This document shows positions 1 to 64,000 of a stretch of 64,000 nt of DNA, in pieces. Every line of letters begins with the position of its first letter. Position 1 is the first letter of the stretch. The notes beneath the pieces are model-generated. The model was not told where the DNA came from, did no database searches, and was given only the letters and a program-made list of their open reading frames with translations. This stretch comes from Microbotryomycetes sp. JL201. Lineage: Eukaryota; Basidiomycota; Microbotryomycetes. Made by a program: the position numbers and the translations under genes. The stretch spans positions 62,001 to 126,000 of the forward strand of contig JAQYUZ010000030.1 in assembly GCA_033819885.1 (NCBI GenBank), in the 5' to 3' direction.

Positions 1-1523
1 TATGCAAAGAAGATTCTGCAAAGTGGCGAGCCTGTCGCGTCAGTCACGCCAGCATAACACCCGAATCGAGTCCTGAATGTCATATGCGCGCACCAAAAAA
101 GCACCACTCGAGGCCATACAAGGCTGCGACCTGAGGATTTGTATGAACGACAACAGGTCCTTCTGGGTCCCTGCTAAACTGGGAGTAGAGAGCTCGAATA
201 GGTTGCACGAGCCAATCGTCGTCCTGGAAAAAGCAATGTGGCGTCGAAGCCTGAGCGCAAGCGAGGTACCGGGCCACGAACAACATGTTTCGCGGGGAAT
301 TGTAGATGCGCAGCCGCGACGCAGGGCACCGGGACGCCTTGAACATCTGTGTGCCGCACGAGTGGCGTCAGTGATACCGTTGAACCATTGACAAGCAAGT
401 TGAGCTTTACCTCTCTCGTGAGATGAATGTCCGGATTGTTGTTCCAAACCACGACCGTATCGAAAAACGTGTATTGACACAGAGACGCGACAATTACGAC
501 GACATTGTCTGTCCTTTTCCAGTGCAACACGATGGCAGTGACATCTCGAGGCGCTTCGCCTTCGAGCACAACTCTGCTACGAGCGTTCCGTTCATCCTCA
601 TTCGCGTACAAGTATACAGTGTGATCTGTTTTGGAGTTGACCAGGTCGATCTTGCGTTTCCAAAGCGAATCTGCGCCTGGCAACGGTCTCACAACCAAGC
701 TCGTCTGCCGAGATCTTTTCGTGCGCGATTTGCCCAAGGACTCAAGCACCAGGAACGGGTCACGGCCGCTGATTTTCATATTCTGTGCCGGGTTGATATT
801 CGCTGCCGGTCCGCTACTTGAAAAGAGCTCTCGCAAGCCGAGCAGGAGCAGAATGGCGACGACGGACCAGCCAGGCTTTCCCAAGCTCTTCCACATGCCT
901 CTCCGCTTGCCTTTTCTCTTCATAGATAATGCCAAAGGCGACGAAGGGGCCATGAGAGGTGAAGACGGCGCTGCTCGCGTGTGACCCGTGAAAGCCGTCG
1001 CCAGGCTTGTCCAGGCTGCCAGCATTCTGCCGCTCAGCGTGTGATCGTATTGTCTTTTGTTTCTCGAGGTCGAGCTCGCTCGCGGATGCTGTCCTGACAA
1101 GGCCGGGGTCGTCATGCGTCTTGTGGCAAGTGGCGTTTGGGTCGCGCTCGCTGACGAGGCCGTGCCTGTCAGTTGCTGGAGCGTCTTCTTTGACTGTCTC
1201 CACCACGAGTTCCAATGTGTCGAGTGGTGCTTGTAAGTGCTTGTCGAGTCGTCGTCGTCATCGTCACCGGTCCCGCCGCCGTTCTCAACGTTGCGAGCAT
1301 GGTCTCGTTCGAATCGGTGCTCGTGTTGGTGTAGTGGGGTTGCAAAGTCGTGCTGCTGTGAGCCATTTGCGCGCGTGTACTCGTCCCTGTCTGGAATCGA
1401 GTGCATGCCGATCGATGCGCCTGATCTTGTTGTGGCCATGGTCGAGTGAGCATCAAGCGCGGGCGTGCTATACCTGTTTTCGCTGTGTTTCCTGCCATGC
1501 ACCTGTGTCTGCGGCTGAGGCAA
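1..1523 (-). CDS. GT64-like (exostosin-type) Golgi glycosyltransferase, 3' part cut by window edge
   Basis: This is a likely type II membrane glycosyltransferase. The first exon encodes about 200 low-complexity Ser/Thr/His-rich residues, a basic stretch, and one hydrophobic segment (WSVVAILLLLGLRELF) that would serve as signal anchor. A luminal catalytic start follows, with AIVLHWKRTDNV and FFDTVVVWNNNPDIHL. A GT-AG intron of 64 nt (410 down to 347 on the minus strand) joins to LRIYNSPRNMLFVARY and then to CFFQDDDWLV. The DDD is the metal/nucleotide-sugar motif expected for GT-A fold enzymes of the GT64 group. A second intron appears to start near 91, after EWCFF, and the rest lies outside the window. 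The start at 1523 is the first ATG of the frame; a later ATG at about 1439 is possible. Acceptor substrate is unknown. Confidence 0.62.
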
Positions 1524-1947
1524 GCTCGAGGTTGAAGCGTGTCGTTGCTCGGATGATTGCTGAGCGTGCAGCCATGTTGCGGAAGACGACGAGGTGTTTG
1601 CGGGTTGATTGACCAGCGGCGACGCAGGAACCGGACTGCTGTCGATCGGAACTGACAGGCGGCGTCAGCCACGCGAGTCTCCCGATGAAATAGAGGGTTA
1701 GCTGCTGCGAGTGTTGCGAGACTGACTGCCAATGTGCGACGACGAGTTGCGGTGCGAGCTCATCTTTGGCCGACAAGCAACGATCACGCTCTCGTTCACG
1801 CTCGAAGGACTGGTCCTAGACACGCTTCTGGCGGTCGCATCAACCTGTAAGCGAGCAGATTGGCGGGGCGGGCGAGTTGATCAAGAGACAGACGAGTGCA
1901 AGTGAGCCCGGTCCGAATCATTGATTTGCGTTTGACCACATCCCAAC
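1524..1947. other. Intergenic, divergent promoter region between the glycosyltransferase and TMA7
   Basis: This stretch lies between two divergently oriented genes, so it probably holds both promoters. I see no open frame with recognisable protein similarity, no TATA box I would defend, and no repeat. Confidence 0.5.
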
Positions 1948-2630
1948 ATGTCGGGCAGGCAAGGTCAGCTCGCGCTTTCGCCTGTCACAACCTTAAGCAG
2001 CAACACACGTGCTGACACGCTCATACTCACAACCACACGGCTCCGACTAGGCGGCAAGGCAAGTCTGTAAACTCTCTGCTTGCACACCCGCTCGATCTCG
2101 CAATCATACACGCTGACGTCGACATGTTCTTATGTACTGCTGGTTCCTCGTGCGCTCGTGTACCGTTCAACACCATGGCGCGGCGGACATGTGCAGCTCA
2201 AGCCTCTGAAAGCTCCCAAAAAAGGCCCAAAGGGCGATGATGATGAGGACGAGTGAGTTTTGCGCTGCACTCGATCACAAGAGCACGAGCAACACAGCCG
2301 TTGCCTCGGGACTGCAAGACCGTCAAGGAAACAAAAAAAAAACTGACATGGACCATTCGTCTCTTGCAGTGCTGCAGTAAGTTTGAACGTTTGTTCGATA
2401 CCGATTCGGTTACCAAGTGTCATGCTGTGGAACAAACCATTGCGCTGACTCGCAAATCTGGCTTGTTTCGATTCAAACTGCGTGACCCAATTCAAACGTG
2501 ATCCACCACTACACGACATCAGTACAAAGCGAAACAGAAAGCCGATGCGGCAGCTTTGAAAGCTATGCAAGACCGAGCAGCCAAAGGAGGTCCTCTCGGA
2601 ACCGGTCTCAAAAAGAGCGGCAAAAAGTGA
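1948..2630 (+). CDS. TMA7: Translation machinery-associated protein 7 (TMA7), five exons including two microexons
   Basis: The spliced product is 64 residues, the usual TMA7 length: MSGRQGGK, then LKPLKAPKKGPKG, an acidic DDDEDDAA, and YKAKQKADAAALKAMQ to the C-terminal KKSGKK. TMA7 is a small ribosome-associated protein found across eukaryotes. The exons that rebuild it are 1948-1963, 2051-2058 (8 nt, gcggcaag), 2197-2252, 2370-2376 (7 nt, tgctgca) and 2523-2630. All junctions keep frame and reproduce conserved residues. Intron 2 begins with gcaagt, a GC-AG intron; the other three donors are GT. The gene is too fragmented to appear as one open frame. Confidence in identity is high because every exon matches family order; the microexon borders rest on frame and splice consensus. 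Confidence 0.9.
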
Positions 2631-2774
2631 GGACAGGAAAGAGGCAAATAGGACAACAATTGCGCGTGCTTGTTTGTTGGAAAACGAGATACTCATTCTT
2701 CACAGTCCTCAATGCAACGTTTGAAACAATCGCATTGACACAATTCAAAGGGGGCCAAGCGCACATGATCAGTA

Positions 2775-4027
2775 TCAAGCCTGCTCTTCTTGCTCTTCGC
2801 CGTCCACGAGTCGGATTGCTCCTTCCTGGTCAGACTTGATCAACGACCAACCAATCGCAGAAATGTAAGATATACCAATAGCGCAACAAGACAAGACGAG
2901 CGCGATAAAGATCTGTGGCGACTTGCCGTCAGGTTGGATAGCGTTTGCCACGTTGACGTAAATGGCCGCCAAAGCCCACACCAAGTCTCTTTGTAGGAAA
3001 ACAATGACTGAACTGAGCAAGCTGACGGCGACAATGACGCCAAAGACGATCCAACCGTGCAAACTGTGTTGTTGCTCCCAGTGCGGTTTTGAATCGTTCA
3101 AGTTGCGAGAGTAGTGCAACGCGAGCAGACCACCTTGCCACAGGTCGAGTTGCCACAGAATGACGAGCCACATTCGGATCGGAACGTGCGTGAACAAGAA
3201 ATCGAGCGGACGGTGAACGGTTGCCGGAAAGTAAAACAAAGTGGCCCAGATTGAAAGTACGACGACAAACGTGACGAGCAAAACAATTTCCGCCCTGCGT
3301 CGACATGACTACTCGTCAGCTTCGGTCATGCAGTCTCGACGACACGACACCCACGCGATGAACCATTCAAAACACCAGCACAGTATCCATCCGGCCATGA
3401 GCAAGTTGACAAACGAAAGACGCAAGCCAACGCCGTTTGTCAGCATTTCCAAGCTTGATCCAGGTACGATGAGCATGACGCAGCTAGACGTAAAGCAAAG
3501 ATGCTAGTCAGTCGGTGGCGCTGAGCGAAAGACATCGAGCACAAAAAGGGAGGATAGACTGACTGGCCCAAGAGCAAAACAAACAGCACGATCCAGTAGA
3601 AACCAATGGCAGACGTGTATGGGGTCAAAACGGTCAAGTTGCGCTGCAGAACAAAGGTACCTTGCCGTGTCAGTTTCCTCCACGCAAGCTCGGCCCGAGA
3701 GCGTGCGCCTTAGGAGCTGTGCCGCACCTCGCTGATCTCTCCCAGAGACGGTTTGGCGACAGTGGCGCTCAGGATCGCTCCGACGACGAGCAGGCAGAGC
3801 GTCAAGGGCGAAGCGATCTGGGCGCGCGCTGCGTGTCGCTGTAGCCGACGCGTGCGCCGCTCTTGCTGCTCTTCCGGATCGATGGGCATTCTTATTCCTC
3901 TGTGGCAGATCTGTGCGTCGTTTGAAATGGGACAGCCCAGCTGAGCGAGTCCAAGACACAGACAGCCCTTGACGACGTCATTCCCTCCGAACTGCGGGCC
4001 GCCGAATTTTGGAGGCCCGAGCGCCAT
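2775..4027 (-). CDS. Multi-span integral membrane protein, possibly fungal DUF1774-type
   Basis: Three minus-strand exons give a polytopic protein. The N-terminal part (frame from 4027, alternative start 3889 at MPIDPEEQQER) has a basic stretch and a hydrophobic segment PLTLCLLVVGAILSAT. The middle exon has TPYTSAIGFYWIVLFVLLLG. The last exon (to 2775) has four or more segments, for example VTFVVVLSIWATLFYF, VFGVIVAVSLLSSVIVFL and IFIALVLSCCAIGIS, ending in an acidic tail GEEQEEQA. The pattern recalls fungal DUF1774 membrane proteins, whose function is unknown to me; this assignment is tentative. It lies just downstream of PRP16 on the same strand, 60 bp away if the first ATG is used. A start at 3889 would leave a more normal gap. 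Confidence 0.5.
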
Positions 4028-4087
4028 CGTTCGCTTCCTTCATACCTCAAGACAACAATCACAAAATACGGCTACACATCGTCCGGC

Positions 4088-7000
4088 TCAGAATCCAAAT
4101 CTACGCGGCGTACGCTTCGGCACAGGCGTGCCAATACCAGCCATTTTCGGCGTCGACGCCACACTCTTTGCCGCTCGTACCCGTTCCTGCTTTTCACTTT
4201 CAGCTTTCGCAAACTCTTCGCGCAACCGCATCTCGTTCTCGGATTGAGCGGTAAATGCTACATCGTAAGACTGATCAGCACGTTCGCCATCGAAAGCACA
4301 ATAAATGCCCGATAGCGCACCTCTGTCTTTGGCCCTGCGATCCTTTTCGCCAAAACCTTGTTCGCGGACAGAGTAGAACTGTTGAGAAGGTAAAAGAGCA
4401 AAGTGAGGAGACTGTTTCTGACCAGAAGGTCTTTGATGGCGGTAGCGGCGCTCACAATGTGACCTTCCTCTGCGAGCCAAGTCGGTTCAACGCTAATGTT
4501 CCCAAACGTGTCCGGTCAGCAAGACACTCTTTCCGAAAACGATAAAGGCTTACCTCGTGACAATGTTCATATACTCTTTGCTGGTCAGCACAAGCTCATG
4601 ATAGACGGTGAAATCTGGCAAAAAGCCGAGGCCGAATAGCGCAGAGCTCGCGTGCAAGTGCACTTGCGAAACGAAATCACGTCAGTACCATGTTGAGGAG
4701 CACGACAGAAAAATGTTGTCCACTCACTCGGCACTCCAGTGCGGACATGTTGATACTCTCCGATACCTTTGACCCGAGCCGCTTGATGAAAGTAGGCTGC
4801 ACAAATCGTTTTCCTGAACAACCCAACAAGCAATATGATCAACCATTCTGCGATCGTGCGCAATTTGAGAGGTCCGAAACTGTACCTGATGACGTCCCAG
4901 TCTGTGCCACAAGGAATAATGTCCAGCTTCTGGTGCTTCATAATATCGAGCAGCTGAGTCCTGACTTCGCGCGCTTTGCGAAGCGTCTTTGGATGCAAAA
5001 AGTGTCTTGCAGCCCAGTCGTCACGGTACCTGGAACATTCCCAGTGCCAAAATCAGTCTCAAATTGTCTTTCTCAAACCGAGAGCGAGAACGCACCCGTT
5101 ACTCTTCCATTGAGTGAACACGTGCAGCAGAGTTAAATGATCACTCTCTGGCACAAAAAATTTTTCCCGCACTGCGTCGGCCTCTTCTTGTCGCTCCTTT
5201 GGTCTGTAAAACACGCTTGGCACAGACAACATGGACACGATTGTCAAGACTTCCGCCGAACATTTTCGTTCGACGGATACGATCAGCATTTTCGCCAACG
5301 CAGGGTCCATCGGGAAGTTTGCCATTTTGCGTCCGAGAGGAGTTAATTCGCCCGTGTTGTCGAGCGCGCCAAGGACCCAGAGTTGATACATCGAATTGAG
5401 GATGTTTTCCTGTCGCAAGACGCCGAAAATGTAAGCAAGCTGACCATCGCCTCGGCGGCGAACGTGTGCGAAAGGCACTAACCTGGGGCGGCGGATCCAT
5501 GAAATCAAATTCGAGCAAGTTCTTCACGCCAAGACTTTTGAGAAGCAGAACAGTGTTGGCCAAATTTGTCCTTTGGATCTCCGGGATCGTGTTTGGAAAC
5601 AGTTCGTCACGGAAAGCCATCTCGGTGAATAGCCGGTAGGCCGTTCTGACAGCGCAAACAAAAGGGCGTAGTCAGCACAGGTCGCATCAACCTCGGCTCA
5701 AGTTGATGCAGCAACTCACCCTGCTCCTGTGCGGCCAGCTCGACCAGCTCGCTGATTGGCGTTCGCTTGCGAGATTGGCGTGATTTGCAAAGAGTCCATG
5801 CCCATGCGAGGATTGTACACTTTGAGCTTGCTGAAACCAGCGTCAACCACATACATGATGCCATCAACTGCTCGATAAACGTCACGTCTTGTCAAAATTC
5901 GAATGCACAGTATTCCCCGGATACAAAACTTGCCTGTGAGTGACGTCTCGGCAATGTTTGTGGCAACGATGCACTTGCGTCGACCGTCTTCTGTGGGCTC
6001 AAAGATCTTGGCTTGCAAGTCGGCAGGCATTTGAGAGTAGATCGGCAAGACGGCCAACGGTGCAGCGTCGTCGACTTGGGCAAGACGTTCTGCCGACTCG
6101 GAGGCTTAGCCAGAACATCTCGGTCAGCACACGGGCATGCTCACCAGATATGACAGCGCAGGTCACTTCAATGTCCTCTTGGCCGGTCATAAAGATGAGA
6201 ATGTCGCCAGGAGGATGAGAAATATGGATCTGTAAAGCCTGCTTGACCGCACTGTCGACATAGTCCTCACAAGGAGTTTTGCTAAACAAGATGTCGACGG
6301 GAAACGTTCGACCGGGGATCGTGAAGCACGGCGCATCGTCGTAAAACCTCGAAAACTTTTCGGCATTCATCGTGGCCGAGGTGACAATGAGTTTGAGATC
6401 GCGCCGGCGCGACAAGACTGGCGACAGCACATAGTCAGCAACTTGGCTACCCATCGGAAGCCAGTGAAGACCAACTCTTGCGCAAGAGACCCATCAGAAT
6501 GTCCGTATTGAGAGACCGCTCGTGAGCTTCATCCAGGATGACGACGCTGTACCTATCCAAATCGCCCTCGTTGAGCGATTCGCGCAGCATGACACCGTCT
6601 GTCATGTCTAAAAGCCTCAACGTCGGGTCAGCGCACGAAAATTGGTCCAGAGCGTGGCATGTCTCACATTTGATGACAGTCTTGTCAGACGTGCAGTCCT
6701 CGAAACGAATCGCGTATCCAACCTCTGCTCCGAGCTGAACTTCCATCTCTTCAGATACGCGCTTGGCAACACTCATGGCGGCCACGCGCCTCGGCTGCGT
6801 ACACCCAATCATTCCAAAATTGCTGTAGCCATCTTCGTGTAAAAACTGGGCAAGCTGCGTCGTTTTGCCCGATCCAGTCTCGCCAATCACGACAATCACT
6901 TGGTTCTCCCGAATGACTTGGAGCAAGGCCTCACGGGAAGCGAAAGCAGGCAAATACTGCCTCTGCTGCTTAAGCGACTTTGTTCGAGCAAAGTGACTGG

Positions 7001-9065
7001 ATCCTTTGGCGGTTTTGAGGTGCGACGCAAACTGCGAGTCAGTGTTTCTCTTGCCGCCATCATCATCATCGCCGTGGTTGGTTTTCGCTTGCGACTCGGC
7101 GCCTGTCCGTTCAAGGATCAGTAAACTATTTCGACAGATTTATTTATCGGCTGACCGTTTGCTTCTTCGTCAGCCGCTTTTACACCTGTCAGATTACCGA
7201 GCGTGGTGCCAGCCAAATCTGCAATCTTTGCAGCAGCCTGAGCAAGCAGCAATGTCACTGTCAGCGCATATCTCTCGACGGTCCATCTGAAGAATGAAAC
7301 TGACCCGCTCTCGTTCTTTCTGCAGGCGCCTCTCATTCACGAGCAAACTTCCTTTCTTGGCAAACACGGCCATGTCTGACGTTGGGTCCTTGATCGGGTT
7401 GACTGGCTCCAACTGCTTTGTAAATTTAAGTCTGCCGTCCAGGAACGGCGGCTTCAAGTCGTGCACGAGCAAGTGGACCTTCATCTCGTCATCGTCGTCG
7501 TCGAGCGCGTCGAAATCCAGCCGTCGACGTTCGCCCGTCACTCCTGACAAAGCGAGCTGGTTATTGTGCCAGGCTTCATTGTCGGCATTGTAGGCTTGCG
7601 CTTTAGCCGACATGCGCTTGCGAGGTTTGGCGCCGCCTGTCGCTTTCCTCAAGGCCTCTTCTTGAACGCTTGGATCGAAATCGTCGTACCCGCCGAATCC
7701 GGAATCTTCGCCGGCATCCCCACCTTCACCCGAGTTGTACCAATCTCGGTCAAGACGTTTCTGCTCCTCTTCCCAATCTTGTTGGTCGACGATTGACGAG
7801 GGCGGCGCGACACCTGCAGGCGATTCGTCGCCATAGCTCGCTCGAACGCTGCGGGGTGTGTCCCACTCCCGCGCGTTGGATGCTGAAGGAGGACCACCTC
7901 GGCGTGGCGTCGAGTCCCAAGAGGCGCGAGACGCTCCAGACGAAGAGCCATCTCGAGCGAGCGATGATGGCGTGGAGTCCCAGGATTGGTTGCGCAAGCG
8001 TTGCCCACTGGGCGTGTCGACAGTCGACGAAGGCGTTTCCATATATCTGGTCCTCGTCGGGTTGGCGTATCTGTCCGCTCCGTCATTTCTGCCCCTGGCG
8101 TCAGGCCTGTTGTCATTCCTCGATCGCCCATCTTCTTCCCAATCTCGTCCTCTGTCCCGTAGACCGTCAGGTCTACCATTGTTTCGGTTGAGCCTTTCCC
8201 TGAAGCCATCCATGGCCTTCTTGCCTGCCTGATCTCGTTCCCGCTCGGCTCTCGAGTCTACGCCACCTCCGGCTTCATGTCTTCTCTTTGCCCTGTGAGC
8301 CTCGAGCCTCTGACGAGCCGTTTCGGATAGTCCACCGGGATGTGAAGGTGTTTCGTCAGGCCTGGTTCGAATGTGGTCCGAACCGATCCGAGATGGTACT
8401 GAAGCAGGCGAGTGCGTCAGACGAGAGCGTTCGAAAGCCCAGCCAAAACAAGACCGCTTAAGCTTACACTTGAAACCTTCGTTGTCGAGTCTTTCGTCCT
8501 CTTCGTCGTACCTGATTCGCTTGACTTGGTCCCTGATGGATGCTTTGTGACGGTCATCGTCGCCTCGCTCTTTACGCTTCTCTGCCGCCAAACGATCAAG
8601 GCCCAGCTGACTTTGCATGACCCTTGCTGGAGCTTTGAAAACGTGTTTGTTTTCCCCAAATGCTTCACCTCCTGTGCTCAGGCCCGGTCTGTGCAGTGGT
8701 CTGTCTGGTTCAAGGACGTCTTGGTCCAACACTTTGAGCCCTCCGATCAAACTTGCGGCCGACGAGCCAGGCGCGTTGAAAGCTTGTTCTACAATCTGTT
8801 GATCTTTGCACATGTCCCATAAATCTTTGGCCTGTGTGTCGTTGAACTTTCCAAACGCAGAGATGGCTTTGGTAAACGATGCCAACGTCGTCGTTGGAGA
8901 TGAAGTGGCCAAGTTGTAGACTGTTTGTGATAAAAGTTCGTTTGGGTTGAGAGTGTTCATGTATCGGCTCAGCGTGATGGCGAGGCGTTTGAGGAACGGC
9001 AACGACGCGAACGACGAAGGGTCGCCGACGTCGGCGCCAGTTGCGGCGCCAAATGTCGATGACAT
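4088..9065 (-). CDS. PRP16: Pre-mRNA-splicing DEAH-box ATP-dependent RNA helicase Prp16 (DHX38)
   Basis: Prp16 drives the ATP-dependent spliceosome rearrangement after the first catalytic step. The long first exon encodes an N-terminal region rich in Arg/Asp/Ser typical of Prp16 orthologues. The helicase core follows: [10 protein letters not shown] (motif I), [40 protein letters not shown] (motif II, DEAH), SATMNAEKF, then [10 protein letters not shown] and [12 protein letters not shown] (motif VI). The HA2/OB region is split over several exons ([41 protein letters not shown]). The tail [20 protein letters not shown] and the final [10 protein letters not shown] are characteristic. About eight short introns interrupt the core. 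Start: [10 protein letters not shown] at 9065 is preferred; an in-frame ATG at 9134 also exists. Flanked downstream by the membrane protein gene on the same strand. Confidence 0.93.
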
Positions 9066-9275
9066 GACGCAACTGTAGCACTCGGCGAGAGCGGCGGCGT
9101 AATGGTGAGCGCTCAAGACGCCGCGGCGCTGCACGCTCGCGCTGACTTGAGATGGGCCTGAGCCTGCTGCGGATCAACACTTTAAAACTGATTCAAACTG
9201 CACAAAATGAGTACAACAACCACTGATCAAATAAGGACAACTGAACCAATGTCTGAGTAACTTGAAACGTCCAAA

Positions 9276-11702
9276 TCAGACCCAGGTCTGACCTTGCAAA
9301 TCCCGAAGCGCGCCTGCCACCATCTCCTTGGCCAAATCAATTTGATGCTTGTTTGTCTCTGCGATACTGCTGCCGCCCAGAACATCGGGAACAAGCGGAG
9401 GATCTGACGCGCTCGGGGACGAGGCGACAAAGCTCGACTCGGGAGAGCTCGATTGGCCACTGCTCATACACGGAACGACATCGGAATCCGATTGAGCTGT
9501 CGCACCTGCGTTCGATGATGTTCGTCGTCGCCGTTCCCTGGTATTGCTGCTGTGATTGAGTCGGATGTCAAGAGACGTCGAAGGAGAGTCGACGTGCTCG
9601 CGCTCGCGCTCCCGTTTGACGACGGGCACAGGAGGAGACGACGAGTGGTTTCTCGAGCTACCTGCGCGTTCCGACGCGGCAGACAATGTCAAAGCACGCA
9701 TACCGTCTTCGAGAGCAGATGCGATAAAATCGAATTTTTCAGGTCGATGACCTGCTTTGCGGTTGGCCGCCATGCGCAACGACGACGCCAAGCTAAATGA
9801 ACATCATCGATGAGCGGCTTAGCAACCCTGTACTCGATCAGAATGCGTGTTACTGCTTACGTTTCGTCGTCACGCAGTGTATCGGTACCATCATCTTGAC
9901 CTGGTTGCATTCCTAGCAACCGAATGGCGATCGTCTCGTCGTCTTGCAAGGTTCTATAAGCAGCTTCAATCGTTCGGCCAAGCATCTGCATCAACCTAGC
10001 AAAATGGACTGGCCTGATCGCCAGCGCCAACAAGACGTCCAGCCTCGTCTCGAGCTTTCTGATGACGGCCTTCGTCTTTTCCCGAGACAAATCTGTCCAC
10101 ACGACATGATTGACGAACCACGAATTGCGCAGTCGTTTGTGGGTCGCAATGAGGACCCAGGCCGACAATTGCTCGACCAGGATCAATTCGCGCAGCACAA
10201 ACTGGGCTCCGTTCGTGGTCTTTAGTTGATGTTGCGCAGCCAGTTCGCGGTACTCGCGGTGATTTGCGATGGATTGGAACATGCGTTCGGTGTAGCCGAG
10301 TATGCTATCGATCCACTCCCAGATGCACAGGATTGATTCTTGCGAGGCACTGGCAGGTTCAGATACAAGCACTTCAATCGATGCGCGCAAACGAGCGACG
10401 AGCGGCGCCAGAATGCACTCGCGCGTGAGGTCGAGCAATGGCTCGGACAGCGTCGGCGAGAACAAGAGGGACATGTCAACGTGCGTTGGCGTGTGCAAGG
10501 TTGGCAAGCCTTGAGCTGCGATACCGTGTGGCCACAGCGAGTCGAACAAATGCTGGAGGCTGACCAATCAACCTCGCCCGTCAGTTTACGATCAGAAGGG
10601 TCATGAGCTCAACTCCGACTCACTGCTCGCTAGAACAACCCCCGTGTGCAAGCGCAAAGAGCAATGAAGCGGTCGTGAGCGCTTTTGCAAGCTCCATAGT
10701 AGACGACCAGTTGGCAAAATCGCGTGCGTGCCTCGACTGCTGGATCAACGGCAGGAATGACGATGCTGACACGCCATGAAGCCTGTGCATGTTGCCTGAT
10801 TCGACGGCCTCTACCGTGTCGGCCTGAATGTGGTCCAACGAGAGACAGTCAGCAAAAGAATTCATCCTTTCGTAACGATCATCAATGAAAGGATGCTTGA
10901 TATTTCTGGGGACAGTGTCAGCTTACGGCGTGAACGAGCAAGGCGATTGACTCTTCGGCGTCATCTAGCGAGGCATTTCTGAGCTCTGCCGACTTGTCAA
11001 TGATGGCGAGTACCTGTGAATCGATGAGCGTGAATGCGGGCGAGACCCTGTGCAGATTTGAGGCGAGCGCGCGTTGCGGTGTGGTGACGCTGTCTGCAAG
11101 GTCGCTTATATAGCTAACGAGGCGCTGAGTGCTGTGTGCGATGCCTCCTGTGCGATAGTAGGCGCCTTGGAACACTACCCAGCAGTCCGAGGCAACGCAA
11201 TTGCGCTCGCTGTCCAGGTGAGCGTTGAGGAGGTGAAAGCTATAGGCATAAGAAACTTGACGCTCGGTTAGCTTGTTGAGGTGGACGATTGGGGCTGTGT
11301 TTTTCGATGGCGACAATGCGAGTTGATGGCGCGGACTGGTAGCAGCCGGACCGATGGCGTTTGCGTTCGTGGACGCGGTGGCGATGGCGCTGGTTTGCGC
11401 GTCTGGTTGGCTGGTTTGCGGGAAAACGAGCGCTGATGAGTTTGCAATGTCTAGGCAGAGGTTGGGCGAGCAGACATCAAGACTGACAATGATGGACCGA
11501 TGACGCCCGAGCATTGCATGTTGCGGCTCGCACACCTGACGCAATCTGACCTGCCCGTGACGGGCTGACATTTCAGTCTGCGCTTGCGACATTGATCGCA
11601 ACTCCGGACGGCGTACGGCGCCCGCTTGCGCTCGACAGATACGCTTCCGGACTCGAACGCGGCCGCTGTCGTCGTTGTCATCTTGAGTGTCGTCGCCGCC
11701 AT
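9276..11702 (-). CDS. Zn(II)2Cys6 fungal transcription factor
   Basis: The N-terminal exon encodes a textbook binuclear zinc cluster: C-DQ-C-RKRRLK-C, then eight residues, C-VR-C, six residues, C (CX2CX6CX8CX2CX6C), preceded by basic residues RKRAPYAV. Further exons on the minus strand give a helical middle region without obvious enzyme motifs (about 120 residues ending near 10930; TVEAVESGNMHRLHGVSASS; then FDSLWPHGIAAQ through LRDDET). The C-terminal exon is Ser-rich with a short basic segment and ends DLQGQTWV at 9276. This layout, a DNA-binding N-terminus with an all-alpha regulatory middle region, is that of the Gal4-type family. The target is unknown. The splice junction directly after the zinc cluster is unresolved. 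Starts at MAATTLKMT; divergent from VMA13. Confidence 0.8.
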
Positions 11703-12229
11703 GGTCCCGAGTCTGATTCAGTGTGAGTGCGGGGGCGAAGCGCGAAGAGCAGGTAGTCGAGAAGGCGGGGAGGAACACGGGAAGGATGCGAATGCTTTGA
11801 CGCTGCTTGTTGTCGAGGTTTGATGCACCACTTGTCGTATATGCGTGGCGAGCGCGCGATCGCGGTGCTGACGCGAACAAGTCCGAACTTGTGCGCGCTC
11901 AGTGTGGAGGCCGCAGTCAGCCAAGCCACACGCGCACGCACAGTCTCAGCGGGGCGCTACCACAAACAACGCTCGTAAAGGCGACGCTGTCGACAGGCGA
12001 GGGCGTCGAAAGTTCAGGGCCAGGCGCCGGCGGCGATCGCAAGCTCAGCTGGCACCTCCTGTCCGTCCGGTTCCACTTGAGTGTCCCCCACACACGCTCA
12101 CTCGCCGGCTCGCACTCTCGTACAGGCTCAATCTCTCCAAAGAGTGGTTCTCTCGGTGCACTCATCCTGCCACACGCTCGGGGCACGTGCTCGTCAGACT
12201 CGGCACGGCAGCGCGATAGCCTCGTCGCC
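11703..12229. promoter_or_regulatory. Divergent promoter region between Zn2Cys6 gene and VMA13
   Basis: These 527 bp separate two divergently transcribed genes. A CACGTG E-box core (gcacgtgc, about 12183-12190) lies about 40 bp before the VMA13 start. Long frames here on both strands are low-complexity and match nothing I know, so I take them as chance frames. Confidence 0.4.
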
Positions 12230-14295
12230 ATGGCGCTTGTGCACAACCCTCAGCTCAACGACAGGTCAACAAAGATTAGGAGCAAAGCAATCCCCTGGGA
12301 GGTCCGTTCCGTCTGGACATTCCGCGATTTGGCTGGTCGAGCGTCGTGACTGACGCTGACGTCGACCTCACACCGTCGTGCACGGCTTGGGCTGATCTAC
12401 AGGGGTACCAGCGGGCAGGCTTGCTCAGTGCTGAAGACGTCCAGCTCATTCAAAAGATTACAGGCAGCAGGACACAGGCTGAACAGGTGCTCGAATCCGT
12501 CAGTCCCGAGCTCGTGTTTGACACGCCAGGTATTGCTACCAAACAGCTTTCTGACCTTGTCAACATCGATTCTATTTCCTTCGTCTTCAGCAAGCCAAGA
12601 CGTACGCCAATCTGTACATCAGACTGCTTGGCAAGCTCTCAAGAAACGACACGCTCCAGTACATTCTCGTCTTGGTCGGAGACTTTGTTGCAGGTCAGGC
12701 AGACGCTCTTTACGTCACCCAAACAAAGCAAACTCGTCTCCTGACGCCCGGGTCTCTTTTGCAGATCGTGACGATCGCGTTCTACTGCTCCTGCAAGAAC
12801 CAGACTGCTACAGCCCTTTGCTCAAGTATGCTATTTTCTCCTTTCCCTGGCTTGTCTGGCGCAGCCGATTGACACGATCGCAACATAGGCTTGTCGACTC
12901 GCAGGACGATTTTGTCAAAGCAAAGAGCTCAGTCGTCGCGTCGACGCTCCTCAGCTTGGACTCGAGACCGCCAGACAACATCGTTCAAAAGCTATTAACA
13001 CACTTGAGCTCACTCATTCGTGAGACAAGCGCCGTTCAATCGATGCCGCGACAGAATCACTGAAACAGTCGCGCGATTTCACCGCAGGCAATTCGCAGGA
13101 TCCAGACGGTCAAGACGTGGGCGTGCGATGTCTCGAGAGCGCGCTCCGGGTCGACAAAGTCAGGAAAGCTGCATGGATGGCCGAGCAAAAGGAAGGACAA
13201 GGACTGAAAGTGCTAGAAAGGTGAGCTCAACCTCTGTTCTTTATTCATGCCGCTGAGTCAAAGGTGCAAACTCTCCGGTCAGCCTTGTGCAATTGTTGCG
13301 GACAAGTTCGACGGCACAGATGCAGTATCAACTCGGGTTCTGTTTTTGGCTGTTGACGTTTGAGACTGAGATTGCCAAGGATTTGAATCAGTTGAGCTGA
13401 TCACGGGTAAGACGTTGAAGGCGGCGCGCTGACAGTGCAATCACGACTTGTTCCAGGAAATACAACATTATCCCCCTTCTGACAGAGATGGCGCGGCAGA
13501 CCGTCAAAGAAAAAGTCATCCGAATCGTCATGGCCACTTTTCGAAACTTGGTTCAAAAAGCTCCAGAGCAAAACCTGTCGAGCATGCTCGTTGCAAAGCT
13601 GTTGCCGTTCGTCAAGACGTTGCAAGGTCGCAAGTGGTCTGACGACGAAATCAAGGAAGACGTTGACTTTTTGGTCGAAGAGTTGAGAAAGAGCTTTGAC
13701 GGTTTGACGTGGGTTTTTTTTTCGCCATTTTTTTTTTTGGGTTTTGTGTTTCGGTCTGGCGGGCTATGTCGCCGGGGCTGATGCTTTTCTCGTCGTCATC
13801 AGCACGTTCGACGAGTACAAGTCTGAGCTTGAGCAAGGGCATTTGTCATGGACACCACCGCACAAGAATGACGACTTTTGGCGGGATAACGCCGAAAAGC
13901 TCAACCAAAAGGATCGAGCTTTGCTCAAGTAGGTCACGTCGCTCGTCCTGCTTGTCTGTTTCTATGCGTGCTTACACGCGCTTCTTTTTGACGATAACAG
14001 GACTTTGGTACAGATCTTGATCACCTCGAAAGATTCTCTGACTTTGGCCGTCGCTGCCAACGATGTTGCGCAGTACGTCAAGTATTGCGACGTGTCGAAA
14101 AAGTGAGCGTAATTTCAATTGAATTCGTACTGCATTGACTGACAATCAATCGATTGATGAAATCATCTCAGGACGCTGGACGATTTGGGTGCAAAAGCGC
14201 GGGTCATGGAACTGATGGGACACTCTGATCCGGACGTCAAATACAATTCGCTCGTTGCGACTCAGCGATTGTTGTCGCATGCGTGGTCAGCTTGA
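12230..14295 (+). CDS. VMA13: V-type proton ATPase subunit H (Vma13)
   Basis: Subunit H is the regulatory V1 subunit that activates the vacuolar proton pump and blocks ATP hydrolysis by free V1. The exons read in family order: MALVHNPQLNDR to SKAIPWE, GYQRAGLLSAEDVQLIQK, YILVLVGDFV, a central HEAT/ARM region, then MARQTVKEKVIRIVMATFRN, LLPFVKTLQGRKWSDDEIKE, TFDEYKSELEQGHLSWTPPH, FWRDNAEKLNQKD and the C-terminal LTLAVAANDVAQYV through LVATQRLLSHAWSA. The motif W(S/T)P-H-KND-FWRDN is diagnostic for the C-terminal domain of subunit H. At least seven introns; one (from about 13710) contains long T-runs. The start ATG at 12230 gives the expected N-terminus. The stop is at 14293-14295. Confidence 0.92.
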
Positions 14296-14542
14296 TTTAG
14301 GATGGGCAGTATTGCCGGTCGTGGTGCGAGTGGGGCCGGGTTGTTTCGAGTGTTTTTCCCATCTGGCCATCATTGTGGGGGAAAAGCATGTAACATATGA
14401 TCACAGTTGTTTGTCAAGTGAGCAGGCGTGCAGGATGTTTGATGCGAGTGTTGAATTTGCTGCGCGTGAATCAAAAAGTCCGGCCAAGTCGCGACGCCTG
14501 CCGAGCGCGGGTTTTCTTGCATATTCAAAGCCCCCGCTCGAC

Positions 14543-16207
14543 ATGGCACCTGTCCCTTCCGGCGGCAAGGATTCTGGAGCTGCACGAGTGCTCGGCTCGG
14601 GCACGGCAGGTTAGTCTCACAACGCGATCGATGTCCGTCGAAAGTGCGTTGAGCTCAATCTGCACCCGTCTTTGCTCCACGCCTACACGCACACGCGCTC
14701 ATCATACAGGTATTGCCGAGTTGTTCTTGTTCCATCCGGTGGATACGACGGCAAAGCGGTTGATGAGCAACAAGAGTTCGACGGTCAGCTGGTTCCCTTT
14801 GGGCTTGGGATCTCCCTCAATGTGGCCCTCTCAGCAGACTGACTCGGCAACGTTACACCGTTCAGGCCTCTTACAACCAGATCATCTTCAAAGACTTTGC
14901 CCAAGCGTCCGCCGGACGCAAGTTTGTGTCACTGTTCCCTGGGTTGGGCTACGCCGCTGCATACAAGATCCTCCAACGCGTCTACAAGTTTGGCGGTCAA
15001 CCCTACTTCAACGACTTTTTGAACAAAAACTTCAAGAGCCAATTCAACTCTGTCTTTGGAGACAAGAACGGCAAGGCAGTCATGTCGGCTACCGCAGGAT
15101 CGTCAGTCGAATCCCTCTTGCGCTGTTCCCTCTCGGATTCGAACGTCATTGCACTCAACTGCGCGTGCTGACTGTCTCATTTCGTCTCTGCAGACTGACT
15201 GGCATCGGTGAAATCGTCCTCCTGCCCTTGGACGTTCTGAAAATCAAGCGACAGTCAGTCTAGAGCCTAGCGTGGCGATGAACCAATCTCACGCTGATAC
15301 GCATGCCTTTGCTATTGCATTAGGACGAACCCCGAAGCATTCAGGGAACGAGGATTCTTGCGCATCGTCAAGGACGAAGGCTTTGGCCTGTACAGAGGTG
15401 CTTCATGGACAGCCGCACGAAACGCACCAGGCAGTTTCGCAGTAAGTAGATCGACAACCTCAATAGGCGGAATGCTTGAATTCACTCGCTAGAATCCCGC
15501 TCGCCACTGACGCGCGGATTTCTTGCACTTGTCGTGACAGCTGTTTGGCGGTTCGGCATTCACAAAAGAATACGTCTTTGGATTGCAAGACTACAGGTCT
15601 GCGACATGGTTCCAAAATTTTATCGCGTCCATTGCTGGATCGGTGAATAGAGCCTGTCGTCGAAAAGGCTTTTTTTCCAACTCGCTGACTTTCTGGCTAT
15701 GTGACCAGGTTGCTTCCATTGCAATTTCTCAGCCGCTTGATGTCATCAAGGTGAGTTGTAGCGGCGCAAAAGTTACCGGCGTGTCGGCATGGAACGCTAA
15801 GACCGCCACCGCATACGAAACACAGACGCGTATTCAAAACCAAAACTTTGAGACGAAAGCGAGCGGCTCGACCGTGATCAAAGAGTTGATCAAGCACGAA
15901 GGTGCTGGCGCCTTTTTCAAGGGCTTGACGCCTAAAGTTTTGTTAGTTTCTCCTTTTTGTTTTCTTCTTTGATTCTCTTTGTCCGTCTCTTTGGACTGAG
16001 ACTGACGGATGCTTGCTTTTCTTCGCCATGCAGGGTCGTCGGACCAAAGCTTATCTTTTCCTTCACGTTGGCTCAGACCTTGATTCCGTGGTTCTCCAAG
16101 TGCGCTGTTCTCATCCTTTCCTCGTCCTTCCCCCTCCCCCCTTTCCGTTATTTGGCTGCGGTCGCTGACATCCGGTTCGGATTACGTCTCGCTGCAGGTT
16201 TGTCTAG
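14543..16207 (+). CDS. GGC1: Mitochondrial GTP/GDP carrier (Ggc1-type, SLC25 family)
   Basis: This inner-membrane carrier exchanges matrix GDP for GTP. The three carrier signatures are present: FHPVDTTAKRLMSN, LPLDVLKIKRQTNP and QPLDVIKTRIQN. Between them the exons match the yeast Ggc1 order closely: SLFPGLGYAAAYKILQRVYK, FGGQPYFNDFLNKNF, GIGEIVLLPLDV, SWTAARNAPGSFALFGG, KEYVFGLQDY, FFKGLTPKVL, GPKLIFSFTLAQTLIP. About eight short introns. The first exon is MAPVPSGGKDSGAARVLGSG, starting at 14543. The last short exon completes TTC-TCC-AAG-TTT-GTC-TAG, giving a C-terminus PWFSKFV and a stop ending at 16207. The alternative large frames around 14400-15263 are shadows. Confidence 0.92.
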
Positions 16208-16441
16208 AATGCGTGACTCGCATGCAGAGAGCTGCGCAAGACACTGGGAATATAGAGCTGTGGCCAAGATGTTGGGTGCGCACCCAGACGACCTGGCATT
16301 CGGAGGCAAGGAACGTTCGAGTGCTTTCTTCATGTACGAGTACTTTTTTAGAAATCACAACTCGGGCCCAATTATCTATGCGAGTTTCACGTCGTTTTGA
16401 AAGCGTTTTAAGTTTGACAAGTCGCGCGCGCACGCACCACA

Positions 16442-17489
16442 ATGTCGGGCAGGGTCGCACCGCTCGCGCGCACGACAGCACAACAGACGAGGCGTACGAT
16501 TGTCAAGTCTTGCTCAAAGACGTGGACATGCGCGAGGTCAGCGTCGTCTTCTGCACGCGCGCCCGACATGAAAACGGACGGTGTGCAGGCAGACGAGGCC
16601 TTCTTGAGGTGAGCTATGGGCCGTCGACAGGTATTGAGGTTGTCGTTCGCTTGACGCTCGTACTGACGCTCGACCTTGCCGCGCGAGCAGAACTGTTCAG
16701 CCGGGACCGATATCGACAAGTCGATTGCGGGCGCATTACGACAACACGCTGTCTCACGACCTCATGTACGAGCTGTACCAACATCAGACCCATGTCGAGG
16801 CCGCTACGAGACCTGATCCGAGGTCGCGGGAACCTGTGTGGTCGCCAACGAACCCTTACGCATTAAACAGGCCTGCTCCGCGACCAAAAGGCAACAGGTA
16901 CACAATGCCGAATCCGACTTACACTTCAGCCGACACTGTTCCCAAATTGGAATCGATCGTCTTACAGTCCATGACAAAGACAGCCGTAGGCAACAAATCT
17001 GCTTTGCTGCCCTTGATCATGGCGTTCGAGACAATCACGGGCGAGCCAACTCAGTCACGACATCCTGGACCTTATGGACCTGGTTCAGGACGAGGCATCG
17101 TCGTCACCCGGTCCACCAAGAAATCGGCATCGTTCAAGATTCGTGGCGGCATGCCTACGGGTGCCAAAGTTGAATTGCAAGGTCCAGCAATGTATCATTT
17201 CTTGGAAACATTGGTCGACTTTGTCTTGCCAAGGTTGAAGACGTTCAATGGCGTCTTGTTGCCTCCGCCTTCGCAACCACGTCAATCAACGAGTGCAACA
17301 AGCGGCGTCGTCAGTTTCGGTTTCGGACCAGAGGCCATGGCCTTGTTCCCACAGATTGAATCCAGCTTGGATCAGTACAAGTTGTTTGGTTTCAACGTGT
17401 TTTGTATTACGTCGGCAAAGGGCAGGAGGGCGCAGGATCAGGCGAGGGCGCTCATGTCGGGTTTGGGAGTGCCGTTCGTCAAGCGATGA
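16442..17489 (+). CDS. MRPL7: Mitochondrial large-subunit ribosomal protein uL5m (yeast Mrpl7)
   Basis: Two exons. Exon 1 (from 16442) encodes a basic, Arg/Ser/Thr-rich N-terminus, a likely mitochondrial presequence (MSGRVAPLARTTAQQTRR). After a short intron the frame continues PGPISTSRLRAHYDNTLSHD. The bulk is the uL5 fold: PKLESIVLQSMTKTAVGNKS, LLPLIMAFETITGE, KSASFKIRGGMPTGAKVELQ, MYHFLETLVDFVLPRLKTFN, FGFGPEAMALFPQIESSLDQ and FNVFCITSAKGRRAQDQARA, ending in GVPFVKR. The N-terminal extension and the length are as in fungal mitochondrial uL5, unlike cytosolic Rpl11. Confidence 0.9.
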
Positions 17490-17746
17490 TGTCGTTTGTA
17501 ATTCCAAAGCCATATGAAATGCAGGATGGGTGGAGCGTATACAATGACGAGCGCCTGAGGATATTACGCACGTGACTGGTTTTGTTTAAAAAGGCGATTA
17601 AACTGAACGCGAGGTGGCGGCTAGACTATGCTGTTTGAGTCAGCGCAGTCTTGGGCGACCGAGTACTCTTCTGAGATCCTATATCGAATGATCAAGGTTG
17701 CTCACGTGTTTTGAGCTCGAGCCACTGACTCGCGCGTGCCGCCGCC

Positions 17747-19673
17747 ATGCCACCGAGGCCGCCACCCGATGTTAGTCTCACCCATGCACGTCCTCGAGAG
17801 CTTGATCTTGACCCGAAATTCCTGCTACGCCGGTGCCCGCGCGCTTGAACCCACTTGACGACAGTTGCTCGTCGCAAACGTCTCGGACGTTCGACCGCTC
17901 TCGAGCATGCTCAGAGCCTTGTCGTTCAAGCAATCTTCAAGAGACGGACCTTCTCCTGCAAGTCTCGGCCTCGACGTTCCATCAAGCGACGTTCTCGCCG
18001 CCTTTACTTTCGTTTCCCTCTGAAACTAACTCGTTTCATTCAACTCTACATCAAATTCAGAAAGCATTGATGGAGATCAGGAAACATGGTATCAAGATGA
18101 CTGTCGAGGAAGGTCGCAGCTTGCAAGGTCAGTATGAAGTCTTGCACCGTTTCAGCTCGTGCAAGCACTCATTCGCCTTGCTTTCCTTGCAACAATACCC
18201 ATATCAAAACAAAAATAATCTCAGCAAACGCATACCTCACTGCTGGTTCGTTTTCGAGTTATGTTTTTGAAACGCCGAGAGGATCACGACCAGGACGAGA
18301 ACGTCGTGATGATCGAAACGAGCCGGACAACGATGACGAAGACGATGAAGAATTGTATGCTGGGTTCGGAATCTCCTTGACGACAATGCTAGAGTGTTTC
18401 AACATTTTTGGAAACGCTGGATCGAGTGGTTTGACGAAAGAATGGACGTCGTCAACCAGTTTCGAGGATCGTAGCCATGACGGGCAAGGTGGTAGTCGGT
18501 TCGGAGGCAGATATACAAGGTCGAGAGGTGACGGTAGCTCGTACCAGACTGAGAAGAAGGACGATGGCAAAGTGACGAGCTTGAGAATGACGTACGCAGG
18601 CGAGGGAGAGCCCCTCGTGCTTTTGTGAGCAAGGCTTGTTTTGCTCTCGTGTGAATGTCACTCTTCACTCACTGTCAGCATGTATTTCCAGGTTGGAAGA
18701 AGGGGGGATCGTCACGCGATGCGAGATCACAACGTACGAGCCGGATCCGATAATGGATGTTGCTTTCGACGACGAGCGTAGGGTGCAAAAGCTCATTATG
18801 AAGGTCAGTCTGGGCCTACTTATTACACTCGATGACTGACTGTACATGAGATGCAGTCCGAATGGCTTCGCGACGCCTTTGGCGAACTAGAACCGACTTC
18901 GCAAAAAGTCGTGTTTCACTTTTCGCCACCGGACAAACATGCACCCGCCGCTTACAACCGCTATCGTGGTCAAAATCAACATCGAACAGGACAGGATGGG
19001 AATGCTGACAATACGGACGGCGGTCGTTCCATCTTCCGCTTGGAGAGCGTCGGAACGCTGGGCAGCACCGAGGTGCGTCTCGTCTTCACGGACGACGATG
19101 ATCCGGTTTACACTAATAAGATCATACCTCCTGTCAGATGGATTACCCTAACGATCGAGATGTGCTCGAGACATACGAATGCTTGCAAAATGTCAGCAAC
19201 TCGTGAGTGTCTACAGGTATCTGCTTCGATCCTATTTGCTCAACCCACTGCCTTGCAAGATACAAATACTCGCACCTCATGCATACAAAGCAGGCCCTTA
19301 TGAGCTCAATCAAGACGGTCCGTCTTGTAGCCCTGGATCATTGTCTGGTGCCGCGCTCACGCGGATTTTGCTTAATGTGCAGTCCATTCGAACGCAGGAC
19401 GACGGTCTGATGTCGTTCCAGTTCATGATTCCACTCGCACACAAGCGACAAGATCTTCAGAACAATGTCGGGTTTGTTGAGTTTGTGGCGCGTCGCTGTT
19501 TGTCCTGTTCGCCTCGGTGGATGATTGAGCTGACGCGCTCGTTCGGTAGTGTGTCGCGCTGGATGACGAGTACTAGGACATCGAGATTGCTTGTCAGAGA
19601 GTGTGCTTGCTTTGTTGTTGCCATCATTACTTTCTTCACGTTCTTCTTTTGTGTGACGTTCCTGGAGCATTGA
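17747..19673 (+). CDS. RAD1: DNA damage checkpoint clamp subunit Rad1 (9-1-1 complex; Ustilago Rec1-type)
   Basis: Rad1 is one of three subunits of the 9-1-1 sliding clamp loaded at damaged DNA. A tiny first exon MPPRPPPD joins LLVANVSDVRPLSSMLRALS, then KALMEIRKHGIKMTVEEGRS, AYLTAGSFSSYVFETP, the linker with an acidic run, GFGISLTTMLECFNIFGNAG, RMTYAGEGEPLVLLLEEGGI, VTRCEITTYEPDPIMDVAFD, DAFGELEPTSQKVVFHFSPP, FRLESVGTLGSTEMDYPNDR, DVLETYECLQNVSNSYKYSH, and RTQDDGLMSFQFMIPLAHKR. These match the two PCNA-like domains of Rad1 in order. At least seven introns. The extreme C-terminus after NNVGFVEF is uncertain: the open frame continues to 19673 but turns Ser/Cys/Arg-rich and hydrophobic, so an intron or an earlier stop is possible. 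CACGTG motifs occur upstream at 17572 and 17703. Confidence 0.85.
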
Positions 19674-19875
19674 GGATCGCCGCAGGACACCGTCCGTCAC
19701 GCGTCTGATCACAGTAGTCACGGCACTATGGCAAAGCCAACAAAGCTTTGACTTTCGACCCAATCTACTGTGCGAGTGTACCTGCTCACGGTGCCATTTC
19801 GCATTCCAATTTTCCTTGTCCAAGCAAGCTTGCCAGCTCACCCAACAGGATCAGTCACGCCGTCGCTCACAGTCC

Positions 19876-22091
19876 ATGGACGTCCTAGTCCAAATCACCT
19901 CAGGCTTGCCTCCCAACAGCACCGACGTCAGGCCACAGCTCCAAGCCTTGTTCGAAACCCTGACCGTCAACAAGTTGCCGAGCGGGTGGCAACGACGATT
20001 GACATGGTCATTCATCGGCTTTCACGGCCTGTACGTGCTCTTTCAAGCCTGCTAGCCGTTCTGTGCTGAAGCCTTGCATGCTGCCTTCTGCAGGATACTG
20101 GTGTTGTCTGTTGTCGGAGTCGTGACGCGGTACAGAAAAAGATTTTTGTGGTTTTTTGCGCGAGACTCGAATTCTGGCGTTTGGAGACCATGCCCAAGTG
20201 TCATCCCTCAGATGATGTTTGCCACTTATTGCTTGTGTGCGCTTGGGTCCAACAGTCATACGGTCAAGTGGAGCTGAATTTTCGTTCACACAGTCTATCT
20301 CGTGACTGTTCCTTCCAGTGAAGATCCTGTCTTGGACCCGCCGTTTTATCCTTGCCAAACAGGTTTAAACTGATGATTTCCAGGCGGTTTCACTCCTGCC
20401 CCGTCAATTCATGCCACCACTTTCGCTCTCGCCTCGTATCTTCCACTCGGCTTGGCTTTGCATGCCATCAGCTGGTCAACGTTTTGCATCGCCAGTCACG
20501 CTTCAGCCCTACCCGATTTTACACCTTTGCTTCATCGAAAAAGGACCGTCTGGACAGCCTGGTTGGGACTTTGGGTCGCAGCTGCGTTCGTCCGGAGTCT
20601 TCTAGGACCGCTCGTCTGTCTGTCTGTCGTTGCCGGCAGACTTGACGACGATTGGCAGGGCGTTTTGGACCTAGTCAAGTATCGGGCCGTACCTTCGGAT
20701 CAAGTCTTTGCGCTCCTGGCCGGATTAATCCCTCAGTACGAAGAGGTTGCTCGCGAAACGGACAAAGTGCACGTCCTGTACAGAGTGGTTGTGGGCTTGT
20801 ACGGTTTATGGGCAGTCGTGTGGTCGTTTGTCCGTGTTCACCTTAAAAACCTGGTATATTTGCGCTCACGAACAATTCACAGGTTTACTTGCCGTCAGCT
20901 ATCCGACTTTTGGTTGTCCTGAAGCAGCGCTTGGGTCGGATCCGGACGAGCATCAAGTGTCTTCGTGTCGTCAATCAATTGGTTGATGGCAAACACGTGG
21001 AGAATGCGTTGATCATGGGCGAACAAGCTCGTGTTCGCACAATGCTATCGCAATTCACGTCTGCTTTCAATTGGCCCACGCGAGCAGAGGCGCAGTGCCT
21101 CAAAAGCGACAAGGATGCATCATCACACCCGCCCGAAATTGTAATTGCGGTGCCCTCTCCTGATTTAGGTGATCCTTCCAGTACCGTTACCCGCTCAAAG
21201 ACGAAACACCATGTCAAATTCCAGATGGATGTGGGTGACGATGACGCGTGTAACCCACAACAACAGACTTGTACCGAATCGCGAATAGCAGAATTGCTGG
21301 TCGATCGCGTCAAAGCTCAACGGCATTTGGTGATTACTTGCGTGCAATTGGCTCTGACAGTGATCATGGTCGGATCGTATCTTCCTTTGTGTGGTGTGTC
21401 CATGATACTCGGGGATGCGCTACCGAATCCTAAACGCAAAACTTATCTCGTTCGCGCAGTTCTTGTAGTGGCTAAATCTCCCGCCGTCAAAGATCGCCAG
21501 CTCGTCCTCGTTTGGGTCTCGGGAACGTTTGTCGTCCCCGGTCTGCTTGCTTCGGTCGTATTCTGCTACTTTAGTTGCTCGACAGTTCCGGCGTGGCGCT
21601 CGTCCGATTCGCAGTCCAACACGCCTACTTCACCGAGCTCGCCAGACCTGTTGCTCTTACATGTAGACCGCAACGAAGAACATCATAAGTCCCCTGTGCC
21701 GCTTCACCGACCCAGATCAAGTCACGAGCCAGGCAGAAGCATGTACCCATCTGGTGATCGCACGACTCGGACATTTAACAAACATGTTTTGCTCTTTCAA
21801 ACGGTACCTGAGCTGGATTTGGCCCCTTCTCGCCCACGTCCAGTGCATTCCGCTTCACCAATGTTGCAGCAGCATCCTCAGTTCGTTCCAAAGAGATCTC
21901 GACTCGACACGAGCGAATCGTTGATAGACCCTCGCATGTCGTTCTCTGATGACTCGAAGAGGTCTCTCACATCGTTCAAAACGGGTACGCTGATAGATCA
22001 GGGGGTGGATGAGTTGACGAGACTGGTGGCCCGAGAATTGAATGCAAGACGGGCGAGACCATCGTCGAGGATTGGGCTTGCACTGTTATGA
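19876..22091 (+). CDS. Multi-span membrane protein of unknown family
   Basis: I do not recognise this gene. It starts at MDVLVQITSGLPPNSTDVRP. A short intron with donor gtacgt joins FIGFHGL to ILVLSVVGVVTRYRK. Later exons carry hydrophobic segments: ATTFALASYLPLGLALHAIS, VWTAWLGLWVAAAFV, LLGPLVCLSVVAG, VVVGLYGLWAVVWSFV, then a soluble stretch of about 130 residues containing AQRHLVITC, further segments LVITCVQLALTVIMVGSYLP and VWVSGTFVVPGLLASVVFCY, and a 150-residue Ser/Pro/Asp-rich cytosolic tail. The total is about six to eight spans with a long loop and a long disordered tail. That topology would suit a receptor-like or channel-like protein, but no signature supports either. Exon borders in the 20200-20400 region are unresolved. 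Confidence 0.6.
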
Positions 22092-22188
22092 TGCGCAAAA
22101 GTTTCAATCTGGATATTGAAATGAGTTCCAATTTAATGCGTTTGAATGTAATGCATACGGGGTGCAATTCTTGTTTGCGTCGTCGAAT

Positions 22189-23997
22189 TCATACTTTTCT
22201 GCGCCACGATCCACCTTCTTTGAACCTGACGAGTCCCATGAGAACGGCACTGACGAAACTGAGTGAACCGGCGTAGAAGATTGCGGGACGGAAGGCTGAG
22301 AAACCTTGGCTGGGACCTCCGACCGCTTCGAGAAGGTAACCTGGATGAGACGAGGCTTTGAGCTCTGTGCGTCCGACGGGAACGCATCAACGAATTTTGA
22401 GCGCACCTGCAGTTGGAGAACCAAGGAGGTACCCAGGGGTGAACGCCGTCACAACCATTGGGAAAGCGACTGCGAGAGTTTTTGTACCAAACAGAGTGGC
22501 GAGCACGCCTGGGATCAGACTGAAGAAGCCTCCTGCGGTCAGACCAGACAGGACAGCGAAAAGCGCCAATGGGACGATACTGGTTGCGAACGGCCAAATG
22601 AGCAATGTAGACACTGCAAAGCCAGCGAGGCAAATGAATAACGCATTGACGCTGCCGAGGTAAACGTCGGCTCCAATGCCGAAAGCAATGCGGCCGACGG
22701 CAGAGGCAACGTTGAACCCGGCGAGCACTGCAGCGGCCGCGCCAGACGACAACCCGAGAGAAGAGCGAGCAAAGACGGGAATGAAGAATGCTGGTACAAA
22801 GAGGGGAAAGACCACGATGGCTGCAGCAATGAAGAACAAGCTGAAGCGAATGTCCTTGAACAATCGCCAATCGACAAATTGAGCCGCCGTCGCTTGGTCA
22901 TCATCATCTGCAGTCTTCTTGTCCTTGTCTTGCTTGCGAGTCCAGGGTACCCGCGGTGTTCGACTTTTGAGCATCCAGGCGGCCGGCAAATTGAGCGTCA
23001 AGAAGGTCAGGCCCAAAATGCGAAGAGCCCAAGGGACGTCAAGCTTGGTGATGAGACGAGATGTCATGAGAGAGACGATGGCTCCTCCGAATCCACCTGC
23101 ACTGTAGCAAATCCCTGTTGCAAGGTTGCGACGGCGGTTGAAGTACGTCGAAGGCAGTGTGGCGATGCAGTAGAACATGAGCGCCTGGCCAGTGCCGAAA
23201 AAGAATGCTTGGAGGAAAAGGAGACCGGGAACACTATTGCTGGCAAAGCTGGCCAGGATTGGACCAATTCCTGCCAGTGCGCCGCCAACGAGCGCGACAT
23301 TTCGCTGTTTTCAGGGAAAAAGTCGGGTCAGCTCTCCCTGTCCGACACCGTCTTATTGAAATCGGTTGTGCGCGTCAAGCGTGTGGACAAGTTGCCTGCT
23401 GTTGTCGCTACACCGCTTTGTAGAAACTCGGTCTCGAGTCTTGCCGCGGATTTCTCGCTCTCGGGGATCTCAGCTTACCGGGCCATATGCGGCGACGATT
23501 CTGCGGATTGGGATGGCGAAGATAGCCTGAAAGGTTGCCTGAGTTGATCCGATGAAGGCGAGCGTGGACGAGCTGGCGACTTGCTTCTCTTCGAGCGCGT
23601 CTTGAAAGACACCCCACGAATAGATCGTTCCTACAGATGTGAAGAAGAGGACGAAACAGCAAGCGATCTGGATCCATGCAGCCAGTCCGCCATCGGGGTA
23701 TGATTCGAAACCTGAGGATACACCTCAGTCAAGCAGCCGCGAACCACGCCACAGTCATCGAAATGGGCTCTAGACACTCTTCATACCTTCAGCAGGTGCT
23801 TCTGAGCTTTTGTAGGTGCTGTCAGGCGTTGCCATGCCGTCCCGTGTTGTCCGAGTCAACAGGTCGTGCCCTTCACTCGTCGGTGTTTGCGCTCCCATGC
23901 CTGTTGTCGTACGCGTCGAGATTCGACTCAGTTCAATTCCTCCGTCGCGCTGTTCCTCTGGCATGACTGAGCAGTGCGTCTCAGCGGTAGGGCGCAA
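22189..23997 (-). CDS. MFS transporter, monocarboxylate permease (MCT/Mch) type
   Basis: Twelve-span major facilitator of the fungal monocarboxylate-porter-like group. The N-terminal exon (start 23997) is a hydrophilic cytosolic head with SRISTRTTTGMGAQTPTSEG. The second exon reads PDGGLAAWIQIACCFVLFFT and SVGTIYSWGVFQ, the usual start of the first span in this group. Then comes a large exon FYCIATLPSTYFNRRRNLAT, GICYSAGGFGGAIVSLMTSR, a loop with acidic DDDDQ, and IRFSLFFIAAAIVVFPLFVP to SAVGRIAFGIGADV. The last exon ends LVRFKEGGSWRRKV (stop 22191-22189). Substrate cannot be read from sequence; relatives transport carboxylates, riboflavin or other metabolites. Divergent from PAAF1 across about 115 bp. 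Confidence 0.85.
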
Positions 23998-24049
23998 GAG
24001 TCAAGACAACAATTTGTGCCCTCCCCCGCTCGGCTTCCCGTCGCGTTTC

Positions 24050-24061
24050 GGTCACGTGACC
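24050..24061. promoter_or_regulatory. Perfect 12-bp palindrome containing CACGTG in a divergent promoter
   Basis: The site ggtcacgtgacc sits about 50 bp from each of the two divergent starts (MFS at 23997, PAAF1 at 24112). CACGTG is the core bound by fungal bHLH factors such as Cbf1/Pho4/USF types. Its role here is inferred from position and symmetry only. Confidence 0.45.
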
Positions 24062-24111
24062 CGCCGGGCAACTCTGTTTACGCTCAGACCACGCTTGACT
24101 GCAGTCGAGCA

Positions 24112-25520
24112 ATGTCATCACGCGCGGTCCGTCACATCCCTCGCATCACTGTTCAACACGACTTTCAGCAGGTGGTCGAGGACATACGACAAGGTCTGCA
24201 CGCGGTCGAAGATGTATGGGTGTCATGCTACGCCGAGGGCCAACAGAGCGTGCACGGAAAGGCGCGCGTGTCGGAGAGTGATGACGCGCCGTCCGGGATT
24301 GAGCTAGAGTCCAGAGGTGGCATCGAGTGCGTGTTGGTCAACAAGGTGCGTGCCAGGCGGCACTCGCTTGTTGCTCTCGAACGCTGACGACGACGACTGT
24401 CAATGACAGCATACCCTGAGTGTAGCGTGCCCTGCATTGAACATTCCTCCGACCTTGGTCAAATTCCCGTCACGCACGGCGTACAGCACAAAGGGCAGCT
24501 TGGAATGCTTGGACGTCGCACCGAGCGCACATCGGCTCGCCGTTGGAGGCAAGAATGGTCTTGCGCAAGTGACACAGCAGCAAAGCTCAGCACAGGTGGT
24601 CCCACTGAGGGGTCACGCCTCGGATGTGAATGCCGTCAAGTTTGTCAGCCCAGCCCTCAAAGTCTATTCAGAGCTAGGGTCATTGATGTTTTGCCCGCTC
24701 CAGTTTCCGTCAGGCGAGGTCGTTCTGAGTGCAAGTTTGGACATGAGTGTCAAGATTTTCTCAGCTGTGGTGCGTTTCCAGGAGGAATCTGCTCAGCGAC
24801 GGAGGGTTCTGACAAAGACGATTGCTTCAGGATGGAAGCAATCCAAGGACGCTGCGAGGTCATTCAAAGGCCGTGACAGACTTGCACATTGTCGGACGAG
24901 GGAGAACAGTATTGACATCCTCTCTAGACGGGACTGTGCGGCTGTGGCAAGTATCAGACGCGTCCCTCGTCAAACGATGGAACCTTCCCCAACCAGTAAC
25001 AGCAATGGCCGTCATCAATGAACAACCAAGCGACGAGCTGACAGGATGTCTTTGTGTTGCCGCACATTCGAACGGAACCGCAACCGTCTTTGATTTGGAT
25101 TCGAACGAGATTCAGACGAAAACAACTCTTGACACGGAGAAGACGTCACCGTTGCATTGTATTGCGCTCGATCAGCAATTCCACATGATCGCAGTTGGCT
25201 CTAGGTCGGGCACCGTCAGCGTTTTTGATTGTCCGCGAACGATTTCGGAAGAGATCCGAGCACCAGTGGCTTGTTTTTCACGATCAGGCGCGACAATCAC
25301 CTCTTTAGCTTTCTCCGGGTCGAATTTGCTTGTGACGACGTCAGATGGGCTGCCTTTCGAGGTCAGCATGAATGCACAAGGCAGCGTGCAGGGCAACTGG
25401 ATCGAATTTGCAGGATTTGAAGCGGGCGATTCTGCTTCAAAAGGCTTGTATGTAGAGGACAAGGTATTCATCGCCGGCGGGGACGGTGTGGTCAGGATGT
25501 ACGATATCGAGTCTGTGTGA
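24112..25520 (+). CDS. PAAF1: WD40 proteasomal ATPase-associated factor (PAAF1 / Rpn14-like)
   Basis: PAAF1/Rpn14 is a chaperone that binds Rpt ATPases during assembly of the 19S base. After an N-terminal domain (MSSRAVRHIPRITVQHDFQQ) with an intron after VLVNK, the protein has WD40 repeats: LECLDVAPSAHRLAVGGKNG, VVPLRGHASDVNAVKF, PSGEVVLSASLDMSVKIFSA, then GSNPRTLRGHSKAVTDLHIV and GRGRTVLTSSLDGTVRLWQV. The combination GHSKAVTD followed by GRGR and DGTVRLW is typical of this family. The C-terminal exon ends GGDGVVRMYDIESV at 25520. Four or so exons, with the second and third blades interrupted by introns. Lies beside the MFS gene with a shared promoter region. Confidence 0.86.
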
Positions 25521-25996
25521 CGCATCGCAATGTTTTCTCGCATGCATGCTTGTTTCGCCCGGGCGAGCGCATAGAGCACCTAGGTTTGCGAATGTTGTAT
25601 GTTGATTCACGTTGCGAACTTGTTTTTTTCTGGCCTTGTGTCCAAACCAACCAATGACTGTTCACGAATTGATTGCGCGCGCGCGTTTGCTTGCACATCG
25701 ACTGACCAAAGCGAGGAGATCGTGCATCGAGAAGGACCCGGGAGCATGGTGTGCAGTAGATTGATACAAAGCCGCCATTTGCCAAAGTACATGCTATGAC
25801 GCCAAGCGAAAGGCTTGGCATCGTCTTGTCGCGTGAAAAGCAAGAACTGATAAAAGGCCTTATCTCGTACGATAGAGCAAAGACCCTTCGAGCATCGCGA
25901 ATTTATCAAACCCTGCACGGCCAAAGTCGGCTTCCGCGGACCTCTTGGCTCGCTTGATCTCGCACGCTACCTTCTCGACAACAAGTTCGTGTCGCG
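25521..25996. other. Intergenic region upstream of the ammonium transporter
   Basis: No supported gene. It contains a short perfect inverted repeat at 25801-25819 (gccaagc, 5-nt loop, gcttggc) and a cluster of GATA motifs listed separately. Short frames here lack coding character. Confidence 0.5.
25848..25875. promoter_or_regulatory. Cluster of three GATA-factor motifs upstream of the ammonium transporter
   Basis: Within 28 bp are TGATAA (25848-25853), TTATCT (reverse complement of AGATAA, 25860-25865) and CGATAG (25870-25875), about 120-150 bp before the transporter ATG. All fit the HGATAR consensus of fungal nitrogen-regulatory GATA factors (AreA/Nit2/Gln3 type), which typically activate ammonium permeases under nitrogen limitation. 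The sites are seen directly; the regulation is inferred. Confidence 0.55.
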
Positions 25997-28401
25997 ATGG
26001 TCAACATTACGTGAGCTTGCTCGCGCGCCTGCTTGCTTGCTCACCGAGATCTTTGCTGACGAACAACTGTCTGTGCGGTGATTGTCTGTGCTCAGTTATG
26101 GACTGTTGCAGGCGACGAGCGCGGCAATTGATGGCACAGAGACATACTCGATCAACCCGTCTGGCACAGATCTGATTGCAACAACATCCGATGGCGCGGT
26201 GGCAGCCTACGATCCAGGAGATCTGTCAGTCACGATAGGACGCCTTCGGCAAAGTCGTAGCAGCCGCGGCTGGCCCATCAACACTGTTGGGCACCAGATC
26301 GCGGTCATACACACTCTTACTGACCTTCGCCGTGACTTGTCCACATGCAGCGCCTGGGTCTTGACATGTACGGCGCTTGTCTGGTGCGTTGACCGAAAAA
26401 CACTTGTGCCCGTCACCCGACGTCCACCGACTAACGCCGATCGCTTGCTTTGTCTTCATCAGGATCATGATTCCCGGACTCGGATACCTCTACTCTGGGT
26501 GAGATTCTTGCGTTGCGGACCCGATAACGGCGGCGAGCTGATTCCAGTCGACGATAAACTCGAAACAGCCTCGTGCGACGAAAAAACGCCTTGACTCTTC
26601 TCATTCTTACCTTGTTGTGCTTGGCTGTGATCAGTGTTCAGGCAAGTCGGCACGTCAGTACGATAATCCCCACGCCGTACTGACTTGAGCCTGTGCCACG
26701 TGCAGTGGTACATTTGGGGTACGCACAAGTCTCGCGACGTGATTGATGCCGTCTTTTGACGCGATAGTCTCTTTGCAGGCTACTCGCTCGCATTCTCGCC
26801 AGGTGGCAACAGCTTCATCGGCGATTCGCGCTACTTCCTTCTTCGCGGCGTCCTCGAGCAACCCGTTCCTCAGGCCAACAACAAGGTCCCTGAAGTTGTC
26901 TACATGATCTACCAACAAATGTTCGCATCGCTTGTGCCAGCCATCTTCATCGGTGCTGCTGCAGAGCGCGGCCGTGTCTTGCCCGCTCTCATCTTTACAT
27001 TCTGTTGGGCAACAATTGTCTATTGTCCTGTTGCGCGATGGGTCTGGGCTCCTCAAGGGTGCGTACAGGCTCAAGGTCAAACACTATGAACTGTTGTCGC
27101 TCACGGCTTTCGTTCGCAGGTGGGCTTTCCAACTCGGTGTATTGGACTATGCTGGCGGTGGACCAATCGAGACTCTCTCTGGTGCTACTGGACTCGCCTA
27201 CAGTATCTTTTTGGGTGAGTCCAAGCTCCCTTGCCATAGCTCCCTCATTCGGTTTTGTTGTCTCGTCGGATACCAGGATTCAGCTGACCGGTATCGCTGT
27301 AGGTAAACGCCGAGGATGGGGAACGCATGTTCTGTCCTTCAAGCCACACAACGTTTCGTCCGTGGTCCTCGGTGAGTTTTGCTCGCTCATTCTATCTCGG
27401 CCGACCACTCACTGAGAGGGACGACACAGGCACTGTTATGCTGTGGTTCGGCTGGCTCGGGTTCAACGGTGGTAGCACATTTGCGGTACGTGCTGACTCA
27501 GGACCGCCGCTGAAAAACTGGTCTCATCCTGGGCGCTCCACAGGCCAACTTGAAAGCGGCTATGGCTATCACGTGCACCAACATGGCTGCGTCAATGGGT
27601 GGCTTGACGTGGATGCTGCTTGATTACCGTCTCGAGCGCAAGTGGTCTGCCGTCGGATTCTGTACTGGAGCTATTTGCGGTCTCGTCGCCATTACTCCCG
27701 CAGCGGGCTACGTCTCGGTGCATGCTGCCATCTTGATCGGTGTTCTTGCCGCTGGCATTTCCAACTTGCTCACTGCGCTCAAGGGCTTCTTTGTATGTGA
27801 CCAGCTTCGGATGTGATCGAGCCGTGCCGCTGACGCTGGCACGGACTTGCAGGCTTTCGATGACGCCATGGATATTTACGCTTGCCACGGTGTCGCCGGT
27901 ATCGTCGGCCTTGTGTTTACTGGCGTTTTTGCCGAGGCTTCCGTCACGGCCAACGACGCCTATTCTGCAATCTCCGGTGGATGGGTCGACCGCAACTTCA
28001 TTGTGGTCGGATATCAGTTCGCTTGGTTCTGCGCATGCTTCGGATGGTCCTTCGTCATGACTTTGATCCTCATGTTCCTCATCAACCTCATTCCCGGCTG
28101 CAAATTCCGGACGGACGAGGAGAGCGAGATCGTCGGCGTTGACGACGTCGAGTGCGGAGAGTGGGCTGTAAGTTCACACATCAATTCCGTTCCAAGTGTA
28201 GCGCTGATGTGGTGCATGCCCTTTTAGTACGATTTTGTCCACATTCGGCGAGATGTAGAATCGACCGCCGGCTTCCATTCTCACCCGCCACGCAATTCTG
28301 AAGCCGCCCAGGTTCAGAAACTGGTCGAGGCCAATCGTAATGGCCACAGCGAGCCCAAGACGGAGAAGCAGCCTTCTGTCGTGCAAGCAGTAGAGGCTTG
28401 A
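25997..28401 (+). CDS. MEP: Ammonium transporter, AMT/MEP family, Mep1/Mep3-like
   Basis: Plasma-membrane ammonium permease. The exons give MVNITYGLLQATSAAIDGTE, MIPGLGYLYSG, SLAFSPGGNSFIGDSRYFLL, MIYQQMFASLVPAIFIGAAA, the family signature LDYAGGGPIETLSG, WFGWLGFNGGSTFAANLKAA, GAICGLVAITPAAGYVSVHA, YACHGVAGIVGLVFTG and a cytosolic tail ending VVQAVEA. The first position of the pore twin-histidine pair is Glu (PIETLSG) and the second is His (YACHGVAG). Glu at the first site is the pattern known from yeast Mep1/Mep3, while Mep2-type sensors keep His. About eight to ten short introns. The first exon is only 14 nt of coding sequence before a gtgagc donor. GATA motifs lie upstream. Confidence 0.9.
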
Positions 28402-28761
28402 ATTCCGCGCCATATCTAGATTGTCTTTTTGCGCCTGTGTACAGAATGAGGGCAGCTTGAGGCCCATAACCGTTGGTTGTATGCACTACAGATGGAGTTT
28501 GCCGTTTGACGAAACCAGCTCTCGGATCCTAGGCGAGCAAGCCCGAGCTAACCTTTCGCAGCATGTGTGCGAAAGCTGCATGCATTTTGATGATTCCATC
28601 AGACTCTGTCCTTCTCCGCCGTTACAAATTCGCCCTTGCCAAAGCATCTTCTACTACACTCATCATGCAATATCGCAGGCAAGTGCGATGATTTGAACCC
28701 GACTGCATTACACATTGATATCTTAGACCAAGCTCAATTTGTTTTTGGACCAACGTCCGTT
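28402..28761. other. Intergenic, convergent 3' ends of the ammonium transporter and FAD oxidase genes
   Basis: Two genes converge here, so this should hold their 3' untranslated regions and terminators. I see nothing else. Confidence 0.5.
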
Positions 28762-30806
28762 TCAGGATTTGGGATAGCACGAGAATCGCGAGTCATTTGG
28801 GTTGTAACCGACGCATTGCCAGCAAGTGAACATGTTGTTCGGGTCAATTTGACGTTTAATCTTCAACAACCTGTCGTAATTTGCTTGACCCCAGAATGCC
28901 TGTGAGCAAGTCGCAAATGTCAGTTACAAGGCACGCTCATGCGCAATCGGACGAACCTCGACTGGGTTCGGTTCAAGAATTGATGCCTCGTTTTGATAAG
29001 CTCCACCACCGGGTGTGATGTCTCGCAAGAATTGCGCTGCCTTGTTGGCTTTGATGTGGTTGGTCATCGGGTCGCCGTCATAATTCCACGTTGGCGCGTA
29101 CAAAACGTGCCACAAAGCATCTCGCCACGCGGGCGTGACTGCCGAGTCGGGATAAGATTTGACATTTGCGGGAACAGTGACAAGAATCTGGAACGGTGCG
29201 CCACCGTACACGATTGATCCACCTCCACCATTGCCACCAACAAAGTTGCTGCCTGCCATCTGAGCGCCATTCATCATGGCGTCCAGCAACTGAGCTTGGT
29301 TTGCAGTTTGAAAGTTTCGACGAGGAATCAGCCTCGAACCGACCGCTGCAGGCACGTTTACGAGTTCATCGTTTGGTAACAAATACTTGTTGAAAGCTTG
29401 ATAGAACGAGGATTCGGTAGAGACTTCGGCGTTGAGAGGTACTTGGCCCAGGCTATTGGCAAAATCAAGCGCCGGTTTCATGCTTGCTTCGGCTTGCGCG
29501 CGGGTCAGTTTCGTCGTAAACATGACGAAGCCTGACGCTTGTGAACTGAGAGCACCGGGCTGAATGTATCCTCCCCATCCATCTGCCGTCCACTGAGGTG
29601 CAAGCTCGATCATCAGTTTCGTGAACTTGCGAGACGACTCTGGATCGAGAGAAGCGATGCGGACATAGCCAACCTGAACGGTAAAACGAGGTGCAGCACG
29701 CGTTGTGCTCTCCATGATGACTCCAAAAGTAGATCCGCCGCCGCCTCGCAGAGCCCAAAACAAATCGGTGTTCTGACATTTGTTGACAGTAAGGTATTTG
29801 CCATCGGGCGTGACAATTTTGAATTGAAGGGCGCGGTCGACACCGAGACCGAGCATGTTGGAAAGTGCACCGTGACCTGCGCCCTGGATCCAGCCACCGC
29901 TTGGCCCGACGGTGCGGCTCGAGCCTCCGAGTACGGTAATGTTGTTGTCCTCGGCAAATCTAGGAGGAAACGTCAGGGATTTTTGACTCGAAGAACGTTT
30001 CTGCATACTGACTGATACAACTGGGCAAAGCCAGTACCAGCGGCGAATGTGACTGCGTCAAACGTCTGCGAAGTCGAGCAACCAGTTGGCACGAATTTTC
30101 GGTTGCGCGAGATCCCTTGAAGATTGTGCGTCCATAGTGCAAGACTTCCTGGTCCAGAGCTACGGCCTTTGTAGTCGTGCTGCGTATACGAGATTAGCGT
30201 CTGGACTTGACTGCGTGCGCTTGAGGACGCACTCCCGAGTTCTTCACAACAAGCGGAATCTTATGCTTTTTGACGAACGCAATTGACTGAACAACGTCAT
30301 TAGGTGATCTGACGTCGACGTAGTATGGTGGTACTGATCCTTGGGAGCAGGTCCGTGTGGCGTAGGCAAGCGGGTTCTGGGGCAGATTAAAGTCAAGCAA
30401 GCATTGATCGCCCGTAGTCTGGCAAGTACCCCAGTTTGCCTGTCACAGCATTGCAGGTGTTTCAGCTTAATGTTCACCCGAGAGCCAAGCGAAGTACACG
30501 TACGGTATGATAGCCGCCGAATTGATTCGCGATGTAAATGTCGTCCTCGTAGTTCTGCTGCACTTCTGTACATTTGCCCAAGTCGAGTGATCCTGTTACT
30601 CCCGGTGCAGCCATAGGAAAGCAAGGTCGAGCCATGGGTACACCTTGTCTGAGACGCCCACTAATACTTTTGTTGAACGCGCCAAACTCGGATTGCGAGA
30701 TTGAAAAGATTTTTGGCAGCGAAGCTTGACGTTCATGCAGTGGTGAAGCAGTCACAGCACTGGCAGTGAGTGCCAGTGCCATGCATGCCCAGGCTTGGAT
30801 GCCCAT
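28762..30806 (-). CDS. Secreted FAD-linked oxidase, berberine bridge enzyme (BBE)-like
   Basis: A signal peptide is clear: MGIQAWACMALALTASAVTA, followed by SPLHERQ. The FAD-binding PCMH domain follows: PPYYVDVRSPNDVVQSIAF, PLVVKNSG, then across an intron HDYKGRSSGPGSLALWTHNL. The His in SGHDY is the position of covalent flavin attachment in this family. Next are VTFAAGTGFAQLYQ, GGWIQGAGHGALSNMLGLGV, LFWALRGGGGSTFGVIMEST. The long exon seems to end at 28924, but a gttcgt donor after PNPVE joins a hidden last exon (about 28900 down to 28762) with AFWGQANYDRLLKIKRQIDP and NNMFTCWQCVGYNP. That restores the BBE C-terminal motif (NYDRLL-IK--DP-N-F). Relatives oxidise alcohols, sugars or alkaloid-like substrates; the substrate here is unknown. 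Confidence 0.87.
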
Positions 30807-31338
30807 TGCTGGTTCTTTAAAGAAGAGAAGGGAGAAGGAGCGGAGAGTGCGGGGACCCCGTCTGCGAGAGATTGCCGTGGTCGAGATTGAGAAAGGGACA
30901 CTCTCAGTGCTAGTCGATGCGCAGTCAATCTAGAAAGCTCTGCGGATTGATCGTTCGATCACATGAACGCATTCAAGGGTCGGAATTGCCGTACCGGCTC
31001 AATTAATTAAAGCGGACATCGTCGGCTTTTCAAAGGCCGCTTTCGAAATTCGGCGACGGAGGGCGCGTCGCGACGCATGGAGCAGGTGCTGAAGTGAGCC
31101 GATTGCTCATAATTTGAGCGATTCAGTGGACTTGTGGTCAATAAGGTACCTCCGAATATTTGAACGGCGATGCCGCCAGGAATCATGAAGGGTCGTCGCA
31201 GCGATTCCGCGGCGCGAGTAAGCGCTGATCCATTCAATCGACTTGCAACGAGCATGACATCCGTGCGTCGAGTCCCCACAGGAGCCTTGGACCGGGCACT
31301 ACAAAGCCGCAGAGTATGTCTGATCAAACTGCTGAAAA
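30807..31338. other. Intergenic region upstream of the FAD oxidase
   Basis: Contains the FAD oxidase promoter (a gttctttaaagaag stretch lies just before its start) and the 3' flank of the next small gene. An open frame runs through part of it on the minus strand, but it lacks any similarity I can see once the upstream gene is spliced. Confidence 0.4.
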
Positions 31339-31714
31339 CTAAATGGCATAGTCGTCGCCTGCAGATGTTGGATCTGTCGGCGCGCCATCCATGGCCTGCA
31401 ACAATGTAGTCAGAAATTGAGAACGTCCCTTTGATTTCAAGCAAAGCACTGACAGTCGGATCTCTGGGGTCTGAGGGTCGCAATGCCGTGTTTTGCGCTT
31501 CATGATGAGGGCGTGGCAATTCTTGCTCGGGAATGTGTGTACCCCCGTACATGTCAGGTCCAGGTGCATGATGTGTGCCATGTGCCGCGTCATTGAGTGA
31601 TTCTCGTTCGAAAGACGACAATGGTTCGCGAGCTTGCACGACCGTCGGTGGCACAAACTCTTGGGTCGGGTCTTGCGCTTCTTGCACTTCCCGGTCATCT
31701 GCAGTTAAGCTCAT
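31339..31714 (-). CDS. Small hydrophilic protein of unknown function
   Basis: I do not recognise this. The frame from MSLTADDREVQEAQDPTQEF is polar, Pro/His/Asp-rich and lacks hydrophobic segments. A gtcagt donor after DPRDPT joins in frame to AMDGAPTDPTSAGDDYAI and a stop ending at 31339, giving about 105 residues. Without splicing the frame stays open to 31007, but the extra part is Arg/Ser-rich and looks like non-coding translation. The reading is supported only by good splice signals and by matching acidic, disordered composition on both sides of the intron. It sits between two secreted-enzyme and transporter genes. Confidence 0.38.
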
Positions 31715-32229
31715 GTCAATGCAGAACAGGAGCAACAGTGTGTCTGCTCCACTGACGAATGTGCTCGTCCGCCGCCGCCTCCTCACGCTCATGCTTGTCT
31801 CTCTCTGTACGGATCGTTTCATGAACAGCTTCGGGGTTGTTTGTGTGGGTGCTTTGGCTTGTGTGCGTGTGCGCCTGCGCACTTACGTTAGCGTCCGCAC
31901 AAACACTTGTGAAACCATCGCCTCTGCCCTGTGATCCACTTATCTGCGATCAAGAACAATGCTCACAGAGTCCAAATGCAATGCGTGTTTGATCTTGTCC
32001 ATCATTAGCAGCAAGGCGGGAAGCACAGTCGTTCCGACTTTGGCGACGTCAGCAGACTGCGCACAGGTCACGTGCCAGAACCATGCCATAATCTACGTCT
32101 GTGCGGCTCGACCCTCGAGAAGCTTTCGCAAACGTGTATCGAGCCGATTCATACGCAAAGAGCAAATGTCTACAAAACAGCACGCCATAAATCGTCTGAC
32201 CCTCCTGGCCCTTAACCTTCGGCGCCGTC
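31715..32229. other. Intergenic, divergent promoter region
   Basis: Lies between the small unknown gene and the second monocarboxylate-type transporter. No supported gene or repeat. A CACGTG core occurs near 32070. Confidence 0.4.
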
Positions 32230-33903
32230 ATGGGTACCGACACGCCGCTTGACAGTCCAGGGATCCATCTACAAGACTTTTCTTTGCCATCGAGTGGTGC
32301 GCATACGCCTGCGTTATCGACACGCTCGAGTTCGCCGTCGGGGGGCGAATTGTACAAGATCAACAGAATAGACAGGGCCCACGCGCACGGCAATGGTCAC
32401 CAAGACGTAGATGTTACAACGCTACCGCCAGTTGACAAGGGAAAAGACGCATGGCTCTTCGTCATCAATGCGTGGTTCCTTGAGGCGAGTCGCCTGCCGA
32501 AGTTTGCCGCCACACGCGGAGACTGAAACAACATTCGTGCGCTCTACAGACATTCATATGGGGAGCAGGATTCTCTTTCGGAATCACCCAGGTGTATTTA
32601 TATACGCACGAGCCTTTCAATACGTCGAGCTTGACGGCAATCGGCAGCATCGGAACTATTGCTCTGGCAATACAGTGTACGCCTTCACCGACGGACCGGC
32701 ATGGGACGCAGACCAAATTGGCTGAGAGATCCTTTGTCGCAGATATGGCACCGCTCGTTCTCAATCAAGTATTTCGACGATATCCCGACCATGTCACAAA
32801 AATGCTGTGGGTTTCGACGGGCGCTTCTGTCGCGGGGTTTCTGCTCTCGGCTTTCGCCACAAAGGTCTGGCACCTCATTTTGCTTCAAGGCGTCGTATGT
32901 GGTAGTGCAGGAGCCATCCTGTACACACCGGTGCTGCTCTGGATGCAAGAGTGGTTCATGCAGAAGCGAGGGACAGCCAGCGGAGTCATCTTCTCTGGTA
33001 CCGGTGAGTTCATTATCACACAGGAAAGCTTGCGGCTGTAAAGTTCTGAGCACTCCCCGCATCACAGGCATCGGTGGCGCAGTTTTGCCCCTTTTCTTCA
33101 ACCACATGCTTCAGACTTACGGCTTCAGATACACGTTCATTGCATGGGCTGGCATCTGTCTAATCGTGTTCTCAGGATGCGTTGCTACCCTGAAACCACG
33201 TCTGCCAGTCATCAAGCCAAAGAAAGGAGAGCGCGGAGCTTTCTTGCCCCTCGATGCCTCATTCTTGCGCCACCCCGCCGTCGTCGTCATGACGTTGACC
33301 ACATTGCTCAGCTCTCTCGCATTCTTTCCTGTTTCGCTCTATCTGCCCGTTTACGTAGAGAGTTTGGGTACCGCACAGGATGCCACTTTGGTCCTCACCG
33401 TGTTCAACTCGATTGCGACGCTGGGTCAGGTCTTGACAGGCGTCATTGCCGATCGTCTACCACCATCTCTCATCACCGCCACGCTCGGGTTCACAAGCTC
33501 GCTTATCGCATTGCTGGCATGGGGTTTCGCGCGATCAGTCAAAGAGACGTACGCCATGGCCGTTCTTTTCGGCTTGTTCTCCGGAATCTGCAGCGTCTGG
33601 ACAGCCTGCGCCAGGGACGTGACCGGTACCAATGTGCAAGCTTCGACCCTGATCGTTGCGCTGTTTGGAGTCGCCCGAGGTACAGCATCAATCGTCGGTC
33701 CCATCATCGCCTCGAAGCTATTCGACGAGCAAAGAGTGCACGACGATTCTGGTTGGGCTCCTCATGGGTTTCGCAGGGTAGTCATTTTTGTCGGAAGCTT
33801 GGCTTTTGGCTCGGCAGTGTCGGGAGCTTTACTGGCGTGCTTCAGGGGACCGTCAGGGCCGAAAGTGCGGACGAGCAGTTTCAGTTTAACCGGACGAAGA
33901 TGA
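32230..33903 (+). CDS. MFS transporter, monocarboxylate permease (MCT/Mch) type, second copy
   Basis: Starts MGTDTPLDSPGIHLQDFSLP with a Ser-rich cytosolic head, then DKGKDAWLFVINAWFLE (first span). After an intron come VYLYTHEPF and SSLTAIGSIGTIALAIQ. Another intron leads to APLVLNQVFRRYPDHVTKML, WVSTGASVAGFLLSAFATKV, MQKRGTASGVIFSGTG, GIGGAVLPLFFNHMLQTYGF, a charged loop LKPRLPVIKPKKGER, and the C-terminal six spans (VVVMTLTTLLSSLAFFPVSL, FNSIATLGQVLTGVIADRLP, VARGTASIVGPIIASKLF). The C-terminus is basic. It belongs to the same broad transporter group as the gene at 22189-23997 but is not a close duplicate. Substrate unknown. Converges on the beta-glucosidase gene with about 180 bp between stops. 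Confidence 0.85.
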
Positions 33904-34083
33904 AACTTGGCAATGTCACTGGATTGCGCTTTTAATGATCACGTCGTAAGACGGTTTTAATTCAGAGTTTCCTGCTCTCGAGCTCTCCAATCATTCAGCA
34001 CTATGACACCTCTGGAACGTCGGCAGCGGCATCACCCTGACATCTTCGCAGACCCGAGAGCAAGTCTTCCGCTGCCGATCTAT

Positions 34084-36688
34084 CTACTTTCGCAAGTGCT
34101 GACGAGCAAAGTCGCGCTGAAAAGGAGGTTGCGAGATTTCAGTCGAATGCAATTCAACCTCGATTCACTCCAGCCTACTTACCCATTGATATGCCGACAA
34201 TTTGAAGGTCCGCGCGAGCTGAGGGTCTTTGGTGTCGACGTACGTCAAGCCGAATTTCTATAGCGTAGAAAGGCCGCGTTAGCTTTGCAAGGCGAAAAAC
34301 AACAACCCTTGTTTCTCTTACAGTGCCCATACCGGCCTGCCACTCGAAATTGTCGAGAATTGACCAAGCGAGCGCACCCCGCACGTCAATTTTGTCGACA
34401 TTGGTGGCGTACAACAACTCTGTCAAATAATCTGGACCACGACGAGGTGTCAGTCGCCTACCATCTCTCCCTGGTGCTGAAACGCACTCCGGTAATAAAT
34501 CTGACGAGCCTCGTCCCACAAGATTGGTGCCAAATTCTGACGCTCAGCTTCGCCAGCAGGACTGAAGCCAAACTCGGTAATGTAGATGCCTCCCTTTGTC
34601 GGGTATTTCTCGGAAATGTACTTGAGCATGCGACGGGTGTACCGAACAGAATTGAAAAGTCTGACATCGTGCCGAAAATGGAGAATGTCAGCGGTCGTCT
34701 GATGTATCCGAGTGGAAATGGAAATGTGCCCACCAAGGTACACTGTCAGAGGCTGCAGTGCCGAGGTTCCATCCAGTCGCCAGCATGGACGAGGTCCATG
34801 GCATCGTATTGAACGCCGTGCAGACTGTCGGGGGAGAGTTTGTCAGTAACGGCGGCTTCGCTCAGCGTGGGGCAGAACGGATGTACTTGGCCAGTTGAGG
34901 TCAGAAGGGTTTCTGGCGCAGTTTTCGACCCCTGTTGGAGCGCCCATGGCAGCTGTCGTCGCGTATCCATTCCAAGCAAAGAAATCGCCTGAACCTTTGA
35001 TCATTTTTTTTTCGGCGGCAGTCAAGGCAGGCAGCACATTTCCAAGCGTATCCCGGATCGACTGGGGGTAATTTCCATCGCCGAACACTGGCTGGGCAAA
35101 GATTCCGAGGTTGAAGTCGGCGTGACGCTGAGCTGCTTTCAAGTCCTCGGCGTTGCCAGTGCGGTAAGGCAAAGGCCAATGCTCGTCGGCCTTGTAAGAG
35201 ATCTGAGCATCTTTTCGAACAAGACCCTTCTTCTGTAAGTATCTGAAGTGCTGAACCGCGGCACCATGCGCCTTGAGCATGTTGTGAACGCAGATCCACT
35301 GAGCATTCTCTGCCGTGACACCTTGCGGTGTCGTGACATTGAAGATTGGGTTCGGAAGTTGGCGATGGCAGAATTGACCAGGCTCATTGATAGTGATCCA
35401 GCGAGTGATCTTTTGACCGTATCGTCGAAAGAGAATGTCTGTATACGCAAACCAGTCTTGCGAGAATTTGCCACTCGTGTCAAGGATCGAGCCATAGTCG
35501 AGCATGATTCCCATTGGCTGTGGGTTCGGCACATGAGATGGCTGTGACTTATGCATAGCAAGGGGCCACTTGCCAAATCAAAGTGGAACATGGTCAGGAA
35601 CGGCGTTAGGCCATTCTTGCTAGCCTCAGCAATCAATTTGTCGTACTGTGGTTCCCGATTCGGTTTAGCTACAACTCTAGTGAAGCTCGGCGCTCCGCGA
35701 CTTGCAAACTTCAAGCCGGCTTCGTTGATACCTCCTGTGCGAAGACTGCCGGTGGGAAGAATACGAGCCCATTGAACCGAGAACGAGTATGCGTTCATCT
35801 CGAGCTTTTTCATGCGCGCAAGGTCGACGGGATACATATTGTCTTTTCAAGAGCAAAGTCAGAGCGTTCTCACATCTGTGCATTTATGTCGGAACCTACA
35901 GTGATTTGTCGTAACATCCGCAGTCTGGTTTGAGCATGCCGATGGGAATTGCTGGACAACGACCCGAGTGATGAGCGTTCACGCTGTGACGCCTGCCTAT
36001 CAGGAGAAACTCACGTCTGCGAATCGTACGTGTCCATTCGAGAGCCTGATTTAGCGACCACAGTTCTCGAGACACACCAAAGAATGAGCTCACGGCACTG
36101 CCAATCCCAACCAGTCGGACCCTTGCCGTCACTATCGAGTAGAGTCAGCTCCAATCCTTGAAAGTCCTTCAGAGAATTGGTGATCTCACGCCTTTACGTC
36201 GCCCTCAACTTGGGTTGCAGCTGTTGATGCCCCCAGAAAGAAGCCTTTCGGGAACTTGTACTCGTCTGCGCCAGATTTAAGCCAGTCTGGCGTGTAAGGA
36301 GGGGGTTCATTGCCGTAAGAATAGTTGGAAGGCACACGCTGGAGCGTAGTGACGGATGGCTTCACGATTGGACTGTTGGCTTCGACTCGAGCCCACACTG
36401 TGACAACATGGAGATTAAGTCTGACGGTCGTACGAGCCCGCACAGGAAGGCTCACGTGATGCGACGGCCTTCGAGCCGTCAATTGTGGCTGTAGGCGAAC
36501 CGGCACCCGAAGACTTGCAAAGATGTTAATGCCGCAACGAGGACGGAGGCGTTGGTGCGTCAATGCCAGAATACTTTAGTGTTTGATGCGAGGGATGTCG
36601 GAGAGGCGTGGCTCACCGTTAAAGTAGCTGGTGCTGCAAAGACCGCGGTACCACAAGCCAGCACAGCCCCAGCAGACTTCATCAACAT
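34084..36688 (-). CDS. Secreted glycoside hydrolase family 1 beta-glucosidase-like enzyme
   Basis: A short first exon (36688 to about 36617) encodes a signal peptide MLMKSAGAVLACGTAVFAAP. Then PKGFFLGASTAATQVEGDVK, NMYPVDLARMKKLEMNAYSF, SVQWARILPTGSL, YDKLIAEASKNGLTPFLTMF HFDL, FAYTDILFRRYGQKITRWIT, INEPGQF (TINEP holds the acid/base Glu), GNAEDLKAAQRHADFNLGIF, FFAWNGYATTAAMGAP, YITEFGFSPAGEAE (Glu of ITE is the expected nucleophile; the usual GH1 text is TENG, here TEFG), and DVRGALAWSILDNFEWQAGM. After LSAYQW a gtaagt donor likely joins a last exon RDFARQHLRK with its stop at 34086-34084. At least seven introns. Substrate not determinable. Confidence 0.85.
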
Positions 36689-37204
36689 ATTTCAGTGAAG
36701 TGAAAGCGAAAAAAAAAGAAAAAATCCACCTGGGCGAACAAGTCTAATGCAACTTTAAATCGGCCGAGCGGAGACCGGGTTCGCGGAGTGACACTGCGGG
36801 GTAAGCGGGGATGACCCAGCGACGGTCTTCGACTGATCTATTCATCGTTTGAAGCATCTGTGGCGAGAGATACAGGTACGCTACGGTCCCGTCTCCTGAG
36901 GCGAGAAAAGAAGCAATATTTTCATTCTGGCTCTACAAGCCCTGCGGCAAAATTGAAGTTCGACGACGGCTCGGAAATGACCACTGGCTCGAGAGTTCGT
37001 GAGGGATGCGAGGTGCAGGCTGCCGAATTGCAACGAGCATAGTGTGGGGAGCAAGCTGGCGCGCGGGGCAATTTGAATTCCGGGCGGATTCCGGGGGATT
37101 TCGTTTTGCCGTTTTTTTTTCATCAGCACTACCTCCTGGAGCAACGCTTCATCCGTACTGTACACATCTCGTAGAAACGCTCGATGTTGAATGAGAGTGA
37201 TCAC
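36689..37204. other. Intergenic region upstream of the beta-glucosidase
   Basis: Includes the beta-glucosidase promoter, with an A-rich run around 36708-36726. A minus-strand frame of 141 codons crosses the right part but only because it reads into the decayed TFB3 fragment. No independent gene seen. Confidence 0.4.
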
Positions 37205-37320
37205 CGGGCGGCAGCTATTTTTGTCAGCGTCCGAAGGCCAGCGACGAACGCTTGATGGCCTTTTCTCCAACCTCCTCGACGCGCAGCCACCGTCATCACT
37301 TTTCATTCTTGCTCTCCAGC
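37205..37320 (-). pseudogene. Decayed duplicate of the 3' end of TFB3
   Basis: About 115 bp closely resemble 40335-40448, the last coding stretch of TFB3, in the same orientation. Shared blocks include cagcgtcc, ccagcgac, tgatggc, cctcgac and gccacc-tcatcactttt. By eye roughly three quarters of positions agree. The copy does not keep the TFB3 reading frame and has no upstream TFB3 exons, so it is a gene fragment. The two copies flank the 2-kb palindrome as direct repeats about 3.1 kb apart. Confidence 0.75.
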
Positions 37321-37714
37321 CTCATCAGCGATAACAGTTGAAGACTGACTTTGACCGAGCGACATAGTGAGCAAGTTGCAGACGCCGAGGACATTCTCAT
37401 CCCGCTTACGCGTCGATCAGCTCGGGACCATCGAGTCTTACGAACGGGCCAGAATGATCCACAGCTTATCCGCCATGCCGGAAGTCTGGATCTTACGAAC
37501 GAGCCAGAGGGTCTCACAGCTCACCCGCCATGCCCGAAAATGTCGCGCATCCAATCGATGGCGTCCCACTAGCTCCTGAGTAAGTTGTTGTGCCTCTCGA
37601 GCCCGACGAGCAAGCTGAGCACTGCTATTGCTGCAACGACGCGACTGATCCGAGTGCTGTGCGCAACGCAGCTCAAAGAATGACTCACTTCGAAGCTCGA
37701 GAGCAGCACAGAAG
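37321..37714. repeat. Intergenic stretch with an imperfect 55-bp tandem duplication
   Basis: Two adjacent units, 37436-37490 and 37491-37537, both begin tcttacgaac and share gccag and the block ccgccatgcc at the same spacing, giving a period of 55 bp. The rest of the stretch has no supported gene. Confidence 0.6.
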
Positions 37715-38946
37715 ATGGCATCGCAGCATGATGACTTGAGCTCGGACGATGACGACGATAACGATGAGCAGTTGCGAGCCTGCAGTTGATGAAACGCTCA
37801 GGTTCATTTGAGCGCGATAAGGTGTTCAGGAAGAAGCCGCCGGGCAGAAAGACGGCAGGTCTGCACACCGCCTGCTGCTCGCATTGCGCAAGTCGGTGAC
37901 ATCAGAAAAGACGGACTTGCAGGCCGAGCTGGACCTCGCGCTCGTGGAAACTGGGCTGGACCCCGCCACAGTCAAGCCTGGTGAGCTGGCAGTTGCGTCA
38001 AAAGTATGACTCCCCCACTGATAGTGCCTGCAGAGTTCATCGCCGTCGCCACAGACAAGGCTCGGGAGATCAAGGCAATCCTCTTGACGCCGATTGGCGA
38101 GGCCAGGGCCAAGGTTGGAACGCTGGCGTTCTGGTCTCGGTGCCTGGCGCCCGCCGTGCCCGACCTCGCGGTCTTTGCATCAAGCTCGCAAGAGGCGATC
38201 GTCGGGTTGGCTCGAGGGGCAAGACCCAGCGACATCCTCCAAGAGCTTGAGCGCCGAGACGCCAGAGATGCCGTATACGTCTGGCAGGGTAAGCCGAAAC
38301 GCTCAGTCGGGCCGAACCCATAGTAAGGAACGGGCACCGGCATTACACCGGCATCACTCTGTGCCTCGTGGACAGACTGTCTTCGGATGAAAGCCACATG
38401 CTGGTGGACCCTGTCCGAAGACATGTCACAAGACCTGTGCTGATGCGCTGCCGGCAGTCGAAGCCACAGCAGATCGTCGAGAAGTTCTTCGCGGCATTGC
38501 CCGGCGCCGGCGACAAAGATACCTTGCAATATGTTCCTCTCCTGGCTCTGAGATGGCCTGAAGAGCTAGTCAGAAACGCAACATGTCCAGACGCGGTGGA
38601 GTCTTTCGTCATGCTGTGTGCAGGGTCGTGGACGACCGACTTCGGACGGTACTATGAAGACATCACCAAAGAAGTCGAGCTCGGCCGCGCGGCTCAGCGT
38701 TTCACAGGGCTCAACGTCGAGATCCCCGTCATCGAATCTCACTCGAGCTCGCTGGCCATTGCTCTGAAGACCCGAAGAGACACCGTCAGGAGGCATCTTG
38801 TTTGGGTCAAGCCAAATGACGAAAACAAAGCACGCAGTGGCGAGACACTGTTGTGCTTCTGTGTTTGGCATTGCGCTTCCCAAACAAGATGCGCACTGAC
38901 GTGGTCTCTTCGGGTCTTCAGAGCAATCGCCAGCGAGCTCGAGTGA
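37715..38946 (+). CDS. Unrecognised intron-containing gene, left arm of the palindrome
   Basis: Function unknown. The reliable exons read LLLALRKSVTSEKTDLQAEL through ETGLDPATVKP, intron, PAEFIAVATDKAREIKAILL, GTLAFWSRCLAPAVPDLAVF, LARGARPSDILQELERRDAR, AVYVWQ, intron, HYTGITLCLVDRLSSDESHM, intron, QQIVEKFFAALPG, LALRWPEELVRNATCPDAVE, SFVMLCAGSWTTDFGRYYED, ITKEVELGRAAQRFTGLNVE. Introns fall at about 37980-38024, 38290-38321 and 38405-38458, and all three are matched in the other arm. The last 25 codons run across the palindrome centre and read antisense sequence of the other copy; the stop is at 38946. The start is uncertain: an acidic first exon at 37715 (MASQHDDLSSDDDDDNDEQ) is possible but I could not join it in frame. 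Confidence 0.5.
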
Positions 38947-39840
38947 GATACGATAACGGGGAGCTCGACGTTGAGCCCTGTGAAACGCTGAGCCGCGCGG
39001 CCGAGCTCGACTTCTTTGGTGATGTCATGATAGTACCGTCCGAAGTCGGTCGTCCACGACCCTGCGCACAGCACCCTGCGCACAGCATGACGAAAGACTC
39101 CACCGCGTCTCGACATGTCGAGTCCCTCGCCAGCTCTTCGGGCCATCGGAGGGCCACCAGGGGGACGCATCGCAAGGTTTCTTCGGCGCCAGAGAACTCT
39201 GCGAGACATTTCTCGACGATCTGCAATGGCCTAGACTGCCGGCAGCGCATCGGCGCATTTCTAGTGCCATGTCTGAACAAGGACTCACCGACATGTGGTA
39301 GTCGTACGAATGCAGCCGGTCTTCTAGGCATAGGGTGATGCCGGTATAGACATCGGTGCTCCTTCCTGACCACGGGCAGGGCCCGAGGTGGCACCTCGGC
39401 TCACCCTGCCAAACGTAAAGGCCACCTCCGGCATCTCGGCGGTCGGCCTCGTCCAGGACGTCGCTGGGTCTTGCCCCTCGAGCCAGCTCGACGAGCGCCT
39501 CTTGCGACGTTGAAGCAAACACCGCGAGATCGGCCACGACGGGCGCCAGGCCCCGAGACCAGAACGCCAGCGTTCCAATCTTGGCCTCTGCCTCGACAGT
39601 AGGCGTCGAGAGGATCGCATGGATCTCCCGAGCCTTGGCTTTGGCGACGGCGATGAACTCTGCAGGCGCTGTCAGTTGGGGAGTCAAACTTTTCACGCGT
39701 CTGCCAGCTAACCGGATTTGACGGTAGCGGGGTTCAGTCCAGCTTCCACGCGCGAGATGTCCAGCTCGGCTTGTGAGGTTGTCGCTCCTGAGGTCACCGA
39801 CTCGCGCAAGGCCAGCAGTAGGCGCGCCTTGCCAACTGCC
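37870..39840. repeat. Giant imperfect palindrome (inverted repeat, about 0.97-kb arms, almost no spacer)
   Basis: The two arms match as reverse complements all the way to a 6-nt centre: cagtg (38835-38839), gcgaga, cactg (38846-38850). Checked anchors include tttggg 38801-38806 with cccaaa 38879-38884, and gcctgcagagttc 38026-38038 with its complement at 39655-39667. The sum of paired positions stays near 77,685 and drifts by 8 at the outer anchor because of small indels, including a 14-bp tandem duplication in the right arm. By eye about four of five bases pair. The outer ends fade around 37,840-37,880 and 39,840-39,870. No target-site duplication, transposase or terminal motif was found. 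Confidence 0.88.
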
Positions 39841-39865
39841 TTTCCAGCATCTGCACCCCATTGCC
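38739..39865 (-). pseudogene. Second copy of the unrecognised gene, right arm of the palindrome, frameshifted
   Basis: Same exon order as the left copy: LLLALRESVTSGATTSQAEL, intron, PAEFIAVAKAKAREIHAILS, GTLAFWSRGLAPVVADLAVF, LARGARPSDVLDEADRRDAG, LYVWQ, intron, VYTGITLCLEDRLHSYDYHM, intron, LQIVEKCLAEFSGAEE, LVALRWPEELARDSTCRDAV, ESFVMLCAG. There a 14-bp unit gctgtgcgcagggt is repeated in tandem (around 39055-39082), which shifts the frame. The following text continues in another frame as GSWTTDFGRYYHDITKEVEL to the shared palindromic C-terminus, stop at 38739. All three introns of the left copy are kept. The duplication is too short to be removed as an intron, so this copy is probably broken, unless the end is dispensable. 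Confidence 0.55.
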
Positions 39866-40331
39866 CCTCCGGCTCGTGAGACCTTGAGCATTTGACCGAT
39901 TTTTAGAATGGAATCACTGATCGTTTCTATTTCTCCAAAAAGGAGCTGACTGTGCAAGCGCGGGCAAACGAGCATTCCACGGAACGAACAAATATCGTGC
40001 ATGGCAGACCAAAAAGCAGAGACTGCGAGGGTCGCGAAAGATTACGAGCCATCTTTCAGACCGGCGCGCAGATTGCGTGTACGGCGGCGACGAGCCGAAA
40101 AGCTGGTAATGGAGGATCAACGAGGCCGGTGTATTTTTGTCCAGCAAGTGGTCTTACGCTACTGTTTGATTGCTAGAGAGCGTAGATAGGCCTTGCGAAT
40201 GGTGGCTAGTTGCGTCGGTAATTGAATCATTTAAGCCAGACTCCATTGCTGCTCGTCGTTAGAATGACCGGGCGTTCTTTCAGCACTTCATTGTCCTGTT
40301 ACAACAACCCAGAATCAAATCGAGATGACAA
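39866..40331. other. Intergenic region between the palindrome and TFB3
   Basis: Holds the TFB3 3' flank and the upstream side of the right palindrome copy. No further gene, RNA or repeat seen. Confidence 0.4.
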
Positions 40332-41608
40332 TCACGCAGCCACCACTTTCGGCAGCGTCCAAAGCCCAGCGACAGACGCTCTGATGGCTTTTTCCCAAAC
40401 TTCCTCGACTACAAAGCCACCTTCATCACTTTTTTCTTGCTCTACAGCCAGACCGGTATCTTCGTCGTAACCTTGGGCGTCGCCCCTCTTCCGGAGATCG
40501 TACAATTGCTCATATGAGTCGTACCAAGACAGTTCCGCCAGGATATCTTCTGTTGCGACCTCGTCCGAGCTCGTCGCTCCGGATTTGAGACCTGAAAAGA
40601 ATCGCATCGAGGCTGACAAGTCGTTGCCGCCGGCGCCCTTGTTTGTGGCTGTTGACGCCAGCCTGGCCGACGACCTTTTGAGGGCCGAAGCTCTGGCCTG
40701 CTTGATCAACGAGTCTGCATTGACGTTGCTAGATTCGAGAGCTTCTAGTACAGCCTTTCGTTCTTGTTCTTTCGCCTTGCGGTCCTCTTCGTCCCATTTT
40801 TCGTACGTCCGCCTCGCTTCTTCCCGTTCTTGCTTCTCAAGCTCGTCCAACCTTTTCAAGGCTTCTTTGTCTCGTTGCGACTGTTCTGCGTTGGCTTCAA
40901 TCGAGTCTCTGTTTTCTTCGAGGTATCGCCTGATCGCCGCCTCAGTTTCTTCAACGTCTTGCTCTTGGATAAGCTTGAACGTCCATGCTTCTACTTCTTC
41001 CAAGTACTTGTCGTACGCTTCAGCCGAGACAAAGTCCTGCTCAGTCTTGTTGAATCTGTTATTACGGAGTGTAAGAGCAATTTCCGACAGTTTGATGATG
41101 AAAGCGTGTGCTTACGTCCTGGCCATTTTCTTGCGGATTGCCAACTCTTTCTGCACCTTGAGGTCCTCGAATCGTTGAGGCTTGAAATGGGCTTTGCGAA
41201 TGACAGTGTGGCAAACTGGACAGGGCTCGGGTCCGAGCGAAAAGATCCTGTCCATGCAAGACTCGCACCTGATCCGAGCAAACATGTGAGCATTCGACGA
41301 TGCGCCGAGAGTGGCAGAGAAATGAAGCAGGCTGACATCTTGTGGTAGCACGAGCTGACCATGAGCCTCAGTTTCGGGTTCCTGAACCTGTCAGTCTTGC
41401 ACACAGGACACACGTCGTCCGGCGACGAGTATTCCGGGATGTTGGCGTCATCGTCTACATCTGGGATAAAGTCCAGAGTAGCTCCTCTTGCTGAAGGGTG
41501 GCCTCCGCCTCCGCCGAGTGTGCGCGACGAGCTCGGACCAGAACCAGCCGAGGACGAGCCGAGACCACCTAGGCGTGATTTGCCCATGATGAACCTTGGC
41601 GTCGTCAT
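40332..41608 (-). CDS. TFB3: CDK-activating kinase assembly factor / TFIIH subunit Tfb3 (MAT1)
   Basis: Tfb3/MAT1 bridges the Kin28-Ccl1 kinase to core TFIIH. The N-terminal C3HC4 RING finger is split by an intron: DVCPVCKTDRFRNPKLRLMV, SSCYHKM, then RCESCMDRIFSLGPEPCPVC. Next are RKAHFKPQRFEDLKVQKELA and IRKKMART, intron, FNKTEQDFVSAEAYDKYLEE, a long charged coiled-coil (EAWTFKLIQEQDVEETEAAI, ALKRLDELEKQEREEARRTY), and a C-terminal region ending LWTLPKVVAA at 40332. This is the order and size of fungal Tfb3. The start is MTTPRFIMGKSRLGGLGSSS at 41608, or the internal ATG at 41587. A decayed copy of its 3' end lies at 37205-37320. Confidence 0.92.
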
Positions 41609-42043
41609 GCTAGAGGCCGCAGCTTAGCCCTGTGGGCGTTCGTTGCTTACAGCGCGACAGGTGGACGTGACTAGAAGAGCCTCGTCTGCGCCAGATTCTC
41701 CGTCTGAAAGACGTTTGGGCTGTTGTACAGGCTAGTATAGGGTACAACGAGGTCCTGTGAGACTTTTGAGACGACGGATCAAATGGTGTAGCCCGATGGC
41801 ACGAGCGAAACCCGAGAAACCTCGCCTGTTCAAGTCACCAACGTTCGGCGATTTTGACCCGTGTGAGATGTTATAGCCAAACATAAACTAGTGGCCAAGT
41901 CACGCTTGGAGATGGTCACAGCGATGCGGGCGAGGGGCGGGTTTGTCAGCGCTCAGGCCCCTCGAGGCTCACGCGAGTTGATGCTTCTTTAAAACCCGCC
42001 GCCGGGCGCCACAGTGATCCGGACACTCGCTCATCGTGCTAGA
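41609..42043. promoter_or_regulatory. Divergent promoter region between TFB3 and the TDA3-like gene
   Basis: Separates two divergent genes. A TATA-like tttaaaa at 41988-41994 lies about 50 bp before the oxidoreductase ATG. No other element stands out. Confidence 0.4.
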
Positions 42044-43320
42044 ATGGGTCAAGAGCGTAAAGTGTGCATCATCGGAGGGCAAGTGCCACTGTTTTCGCGT
42101 GCCGGCGGCCATCGACGTCATTCCACTCGGCTGACATTACGTGCACTCGACCTGCAGTGGCATACAAGGCGTGTGCACAGCCTACTACCTGACCAAGCAT
42201 GGATGCAAAGATGTCACGATTCTAGAGGGTTCTTGCATCGCGGCAGGCGCGTCTGGTAAAGCTGGCGGGCTGCTCGCGCTGGACTGGCACGGACCAAACA
42301 CCAGCTCGCTCGCAGCACTGTCGTACAGCCTGCACAAGCAATTGGCAAAAGACCACGACGGACAATCCAAGTGGGGATACAGGGCACTCGACACGCTTTC
42401 GGTATCTGCAGATTTGACTCTATCGAGATCAGGAAAGACCAACAAGCCGATCAAGGATCAAGACTCGTTCCAATGGCTCAACAAGGACGCATTGCGCGGA
42501 GGATCAGTCTTGGGTAGCAGAGAAACAACCTCCCAGGTCCATCCAGGACTGTTCACGCCAGCCATGGCCGAGATTGCACAAAAGCAAGGAGCGAAAATCG
42601 TCATTGCCACCGCAAAAGGACTGTCTCGCGAAGCAGATGGAACTATGACAGTCTCGGCAGGGACACAAGATGGAGAACAATTGTGTATCGCAAATGTAAC
42701 AGACACCGTCATTTGCGCTGGACCATGGACAGGCAAGCTGCTGCGCAAGTTTGGTATCGACGGGGGACGCGCGGGCGACATCGTAGGCAGTCGCGCGCAT
42801 TCCGTGGTCATTGCACCTCCAGAAGGAAAAACGCTACCGGCCCAGGCGCTTTTCACTTCCGTCAAAGAGGGCAACCGTTTGCACGAGCCCGAGGTGTATT
42901 GCAGGCCGGACAACACTGCGTACGCGTGTGGCCCGACGGATAGAAGCGCCTTGCCAGAGTTGGCCAAGGACGTCAAAGTCGATGACAAGGCAGTAGATTC
43001 GATTATTGCCCAGGTGGGAGGGCTCGCACCAGAGTATCTCAAGGTCGAGCGGGGTGGCGCTCGAGTAGTAGCCAGGCAGGCTTGCTATCTGCCAGTTGGC
43101 TCCGGTGATCCTGTGATCGACAAACTCGCCAACAATGTATATGTCGCAGCAGGTCATTCTTGCTGGGGGATTCTGTGGGGTGAGTTTCGGCGCGATTGCC
43201 ACTGCGACATGAGCCACTAACGCTTTTCCGTGTGCAGGACCGGCGACAGGTTATATCATGTCTGAGCTGATTTTGAGCGGCAAAGTTTCGTCCGCAGACG
43301 TGAGTGCGCTAGGTGCTTGA
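42044..43320 (+). CDS. TDA3: FAD-dependent oxidoreductase, Tda3-like (DAO family)
   Basis: The first exon MGQERKVCIIGG is cut inside the dinucleotide-binding loop. A GC-AG intron (donor gcaagt, 42079-42157) joins it to GIQGVCTAYYLTKHGCKDVT, rebuilding the GxGxxG FAD motif IIGGGIQG. The remainder, ASGKAGGLLALDWHGPNTSS, GYRALDTLSVSADL, VHPGLFTPAMAEIAQKQGAK, TDTVICAGPWTGKLLRKFGI, SVVIAPPEGKTLPAQALFTS, PEVYCRPDNTAYACGPTDRS, ARVVARQACYLPVGSGDPVI and VYVAAGHSCWGILWG, is a DAO-type flavoprotein close in layout to yeast Tda3. The final exon gives PATGYIMSELILSGKVSSAD, stop at 43320. Three exons. The natural substrate is not known. Confidence 0.85.
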
Positions 43321-44167
43321 AATGGGCCATTTTGTAATACAAATTCCGGCCTATTAGAAACAAGAACCGTCTCTTAATAAGCGCCTTGCCGTCCGTCATC
43401 AAGCGCTTGCAGTGCTCTACCGACTTTGTCTCAAGCCAAACGAATTCCGCTCTGGTCGTCACTCGTTGCGTGCGCTTTCGCATTCGGCGTTGCCCACAAT
43501 TGAAAACCCGCCGCCTTCGCCGCTCGGCCTAGTCTGCACGGCTGTTGGCACCATTGAAGCGCGTTGTGGCGACAGTCTAGCGCTCACATCAAATAACAAG
43601 TGTCAACAGTCTCGTCATCGAATGGCTCCCATCTTGCTTCTGGTGCAGTGAGCGACGCCCCCAAACAGTATTGCGTTCGTCGTCCAACCTGCAAGCGATC
43701 GTCTTCAAGCCTGCAGCAGGTCAGTCTTGCGTGTTTGGTTTGATTGGGCATCCGTCACTTCACACTGGAAAGCAGTCTTGGACGCGGCCACCGACTGCGT
43801 CGACAGCGGCTTGAGCAGCCATCTGCGCACCGACAATCATCGTGCGCGACTGCAGAGCGCAGCACGGCAATCAAATAGCACATCGAGGTACGACGCGAGC
43901 AAACGCGGCTCTCCGGCCATCGCCGCCGGCTGAGAGCGACTGCACCGCCCAGAGCCGAGACCGCCGAGCCAAAGCGGCTTCCGGGCCACATGCGCACTAT
44001 AGTGCAACGCATGCAGTTGCAGCATCCTTCAAGCTCTTTCATGCTGCGTAAAGGCCCAGCCGCGTCTTGCTTACGCCTCGATCACTCAGTCGACGCCACC
44101 ATGCCTGCTGCCATTATTCAGCGCACACCGTGCTAATAAGATTCTGTTCGACAGCGGCCGCGACGTC
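43321..44167. other. Intergenic region upstream of the PPP4R1-like gene
   Basis: 847 bp, GC-rich, with no convincing gene. Small frames on both strands are Arg/Ser-rich and probably chance. It should contain the PPP4R1-like promoter and 5' UTR. Confidence 0.4.
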
Positions 44168-47100
44168 ATGACAGCATCGATGGCAGCAGATGGACCGGCT
44201 CCTCCGGCTGACAAGCCGATCCGCAACAGACCGCGCTCGTCCTCCATCTCGAGCGGCTCGCCTGGGCCTGCTCCTGGTCTCCCACTACCGACTCTGTACT
44301 CGGATGCGCCTGAGTCAATACAGCATCCACCTTCCAGCGTACCGTGGACAAAGCCGAATGGTTTTGCCGCCCCCTCGACTTCCACTGGTTGGGGGTACCG
44401 GACTTCGTTGCCCGTCCCTAGCATCGTGTCTCCGACTCCTGTCGCACCCGGCAGCGTTGCGCGCACAGGTCGGCATCGAAGAACACAGAGCGTCAGTCCG
44501 CCTGGCTTTCCTATCATAAGCGCGGAGCAAGCCTCGGGATTCGCGCCAGAGTCACCTCCATCTACTTCGGCGCCGATTTCCATCCCGACAAAAGCAAACG
44601 CAAGCGTGCACTCTGGTCAAGGCATATCGAGCTCTCCGCGCGGAATATCGAGCTCACCGCGATCACCACACTTTCCTGATTCGAACCGACGGTCCAGCGG
44701 CAGTTTCAGCCTAAGGCTTGGTACGAGTCCGACGAGCCAGTCTTTCGCACAGCATTCGCCCAAAAGCTTTTCGTCATTCTCACCCGGCACGTCGCCGCCA
44801 AACGGTCACTTCCATCCGCACGCGCACCACGGCCAGCACTTCCACCCGTCGTCACACGCTGCGCTGCTTTCTGGCATTAGGTCGCACGCACTGCCGCACT
44901 CGCCGAACATGGACGCTGCCGACGAGTTTGAAAATCCAAGTACAGCAACCGACTTTGCCTTCAATTCACGTGCCAACCTGCGAGTCAAGGGAGCGAATTC
45001 TCCGCAATCATCGCCCCCATTCGGACCGACTGTTCCGGAAGCGCACCGACCATCGTCTCTTTCTCTAGAGATATCGCGCGGCTCACCCGAGCATGAGCTT
45101 CAATCCGTGCTGCACCACGGCGGCGGCATGGACGAGTCCATCAGCTCTTCGACGCCGTTTGATCGCGGAGGCGCAGTCTCACCACCACTGCTGCCGCTAC
45201 CGCCACCGTCGACTGCAGGCCGTTCACGGTCTGGCAGTTTTGGACGTGCGTCTGCGGCCAGTTCAAGTCCGTCGTCATTGGCGGCAATGTATGCAGAGCA
45301 AGACGAGCCAGTATCTGTCGGCCAAGTCGACCTGAGACGGACGCCCGAAGAGCAGCATCGTTCCAGTCCGCCCCCAGAACCCAGTCTGTTCTCGGACGCA
45401 CTGGCCATCAGCGTCGCATCAGCTTCGCAAGAAGTCGGTCTAAGCTCTCCTACTCCTCCGTCCCCTGTTTGGTCCCCTGTGGCCAGAGTGTCGCCTCGAG
45501 CAACATCCACGCCGTTGCCGGAAGTTTCAGCTTCTACAGCTTCCACGCCCGGAAGTGAGGACGGCTCGACTCCGGCACCCGTCTCTGTATCACCATCTTT
45601 AATACCCCTACCCGCGACTCCTTCTGATCTCGATTTGGATCTTGTGCCGCCACCTTCACCTGTGGGCCGAACAATTTCCTTACCGCCGCCCATCGTTGCG
45701 CCAGCTCCGTTGCCGCCTCATCTCGGCGGTCCACCTCTTCACAGCCACCATGGGCCCCAAGCTCAAGTCCGACGGAAGAATTCAAGATCGAAAATGGCAG
45801 GCCAGGCTTCAGCGACGAGCGCGACGCCCCCATTACATGGAACGGAGCACACGCCAAAAAAGCACAGTCCTTTGGCAAGTCCGGCGATCAGCCCAGACGG
45901 AGGAGGTGAGGAAGAGGACGAGGAGAAAGATCTCGACAAGATGGAGATTGCAGGAACAGGGCAAGAACAGCCACTCGAGAACCTGGATCACAACAAGCTG
46001 GACGAGACGGCTCACGAAGCTCAGCGCCATACGAATGGATTGCATCTGGAGCAGGTTCAAGAAGCAGTTAACCCGGAAGATTCAAGTCATGCAGCACATT
46101 CGCACGGCGAGTCACCTAGGTTTGAACCAGCACAACAATTCGAGTGGGACATGGACGTAGCACGGGAAGACGTCGACGAAGGTTTTTCGACCTCTTCGCC
46201 GACCTTTGGCAGCTCCGCCCTTCTGCAGGCGGAGGATCTGTCGTTGACGAGGACTGTATCGAGAGCCATGTCGTCTCAGGCGTCTGAGCAATCTTTGCCA
46301 AATACGATCGCACCTTCGAGCCTCGAGTTACCAGATCACAACCGGCCGCCGCCTCTTGTCTTGTCTCTGGACAATCTGCCATCTCGTTCTGGATCGTTCA
46401 GCAGCATGGACATTGACTCGGCTGTCGGATCGGCGCTTGAAGGTGCACGACTTGGCGAAAATAGCGAAGGCTCCATGTTTGGCTTTGAGGGTGCGTTCGG
46501 CGAGTCGTCATCGGCTCCGTCGAGTTCGAGTCACGGTATTGTCGCGCTCGACGATGGCACACTGTCGATGCTCGAGAGGATATTCTTGTGCGCAAAGAGC
46601 GAATCGCCGGACGAAAGGTACGCCCGTGTCCACTTTGGTCATCTGACCGTTTGCTGACATTCTGAGCCCGGTCAGAGCCAAAGTTGCGCATCACCTGGCT
46701 GATTGGTTACCGCAGGTTGACATTTGCGAAGCTGTCGAGTACGTACTGCCTTTGCTCGGCAACTTGGCGACAGATCAAGACGATATGGTCAAGGAAGTGT
46801 TTGCGCCTCAGCTCGATCGCATCATGTGGCACTTTTTCACCGTGAGCATCGAGTTCCGAAACACCCGTTTCTGTACTGACGTGACTTGTGCAGCAATGTC
46901 CGCTGGTCGAACTCGAGGCTACAGCGCCGGAGCACGTTTCGCCGATCGGCTCACCTGTTCCATCACGTTTCGCATTTTTCTCCGGCGATCATCTCGTCGA
47001 GCCTTCTCCGACATCAGAGAATTTTGTTTCCGAAGACGACTCTGGCTCGACATCTACGCCGCCGCCCACATCCAAGACGTCACCTTCTCATACGGAGGTG

Positions 47101-49841
47101 GCGGACGCACCGCGCATTTCGGCTACTTGTTTCACATCATTGCTTGGCGCCCTCTTGACGGATCAGGCAAGCGCGGTAGCTAAATCGGCTGAAGCCGCGT
47201 TTGTGCGGTTCTTGTGCAGGCTGAAGGACAAGCCGGTGCCAGAGCTATCGCCACCAACATCGCCCGTGACGCACTGGTTCGACACTTCTTCGGATTCGTT
47301 CTCAAACTGGAGTGCCCTGCCCGTGGAGCCGGTTCACTCTCATACGTCATACCATCCGGGAGCAGATGCCGCCAGGGTGCTCGAGGACGAATTTATCACT
47401 GGCATTGTGCTCGGACTGGCCAGGCTGGACGAGGATGAACGGGAGCACGGCAAGTCTATCGACGCTCATGACAAAGTTCGAGATGGCATGTCTTCGAGTC
47501 AGATCAAGTCGCCCATTGGCTCGTACGGCAATCAATCCGACAGCGAAGATGGTGACGCGACGCCGCCAGCAACAATTGCCATGAGTCCTGAGGAGGATAA
47601 CATTGAAGAGGACGGTTGGTTGTCAGCGGGTGTTCACACGGGCGACAATCCGTTCTCGAATGCCCATACGGCCGAAACTTGGGGCGAGCCGCTTGAAGCG
47701 TTTGCAGACAGCCCGTTTGACTTGACAAAGTCGAGTTATCCGACTTTGGGTCCCGTCGCAACCTCGTCACCTATGGATCAAGTCTATTCGTCATTTTCGC
47801 CAGACCCCGCCCATGACGAAGAGGCGTCGATCGGCAAGATGGTGTCGATGAGCTTGATAGGAGCCATTGCCGCAGCAGATTGCCTCACCCATGAAGTACT
47901 AGTCCAACAAATCTTGCCAGAGATTGACAGGATGAAGTCGGAACCCATGTTCTATGTGAGGAAGGAGGCAGCGCAGGCACTAGGACTGGTAGTGATGACT
48001 TTGCCAGTCGAGTTGGTCGAGTCTGTTGTGGTAAGTGCCTCATCTCGGACTTCTTTCGCCTCCCTGGCAAACTCGAATTGATCCCCGCCTCGCGCAGCTT
48101 CCTCTGCACTCTGCATTCGCGGCAGATTCGGTATGGCATGTGCGACGCGCTGCGTGTCTGACTCTGCCAGCCATCTGCAAGCGCCTGTCCCGTGCGCTCT
48201 TGAGGCCAAGGGCGACCGAGATGCTCAAAAATTTCAATGGCGACTCGGCTCGTCAAGTTCGAAGCGGCGCATTGGAAGTATGCGGAGAACTCATCTACAT
48301 CTTCCACGAGGACCCGGATGGCGTGCCTGATGACATTCTCAGCATCTTCTTGGGCAAGTCGATCGCAGAGCCGAATGAACCTTCCTCGTCGCCACCTCCG
48401 CCACAAGGTCTCGCCAACGACGACATTTTTGCACCGCTGCAGAGCGTGCTCGATTCGCCTCAGGACTCGTTTGCAACAAGTGAGCAACCATCCTGGCTGC
48501 CGACGTCTTCGATCAAAGACCGCGATCGGCCCGTCATGTGTGCCTTCAACTTGCCAGCCGTTGCGCTGACTATAGGCGGTAATAAATGGGACTTGCTTCG
48601 CAACTATCACCGCGAGTTGTGCCAATCAAAGGTACCAAAAGTCCGACAATCGCTAGCCTCGTCCTTGCACGAGATTGCCAAGATTGTCGGACGAGCGCAA
48701 GCTGACGAGTGCTTATTCGAGCCTTTCACTTGGTTCCTGCGCGACGTCGACCACGTTCAGGGGGCTGTTCTCGAAAACCTGCCAACCTTGTTCGATATGT
48801 TTTCGGCCCAAGTTCAGAGGCAGGCATGGGGTGCGCTACATGACGCTTGGTCAGAGATCAAAACGTGGCGAAGGCGGGAATCATTGGCCGAACAAGTCGG
48901 ACAAATGGGCCTTGAATTGTTTATTGCCGACTCGTCGTCGGAAGAGGTTTTGGCTGTGCTGCGACAAGCGTTCAGGGACAACGTCGCTTCTGTCCGTGAC
49001 AGGGCTGCATTTTCAGTACGCGCATGATCAGGGCCGCACTTTCGATTTTTTTTTCTGACTTTTGTCTGTCCCAGGTGCCTCCGCTTTTGCGAGCCACAGA
49101 TGGCGTGCCAGCAGCCCGACAAAAACTGCTCGCGTTCTTGACCGTTTTCGCCGACGATGCGAGCTATCGCAACCGCATGATCTATGCCAACAGTGTCTTG
49201 GCAGCAGTCAACAACGGTTTGACCAGGGCAAGCTTTGAGCATTGCTTCCTTGAAGTGCTCGGCAAGTTGGCGGACGACAAGGTTGTGAATGTTCGCATTT
49301 GCGTGGCCAAAATCGTTAAAGCAGCTTGCACCAACGGTAAGCGTCATAGTCGACTGCGAGATCGCAGCTCGCCTCATCATGCTTGGGTCTCGCAGGCACT
49401 CTTTATGGCGACGCGCTCTCGCGTCTACCTTTGCAAGATGTGATCAGCACTTTGGCGTCATCTGGCGACCGGGACGTTCTGTCTCTCATCGGCGATTATT
49501 ATGCTGGCCAGAGTGCAAGCTCGTCTCCTAGCGTGCAAGCGACTGCTGTCGATTCACGCAATCGCTCCGACTCTGCCGGGACTATGGACCTCGAGTCGAT
49601 ACCTACTGCTCGCACGAATCCGCACGTCCATGGAATATGCGACGACGACGATGAAGACGAGCACGATCAGCGGCAGTCGGTCAACAATGACGCAGACGAT
49701 CACGTTATGTCTGTTTACGACAAGGCTGGCGAGGGCGAGACTTCGTTCCTAGGCCTGGATGACATCGACGAAGACGCTTCCATGGACCTTGGCGACGATA
49801 GGTCAGTCTCAGAGCCGGTATCGACGTCCAACAGAAACTGA
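44168..49841 (+). CDS. Large HEAT-repeat protein, PP4 regulatory subunit 1 (PPP4R1)-like
   Basis: The first exon encodes about 780 mostly disordered residues rich in Ser/Pro with poly-acidic stretches, including a duplicated seven-residue motif GISSSPR. It then joins a folded alpha-helical part: LADWLPQVDICEAVEYVLPL, LGNLATDQDDMVKEVFAPQL, DRIMWHFF, CFTSLLGALLTDQASAVAKS, MVSMSLIGAIAAADCLTHEV, VLVQQILPEIDRMKSEPMFY, VRKEAAQALGLVVMTLPVEL, ADSVWHVRRAACLTLPAICK, FNLPAVALTIGGNKWDLLRN, VRQSLASSLHEIAKIVGRAQ, GAVLENLPTLFDMF, and YRNRMIYANSVLAAVNNGLT. The repeated VR--A/L--LG--- pattern is of HEAT type, and the arrangement resembles PPP4R1, a scaffold of protein phosphatase 4. The C-terminal exon is acidic, ending at 49841. 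Seven or so exons, about 1,700 residues. The family name is less certain than the HEAT architecture. Confidence 0.7.
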
Positions 49842-50255
49842 TTTGCTTGATGTCAGTGAACCCGTTTTGCTCGAGCGACTCGTTGACAGCGATTTTGTCG
49901 AGCTCTCTCGCGACTAGACCATGTTCCCGCGCTTATCTACTGTACATACGCTCACTGCAACGCTCTCGTCGTTTCAAGCTTTTTGATGATGTCTTTGCGG
50001 GTGCTTGTCAAGACATTCAGGCTACAGACAGCTAATTGCAGCTTTCACTTTTCTCTTGTTACAGTGTTTCCTATGACGAGTGTGTTTATGATACCCTCTC
50101 ACTTTCTGTGCCAAGAACTGATGCAACAAGACGCGCTCTCTTTTCTCCTGTGTGTGTGCGTGCGTGTGCGTGCATGTCATGTTTTACCCCTGTTTGGTTG
50201 ACGCGTCGCGAGGCCCGTGCGCGCACCGCGTTGCTCGTCTCGGACTGCGCCCACC
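49842..50255. other. Intergenic region with a GT-rich simple repeat
   Basis: Holds the 3' flank of the PPP4R1-like gene and the gamma-tubulin promoter. Around 50149-50178 there is a (GT/GC)n simple repeat. No gene seen. Confidence 0.5.
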
Positions 50256-52257
50256 ATGCCCCGCGAGATCCGTCAGTCGGCCATGTCAGCAGCTTGTGGG
50301 GTCAAACGACGCGTGCTGACGAATCGGCGGTCGTGTTCACATGTCTAGTGACGGTCTCGGCCGGCCAGGCTGGCAACCAGAGCAAGTCCTGCAGCTGGTC
50401 GCTCGTCTGACCACAAAAGTTGACTTGTCTCGTACGTTCAGTCGGATCATCATTCTGGGCACAGCTATGTGCCGAGCACGGGATCGACCGCGACGGCATG
50501 TTGTCGGAGCAGGCGCAGGCGACTTTGACCGGCGCAGGACAGCAGTACAACAACTCTGGAGTCATGGATAGGAAAGACGTCTTCTTCTACCAGGCAGACG
50601 ACGAACACTACATCCCTCGAGCGGTCATGATTGATTTGGAACCGAGGGTGAGCGCCGAATATCGCATATCCCCATGAACAATGGACCAGAGAGACTGACT
50701 GTGGTATGCATGTTGCGCTGTCAAGGTACTGGACAATATCAGAACGGGAGCGTACAAAGACTTGTACAATCCCGAAAACTTCTTTTCGGCGTCTGACGGA
50801 GGTGGCGCCGGCAACAACGTGAGCGTTCGAGCTTGACCCTTTGGCGTAGTCACAGCTAACACCCGCGCGTCCAGTGGGCAAGAGGCTACTCTGCAGGCGA
50901 GAGAGTGTATGACGAGGTCATGGAGATGATCGACAGAGAAGCGGAAGGCAGCGACAGTCTCGAGGCAAGTTATGTGCTTCACCAGACAAGCACTCCAAGT
51001 TGACACATCAAAACAGGGTTTTTTCCTATTGCATTCGATTGCCGGAGGTACCGGATCAGGTCTTGGATCATACTTGCTTGAGCGACTGAACGACAGATAT
51101 CCCAAAAAGCTCATCCAGACATACTCCGTCTTTCCGGACGCCGACAGCGGTGACGTCGTTGTACAACCCTACAACTCATTGCTCTCCATCAAACGCCTCA
51201 CGAATCATGCAGATTCCGTGGTGGTCCTCGACAATGCCGCCCTTACAAAGATCTGTCAAGACCGGTTGCATGTCCAAGTCGCGAGCTTTGCCCAAACAAA
51301 TCAACTCGTGTCGACCGTCATGTCGGCATCGACGCAGACGTTACGTTATCCTGGCTACATGAACAATGACCTCGTTGGAATGATTGCGTCTCTGATTCCG
51401 ACACCACGCTGTCACTTTTTGACAACGTCCTACACGCCTTTCACCAGTGACAAGATTGAACAGGTCAGTTTGCGCATCGTCTATACTCTCAGCTAGTGAC
51501 GGATTCCCTCGCAGGCCAAAGCTGTTCGCAAGACGACAGTCTTGGACGTGATGAGAAGGCTTTTGCAACCGAAAAACCGTCTTGTTTCAAGTCCCGCAAT
51601 ACCGAGCCGGTCGGCGTGCTACATTTCCGTTATGAACATCATTCAAGGCGAAGTCGATCCAACAGACGTGGGTTCCTTCGTTCAACGCGTGCTGTCGGCA
51701 TTTGGAAGGCTGACTTTGGCTCTGAACTAGGTTCATAAATCACTTCTCCGGATCAGAGAAAGGAATTTGGCGAATTTCATTCCGTGGGGTCCAGCTTCCA
51801 TTCAAGTCGCTTTGACAAAACAGTCTCCCTACGTCAAGTCTTCTCACCGAGTGTCTGGACTCATGCTAGCCAATCACACCGGGATTGCATCGGTAAGGAT
51901 CAAGCTCATGCGGAAAGGGAACAGCAGACTGATGTTGAACGAAATCAGATTTTCAAGCGAACGGTTCAGCAGTACGACCAGTTCAGAAAACGGAACGCCT
52001 TCATTGATGTGTACAAGAAGGAACCAATGTTCGAGAATGGCCTAGAAGAGTTTGACGATGCCAGGTACGACACTTGATGAAACAGATGCCTCGCAGCAAA
52101 AACTGACTCTTGATATCGAAACAGGGCAGTCGCGGCGGGCTTGATTGAAGAATACCAGGCTTGCGAGAAGCCAGAGTATATCGTCAGTCCTTCATGAGGG
52201 TATTGCATGTTCGAAGCTGACTCTTTGTCTCTGTAGGATTATGGAGCGCCAAAGTGA
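50256..52257 (+). CDS. TUBG: Gamma-tubulin
   Basis: Gamma-tubulin nucleates microtubules at the spindle pole body. A 16-nt first coding exon gives MPREI. The second gives [16 protein letters not shown] intron (donor gcaagt, 50382-50441) joins [20 protein letters not shown]. Then [53 protein letters not shown], the tubulin signature [107 protein letters not shown], and [20 protein letters not shown]. The last exon is DYGAPK with its stop at 52255-52257. At least nine introns. The family assignment is unambiguous: [15 protein letters not shown] and [10 protein letters not shown] are gamma-specific. Confidence 0.95.
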
Positions 52258-52405
52258 ACCGCCACGTGATGTGTCAATAGCGTGAAGAGTTATGTCTTGT
52301 TTGTAATATAACTGTTTCTTCGACGATTCGATGTGTTTTTCCGGCTCTCGTGATCGGCTTCTTTGGAATTCGCCTTGAGCTCGAACGAGTGCCTGGTCGC
52401 GAACC

Positions 52406-55400
52406 ATGTCGGTGAACGGCGACGCGGAGGAGCCGCAGACGAAAAAGAGACGTCGGCAACGTGCCAAAGTCTCGTGTATGTGAGTTGTTGCAAGACTGCG
52501 CCTCGGTCGGGAACGAGTGGGGCCCGTTGCCGGATGCTTGGCGCTACCTGTCGTCGCTGGCGCCGTGTACGAGAGCGTACATGTGCTCGAAAACGGCTCG
52601 ATGATGATCTGTTGACCAATTCGTTCCATCTGCTCACCACACCGGCCCTTGCGACTCCTTCAGCCCATGTCAGAAGCGCAAAACAAAGTGAGTCTTGAGT
52701 ACAAGTATCGACCGCATGAAGCTGATACACCGCAATTTGTAGATGCGACCAGGAAGACCCTTGCAACCAGTGCACGAGTAAGGGAATTTTCGGAAAGCGC
52801 GGCTGGCCGTTCGTTGACGAACTCCGATTGGCATCTATTCGACCTAGAGCGGAACATGGGTGACGACTGCACCTGGGACCCACCACCTCTAGCTGGACCT
52901 GTGCCAAACGACGTGGCCGAAGAGATTGGCACACTCAAGCGAAGGGTTGCACTTCTCGAGAAACGTCTCGAATCCGTTTCGCAGAAGCAAGACGAACAGT
53001 CTACTGTGCTTCAACAAGCAAAGTCTCGCAACGGATCGGAAGCCGCTTTGAGTTTCTCTCCAGCGAGAACAAGTCCAATGGTCAATTCGTATCAAGCGCC
53101 AGTCCATTCTCTGCCTCGACATCAACCGCAACAGCAGCTTCAGCACCTTTCACCTCAGGAACAAGTCTTTGGGCAGAACCCTCCATCACTGAGACCTTCG
53201 CCTGCAACACCGCATCTCAATTTGCCTCAGGAAGGACAGAGCTCAGGATCATTGACCCTAGCGCAAGTAGATCACATGAGGTCCGAGACGGAGCACGCGG
53301 CACAAGCGCTAGAAGACCTGGCTCTGCCTGTGGGCAGTCGCCGAGAGCAGCCTGCAGCCGAGCATCCCAAATCAACCGATACGGTGAGTTGCTGGGTTCA
53401 CGACAGCGGTGCTGGCCGCATTCCGATCGCGGCATTCCAGCGATCTCCGAGCAGATCCTGACATTCGTGAACTACGCACAGGAGGATGGGGCCGACAGCG
53501 TCAACCTCCGCTCCGGCGCGCTCACAACAATCTTGCTTGGGCCGGCGCAGAACACTCCAGCGGACTTGATTCAGAGTCTGCCACATCCCGAGGTCCTCGA
53601 TGTTCTCGTAGATTGGTATTTCGAGAGCGATCTCTGCTGGCTTTACCAAGTGCTTCACCGCGGCGCGTTTCAGGACGAGATCAAGGAGCTCAAGGCATTG
53701 CGAGCAAGAAGTCATCGCAACTTGGCTCGCGTCGACCCGGCTTTCCTGTCTATTCTATACGTCCTGCTCGCGTGGTCTGGCTCAGTGATTGGTCCAGTGG
53801 CGGCTCGCAAGGTGCGGCAGCACTTGTCATTTGAAGATCTGCGGTCGATGCCCGATGCGTGGCTTTCCAAAATGGAGGATTGTTTCAAGGCTGCAGCTTG
53901 GTCAGAACGACCACAAGTCCGTATAGCTCAAGCGCTTTGCTTGAGGCTCGCATACTCGAGAACGCCTCGTGAGTCCTTTGATGCGACGACTTTCAATCTT
54001 TTGACACATCTTTCACCCTGTCTAGCGCACGGGATTTTCCTCGGCCTGGAGACAAACAGCTTCTTCATCTTGCTCGGCGCTGCAAAGGGCATTTGTCAAC
54101 TGCTTGGCTTGCACAAGCTGGGACGGAACCCGATGATTATGCCGAGGTGCAATGACCCGGCTTGGCCGGCTCAACCTTGTTCGTTCAAGAGAGAGATGGC
54201 AAAGAGGATTTGGTGGTTCGTTTGTACCGAAGACCATTTGTTCAGCGTCCGACTAGGAATGGGTTCGATCCCTATGAACAGTTGTCAGTGAACAGATCGA
54301 TCGGACTTCGCTTTGCGCTCTGATGCGGCTGCTGACCTTGCGCAACTTGCTCAGATGATACAGAGTACCCGCTCGACGTAGACGACGAGGACATTGGCCT
54401 GAACGTCCTCGTTGAACCTCGACCGAGAGACTTTCTATCGGACGTATCCTTCGCGCGCATGAAGATCGGCATATCTATGCACACGGCCAAGCAGTGGTAC
54501 ACGCATCCGGAAGGAGAGGTTGACTACGACATGATTCTGTCGATTGGCGAAGACATGCAGCGCGAGCTGAGCCGATACGAGCATTATCGCGCCGACTCTA
54601 ACTCGAAACGACGACCATACCACCGTTCGCTTCTGCTGCTCGTTCAGCAGAATCGAGTGCTGCGACTACATCGACCGTATTTCATGAAAGGTTGGTCAGA
54701 CTCGCGCTTCGAGCCATCTACGAGGGACGCTCTGCAGGCCGCAAAAGACATTTGCACAGGCTTGGATGTGTTGCACGTCGATGATGGCAATCTGTCTCAT
54801 GCATTCTTCGTGTTTGCATATGGTCTTTCAGCGGTGTTTGTGCTGTTTGTGACCGTGCTCAGATTGGAAAAGCGGCACAGTGCTCCGACAGAAGAATCAA
54901 AGGAGCTGCGGCGTTTGATCGGACTGGCAAGGTCTTTCTACGCTAGGAGCGCACAAGATGAGTCGTCTCAAAGCATCAAAGAGCTTTGTCTGCAAGCGTG
55001 TGAGGTCATTGATCAACTCGCGGGCGGACGTTCGACTCTTTCGCTCAGTCGCAACACGGGCTCTGCCGTTGCAGCCATCTTTCTCAAGATTGCATCGCTC
55101 GTGCATCCTCCAGAGGCAGCAGGTGGCACGTCAAACGAAGCAAACGACTCGACTACGGCTACGAAAAGCAGCGAGCTGGGCTTGTTGGGAGTCGGAGCAG
55201 GAAACTCTGCCGACGGACTGTCTGACACGCTCGCCGCACTGTCACATTTGTTTACGTCGACGCCGAATCAGTACATGCACCATATGCTTGGCACCGAATT
55301 TGACACGAGAGGCGGACCCCAAACGGTGGCGGGGGCGACCATGTTTTCGGGCCAAGGATTCGACGACACGTTGTCGACAAATCAGTTTTCAAGCCTGCAT

Positions 55401-55721
55401 GCACCGCAACAAGATCTCGGTCTCTCGGCGTCAGCGAGTCACAACATGGCTGGATCTGGGGCGGGGATGGACGCCAACACACATCAAAACGCCGTCCTTG
55501 GAGCTGGCATGATGGCAACGACCGAGTCCGGCATTTTGTTCGACGAGCGAACGAGATCGTTCCTAGCCAGTTTTGCGCCAACCGTGGCGACGTCGCATGA
55601 TGCTCACGTGACCGGAGACGGGTCGACCAGCGTAGGTCAAACGCCAGCAAGCATGAATGAGCATGGAGCAGTGGGCCAACAAAGGTATCAGTGGGATTTG
55701 TCCCAGCTAGTCAATTGGTGA
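52406..55721 (+). CDS. Zn(II)2Cys6 transcription factor with fungal-specific regulatory domain
   Basis: The zinc cluster is split over three exons and only appears after splicing. Exon 1 (52406-52479) ends KKRRRQRAKVSC plus two bases. Exon 2 (from 52664) gives PCQKRKTK. Exon 3 gives CDQEDPCNQCT, and exon 4 supplies KRNMGDDC. The result is C-IP-C-QKRKTK-C-DQEDP-C-NQ-C, then eight residues, C. A short coiled-coil follows (EEIGTLKRRVALLEKRLESV), then a Gln/Pro/Ser linker and the Fungal_trans-type middle region (DVLVDWYFESDLCWLYQVLH, AHGIFLGLETNSFFILLGAA, EMAKRIWWFVCTEDHLFSVR, YPLDVDDEDI). The C-terminal exon is Gly/Ser/Asn-rich and ends LSQLVNW. The IWW and DD-D landmarks are typical of this domain. 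Its targets are unknown. Confidence 0.87.
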
Positions 55722-55887
55722 AACGAGTTCTGGGCTGAGGGCGTGGAGGCCGAGTACGTAGCGAGGTTTTACTTTGCCCATCTTTCCATGATCGCATCAT
55801 GTCACGCATAATTGACATCGATTTCCAATTGTATTGTAATGGGGCCAGCCGCGGCGGTTCAGCCCGTTTCCGCCACCTCCGTCAACC

Positions 55888-58060
<2,173 letters not shown>

Positions 58061-58306
58061 TCGGTCAGGGACGTTGTATTTCGATGTCCGTTCAGAGTCT
58101 ATCATTGTCTACTTTTGTAATGATGTTGCAGCCTGAGCCTACTACGTTTCATGATCGACTTGGCAAATATGAGCGGGGCCGAGTGCTGACGAGGCGCTCG
58201 TTTCGTATCTCGTCTCACACTGTGCCCTGACTTTGCCCGTTGCACTCGAGACTCGAGCGTCACACATTGCCAGTGCTCATAAGAACAAGCTGGACACTGG
58301 ATTACG

Positions 58307-59614
58307 ATGGGCTCGCGCTACGATCGCGCATTGACGACATTCTCGCCTGACGGACACTTGTTCCAGGCAAGTCCACGCTTCCAGACAAGAGTCACGTGCG
58401 CAGCAAGTGGCAACGCACAAGCCGCATGACTGCACCTGCCTGTGCTCATGCGGAGCAGTCGAGTTCAGGCGACGCTTGCGCGGCCAGACACGACAGTCGA
58501 CGCGTGTCCGGTCGACTGTAATTCGGCAGTGCCGTCTTCAGCAGGTACTGACTCTCAAGATCTATACTAAACAGGTCGACTATGCTCAGGAAGCCGTCAA
58601 GAAGGGAACATGCGCCGTCGGCGTTCGCGGCCAAAGTTGCGTCATTCTCGCCGTCGAAAAGAAGAGTGTATTGCAGTTGCAAGATCCGAGGACAGTCAGA
58701 AAGACGGCCATGCTCGACGACCACGTCTGCCTCGGTTTCGCTGGTCAGTTGCTCAAGTTTCGCGGGCATCGATCAAAACGCGCTTCTTTCTGGCGTATAC
58801 GACTGTATTGACACTTTTTGTTGGCGCAACAGGCCTGACTGCCGACGCACGAATCTTGATTGACCGCGCACGGATGGAATGTCAATCGCACCGGCTAACG
58901 GTCGAGGATCCCGTCTCTGTCGAATACATTACGAGGCACATTGCCGGCATCCAGCAAGTAAGTCTTGCACAACCTATCTCAGTTTATTCTTGCCCTCGGA
59001 GTCCAATGTGCTTTGTCGCTGCAGAAATACACCCAGTCTGGTGGTGTGAGGCCGTTCGGAATCTCTTGCCTCATCACAGGCTTTGATCACGACGATCCAA
59101 CTCCTCGCCTGTATCTCACTGAACCATCTGGTATCTTTTCTGCTTGGAAAGCCAACGCGATCGGTCGTTCGTCAAAAACCGTCCGAGAGTTTCTTGAAAA
59201 GAACTGGACGGCTGGCATGGACGAGCACGAGACGATTAAATTAGCCGTCAAGAGCTTGTTGGAAGTCGTTCAAACGGGTGCAAAAAATATTGATCTTGCT
59301 CTGATGACTGGGTTCGGCCAAGTCAGGGTGAGCAACTATTCGTGTCGGTTGGCTAGCTGCAGGAGATGCTGACTGCTCGGTCACGTGTGGCGAATTTCTC
59401 ACAGAACTTGACATTGCAAGAGATTGAAGCGGTCGTGTCCGAGATTGAAAAGGAGCGCGAGGTAGAGGCAGAAAGGAAAAAGTCGAGGTTGGCAGCAACT
59501 CAGGCTTCAAGGGATGCCATGACGGCCGCGGCCGGTCCGTCTGGTGTCTCTGGGTCTGCTACAGGTGCAAGCGCAGCAGGCTTGCCGTCCGATGCAGGCG
59601 CAGCAGATGAGTGA
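58307..59614 (+). CDS. PRE6: 20S proteasome subunit alpha type 4 (Pre6 / PSMA7)
   Basis: Exon 1 is [25 protein letters not shown] intron with donor gcaagt (58367-58574) leads to [20 protein letters not shown]. This restores the alpha-subunit signature [20 protein letters not shown]. Then [113 protein letters not shown], and [20 protein letters not shown] match yeast Pre6/alpha4 in order. The C-terminal tail is long, charged, then Ala/Gly/Ser-rich and acidic (GAADE), consistent with alpha4-type tails. Converges on RRP3 with only about 95 bp between stops. Confidence 0.92.
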
Positions 59615-59710
59615 ACAGGGCTCGAATAGATGAATTTGCGCAACGAATGTGACAATGACAGAAGTTTGAAAGCTTGTTTGACAACATTGCAAAGGCACGA
59701 AAACCACGCA

Positions 59711-61328
59711 TCATCGTCGTCCCTTTTTGCCCTTTTTCGACATTGGCATGCCCGCCTCTCGCGTGTCGTCATCGCGGTCACGTTCGTCGTCCCTTTCTCG
59801 CTTACTTCCCTTGCCCTTCTTCCTCTTGCCATCAGCCGCGTTCGTTTCTTTCAATTCTCGGATGGCCTCTCTTGCGGCCTCGCCTACCCTCTCTGCTAGG
59901 AGCATCACTTCTTGTTTGCCACCGCTTCCCAACGGGAACTCTTCCATTTTCTTGCCGATGACGCCCTCAATCCTTTGAAACAGTTCAACGTCGTATTGAG
60001 TAACCAACGTGATACTCTTGCCTGCCCTTCCCGCACGAGCAGTTCGACCGACTCGGTGGATATAGTCTTTTGAATGAGTAGGGATATCGTAATTGATGAC
60101 GCAGTCGACTGCGGGAATGTCCAAACCGCGCGAAGCAACGTCCGTGGCAACAAGAATAGACCTAGCGCCGCTCTTGAACTTGTTGAGTGCGCCCAGACGT
60201 GCAGATTGGCTCAGTTGACCGTGAAGAGGGACGGCTGGGAATGACAAGAGTCGGAGGATGATAGACAGGCGTTGCGCGTCGAGTACTGTTCGTACAAAAA
60301 TGATGATCGTATTGCCGGCGAGGGTGTGGGCAAGGTGAACGAGATGTAAATCTTTGTGCTTCATCGGGACAAGCAAGTAGTACTGTAGAAGTGTCGACAC
60401 CGTTTGATATCTATGTAGACTCGGTTCAGCGGATGTCGCTCGCTTCAAATCGAGCAAAGGACTGACTTTGTTGAAACCTCGAGCTTGACCGGGTCACGCA
60501 ACGACGCTCTCTGCAGCTTTGCCACTTTCGTAGTCATGGTGGCCGAAAACAAGTATGTGTGACGTTGTTCGCGCGGGATGACTTTTAGGATCTTGTCAAT
60601 GACGGGTCCGAAATCGAGGTCGAGCAACCGATCTGCCTCATCCATCACCTGAACGGGTGGCAGGGTGAGCAGGAGCTTATTGAAGAAACAGGAAATTCTC
60701 TCACTGACCAAGTACTTCAACGTCCTCAAGCTGAACCCCTTTGTGTTCTCCAAGTGATCCTGAAGACGTCCCGGTGTGGCGACGACAACGTGCGGCTTCT
60801 TGGCGAGCGCTAGCTGCTGACTCATCGTATCCATGCCACCGACAATGGTTGCAACTCGAACACCGATGCCCGAGCCGAGTGCGGAGAACTGGTCTGCGAT
60901 TTGGTAGGCCAACTCTCTGAGATGAACGTCTGTCAGCAGGGTTTCGAAAGGTTCGTTGCGCCAACTGACCTTGTCGGAGCCAGAACACACGCAAACAAAC
61001 CTTGTGGCTCGTCCCACAAAGCCTGCAAGATTGGCAGAGCAAACGCGGCCGTCTTGCCCGAGCCCGTTTGAGCCAAACCGATGATATCTCGACCTTGCAG
61101 CGCGTACGGGATACATTCACGCTGGATACCCGTCGGAGCTTTAAAGTTGAGTTGCTTGCAGGCCTCACATAGCGGTTCTATAATTCCGAGCGACTCGAAT
61201 GTCGCAGCCGAAGCGTCGCCTTGCTCGTCTGATGTAACGCCGTCCTTGATGACTCGTGTGACGGGTGCAGCTAGCTCTTGCTCAGGTGAAGGCGACCTTG
61301 AGCCGCTCGATCCACCCGAAGACGACAT
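59711..61328 (-). CDS. RRP3: DEAD-box ATP-dependent rRNA helicase Rrp3 (DDX47)
   Basis: Rrp3 acts in pre-rRNA processing for the small subunit. Motifs are complete: [20 protein letters not shown] (Q-motif region), [40 protein letters not shown] (I), [15 protein letters not shown] (Ia), [40 protein letters not shown] (Ib), [13 protein letters not shown] (II, DEAD), TYLFSATMT (III), [40 protein letters not shown], and [20 protein letters not shown] (VI). The C-terminal tail is Lys/Arg/Asp-rich. Four short introns. The start is [20 protein letters not shown] at 61328; an in-frame ATG at 61364 is less likely. [23 protein letters not shown] and HLENTKGF place it in the Rrp3 clade rather than other DEAD-box families. 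Confidence 0.93.
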
Positions 61329-61785
61329 GATCAGGCGCAGAGACGCGATCGCCGAGAAATTCAAAAAAGCGCTGGAGCGGGCGACACGGGATGGTGCAAG
61401 GAGTTCAACTAAGTCGGGAACGCTCCCAATCAGTTATGAGACCGCTTGGTTAGGGTGTGCGAGAGGAATTGGGTCGTAGGAGGACAACCTCGGAATTGGT
61501 GCTGCCCTTCGCCGAAGTCAGTCGCAAAACTCATCAAAGGAAAGTCAGAGTCTGCATCGAGCGACGTGGGAACAGTCTCGTGTATATCCGGTCTTTTGCG
61601 TCCGTATGGCACTCATCCTGATCTGTTCAGGCTCTGATTATGTCACTCTGAAGCGCGTCTTTGTCAAGATACAATCGACTTTGTCCACACCCAGTTTGAC
61701 ACGGTATCAGCGTATCAGCTAGTTGTCATGCCTACGCACAGATTACAATTGAACTACTCCGCCGAACGCGCCCCCGCGCTTCCGC
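61329..61785. other. Intergenic region between RRP3 and the DM9 gene
   Basis: Holds the RRP3 promoter and the 3' flank of the DM9 gene; both are on the minus strand. No other gene recognised. Confidence 0.4.
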
Positions 61786-62473
61786 TCATCGCCAACACAA
61801 GATGCTGTAATCGTCTTGCACGACGTGCTCTGTGCCACCCCAGGGAAAATTTGCGCCATTCTGTACGATGACTGTCAGTCCAAGTTCGACAAGAGACGAG
61901 GTGTTGCGCAATTAACCAAGTGCGTCCCAGTCTTGCCCGGTACAGACACCTCGCCAATGTTGGTCATTGCGTGGAACAAGTGTGCGCCGTCTTCTTCAAA
62001 TCCGCCTTCGACTGGCTGTCTGCCTTTTGGGACCTGGTGAATTGCAGAGGTGTATGAGCGGGTGGCGTCAACCTGTCTCTCGTTCGCAAGCATACACGAC
62101 CATGACTCGTAGGTACCCATTCCATATCTTGCGTTATTGGTAGCACATCAAACCGACCCTGAAGCATTGACCGACCGTAATGAGTTTACAATGAAGCGCC
62201 GCGACGTGACGTCTCATGACCGACCTCGTGTGAGAACTCGCGCCCCGCGTACGACACCATAGTCTGGCCGCGCACGTATTTGGCAGGGTGGACTGACTTG
62301 CCCCCCTCTAGCAGTGCGCTGACGACGTACACGGGCGACCCGTCCAAGTCGACGAATGGCGGAGGACCGAGGGACGCGAGCTTGTCAACATGTCCAGTCG
62401 TACACGGGCACCTCAGTCCAGCTGCTGGTCGTGACGGCGCATTATAGGGCGGCGGTGGTCCTTTCGCGTCCAT
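61786..62473 (-). CDS. DM9 / DUF3421 domain protein
   Basis: Four exons rebuild a DM9-type protein of about 160 residues. Exon 1 (from 62473) gives MDAKGPPPPYNAPSRPAAG, then PPPFVDLDGSPVYVVSALLE, GGKSVHPAKYVRG, YAGREFSHE. Exon 2 gives GRFDVLPITQDMEWVPTSHG R, exon 3 gives VPKGRQPVEGGFEEDGAHLF, HAMTNIGEVSVPGKTGTHL, and exon 4 gives NGANFPWGGTEHVVQDDYSI, LCWR. All junctions keep frame with GT donors. The motifs D-DG-PVYV and EWVP---G--P-GRQPVEGG-EEDGA-L-HA are those of DM9/DUF3421 repeats, found in insects, molluscs and many fungi. Animal relatives bind carbohydrate or respond to pathogens; the fungal role is not known to me. No signal peptide is visible. Confidence 0.8.
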
Positions 62474-62955
62474 TTCTGGGCAGAGAGTGTACGCCCGTGC
62501 GAGCCGCGACTTCTCTGCACTGCCATCGCACTCTAACAGGTCGCCGCCTCCTGAGCAATCTGGGAAGCTTTCCAGAAGCGTGGCTGAGTTTACACGTAAA
62601 CCCGACGCCCCCAGAATAGTTGTCCCCGGACAATTTCTGCATGCTTTCCGGCATGTGGGGCCCTTTCCGTGAGCGAGACCGGGCGCGAATAGCCTTAACG
62701 CCGATTTACGACTACAAATTGTTGACCCGCTCTGAAGATTTGAATCCTCGAAATGAAGCCGCGACGGACAAAGGCGAGCAAAAATCCGCCATGAGCCGTC
62801 GCAGTGCGCAGCGCGATATGATGAAAACGCGGACCCCCGCATCGTGCAACGAGCAACCTGCGTCTCTTCCTTTCACTTTCACACTGGTTGTCACTTTTGC
62901 CATCCTTTGCAAGCTTCAAAGAAGCCAGAGTCGATAAACCCTACATACGTACGCG
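62474..62955. other. Intergenic, divergent promoter region
   Basis: Lies between the DM9 gene and the Dal5-type transporter. Long minus-strand frames here lead into the DM9 first exon but have no similarity of their own. Confidence 0.4.
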
Positions 62956-64000
62956 ATGGCCGCCGACTCTGAAAAGGGATCGCAACAGTGGAAGTATCAC
63001 TCTGAGCATGTCGAGGACTCTGGCAGCGATGTGACCGCACGAGGCGGAGTCGTCAAGCCCGCAAGAGAATTCACTGCTGCAGAAGAAGCTAAATTGTACC
63101 GCAAGGTGTGTATTGCTCTCGGCCTTCGCAACGATCAGCTTGTGCGGCGGCGTCGTCGTCCTCCGCCGTCTGAACCGACGCTGGCCTTTCGACAAATGTC
63201 GTCACCGCTGCCAAGCTCGATGACCGCTTCATGAGCACCCAATGCGATCGCAAGAGCGCTGACATCATGACGCGCACTGCCAGGTGGACATACACTTGCT
63301 GCCTATGCTCGCCATTTTGTACCTTTTGTCCTTTGTGAGCTAGCGAAAACTATGCCGGCCCGTCCCTCCCGGATGTGCGCTGACCGGGCTATTTGTCCCG
63401 CCGATGACCGCCATGTGTCGCTCGTCAGATGGATCGCGGTAATGTAAGTTATTGCGCACCCAGATGCATCTCGAGGCTGCTGACATGCAAAAAAAACTAG
63501 ATCGGCAACGCTCGTCTGGCCGGTCTCGAAGCCGACCTCGGAATGTCTGGCAACGACTATTCAATCGCTTTGTCGGTATTTTTCATCACGTACTGTCTTT
63601 GCGAAGTGCCAGCGAACCTCATGCTCAAGAAATTGCGTCCGTCGCTATGGCTAGCGATGATCACTGTCGCATGGGGCATCGTGATGACTTTGATGGGCGT
63701 CGTGCAAAACTTTGGTGGCCTAGTTGGTGCTCGTTTGGCCCTCGGCATTGCAGAGGCTGGTTTGGTGAGTTGGATGAGATCCGCAACATCCGACGCTGCT
63801 GTCCGAGGAGCATCTTCCGCTGACGTCTCGGTCTTTTAAAAGTTCCCTGGAGTCATCTTTTACCTTACGTTGTGGTATCCGCGCCATCTGAGTCAGCAAC
63901 GAGTCGCTTTGTTCTTCTCGGCCGCCACCATTGCCGGAGCGTTCTCGGGTCTTCTAGCATATGGGATTGGATTCATGGCAGGTATTGGGGGCTATAATGG
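62956..64000 (+). CDS. MFS transporter, allantoate/anion-cation symporter (Dal5-like) family, 3' end cut by window
   Basis: The N-terminal cytosolic head MAADSEKGSQQWKYHSEHVE leads to FTAAEEAKLYRK, intron, VDIHLLPMLAILYLLSF, then a 15-nt exon (63429-63443) encoding MDRGN, intron, and IGNARLAGLEADLGMSGNDY. That makes the hallmark of this family: D-----P---LYLLSFMDRGNIGNA. Next are SIALSVFFITYCLCEVPANL, LKKLRPSLWLAMITVAWGIV, GARLALGIAEAGL, intron, and FPGVIFYLTLWYPRHLSQQR, VALFFSAATIAGAFSGLLAY. The gene runs off the right edge after the fifth or sixth span. Relatives carry allantoate, nicotinate, pantothenate or other organic anions; the substrate here is open. Confidence 0.88.

What the first reader, a model, noticed from the sequence alone, without database searches (positions are those of the whole stretch)
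37870..39840. Giant gene-bearing palindrome with a 6-nt centre
Two arms of almost 1 kb are reverse complements down to the centre at 38842/38843 (cagtg-gcgaga-cactg). Each arm carries a copy of the same three-intron gene, tail to tail. Palindromes this long with nearly no spacer are normally unstable; here the arms differ at perhaps one base in five, which may be what keeps the structure stable and shows it is old. Any read-through transcript from either side would fold into a hairpin of hundreds of base pairs, a natural source of double-stranded RNA. This is the strongest unexplained structure in the window.
Basis: seen in the sequence. Interest (0 to 1): 0.75.

Follow-up and report, generated by a model that had tools for sequence, protein, structure and literature searches.

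The report
Old palindrome of mirrored gene copies
Two diverged copies of an unknown gene sit tail to tail and form an imperfect palindrome of about two thousand bases; it is most likely an old inverted gene duplication that was partly re-copied between its arms, an unusual but known kind of structure.

Summary
The palindrome is real. Arms 37869-38839 and 38846-39824 align over 989 columns (792 identical, 169 mismatches, 28 gap columns) around a 6-nt loop. The five inverted repeats of 40 nt or more that the scan lists are all pieces of it. Each arm carries the same interrupted reading frame, tail to tail. Ks falls from 0.50 (outer exons) to 0.065 (tract). Best reading: an old tail-to-tail inverted duplication, evolved partly as coding sequence, later homogenised over one tract by arm-to-arm conversion or template switching. 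The right copy has a frame-shifting 14-bp tandem duplication; neither copy has a stop before the centre. RIP (88 transitions, 81 transversions) and read chimerism do not fit. The strand would fold almost wholly into one hairpin, but transcription across the centre and small RNAs could not be tested. The gene matched nothing in the libraries searched; no fungal genomes were available. New member of a known kind; modest interest.

The parts
37869..38842 (+). Left arm (L): partial gene copy on the + strand, running toward the centre
   Evidence: alignment to the right arm
38843..39824 (-). Right arm (R): second copy on the - strand, tail to tail with L
38840..38845 (.). Six-nt centre GCGAGA between 5-bp perfect stems
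38589..38781 (+). Homogenised tract, left side: 7 mismatches of 193 aligned sites (plus the 14-nt gap)
   Evidence: best-segment search, (LRT 42.3, 0 of 30 permutations reach it)
38904..39110 (-). Homogenised tract, right side; includes the extra 14 bp
38782..38903 (.). Palindrome tip, both sides: 11 mismatches of 56 aligned sites, like the outer arms (p 0.87) and unlike the tract (p 0.0003)
37821..37980 (+). L exon 1 (open part; true start not found; arm homology begins at 37869 inside it)
37981..38033 (+). L intron 1 (53 nt, GT-AG; inferred)
38034..38288 (+). L exon 2
38289..38323 (+). L putative intron 2 (35 nt; the acceptor that matches R's, at 38327, would leave L one base out of the frame shared with R)
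   Evidence: one-base gap at 38344
38324..38403 (+). L exon 3
38404..38457 (+). L putative intron 3 (54 nt, GTGGAC donor; in frame if retained)
38458..38946 (+). L exon 4: open through the centre, TGA at 38944-38946 inside the opposite arm; about 34 codons lie past the axis
39660..39712 (-). R intron 1 (53 nt, donor GTTAGC; inferred)
39366..39404 (-). R putative intron 2 (39 nt, GT-AG; open if retained)
39236..39288 (-). R putative intron 3 (53 nt, donor GTGAGT)
39059..39087 (-). 14-bp tandem duplication (2.1 copies, 100% identical) inside the homogenised tract; shifts the frame of R
   Evidence: single copy in L; frames
37193..37321 (-). Frame-broken relic of the 3' end of the neighbouring MAT1 gene, in the same orientation as the true gene
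   Evidence: 101 of 131 columns identical to 40322-40449; score 63 against a maximum of 19 for 100 shuffled queries

Best explanation
An old inverted (tail-to-tail) duplication of about 970 bp of one gene, with a near-zero spacer. It runs from inside exon 1 to a point before the gene's stop codon. The two arms then diverged to about 20%, for part of that time under coding constraint. Later a tract of about 193 bp, 61-254 nt from the axis, was homogenised by arm-to-arm gene conversion or template switching. A 14-bp tandem duplication in the right arm, inside that tract, broke the right frame. Shown: the arms, the three divergence classes, an excess of synonymous change in the outer exons, the frameshift, and that the frames run through the centre. 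Inferred: the duplication mechanism (replication-based foldback or template switching), the order of events, and that copying, not chance or selection, made the tract alike. It probably has no job as a palindrome; divergence and the imperfect tip make it tolerable.
For: Mismatch classes: outer 151/712, tract 7/193, tip 11/56; tip against tract p 0.0003, tip against outer p 0.87. Best segment found without preset borders: LRT 42.3, reached by 0 of 30 permutations; no 195-site window as clean in 5000 shuffles. Outer exons before 38589: Ks 0.50, Ka 0.18 over 189 of 192 codons (p 3e-7); tract: Ks 0.065, Ka 0.028 over 64 codons. Synonymous and non-synonymous change fall together (about 8- and 6-fold), which argues for copying rather than protein selection. 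No stop among the 272 gapless R codons read in L's register. The diverged tip between axis and tract suggests that the near-zero spacer is older than the homogenising event. A direct relic of the MAT1 3' end (77% identical) beside L shows other copying at the locus. Precedent: inverted-repeat paralogue pairs in nematodes (the worked examples are divergently oriented; convergent ones are named in the abstract) with only part of the genes near-identical, conversion proposed (PMC1803023, abstract, sections 6 and 7).
Against: No relative with a single-copy ancestor could be fetched, so the order of events rests on divergence alone. The tip class has 56 sites; on codons it shows only 1 of 10.7 synonymous but 10 of 43.3 non-synonymous changes, so its match to the outer class holds for bases, not for synonymous sites. 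The constraint signal is weak in exons 1 and 2 alone (Ks 0.30, Ka 0.165, p 0.044). Codons were compared in L's register, which drops R's own extra bases; leaving out the doubtful start of exon 3 changes little (Ks 0.49, Ka 0.18). The MAT1 relic is direct, not inverted, so one simple event does not explain the neighbourhood. Constraint on RNA or DNA in the tract could also lower its divergence.
Confidence: 0.7

Rival explanations
1. Two-step palindrome: the paralogues diverged apart with a normal spacer, and a later foldback or deletion joined them, making the centre and the clean tract in one event.
For: Neither frame has a stop before the centre, as if the true 3' ends were lost. The 14-bp duplication lies in the tract, 23 bp inside its outer edge, like a junction scar. 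At synonymous sites the tip is not clearly diverged (1 of 10.7).
Against: A recent foldback should leave the tip the most identical part; it differs at 11 of 56 sites, like the outer arms. The lack of stops is also expected if the original duplication ended inside the gene.
Confidence: 0.15
2. Proto hairpin-RNA locus: transcription through the centre gives a long duplex that is diced and silences a parent gene elsewhere.
For: Predicted fold -1551 kcal/mol with 829 of 832 pairs across the axis; the inner 462 nt alone fold at -421. A 63-bp exact run lies in the arms. Inverted gene duplication as a source of small-RNA genes is an existing model in plants (PMC3237417, search listing only).
Against: Folding follows from any palindrome. 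No transcript or small-RNA data and no genome in which to look for a parent gene, Dicer or Argonaute. The outer exons show an excess of synonymous change.
Confidence: 0.06
3. Both copies are dead fragments of a dispersed gene or element family, with the clean tract left by conversion from another copy (not exclusive of the best explanation on how the palindrome arose).
For: Homology starts inside exon 1, no start codon in the open exon-1 frame, no stop before the centre, R frameshifted, L in frame only with a 35-nt intron. Weak constraint in exons 1 and 2 (p 0.044).
Against: Over the outer exons, 54 of 148 synonymous against 66 of 419 non-synonymous sites differ (p 3e-7), so constraint lasted for part of the divergence. 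No further copy in the window.
Confidence: 0.2
4. Assembly or amplification artefact (read folded back on itself).
For: Chimeric reads can make palindromes (general knowledge).
Against: 169 mismatches and 28 gap columns with a codon-position pattern cannot come from a folded read; the last 150 nt of the outer flanks are no more alike than shuffles.
Confidence: 0.02

Closest known systems
Inverted-repeat paralogous gene pairs of Caenorhabditis (PMC1803023; abstract and sections 6 and 7 read)
   Same: Homologous genes in opposite orientation; part of the pair near-identical and the rest diverged; gene conversion proposed there
   Different: Their F44E5.4 locus has 2207-bp arms, 99.7% identical, with a 126-bp spacer, in divergent orientation, and is followed across species; here about 80% outside one tract, a 6-nt centre, convergent, no relatives available
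Template-switch homogenisation of inverted-repeat arms in yeast (PMC8604942; abstract read)
   Same: Arms made more alike inside coding DNA
   Different: There the repeats are short; here the tract is about 193 bp, so ordinary conversion is as likely
Origin-dependent inverted-repeat amplification (PMC4689423; abstract read)
   Same: A replication-based route to interstitial inverted copies
   Different: It yields inverted triplications; here two arms only
Inverted-duplication model of microRNA gene origin (PMC3237417; search listing only)
   Same: An inverted gene copy can give a hairpin transcript
   Different: Described in plants; no small RNA shown here

Membership tests
Inverted-repeat paralogous gene pair with arm conversion | Homologous genes in opposite orientation forming the arms | tested here: met
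Inverted-repeat paralogous gene pair with arm conversion | Part of the arms far more alike than the rest | tested here: met
   7/193 against 151/712 mismatches
Inverted-repeat paralogous gene pair with arm conversion | Structure kept across species while sequence changes | not testable with these tools
   no genome held for the window; the open collections are prokaryotic, viral, phage or plasmid
Hairpin-RNA / siRNA locus | Transcript able to form a long duplex | tested here: met
   prediction only
Hairpin-RNA / siRNA locus | Transcription through the centre and diced small RNAs | not testable with these tools
   no RNA data
RIP-mutated duplicate | Divergence nearly all C-to-T / G-to-A transitions, raised TpA/ApT | tested here: not met
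   88 transitions, 81 transversions; TpA/ApT 0.36 (L) and 0.52 (R), 0.47 in the window
Foldback transposon | Target-site duplication and terminal repeats at the outer edges | not tested
   only noted: outer edges lie inside exon 1 and the next 150 nt are unrelated
GIY-YIG nuclease (considered from VYVWQ...HYTGITLCLVDRL; motif recalled) | Match to the family profile | tested here: not met
   no Pfam match to the spliced L protein at E 10, HMMER filters on; single-sequence models too poor to use (mean pLDDT 38.7, 32.7)

The most novel reading that the evidence does not exclude
A fungal (presumed) gene palindrome caught on the way to a hairpin-RNA gene: both coding frames are failing, while a duplex of about 193 bp is kept near-perfect by arm-to-arm copying or by selection for pairing, and silences a parent gene elsewhere.
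Probability: 0.05. Interest if true: 0.6.

Novelty: new member of a known kind. Interest (0 to 1): 0.27.

Why it matters
It is a natural example of how a long palindrome with almost no spacer can survive: divergence at the tip and outer arms with one homogenised tract between. It would allow tests of arm-to-arm conversion and of dsRNA production in this organism, but the class of structure is known.

Tried and rejected
Rejected: RIP (88 transitions, 81 transversions; no TpA excess). Read-chimera artefact. Extension of the palindrome beyond 37869/39824 (last 150 nt of each flank: score 9, inside the range 7-13 of 20 shuffles; longer flanks inverted: 50.5 against a maximum of 52.5 in 40 shuffles). 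Named protein family: five exon or frame pieces and the spliced L protein against Pfam (the one match, GIT_SHD E 1.9, 8.6 bits, is below its 21.1-bit cut-off), one R frame and the spliced L protein against solved structures (best E 1.8), part of L exon 4 against viral contigs (10 pattern matches, none confirmed), and 38293-38943 against plasmids, phages and bacterial and archaeal genomes (212 pattern matches, none confirmed). PHROGs, NCBIfam and PADLOC were not searched. Rfam: 0 matches in the window at gathering scores. Single-sequence structure models had mean pLDDT 38.7 and 32.7 and were not searched. Six literature searches (8 to 15 titles listed each, 5) listed no fungal case of this exact form by title and abstract start; this is no proof of absence. 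Faults of my own: the query named Lex34 was translated in the wrong frame, so its tblastn rows are not used. One search looked for a DDX intron by a guessed string that was absent. The self-BLAST at E 0.05 did not list the MAT1 relic; it rests on targeted alignments, and the shuffles kept only blocks of two bases. In one search the long gapped chains are mostly chance; only the stretch near 37193-37321 is used. On checking, one search showed that the count '201 codons' used 198, that exons 1 and 2 alone show weak constraint, and that the tip has few synonymous changes; for this I lowered the best explanation from 0.72 to 0.70.

Full report
Observation. The left arm (37869-38839, + strand) aligns with the reverse complement of the right arm (38846-39824) over 989 columns: 792 identical, 169 mismatches, 28 gap columns; score 589 against a maximum of 20 in 50 shuffles. 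The centre is CAGTG-GCGAGA-CACTG. Among inverted repeats of 40 nt or more, the scan of the window lists five, all pieces of this palindrome, and a self-BLAST of the window at E 0.05 lists only this pair. The finding is real and far from chance.

Setting. The window reads as eukaryotic. Nine ORFs were scanned and seven had Pfam matches (one below its curated cut-off), among them a RING finger plus MAT1 (CDK-activating kinase assembly factor) gene at 41608-40332 on the - strand, an FAD-dependent oxidoreductase at 42141-43220, a glycosyl hydrolase family 1 piece at 35556-34843, a major-facilitator transporter and a helicase. Two MAT1 introns placed by hand are 60 and 68 nt. A fungus is my inference from this gene content. 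No genome is held for the window, and the sequence collections open to me hold prokaryotes, viruses, phages and plasmids, so true relatives could not be compared.

Gene in the arms. Both arms carry the same interrupted frame, L on + and R on -, tails meeting at the centre. L joins as 37821-37980, 38034-38288, 38324-38403 and 38458-38946. Intron 1 is clear in both arms. Intron 2 would be 35 nt in L or 39 nt in R, shorter than both MAT1 introns. L keeps the frame shared with R only with an acceptor four bases upstream of the one that matches R's, because L lacks one base at 38344. Intron 3 has the donor GTGAGT in R and GTGGAC in L, where it is in frame if retained. No start codon lies in the open part of exon 1, and the arm homology begins inside that exon.

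The centre cuts the gene. Neither copy has a stop before the axis. L reads about 34 codons into the opposite arm to TGA 38944-38946. The matching frame on the other strand ends at the mirror position, 38741-38739. So the last part of the L protein would be coded by the antisense of its own sister copy. R carries a 14-bp tandem duplication at 39059-39087 that shifts its frame; the shifted frame stops just past 38921.

Divergence comes in three classes. Outer arm 37869-38588: 151 mismatches of 712 aligned sites. Tract 38589-38781: 7 of 193. Tip 38782-38839: 11 of 56. Tip and outer do not differ (p 0.87); tip and tract do (p 0.0003). The tract borders came from a best-segment search (LRT 42.3; 0 of 30 permutations reached it), and no 195-site window as clean arose in 5000 shuffles.

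Codons. Read in L's register, the outer exons before 38589 give Ks 0.50 and Ka 0.18 (54 of 148 synonymous against 66 of 419 non-synonymous sites, 189 of 192 codons used, p 3e-7); the tract gives Ks 0.065 and Ka 0.028 (64 codons); the tip has 1 of 10.7 and 10 of 43.3 (18 of 19 codons). With the earlier border at 38612 the values were 0.47 and 0.17 outer, and 0.065 and 0.065 for 38612-38806. Against my reading: exons 1 and 2 alone give only Ks 0.30, Ka 0.165, p 0.044, and the tip is diverged in bases but not in its few synonymous sites. No stop occurs in 272 gapless R codons in this register. Because synonymous and non-synonymous change fall together in the tract, copying between the arms explains it better than protein selection. 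Because the tip is as diverged in bases as the outer arms, the near-zero spacer seems to be older than that copying.

Mechanism. I read this as an old inverted duplication that ended inside the gene, followed by divergence and by one later arm-to-arm conversion or template switch over about 193 bp. Yeast template switching homogenises the arms of short repeats in coding DNA (PMC8604942, abstract), and nematode inverted-repeat gene pairs show near-identical parts beside diverged parts, with conversion proposed (PMC1803023, abstract and sections 6 and 7; those authors also consider selection for a structure-based function). The first step may be replication-based, as in ODIRA (PMC4689423, abstract); this is inference. 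A relic of the 3' end of MAT1 at 37193-37321, 101 of 131 columns identical to 40322-40449 and with a broken frame, lies beside L in direct orientation. It shows further copying at the locus that one simple event does not explain.

Stability. In wild-type yeast, Alu inverted repeats with 12-bp spacers and 86% or 75% identity lower the rate of gross rearrangements about 58- and 1087-fold against identical ones, and mismatches near the centre lower recombination; in single-stranded DNA the protection is much weaker (PMC10164571, passages). The 80% outer identity and the diverged tip here fit the first point by analogy only.

dsRNA. The 1956-nt + strand folds at -1551 kcal/mol with 829 of 832 pairs across the axis; six randomly placed 1956-nt pieces of the window gave -659 to -702. 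Any palindrome would do this. Transcription across the centre and small RNAs are not testable here.

Identity of the gene. No relative was found in Pfam, solved structures, viral contigs, plasmids, phages or prokaryote genomes. A GIY-YIG-like look (motif recalled) was not backed by any profile, and single-sequence structure models were too poor to use.

Verdict. Observation confirmed; interpretation partly supported; a new member of a known kind, interest 0.27.

Noticed in passing
window 37193-37321 and 40322-40449: A frame-broken, 77% identical direct copy of the MAT1 3' end lies about 3.1 kb from the true one, just outside the left arm.
   Followed up: partly
window 37436-37483 and 37491-37538: A 48-nt direct repeat pair, 81% identical, 55 nt apart, between the MAT1 relic and the left arm.
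   Followed up: no
window 38843-38946 and 38739-38842: The frames that cross the axis end at mirrored stop codons, so each tail is coded by the antisense of the sister copy.
   Followed up: yes
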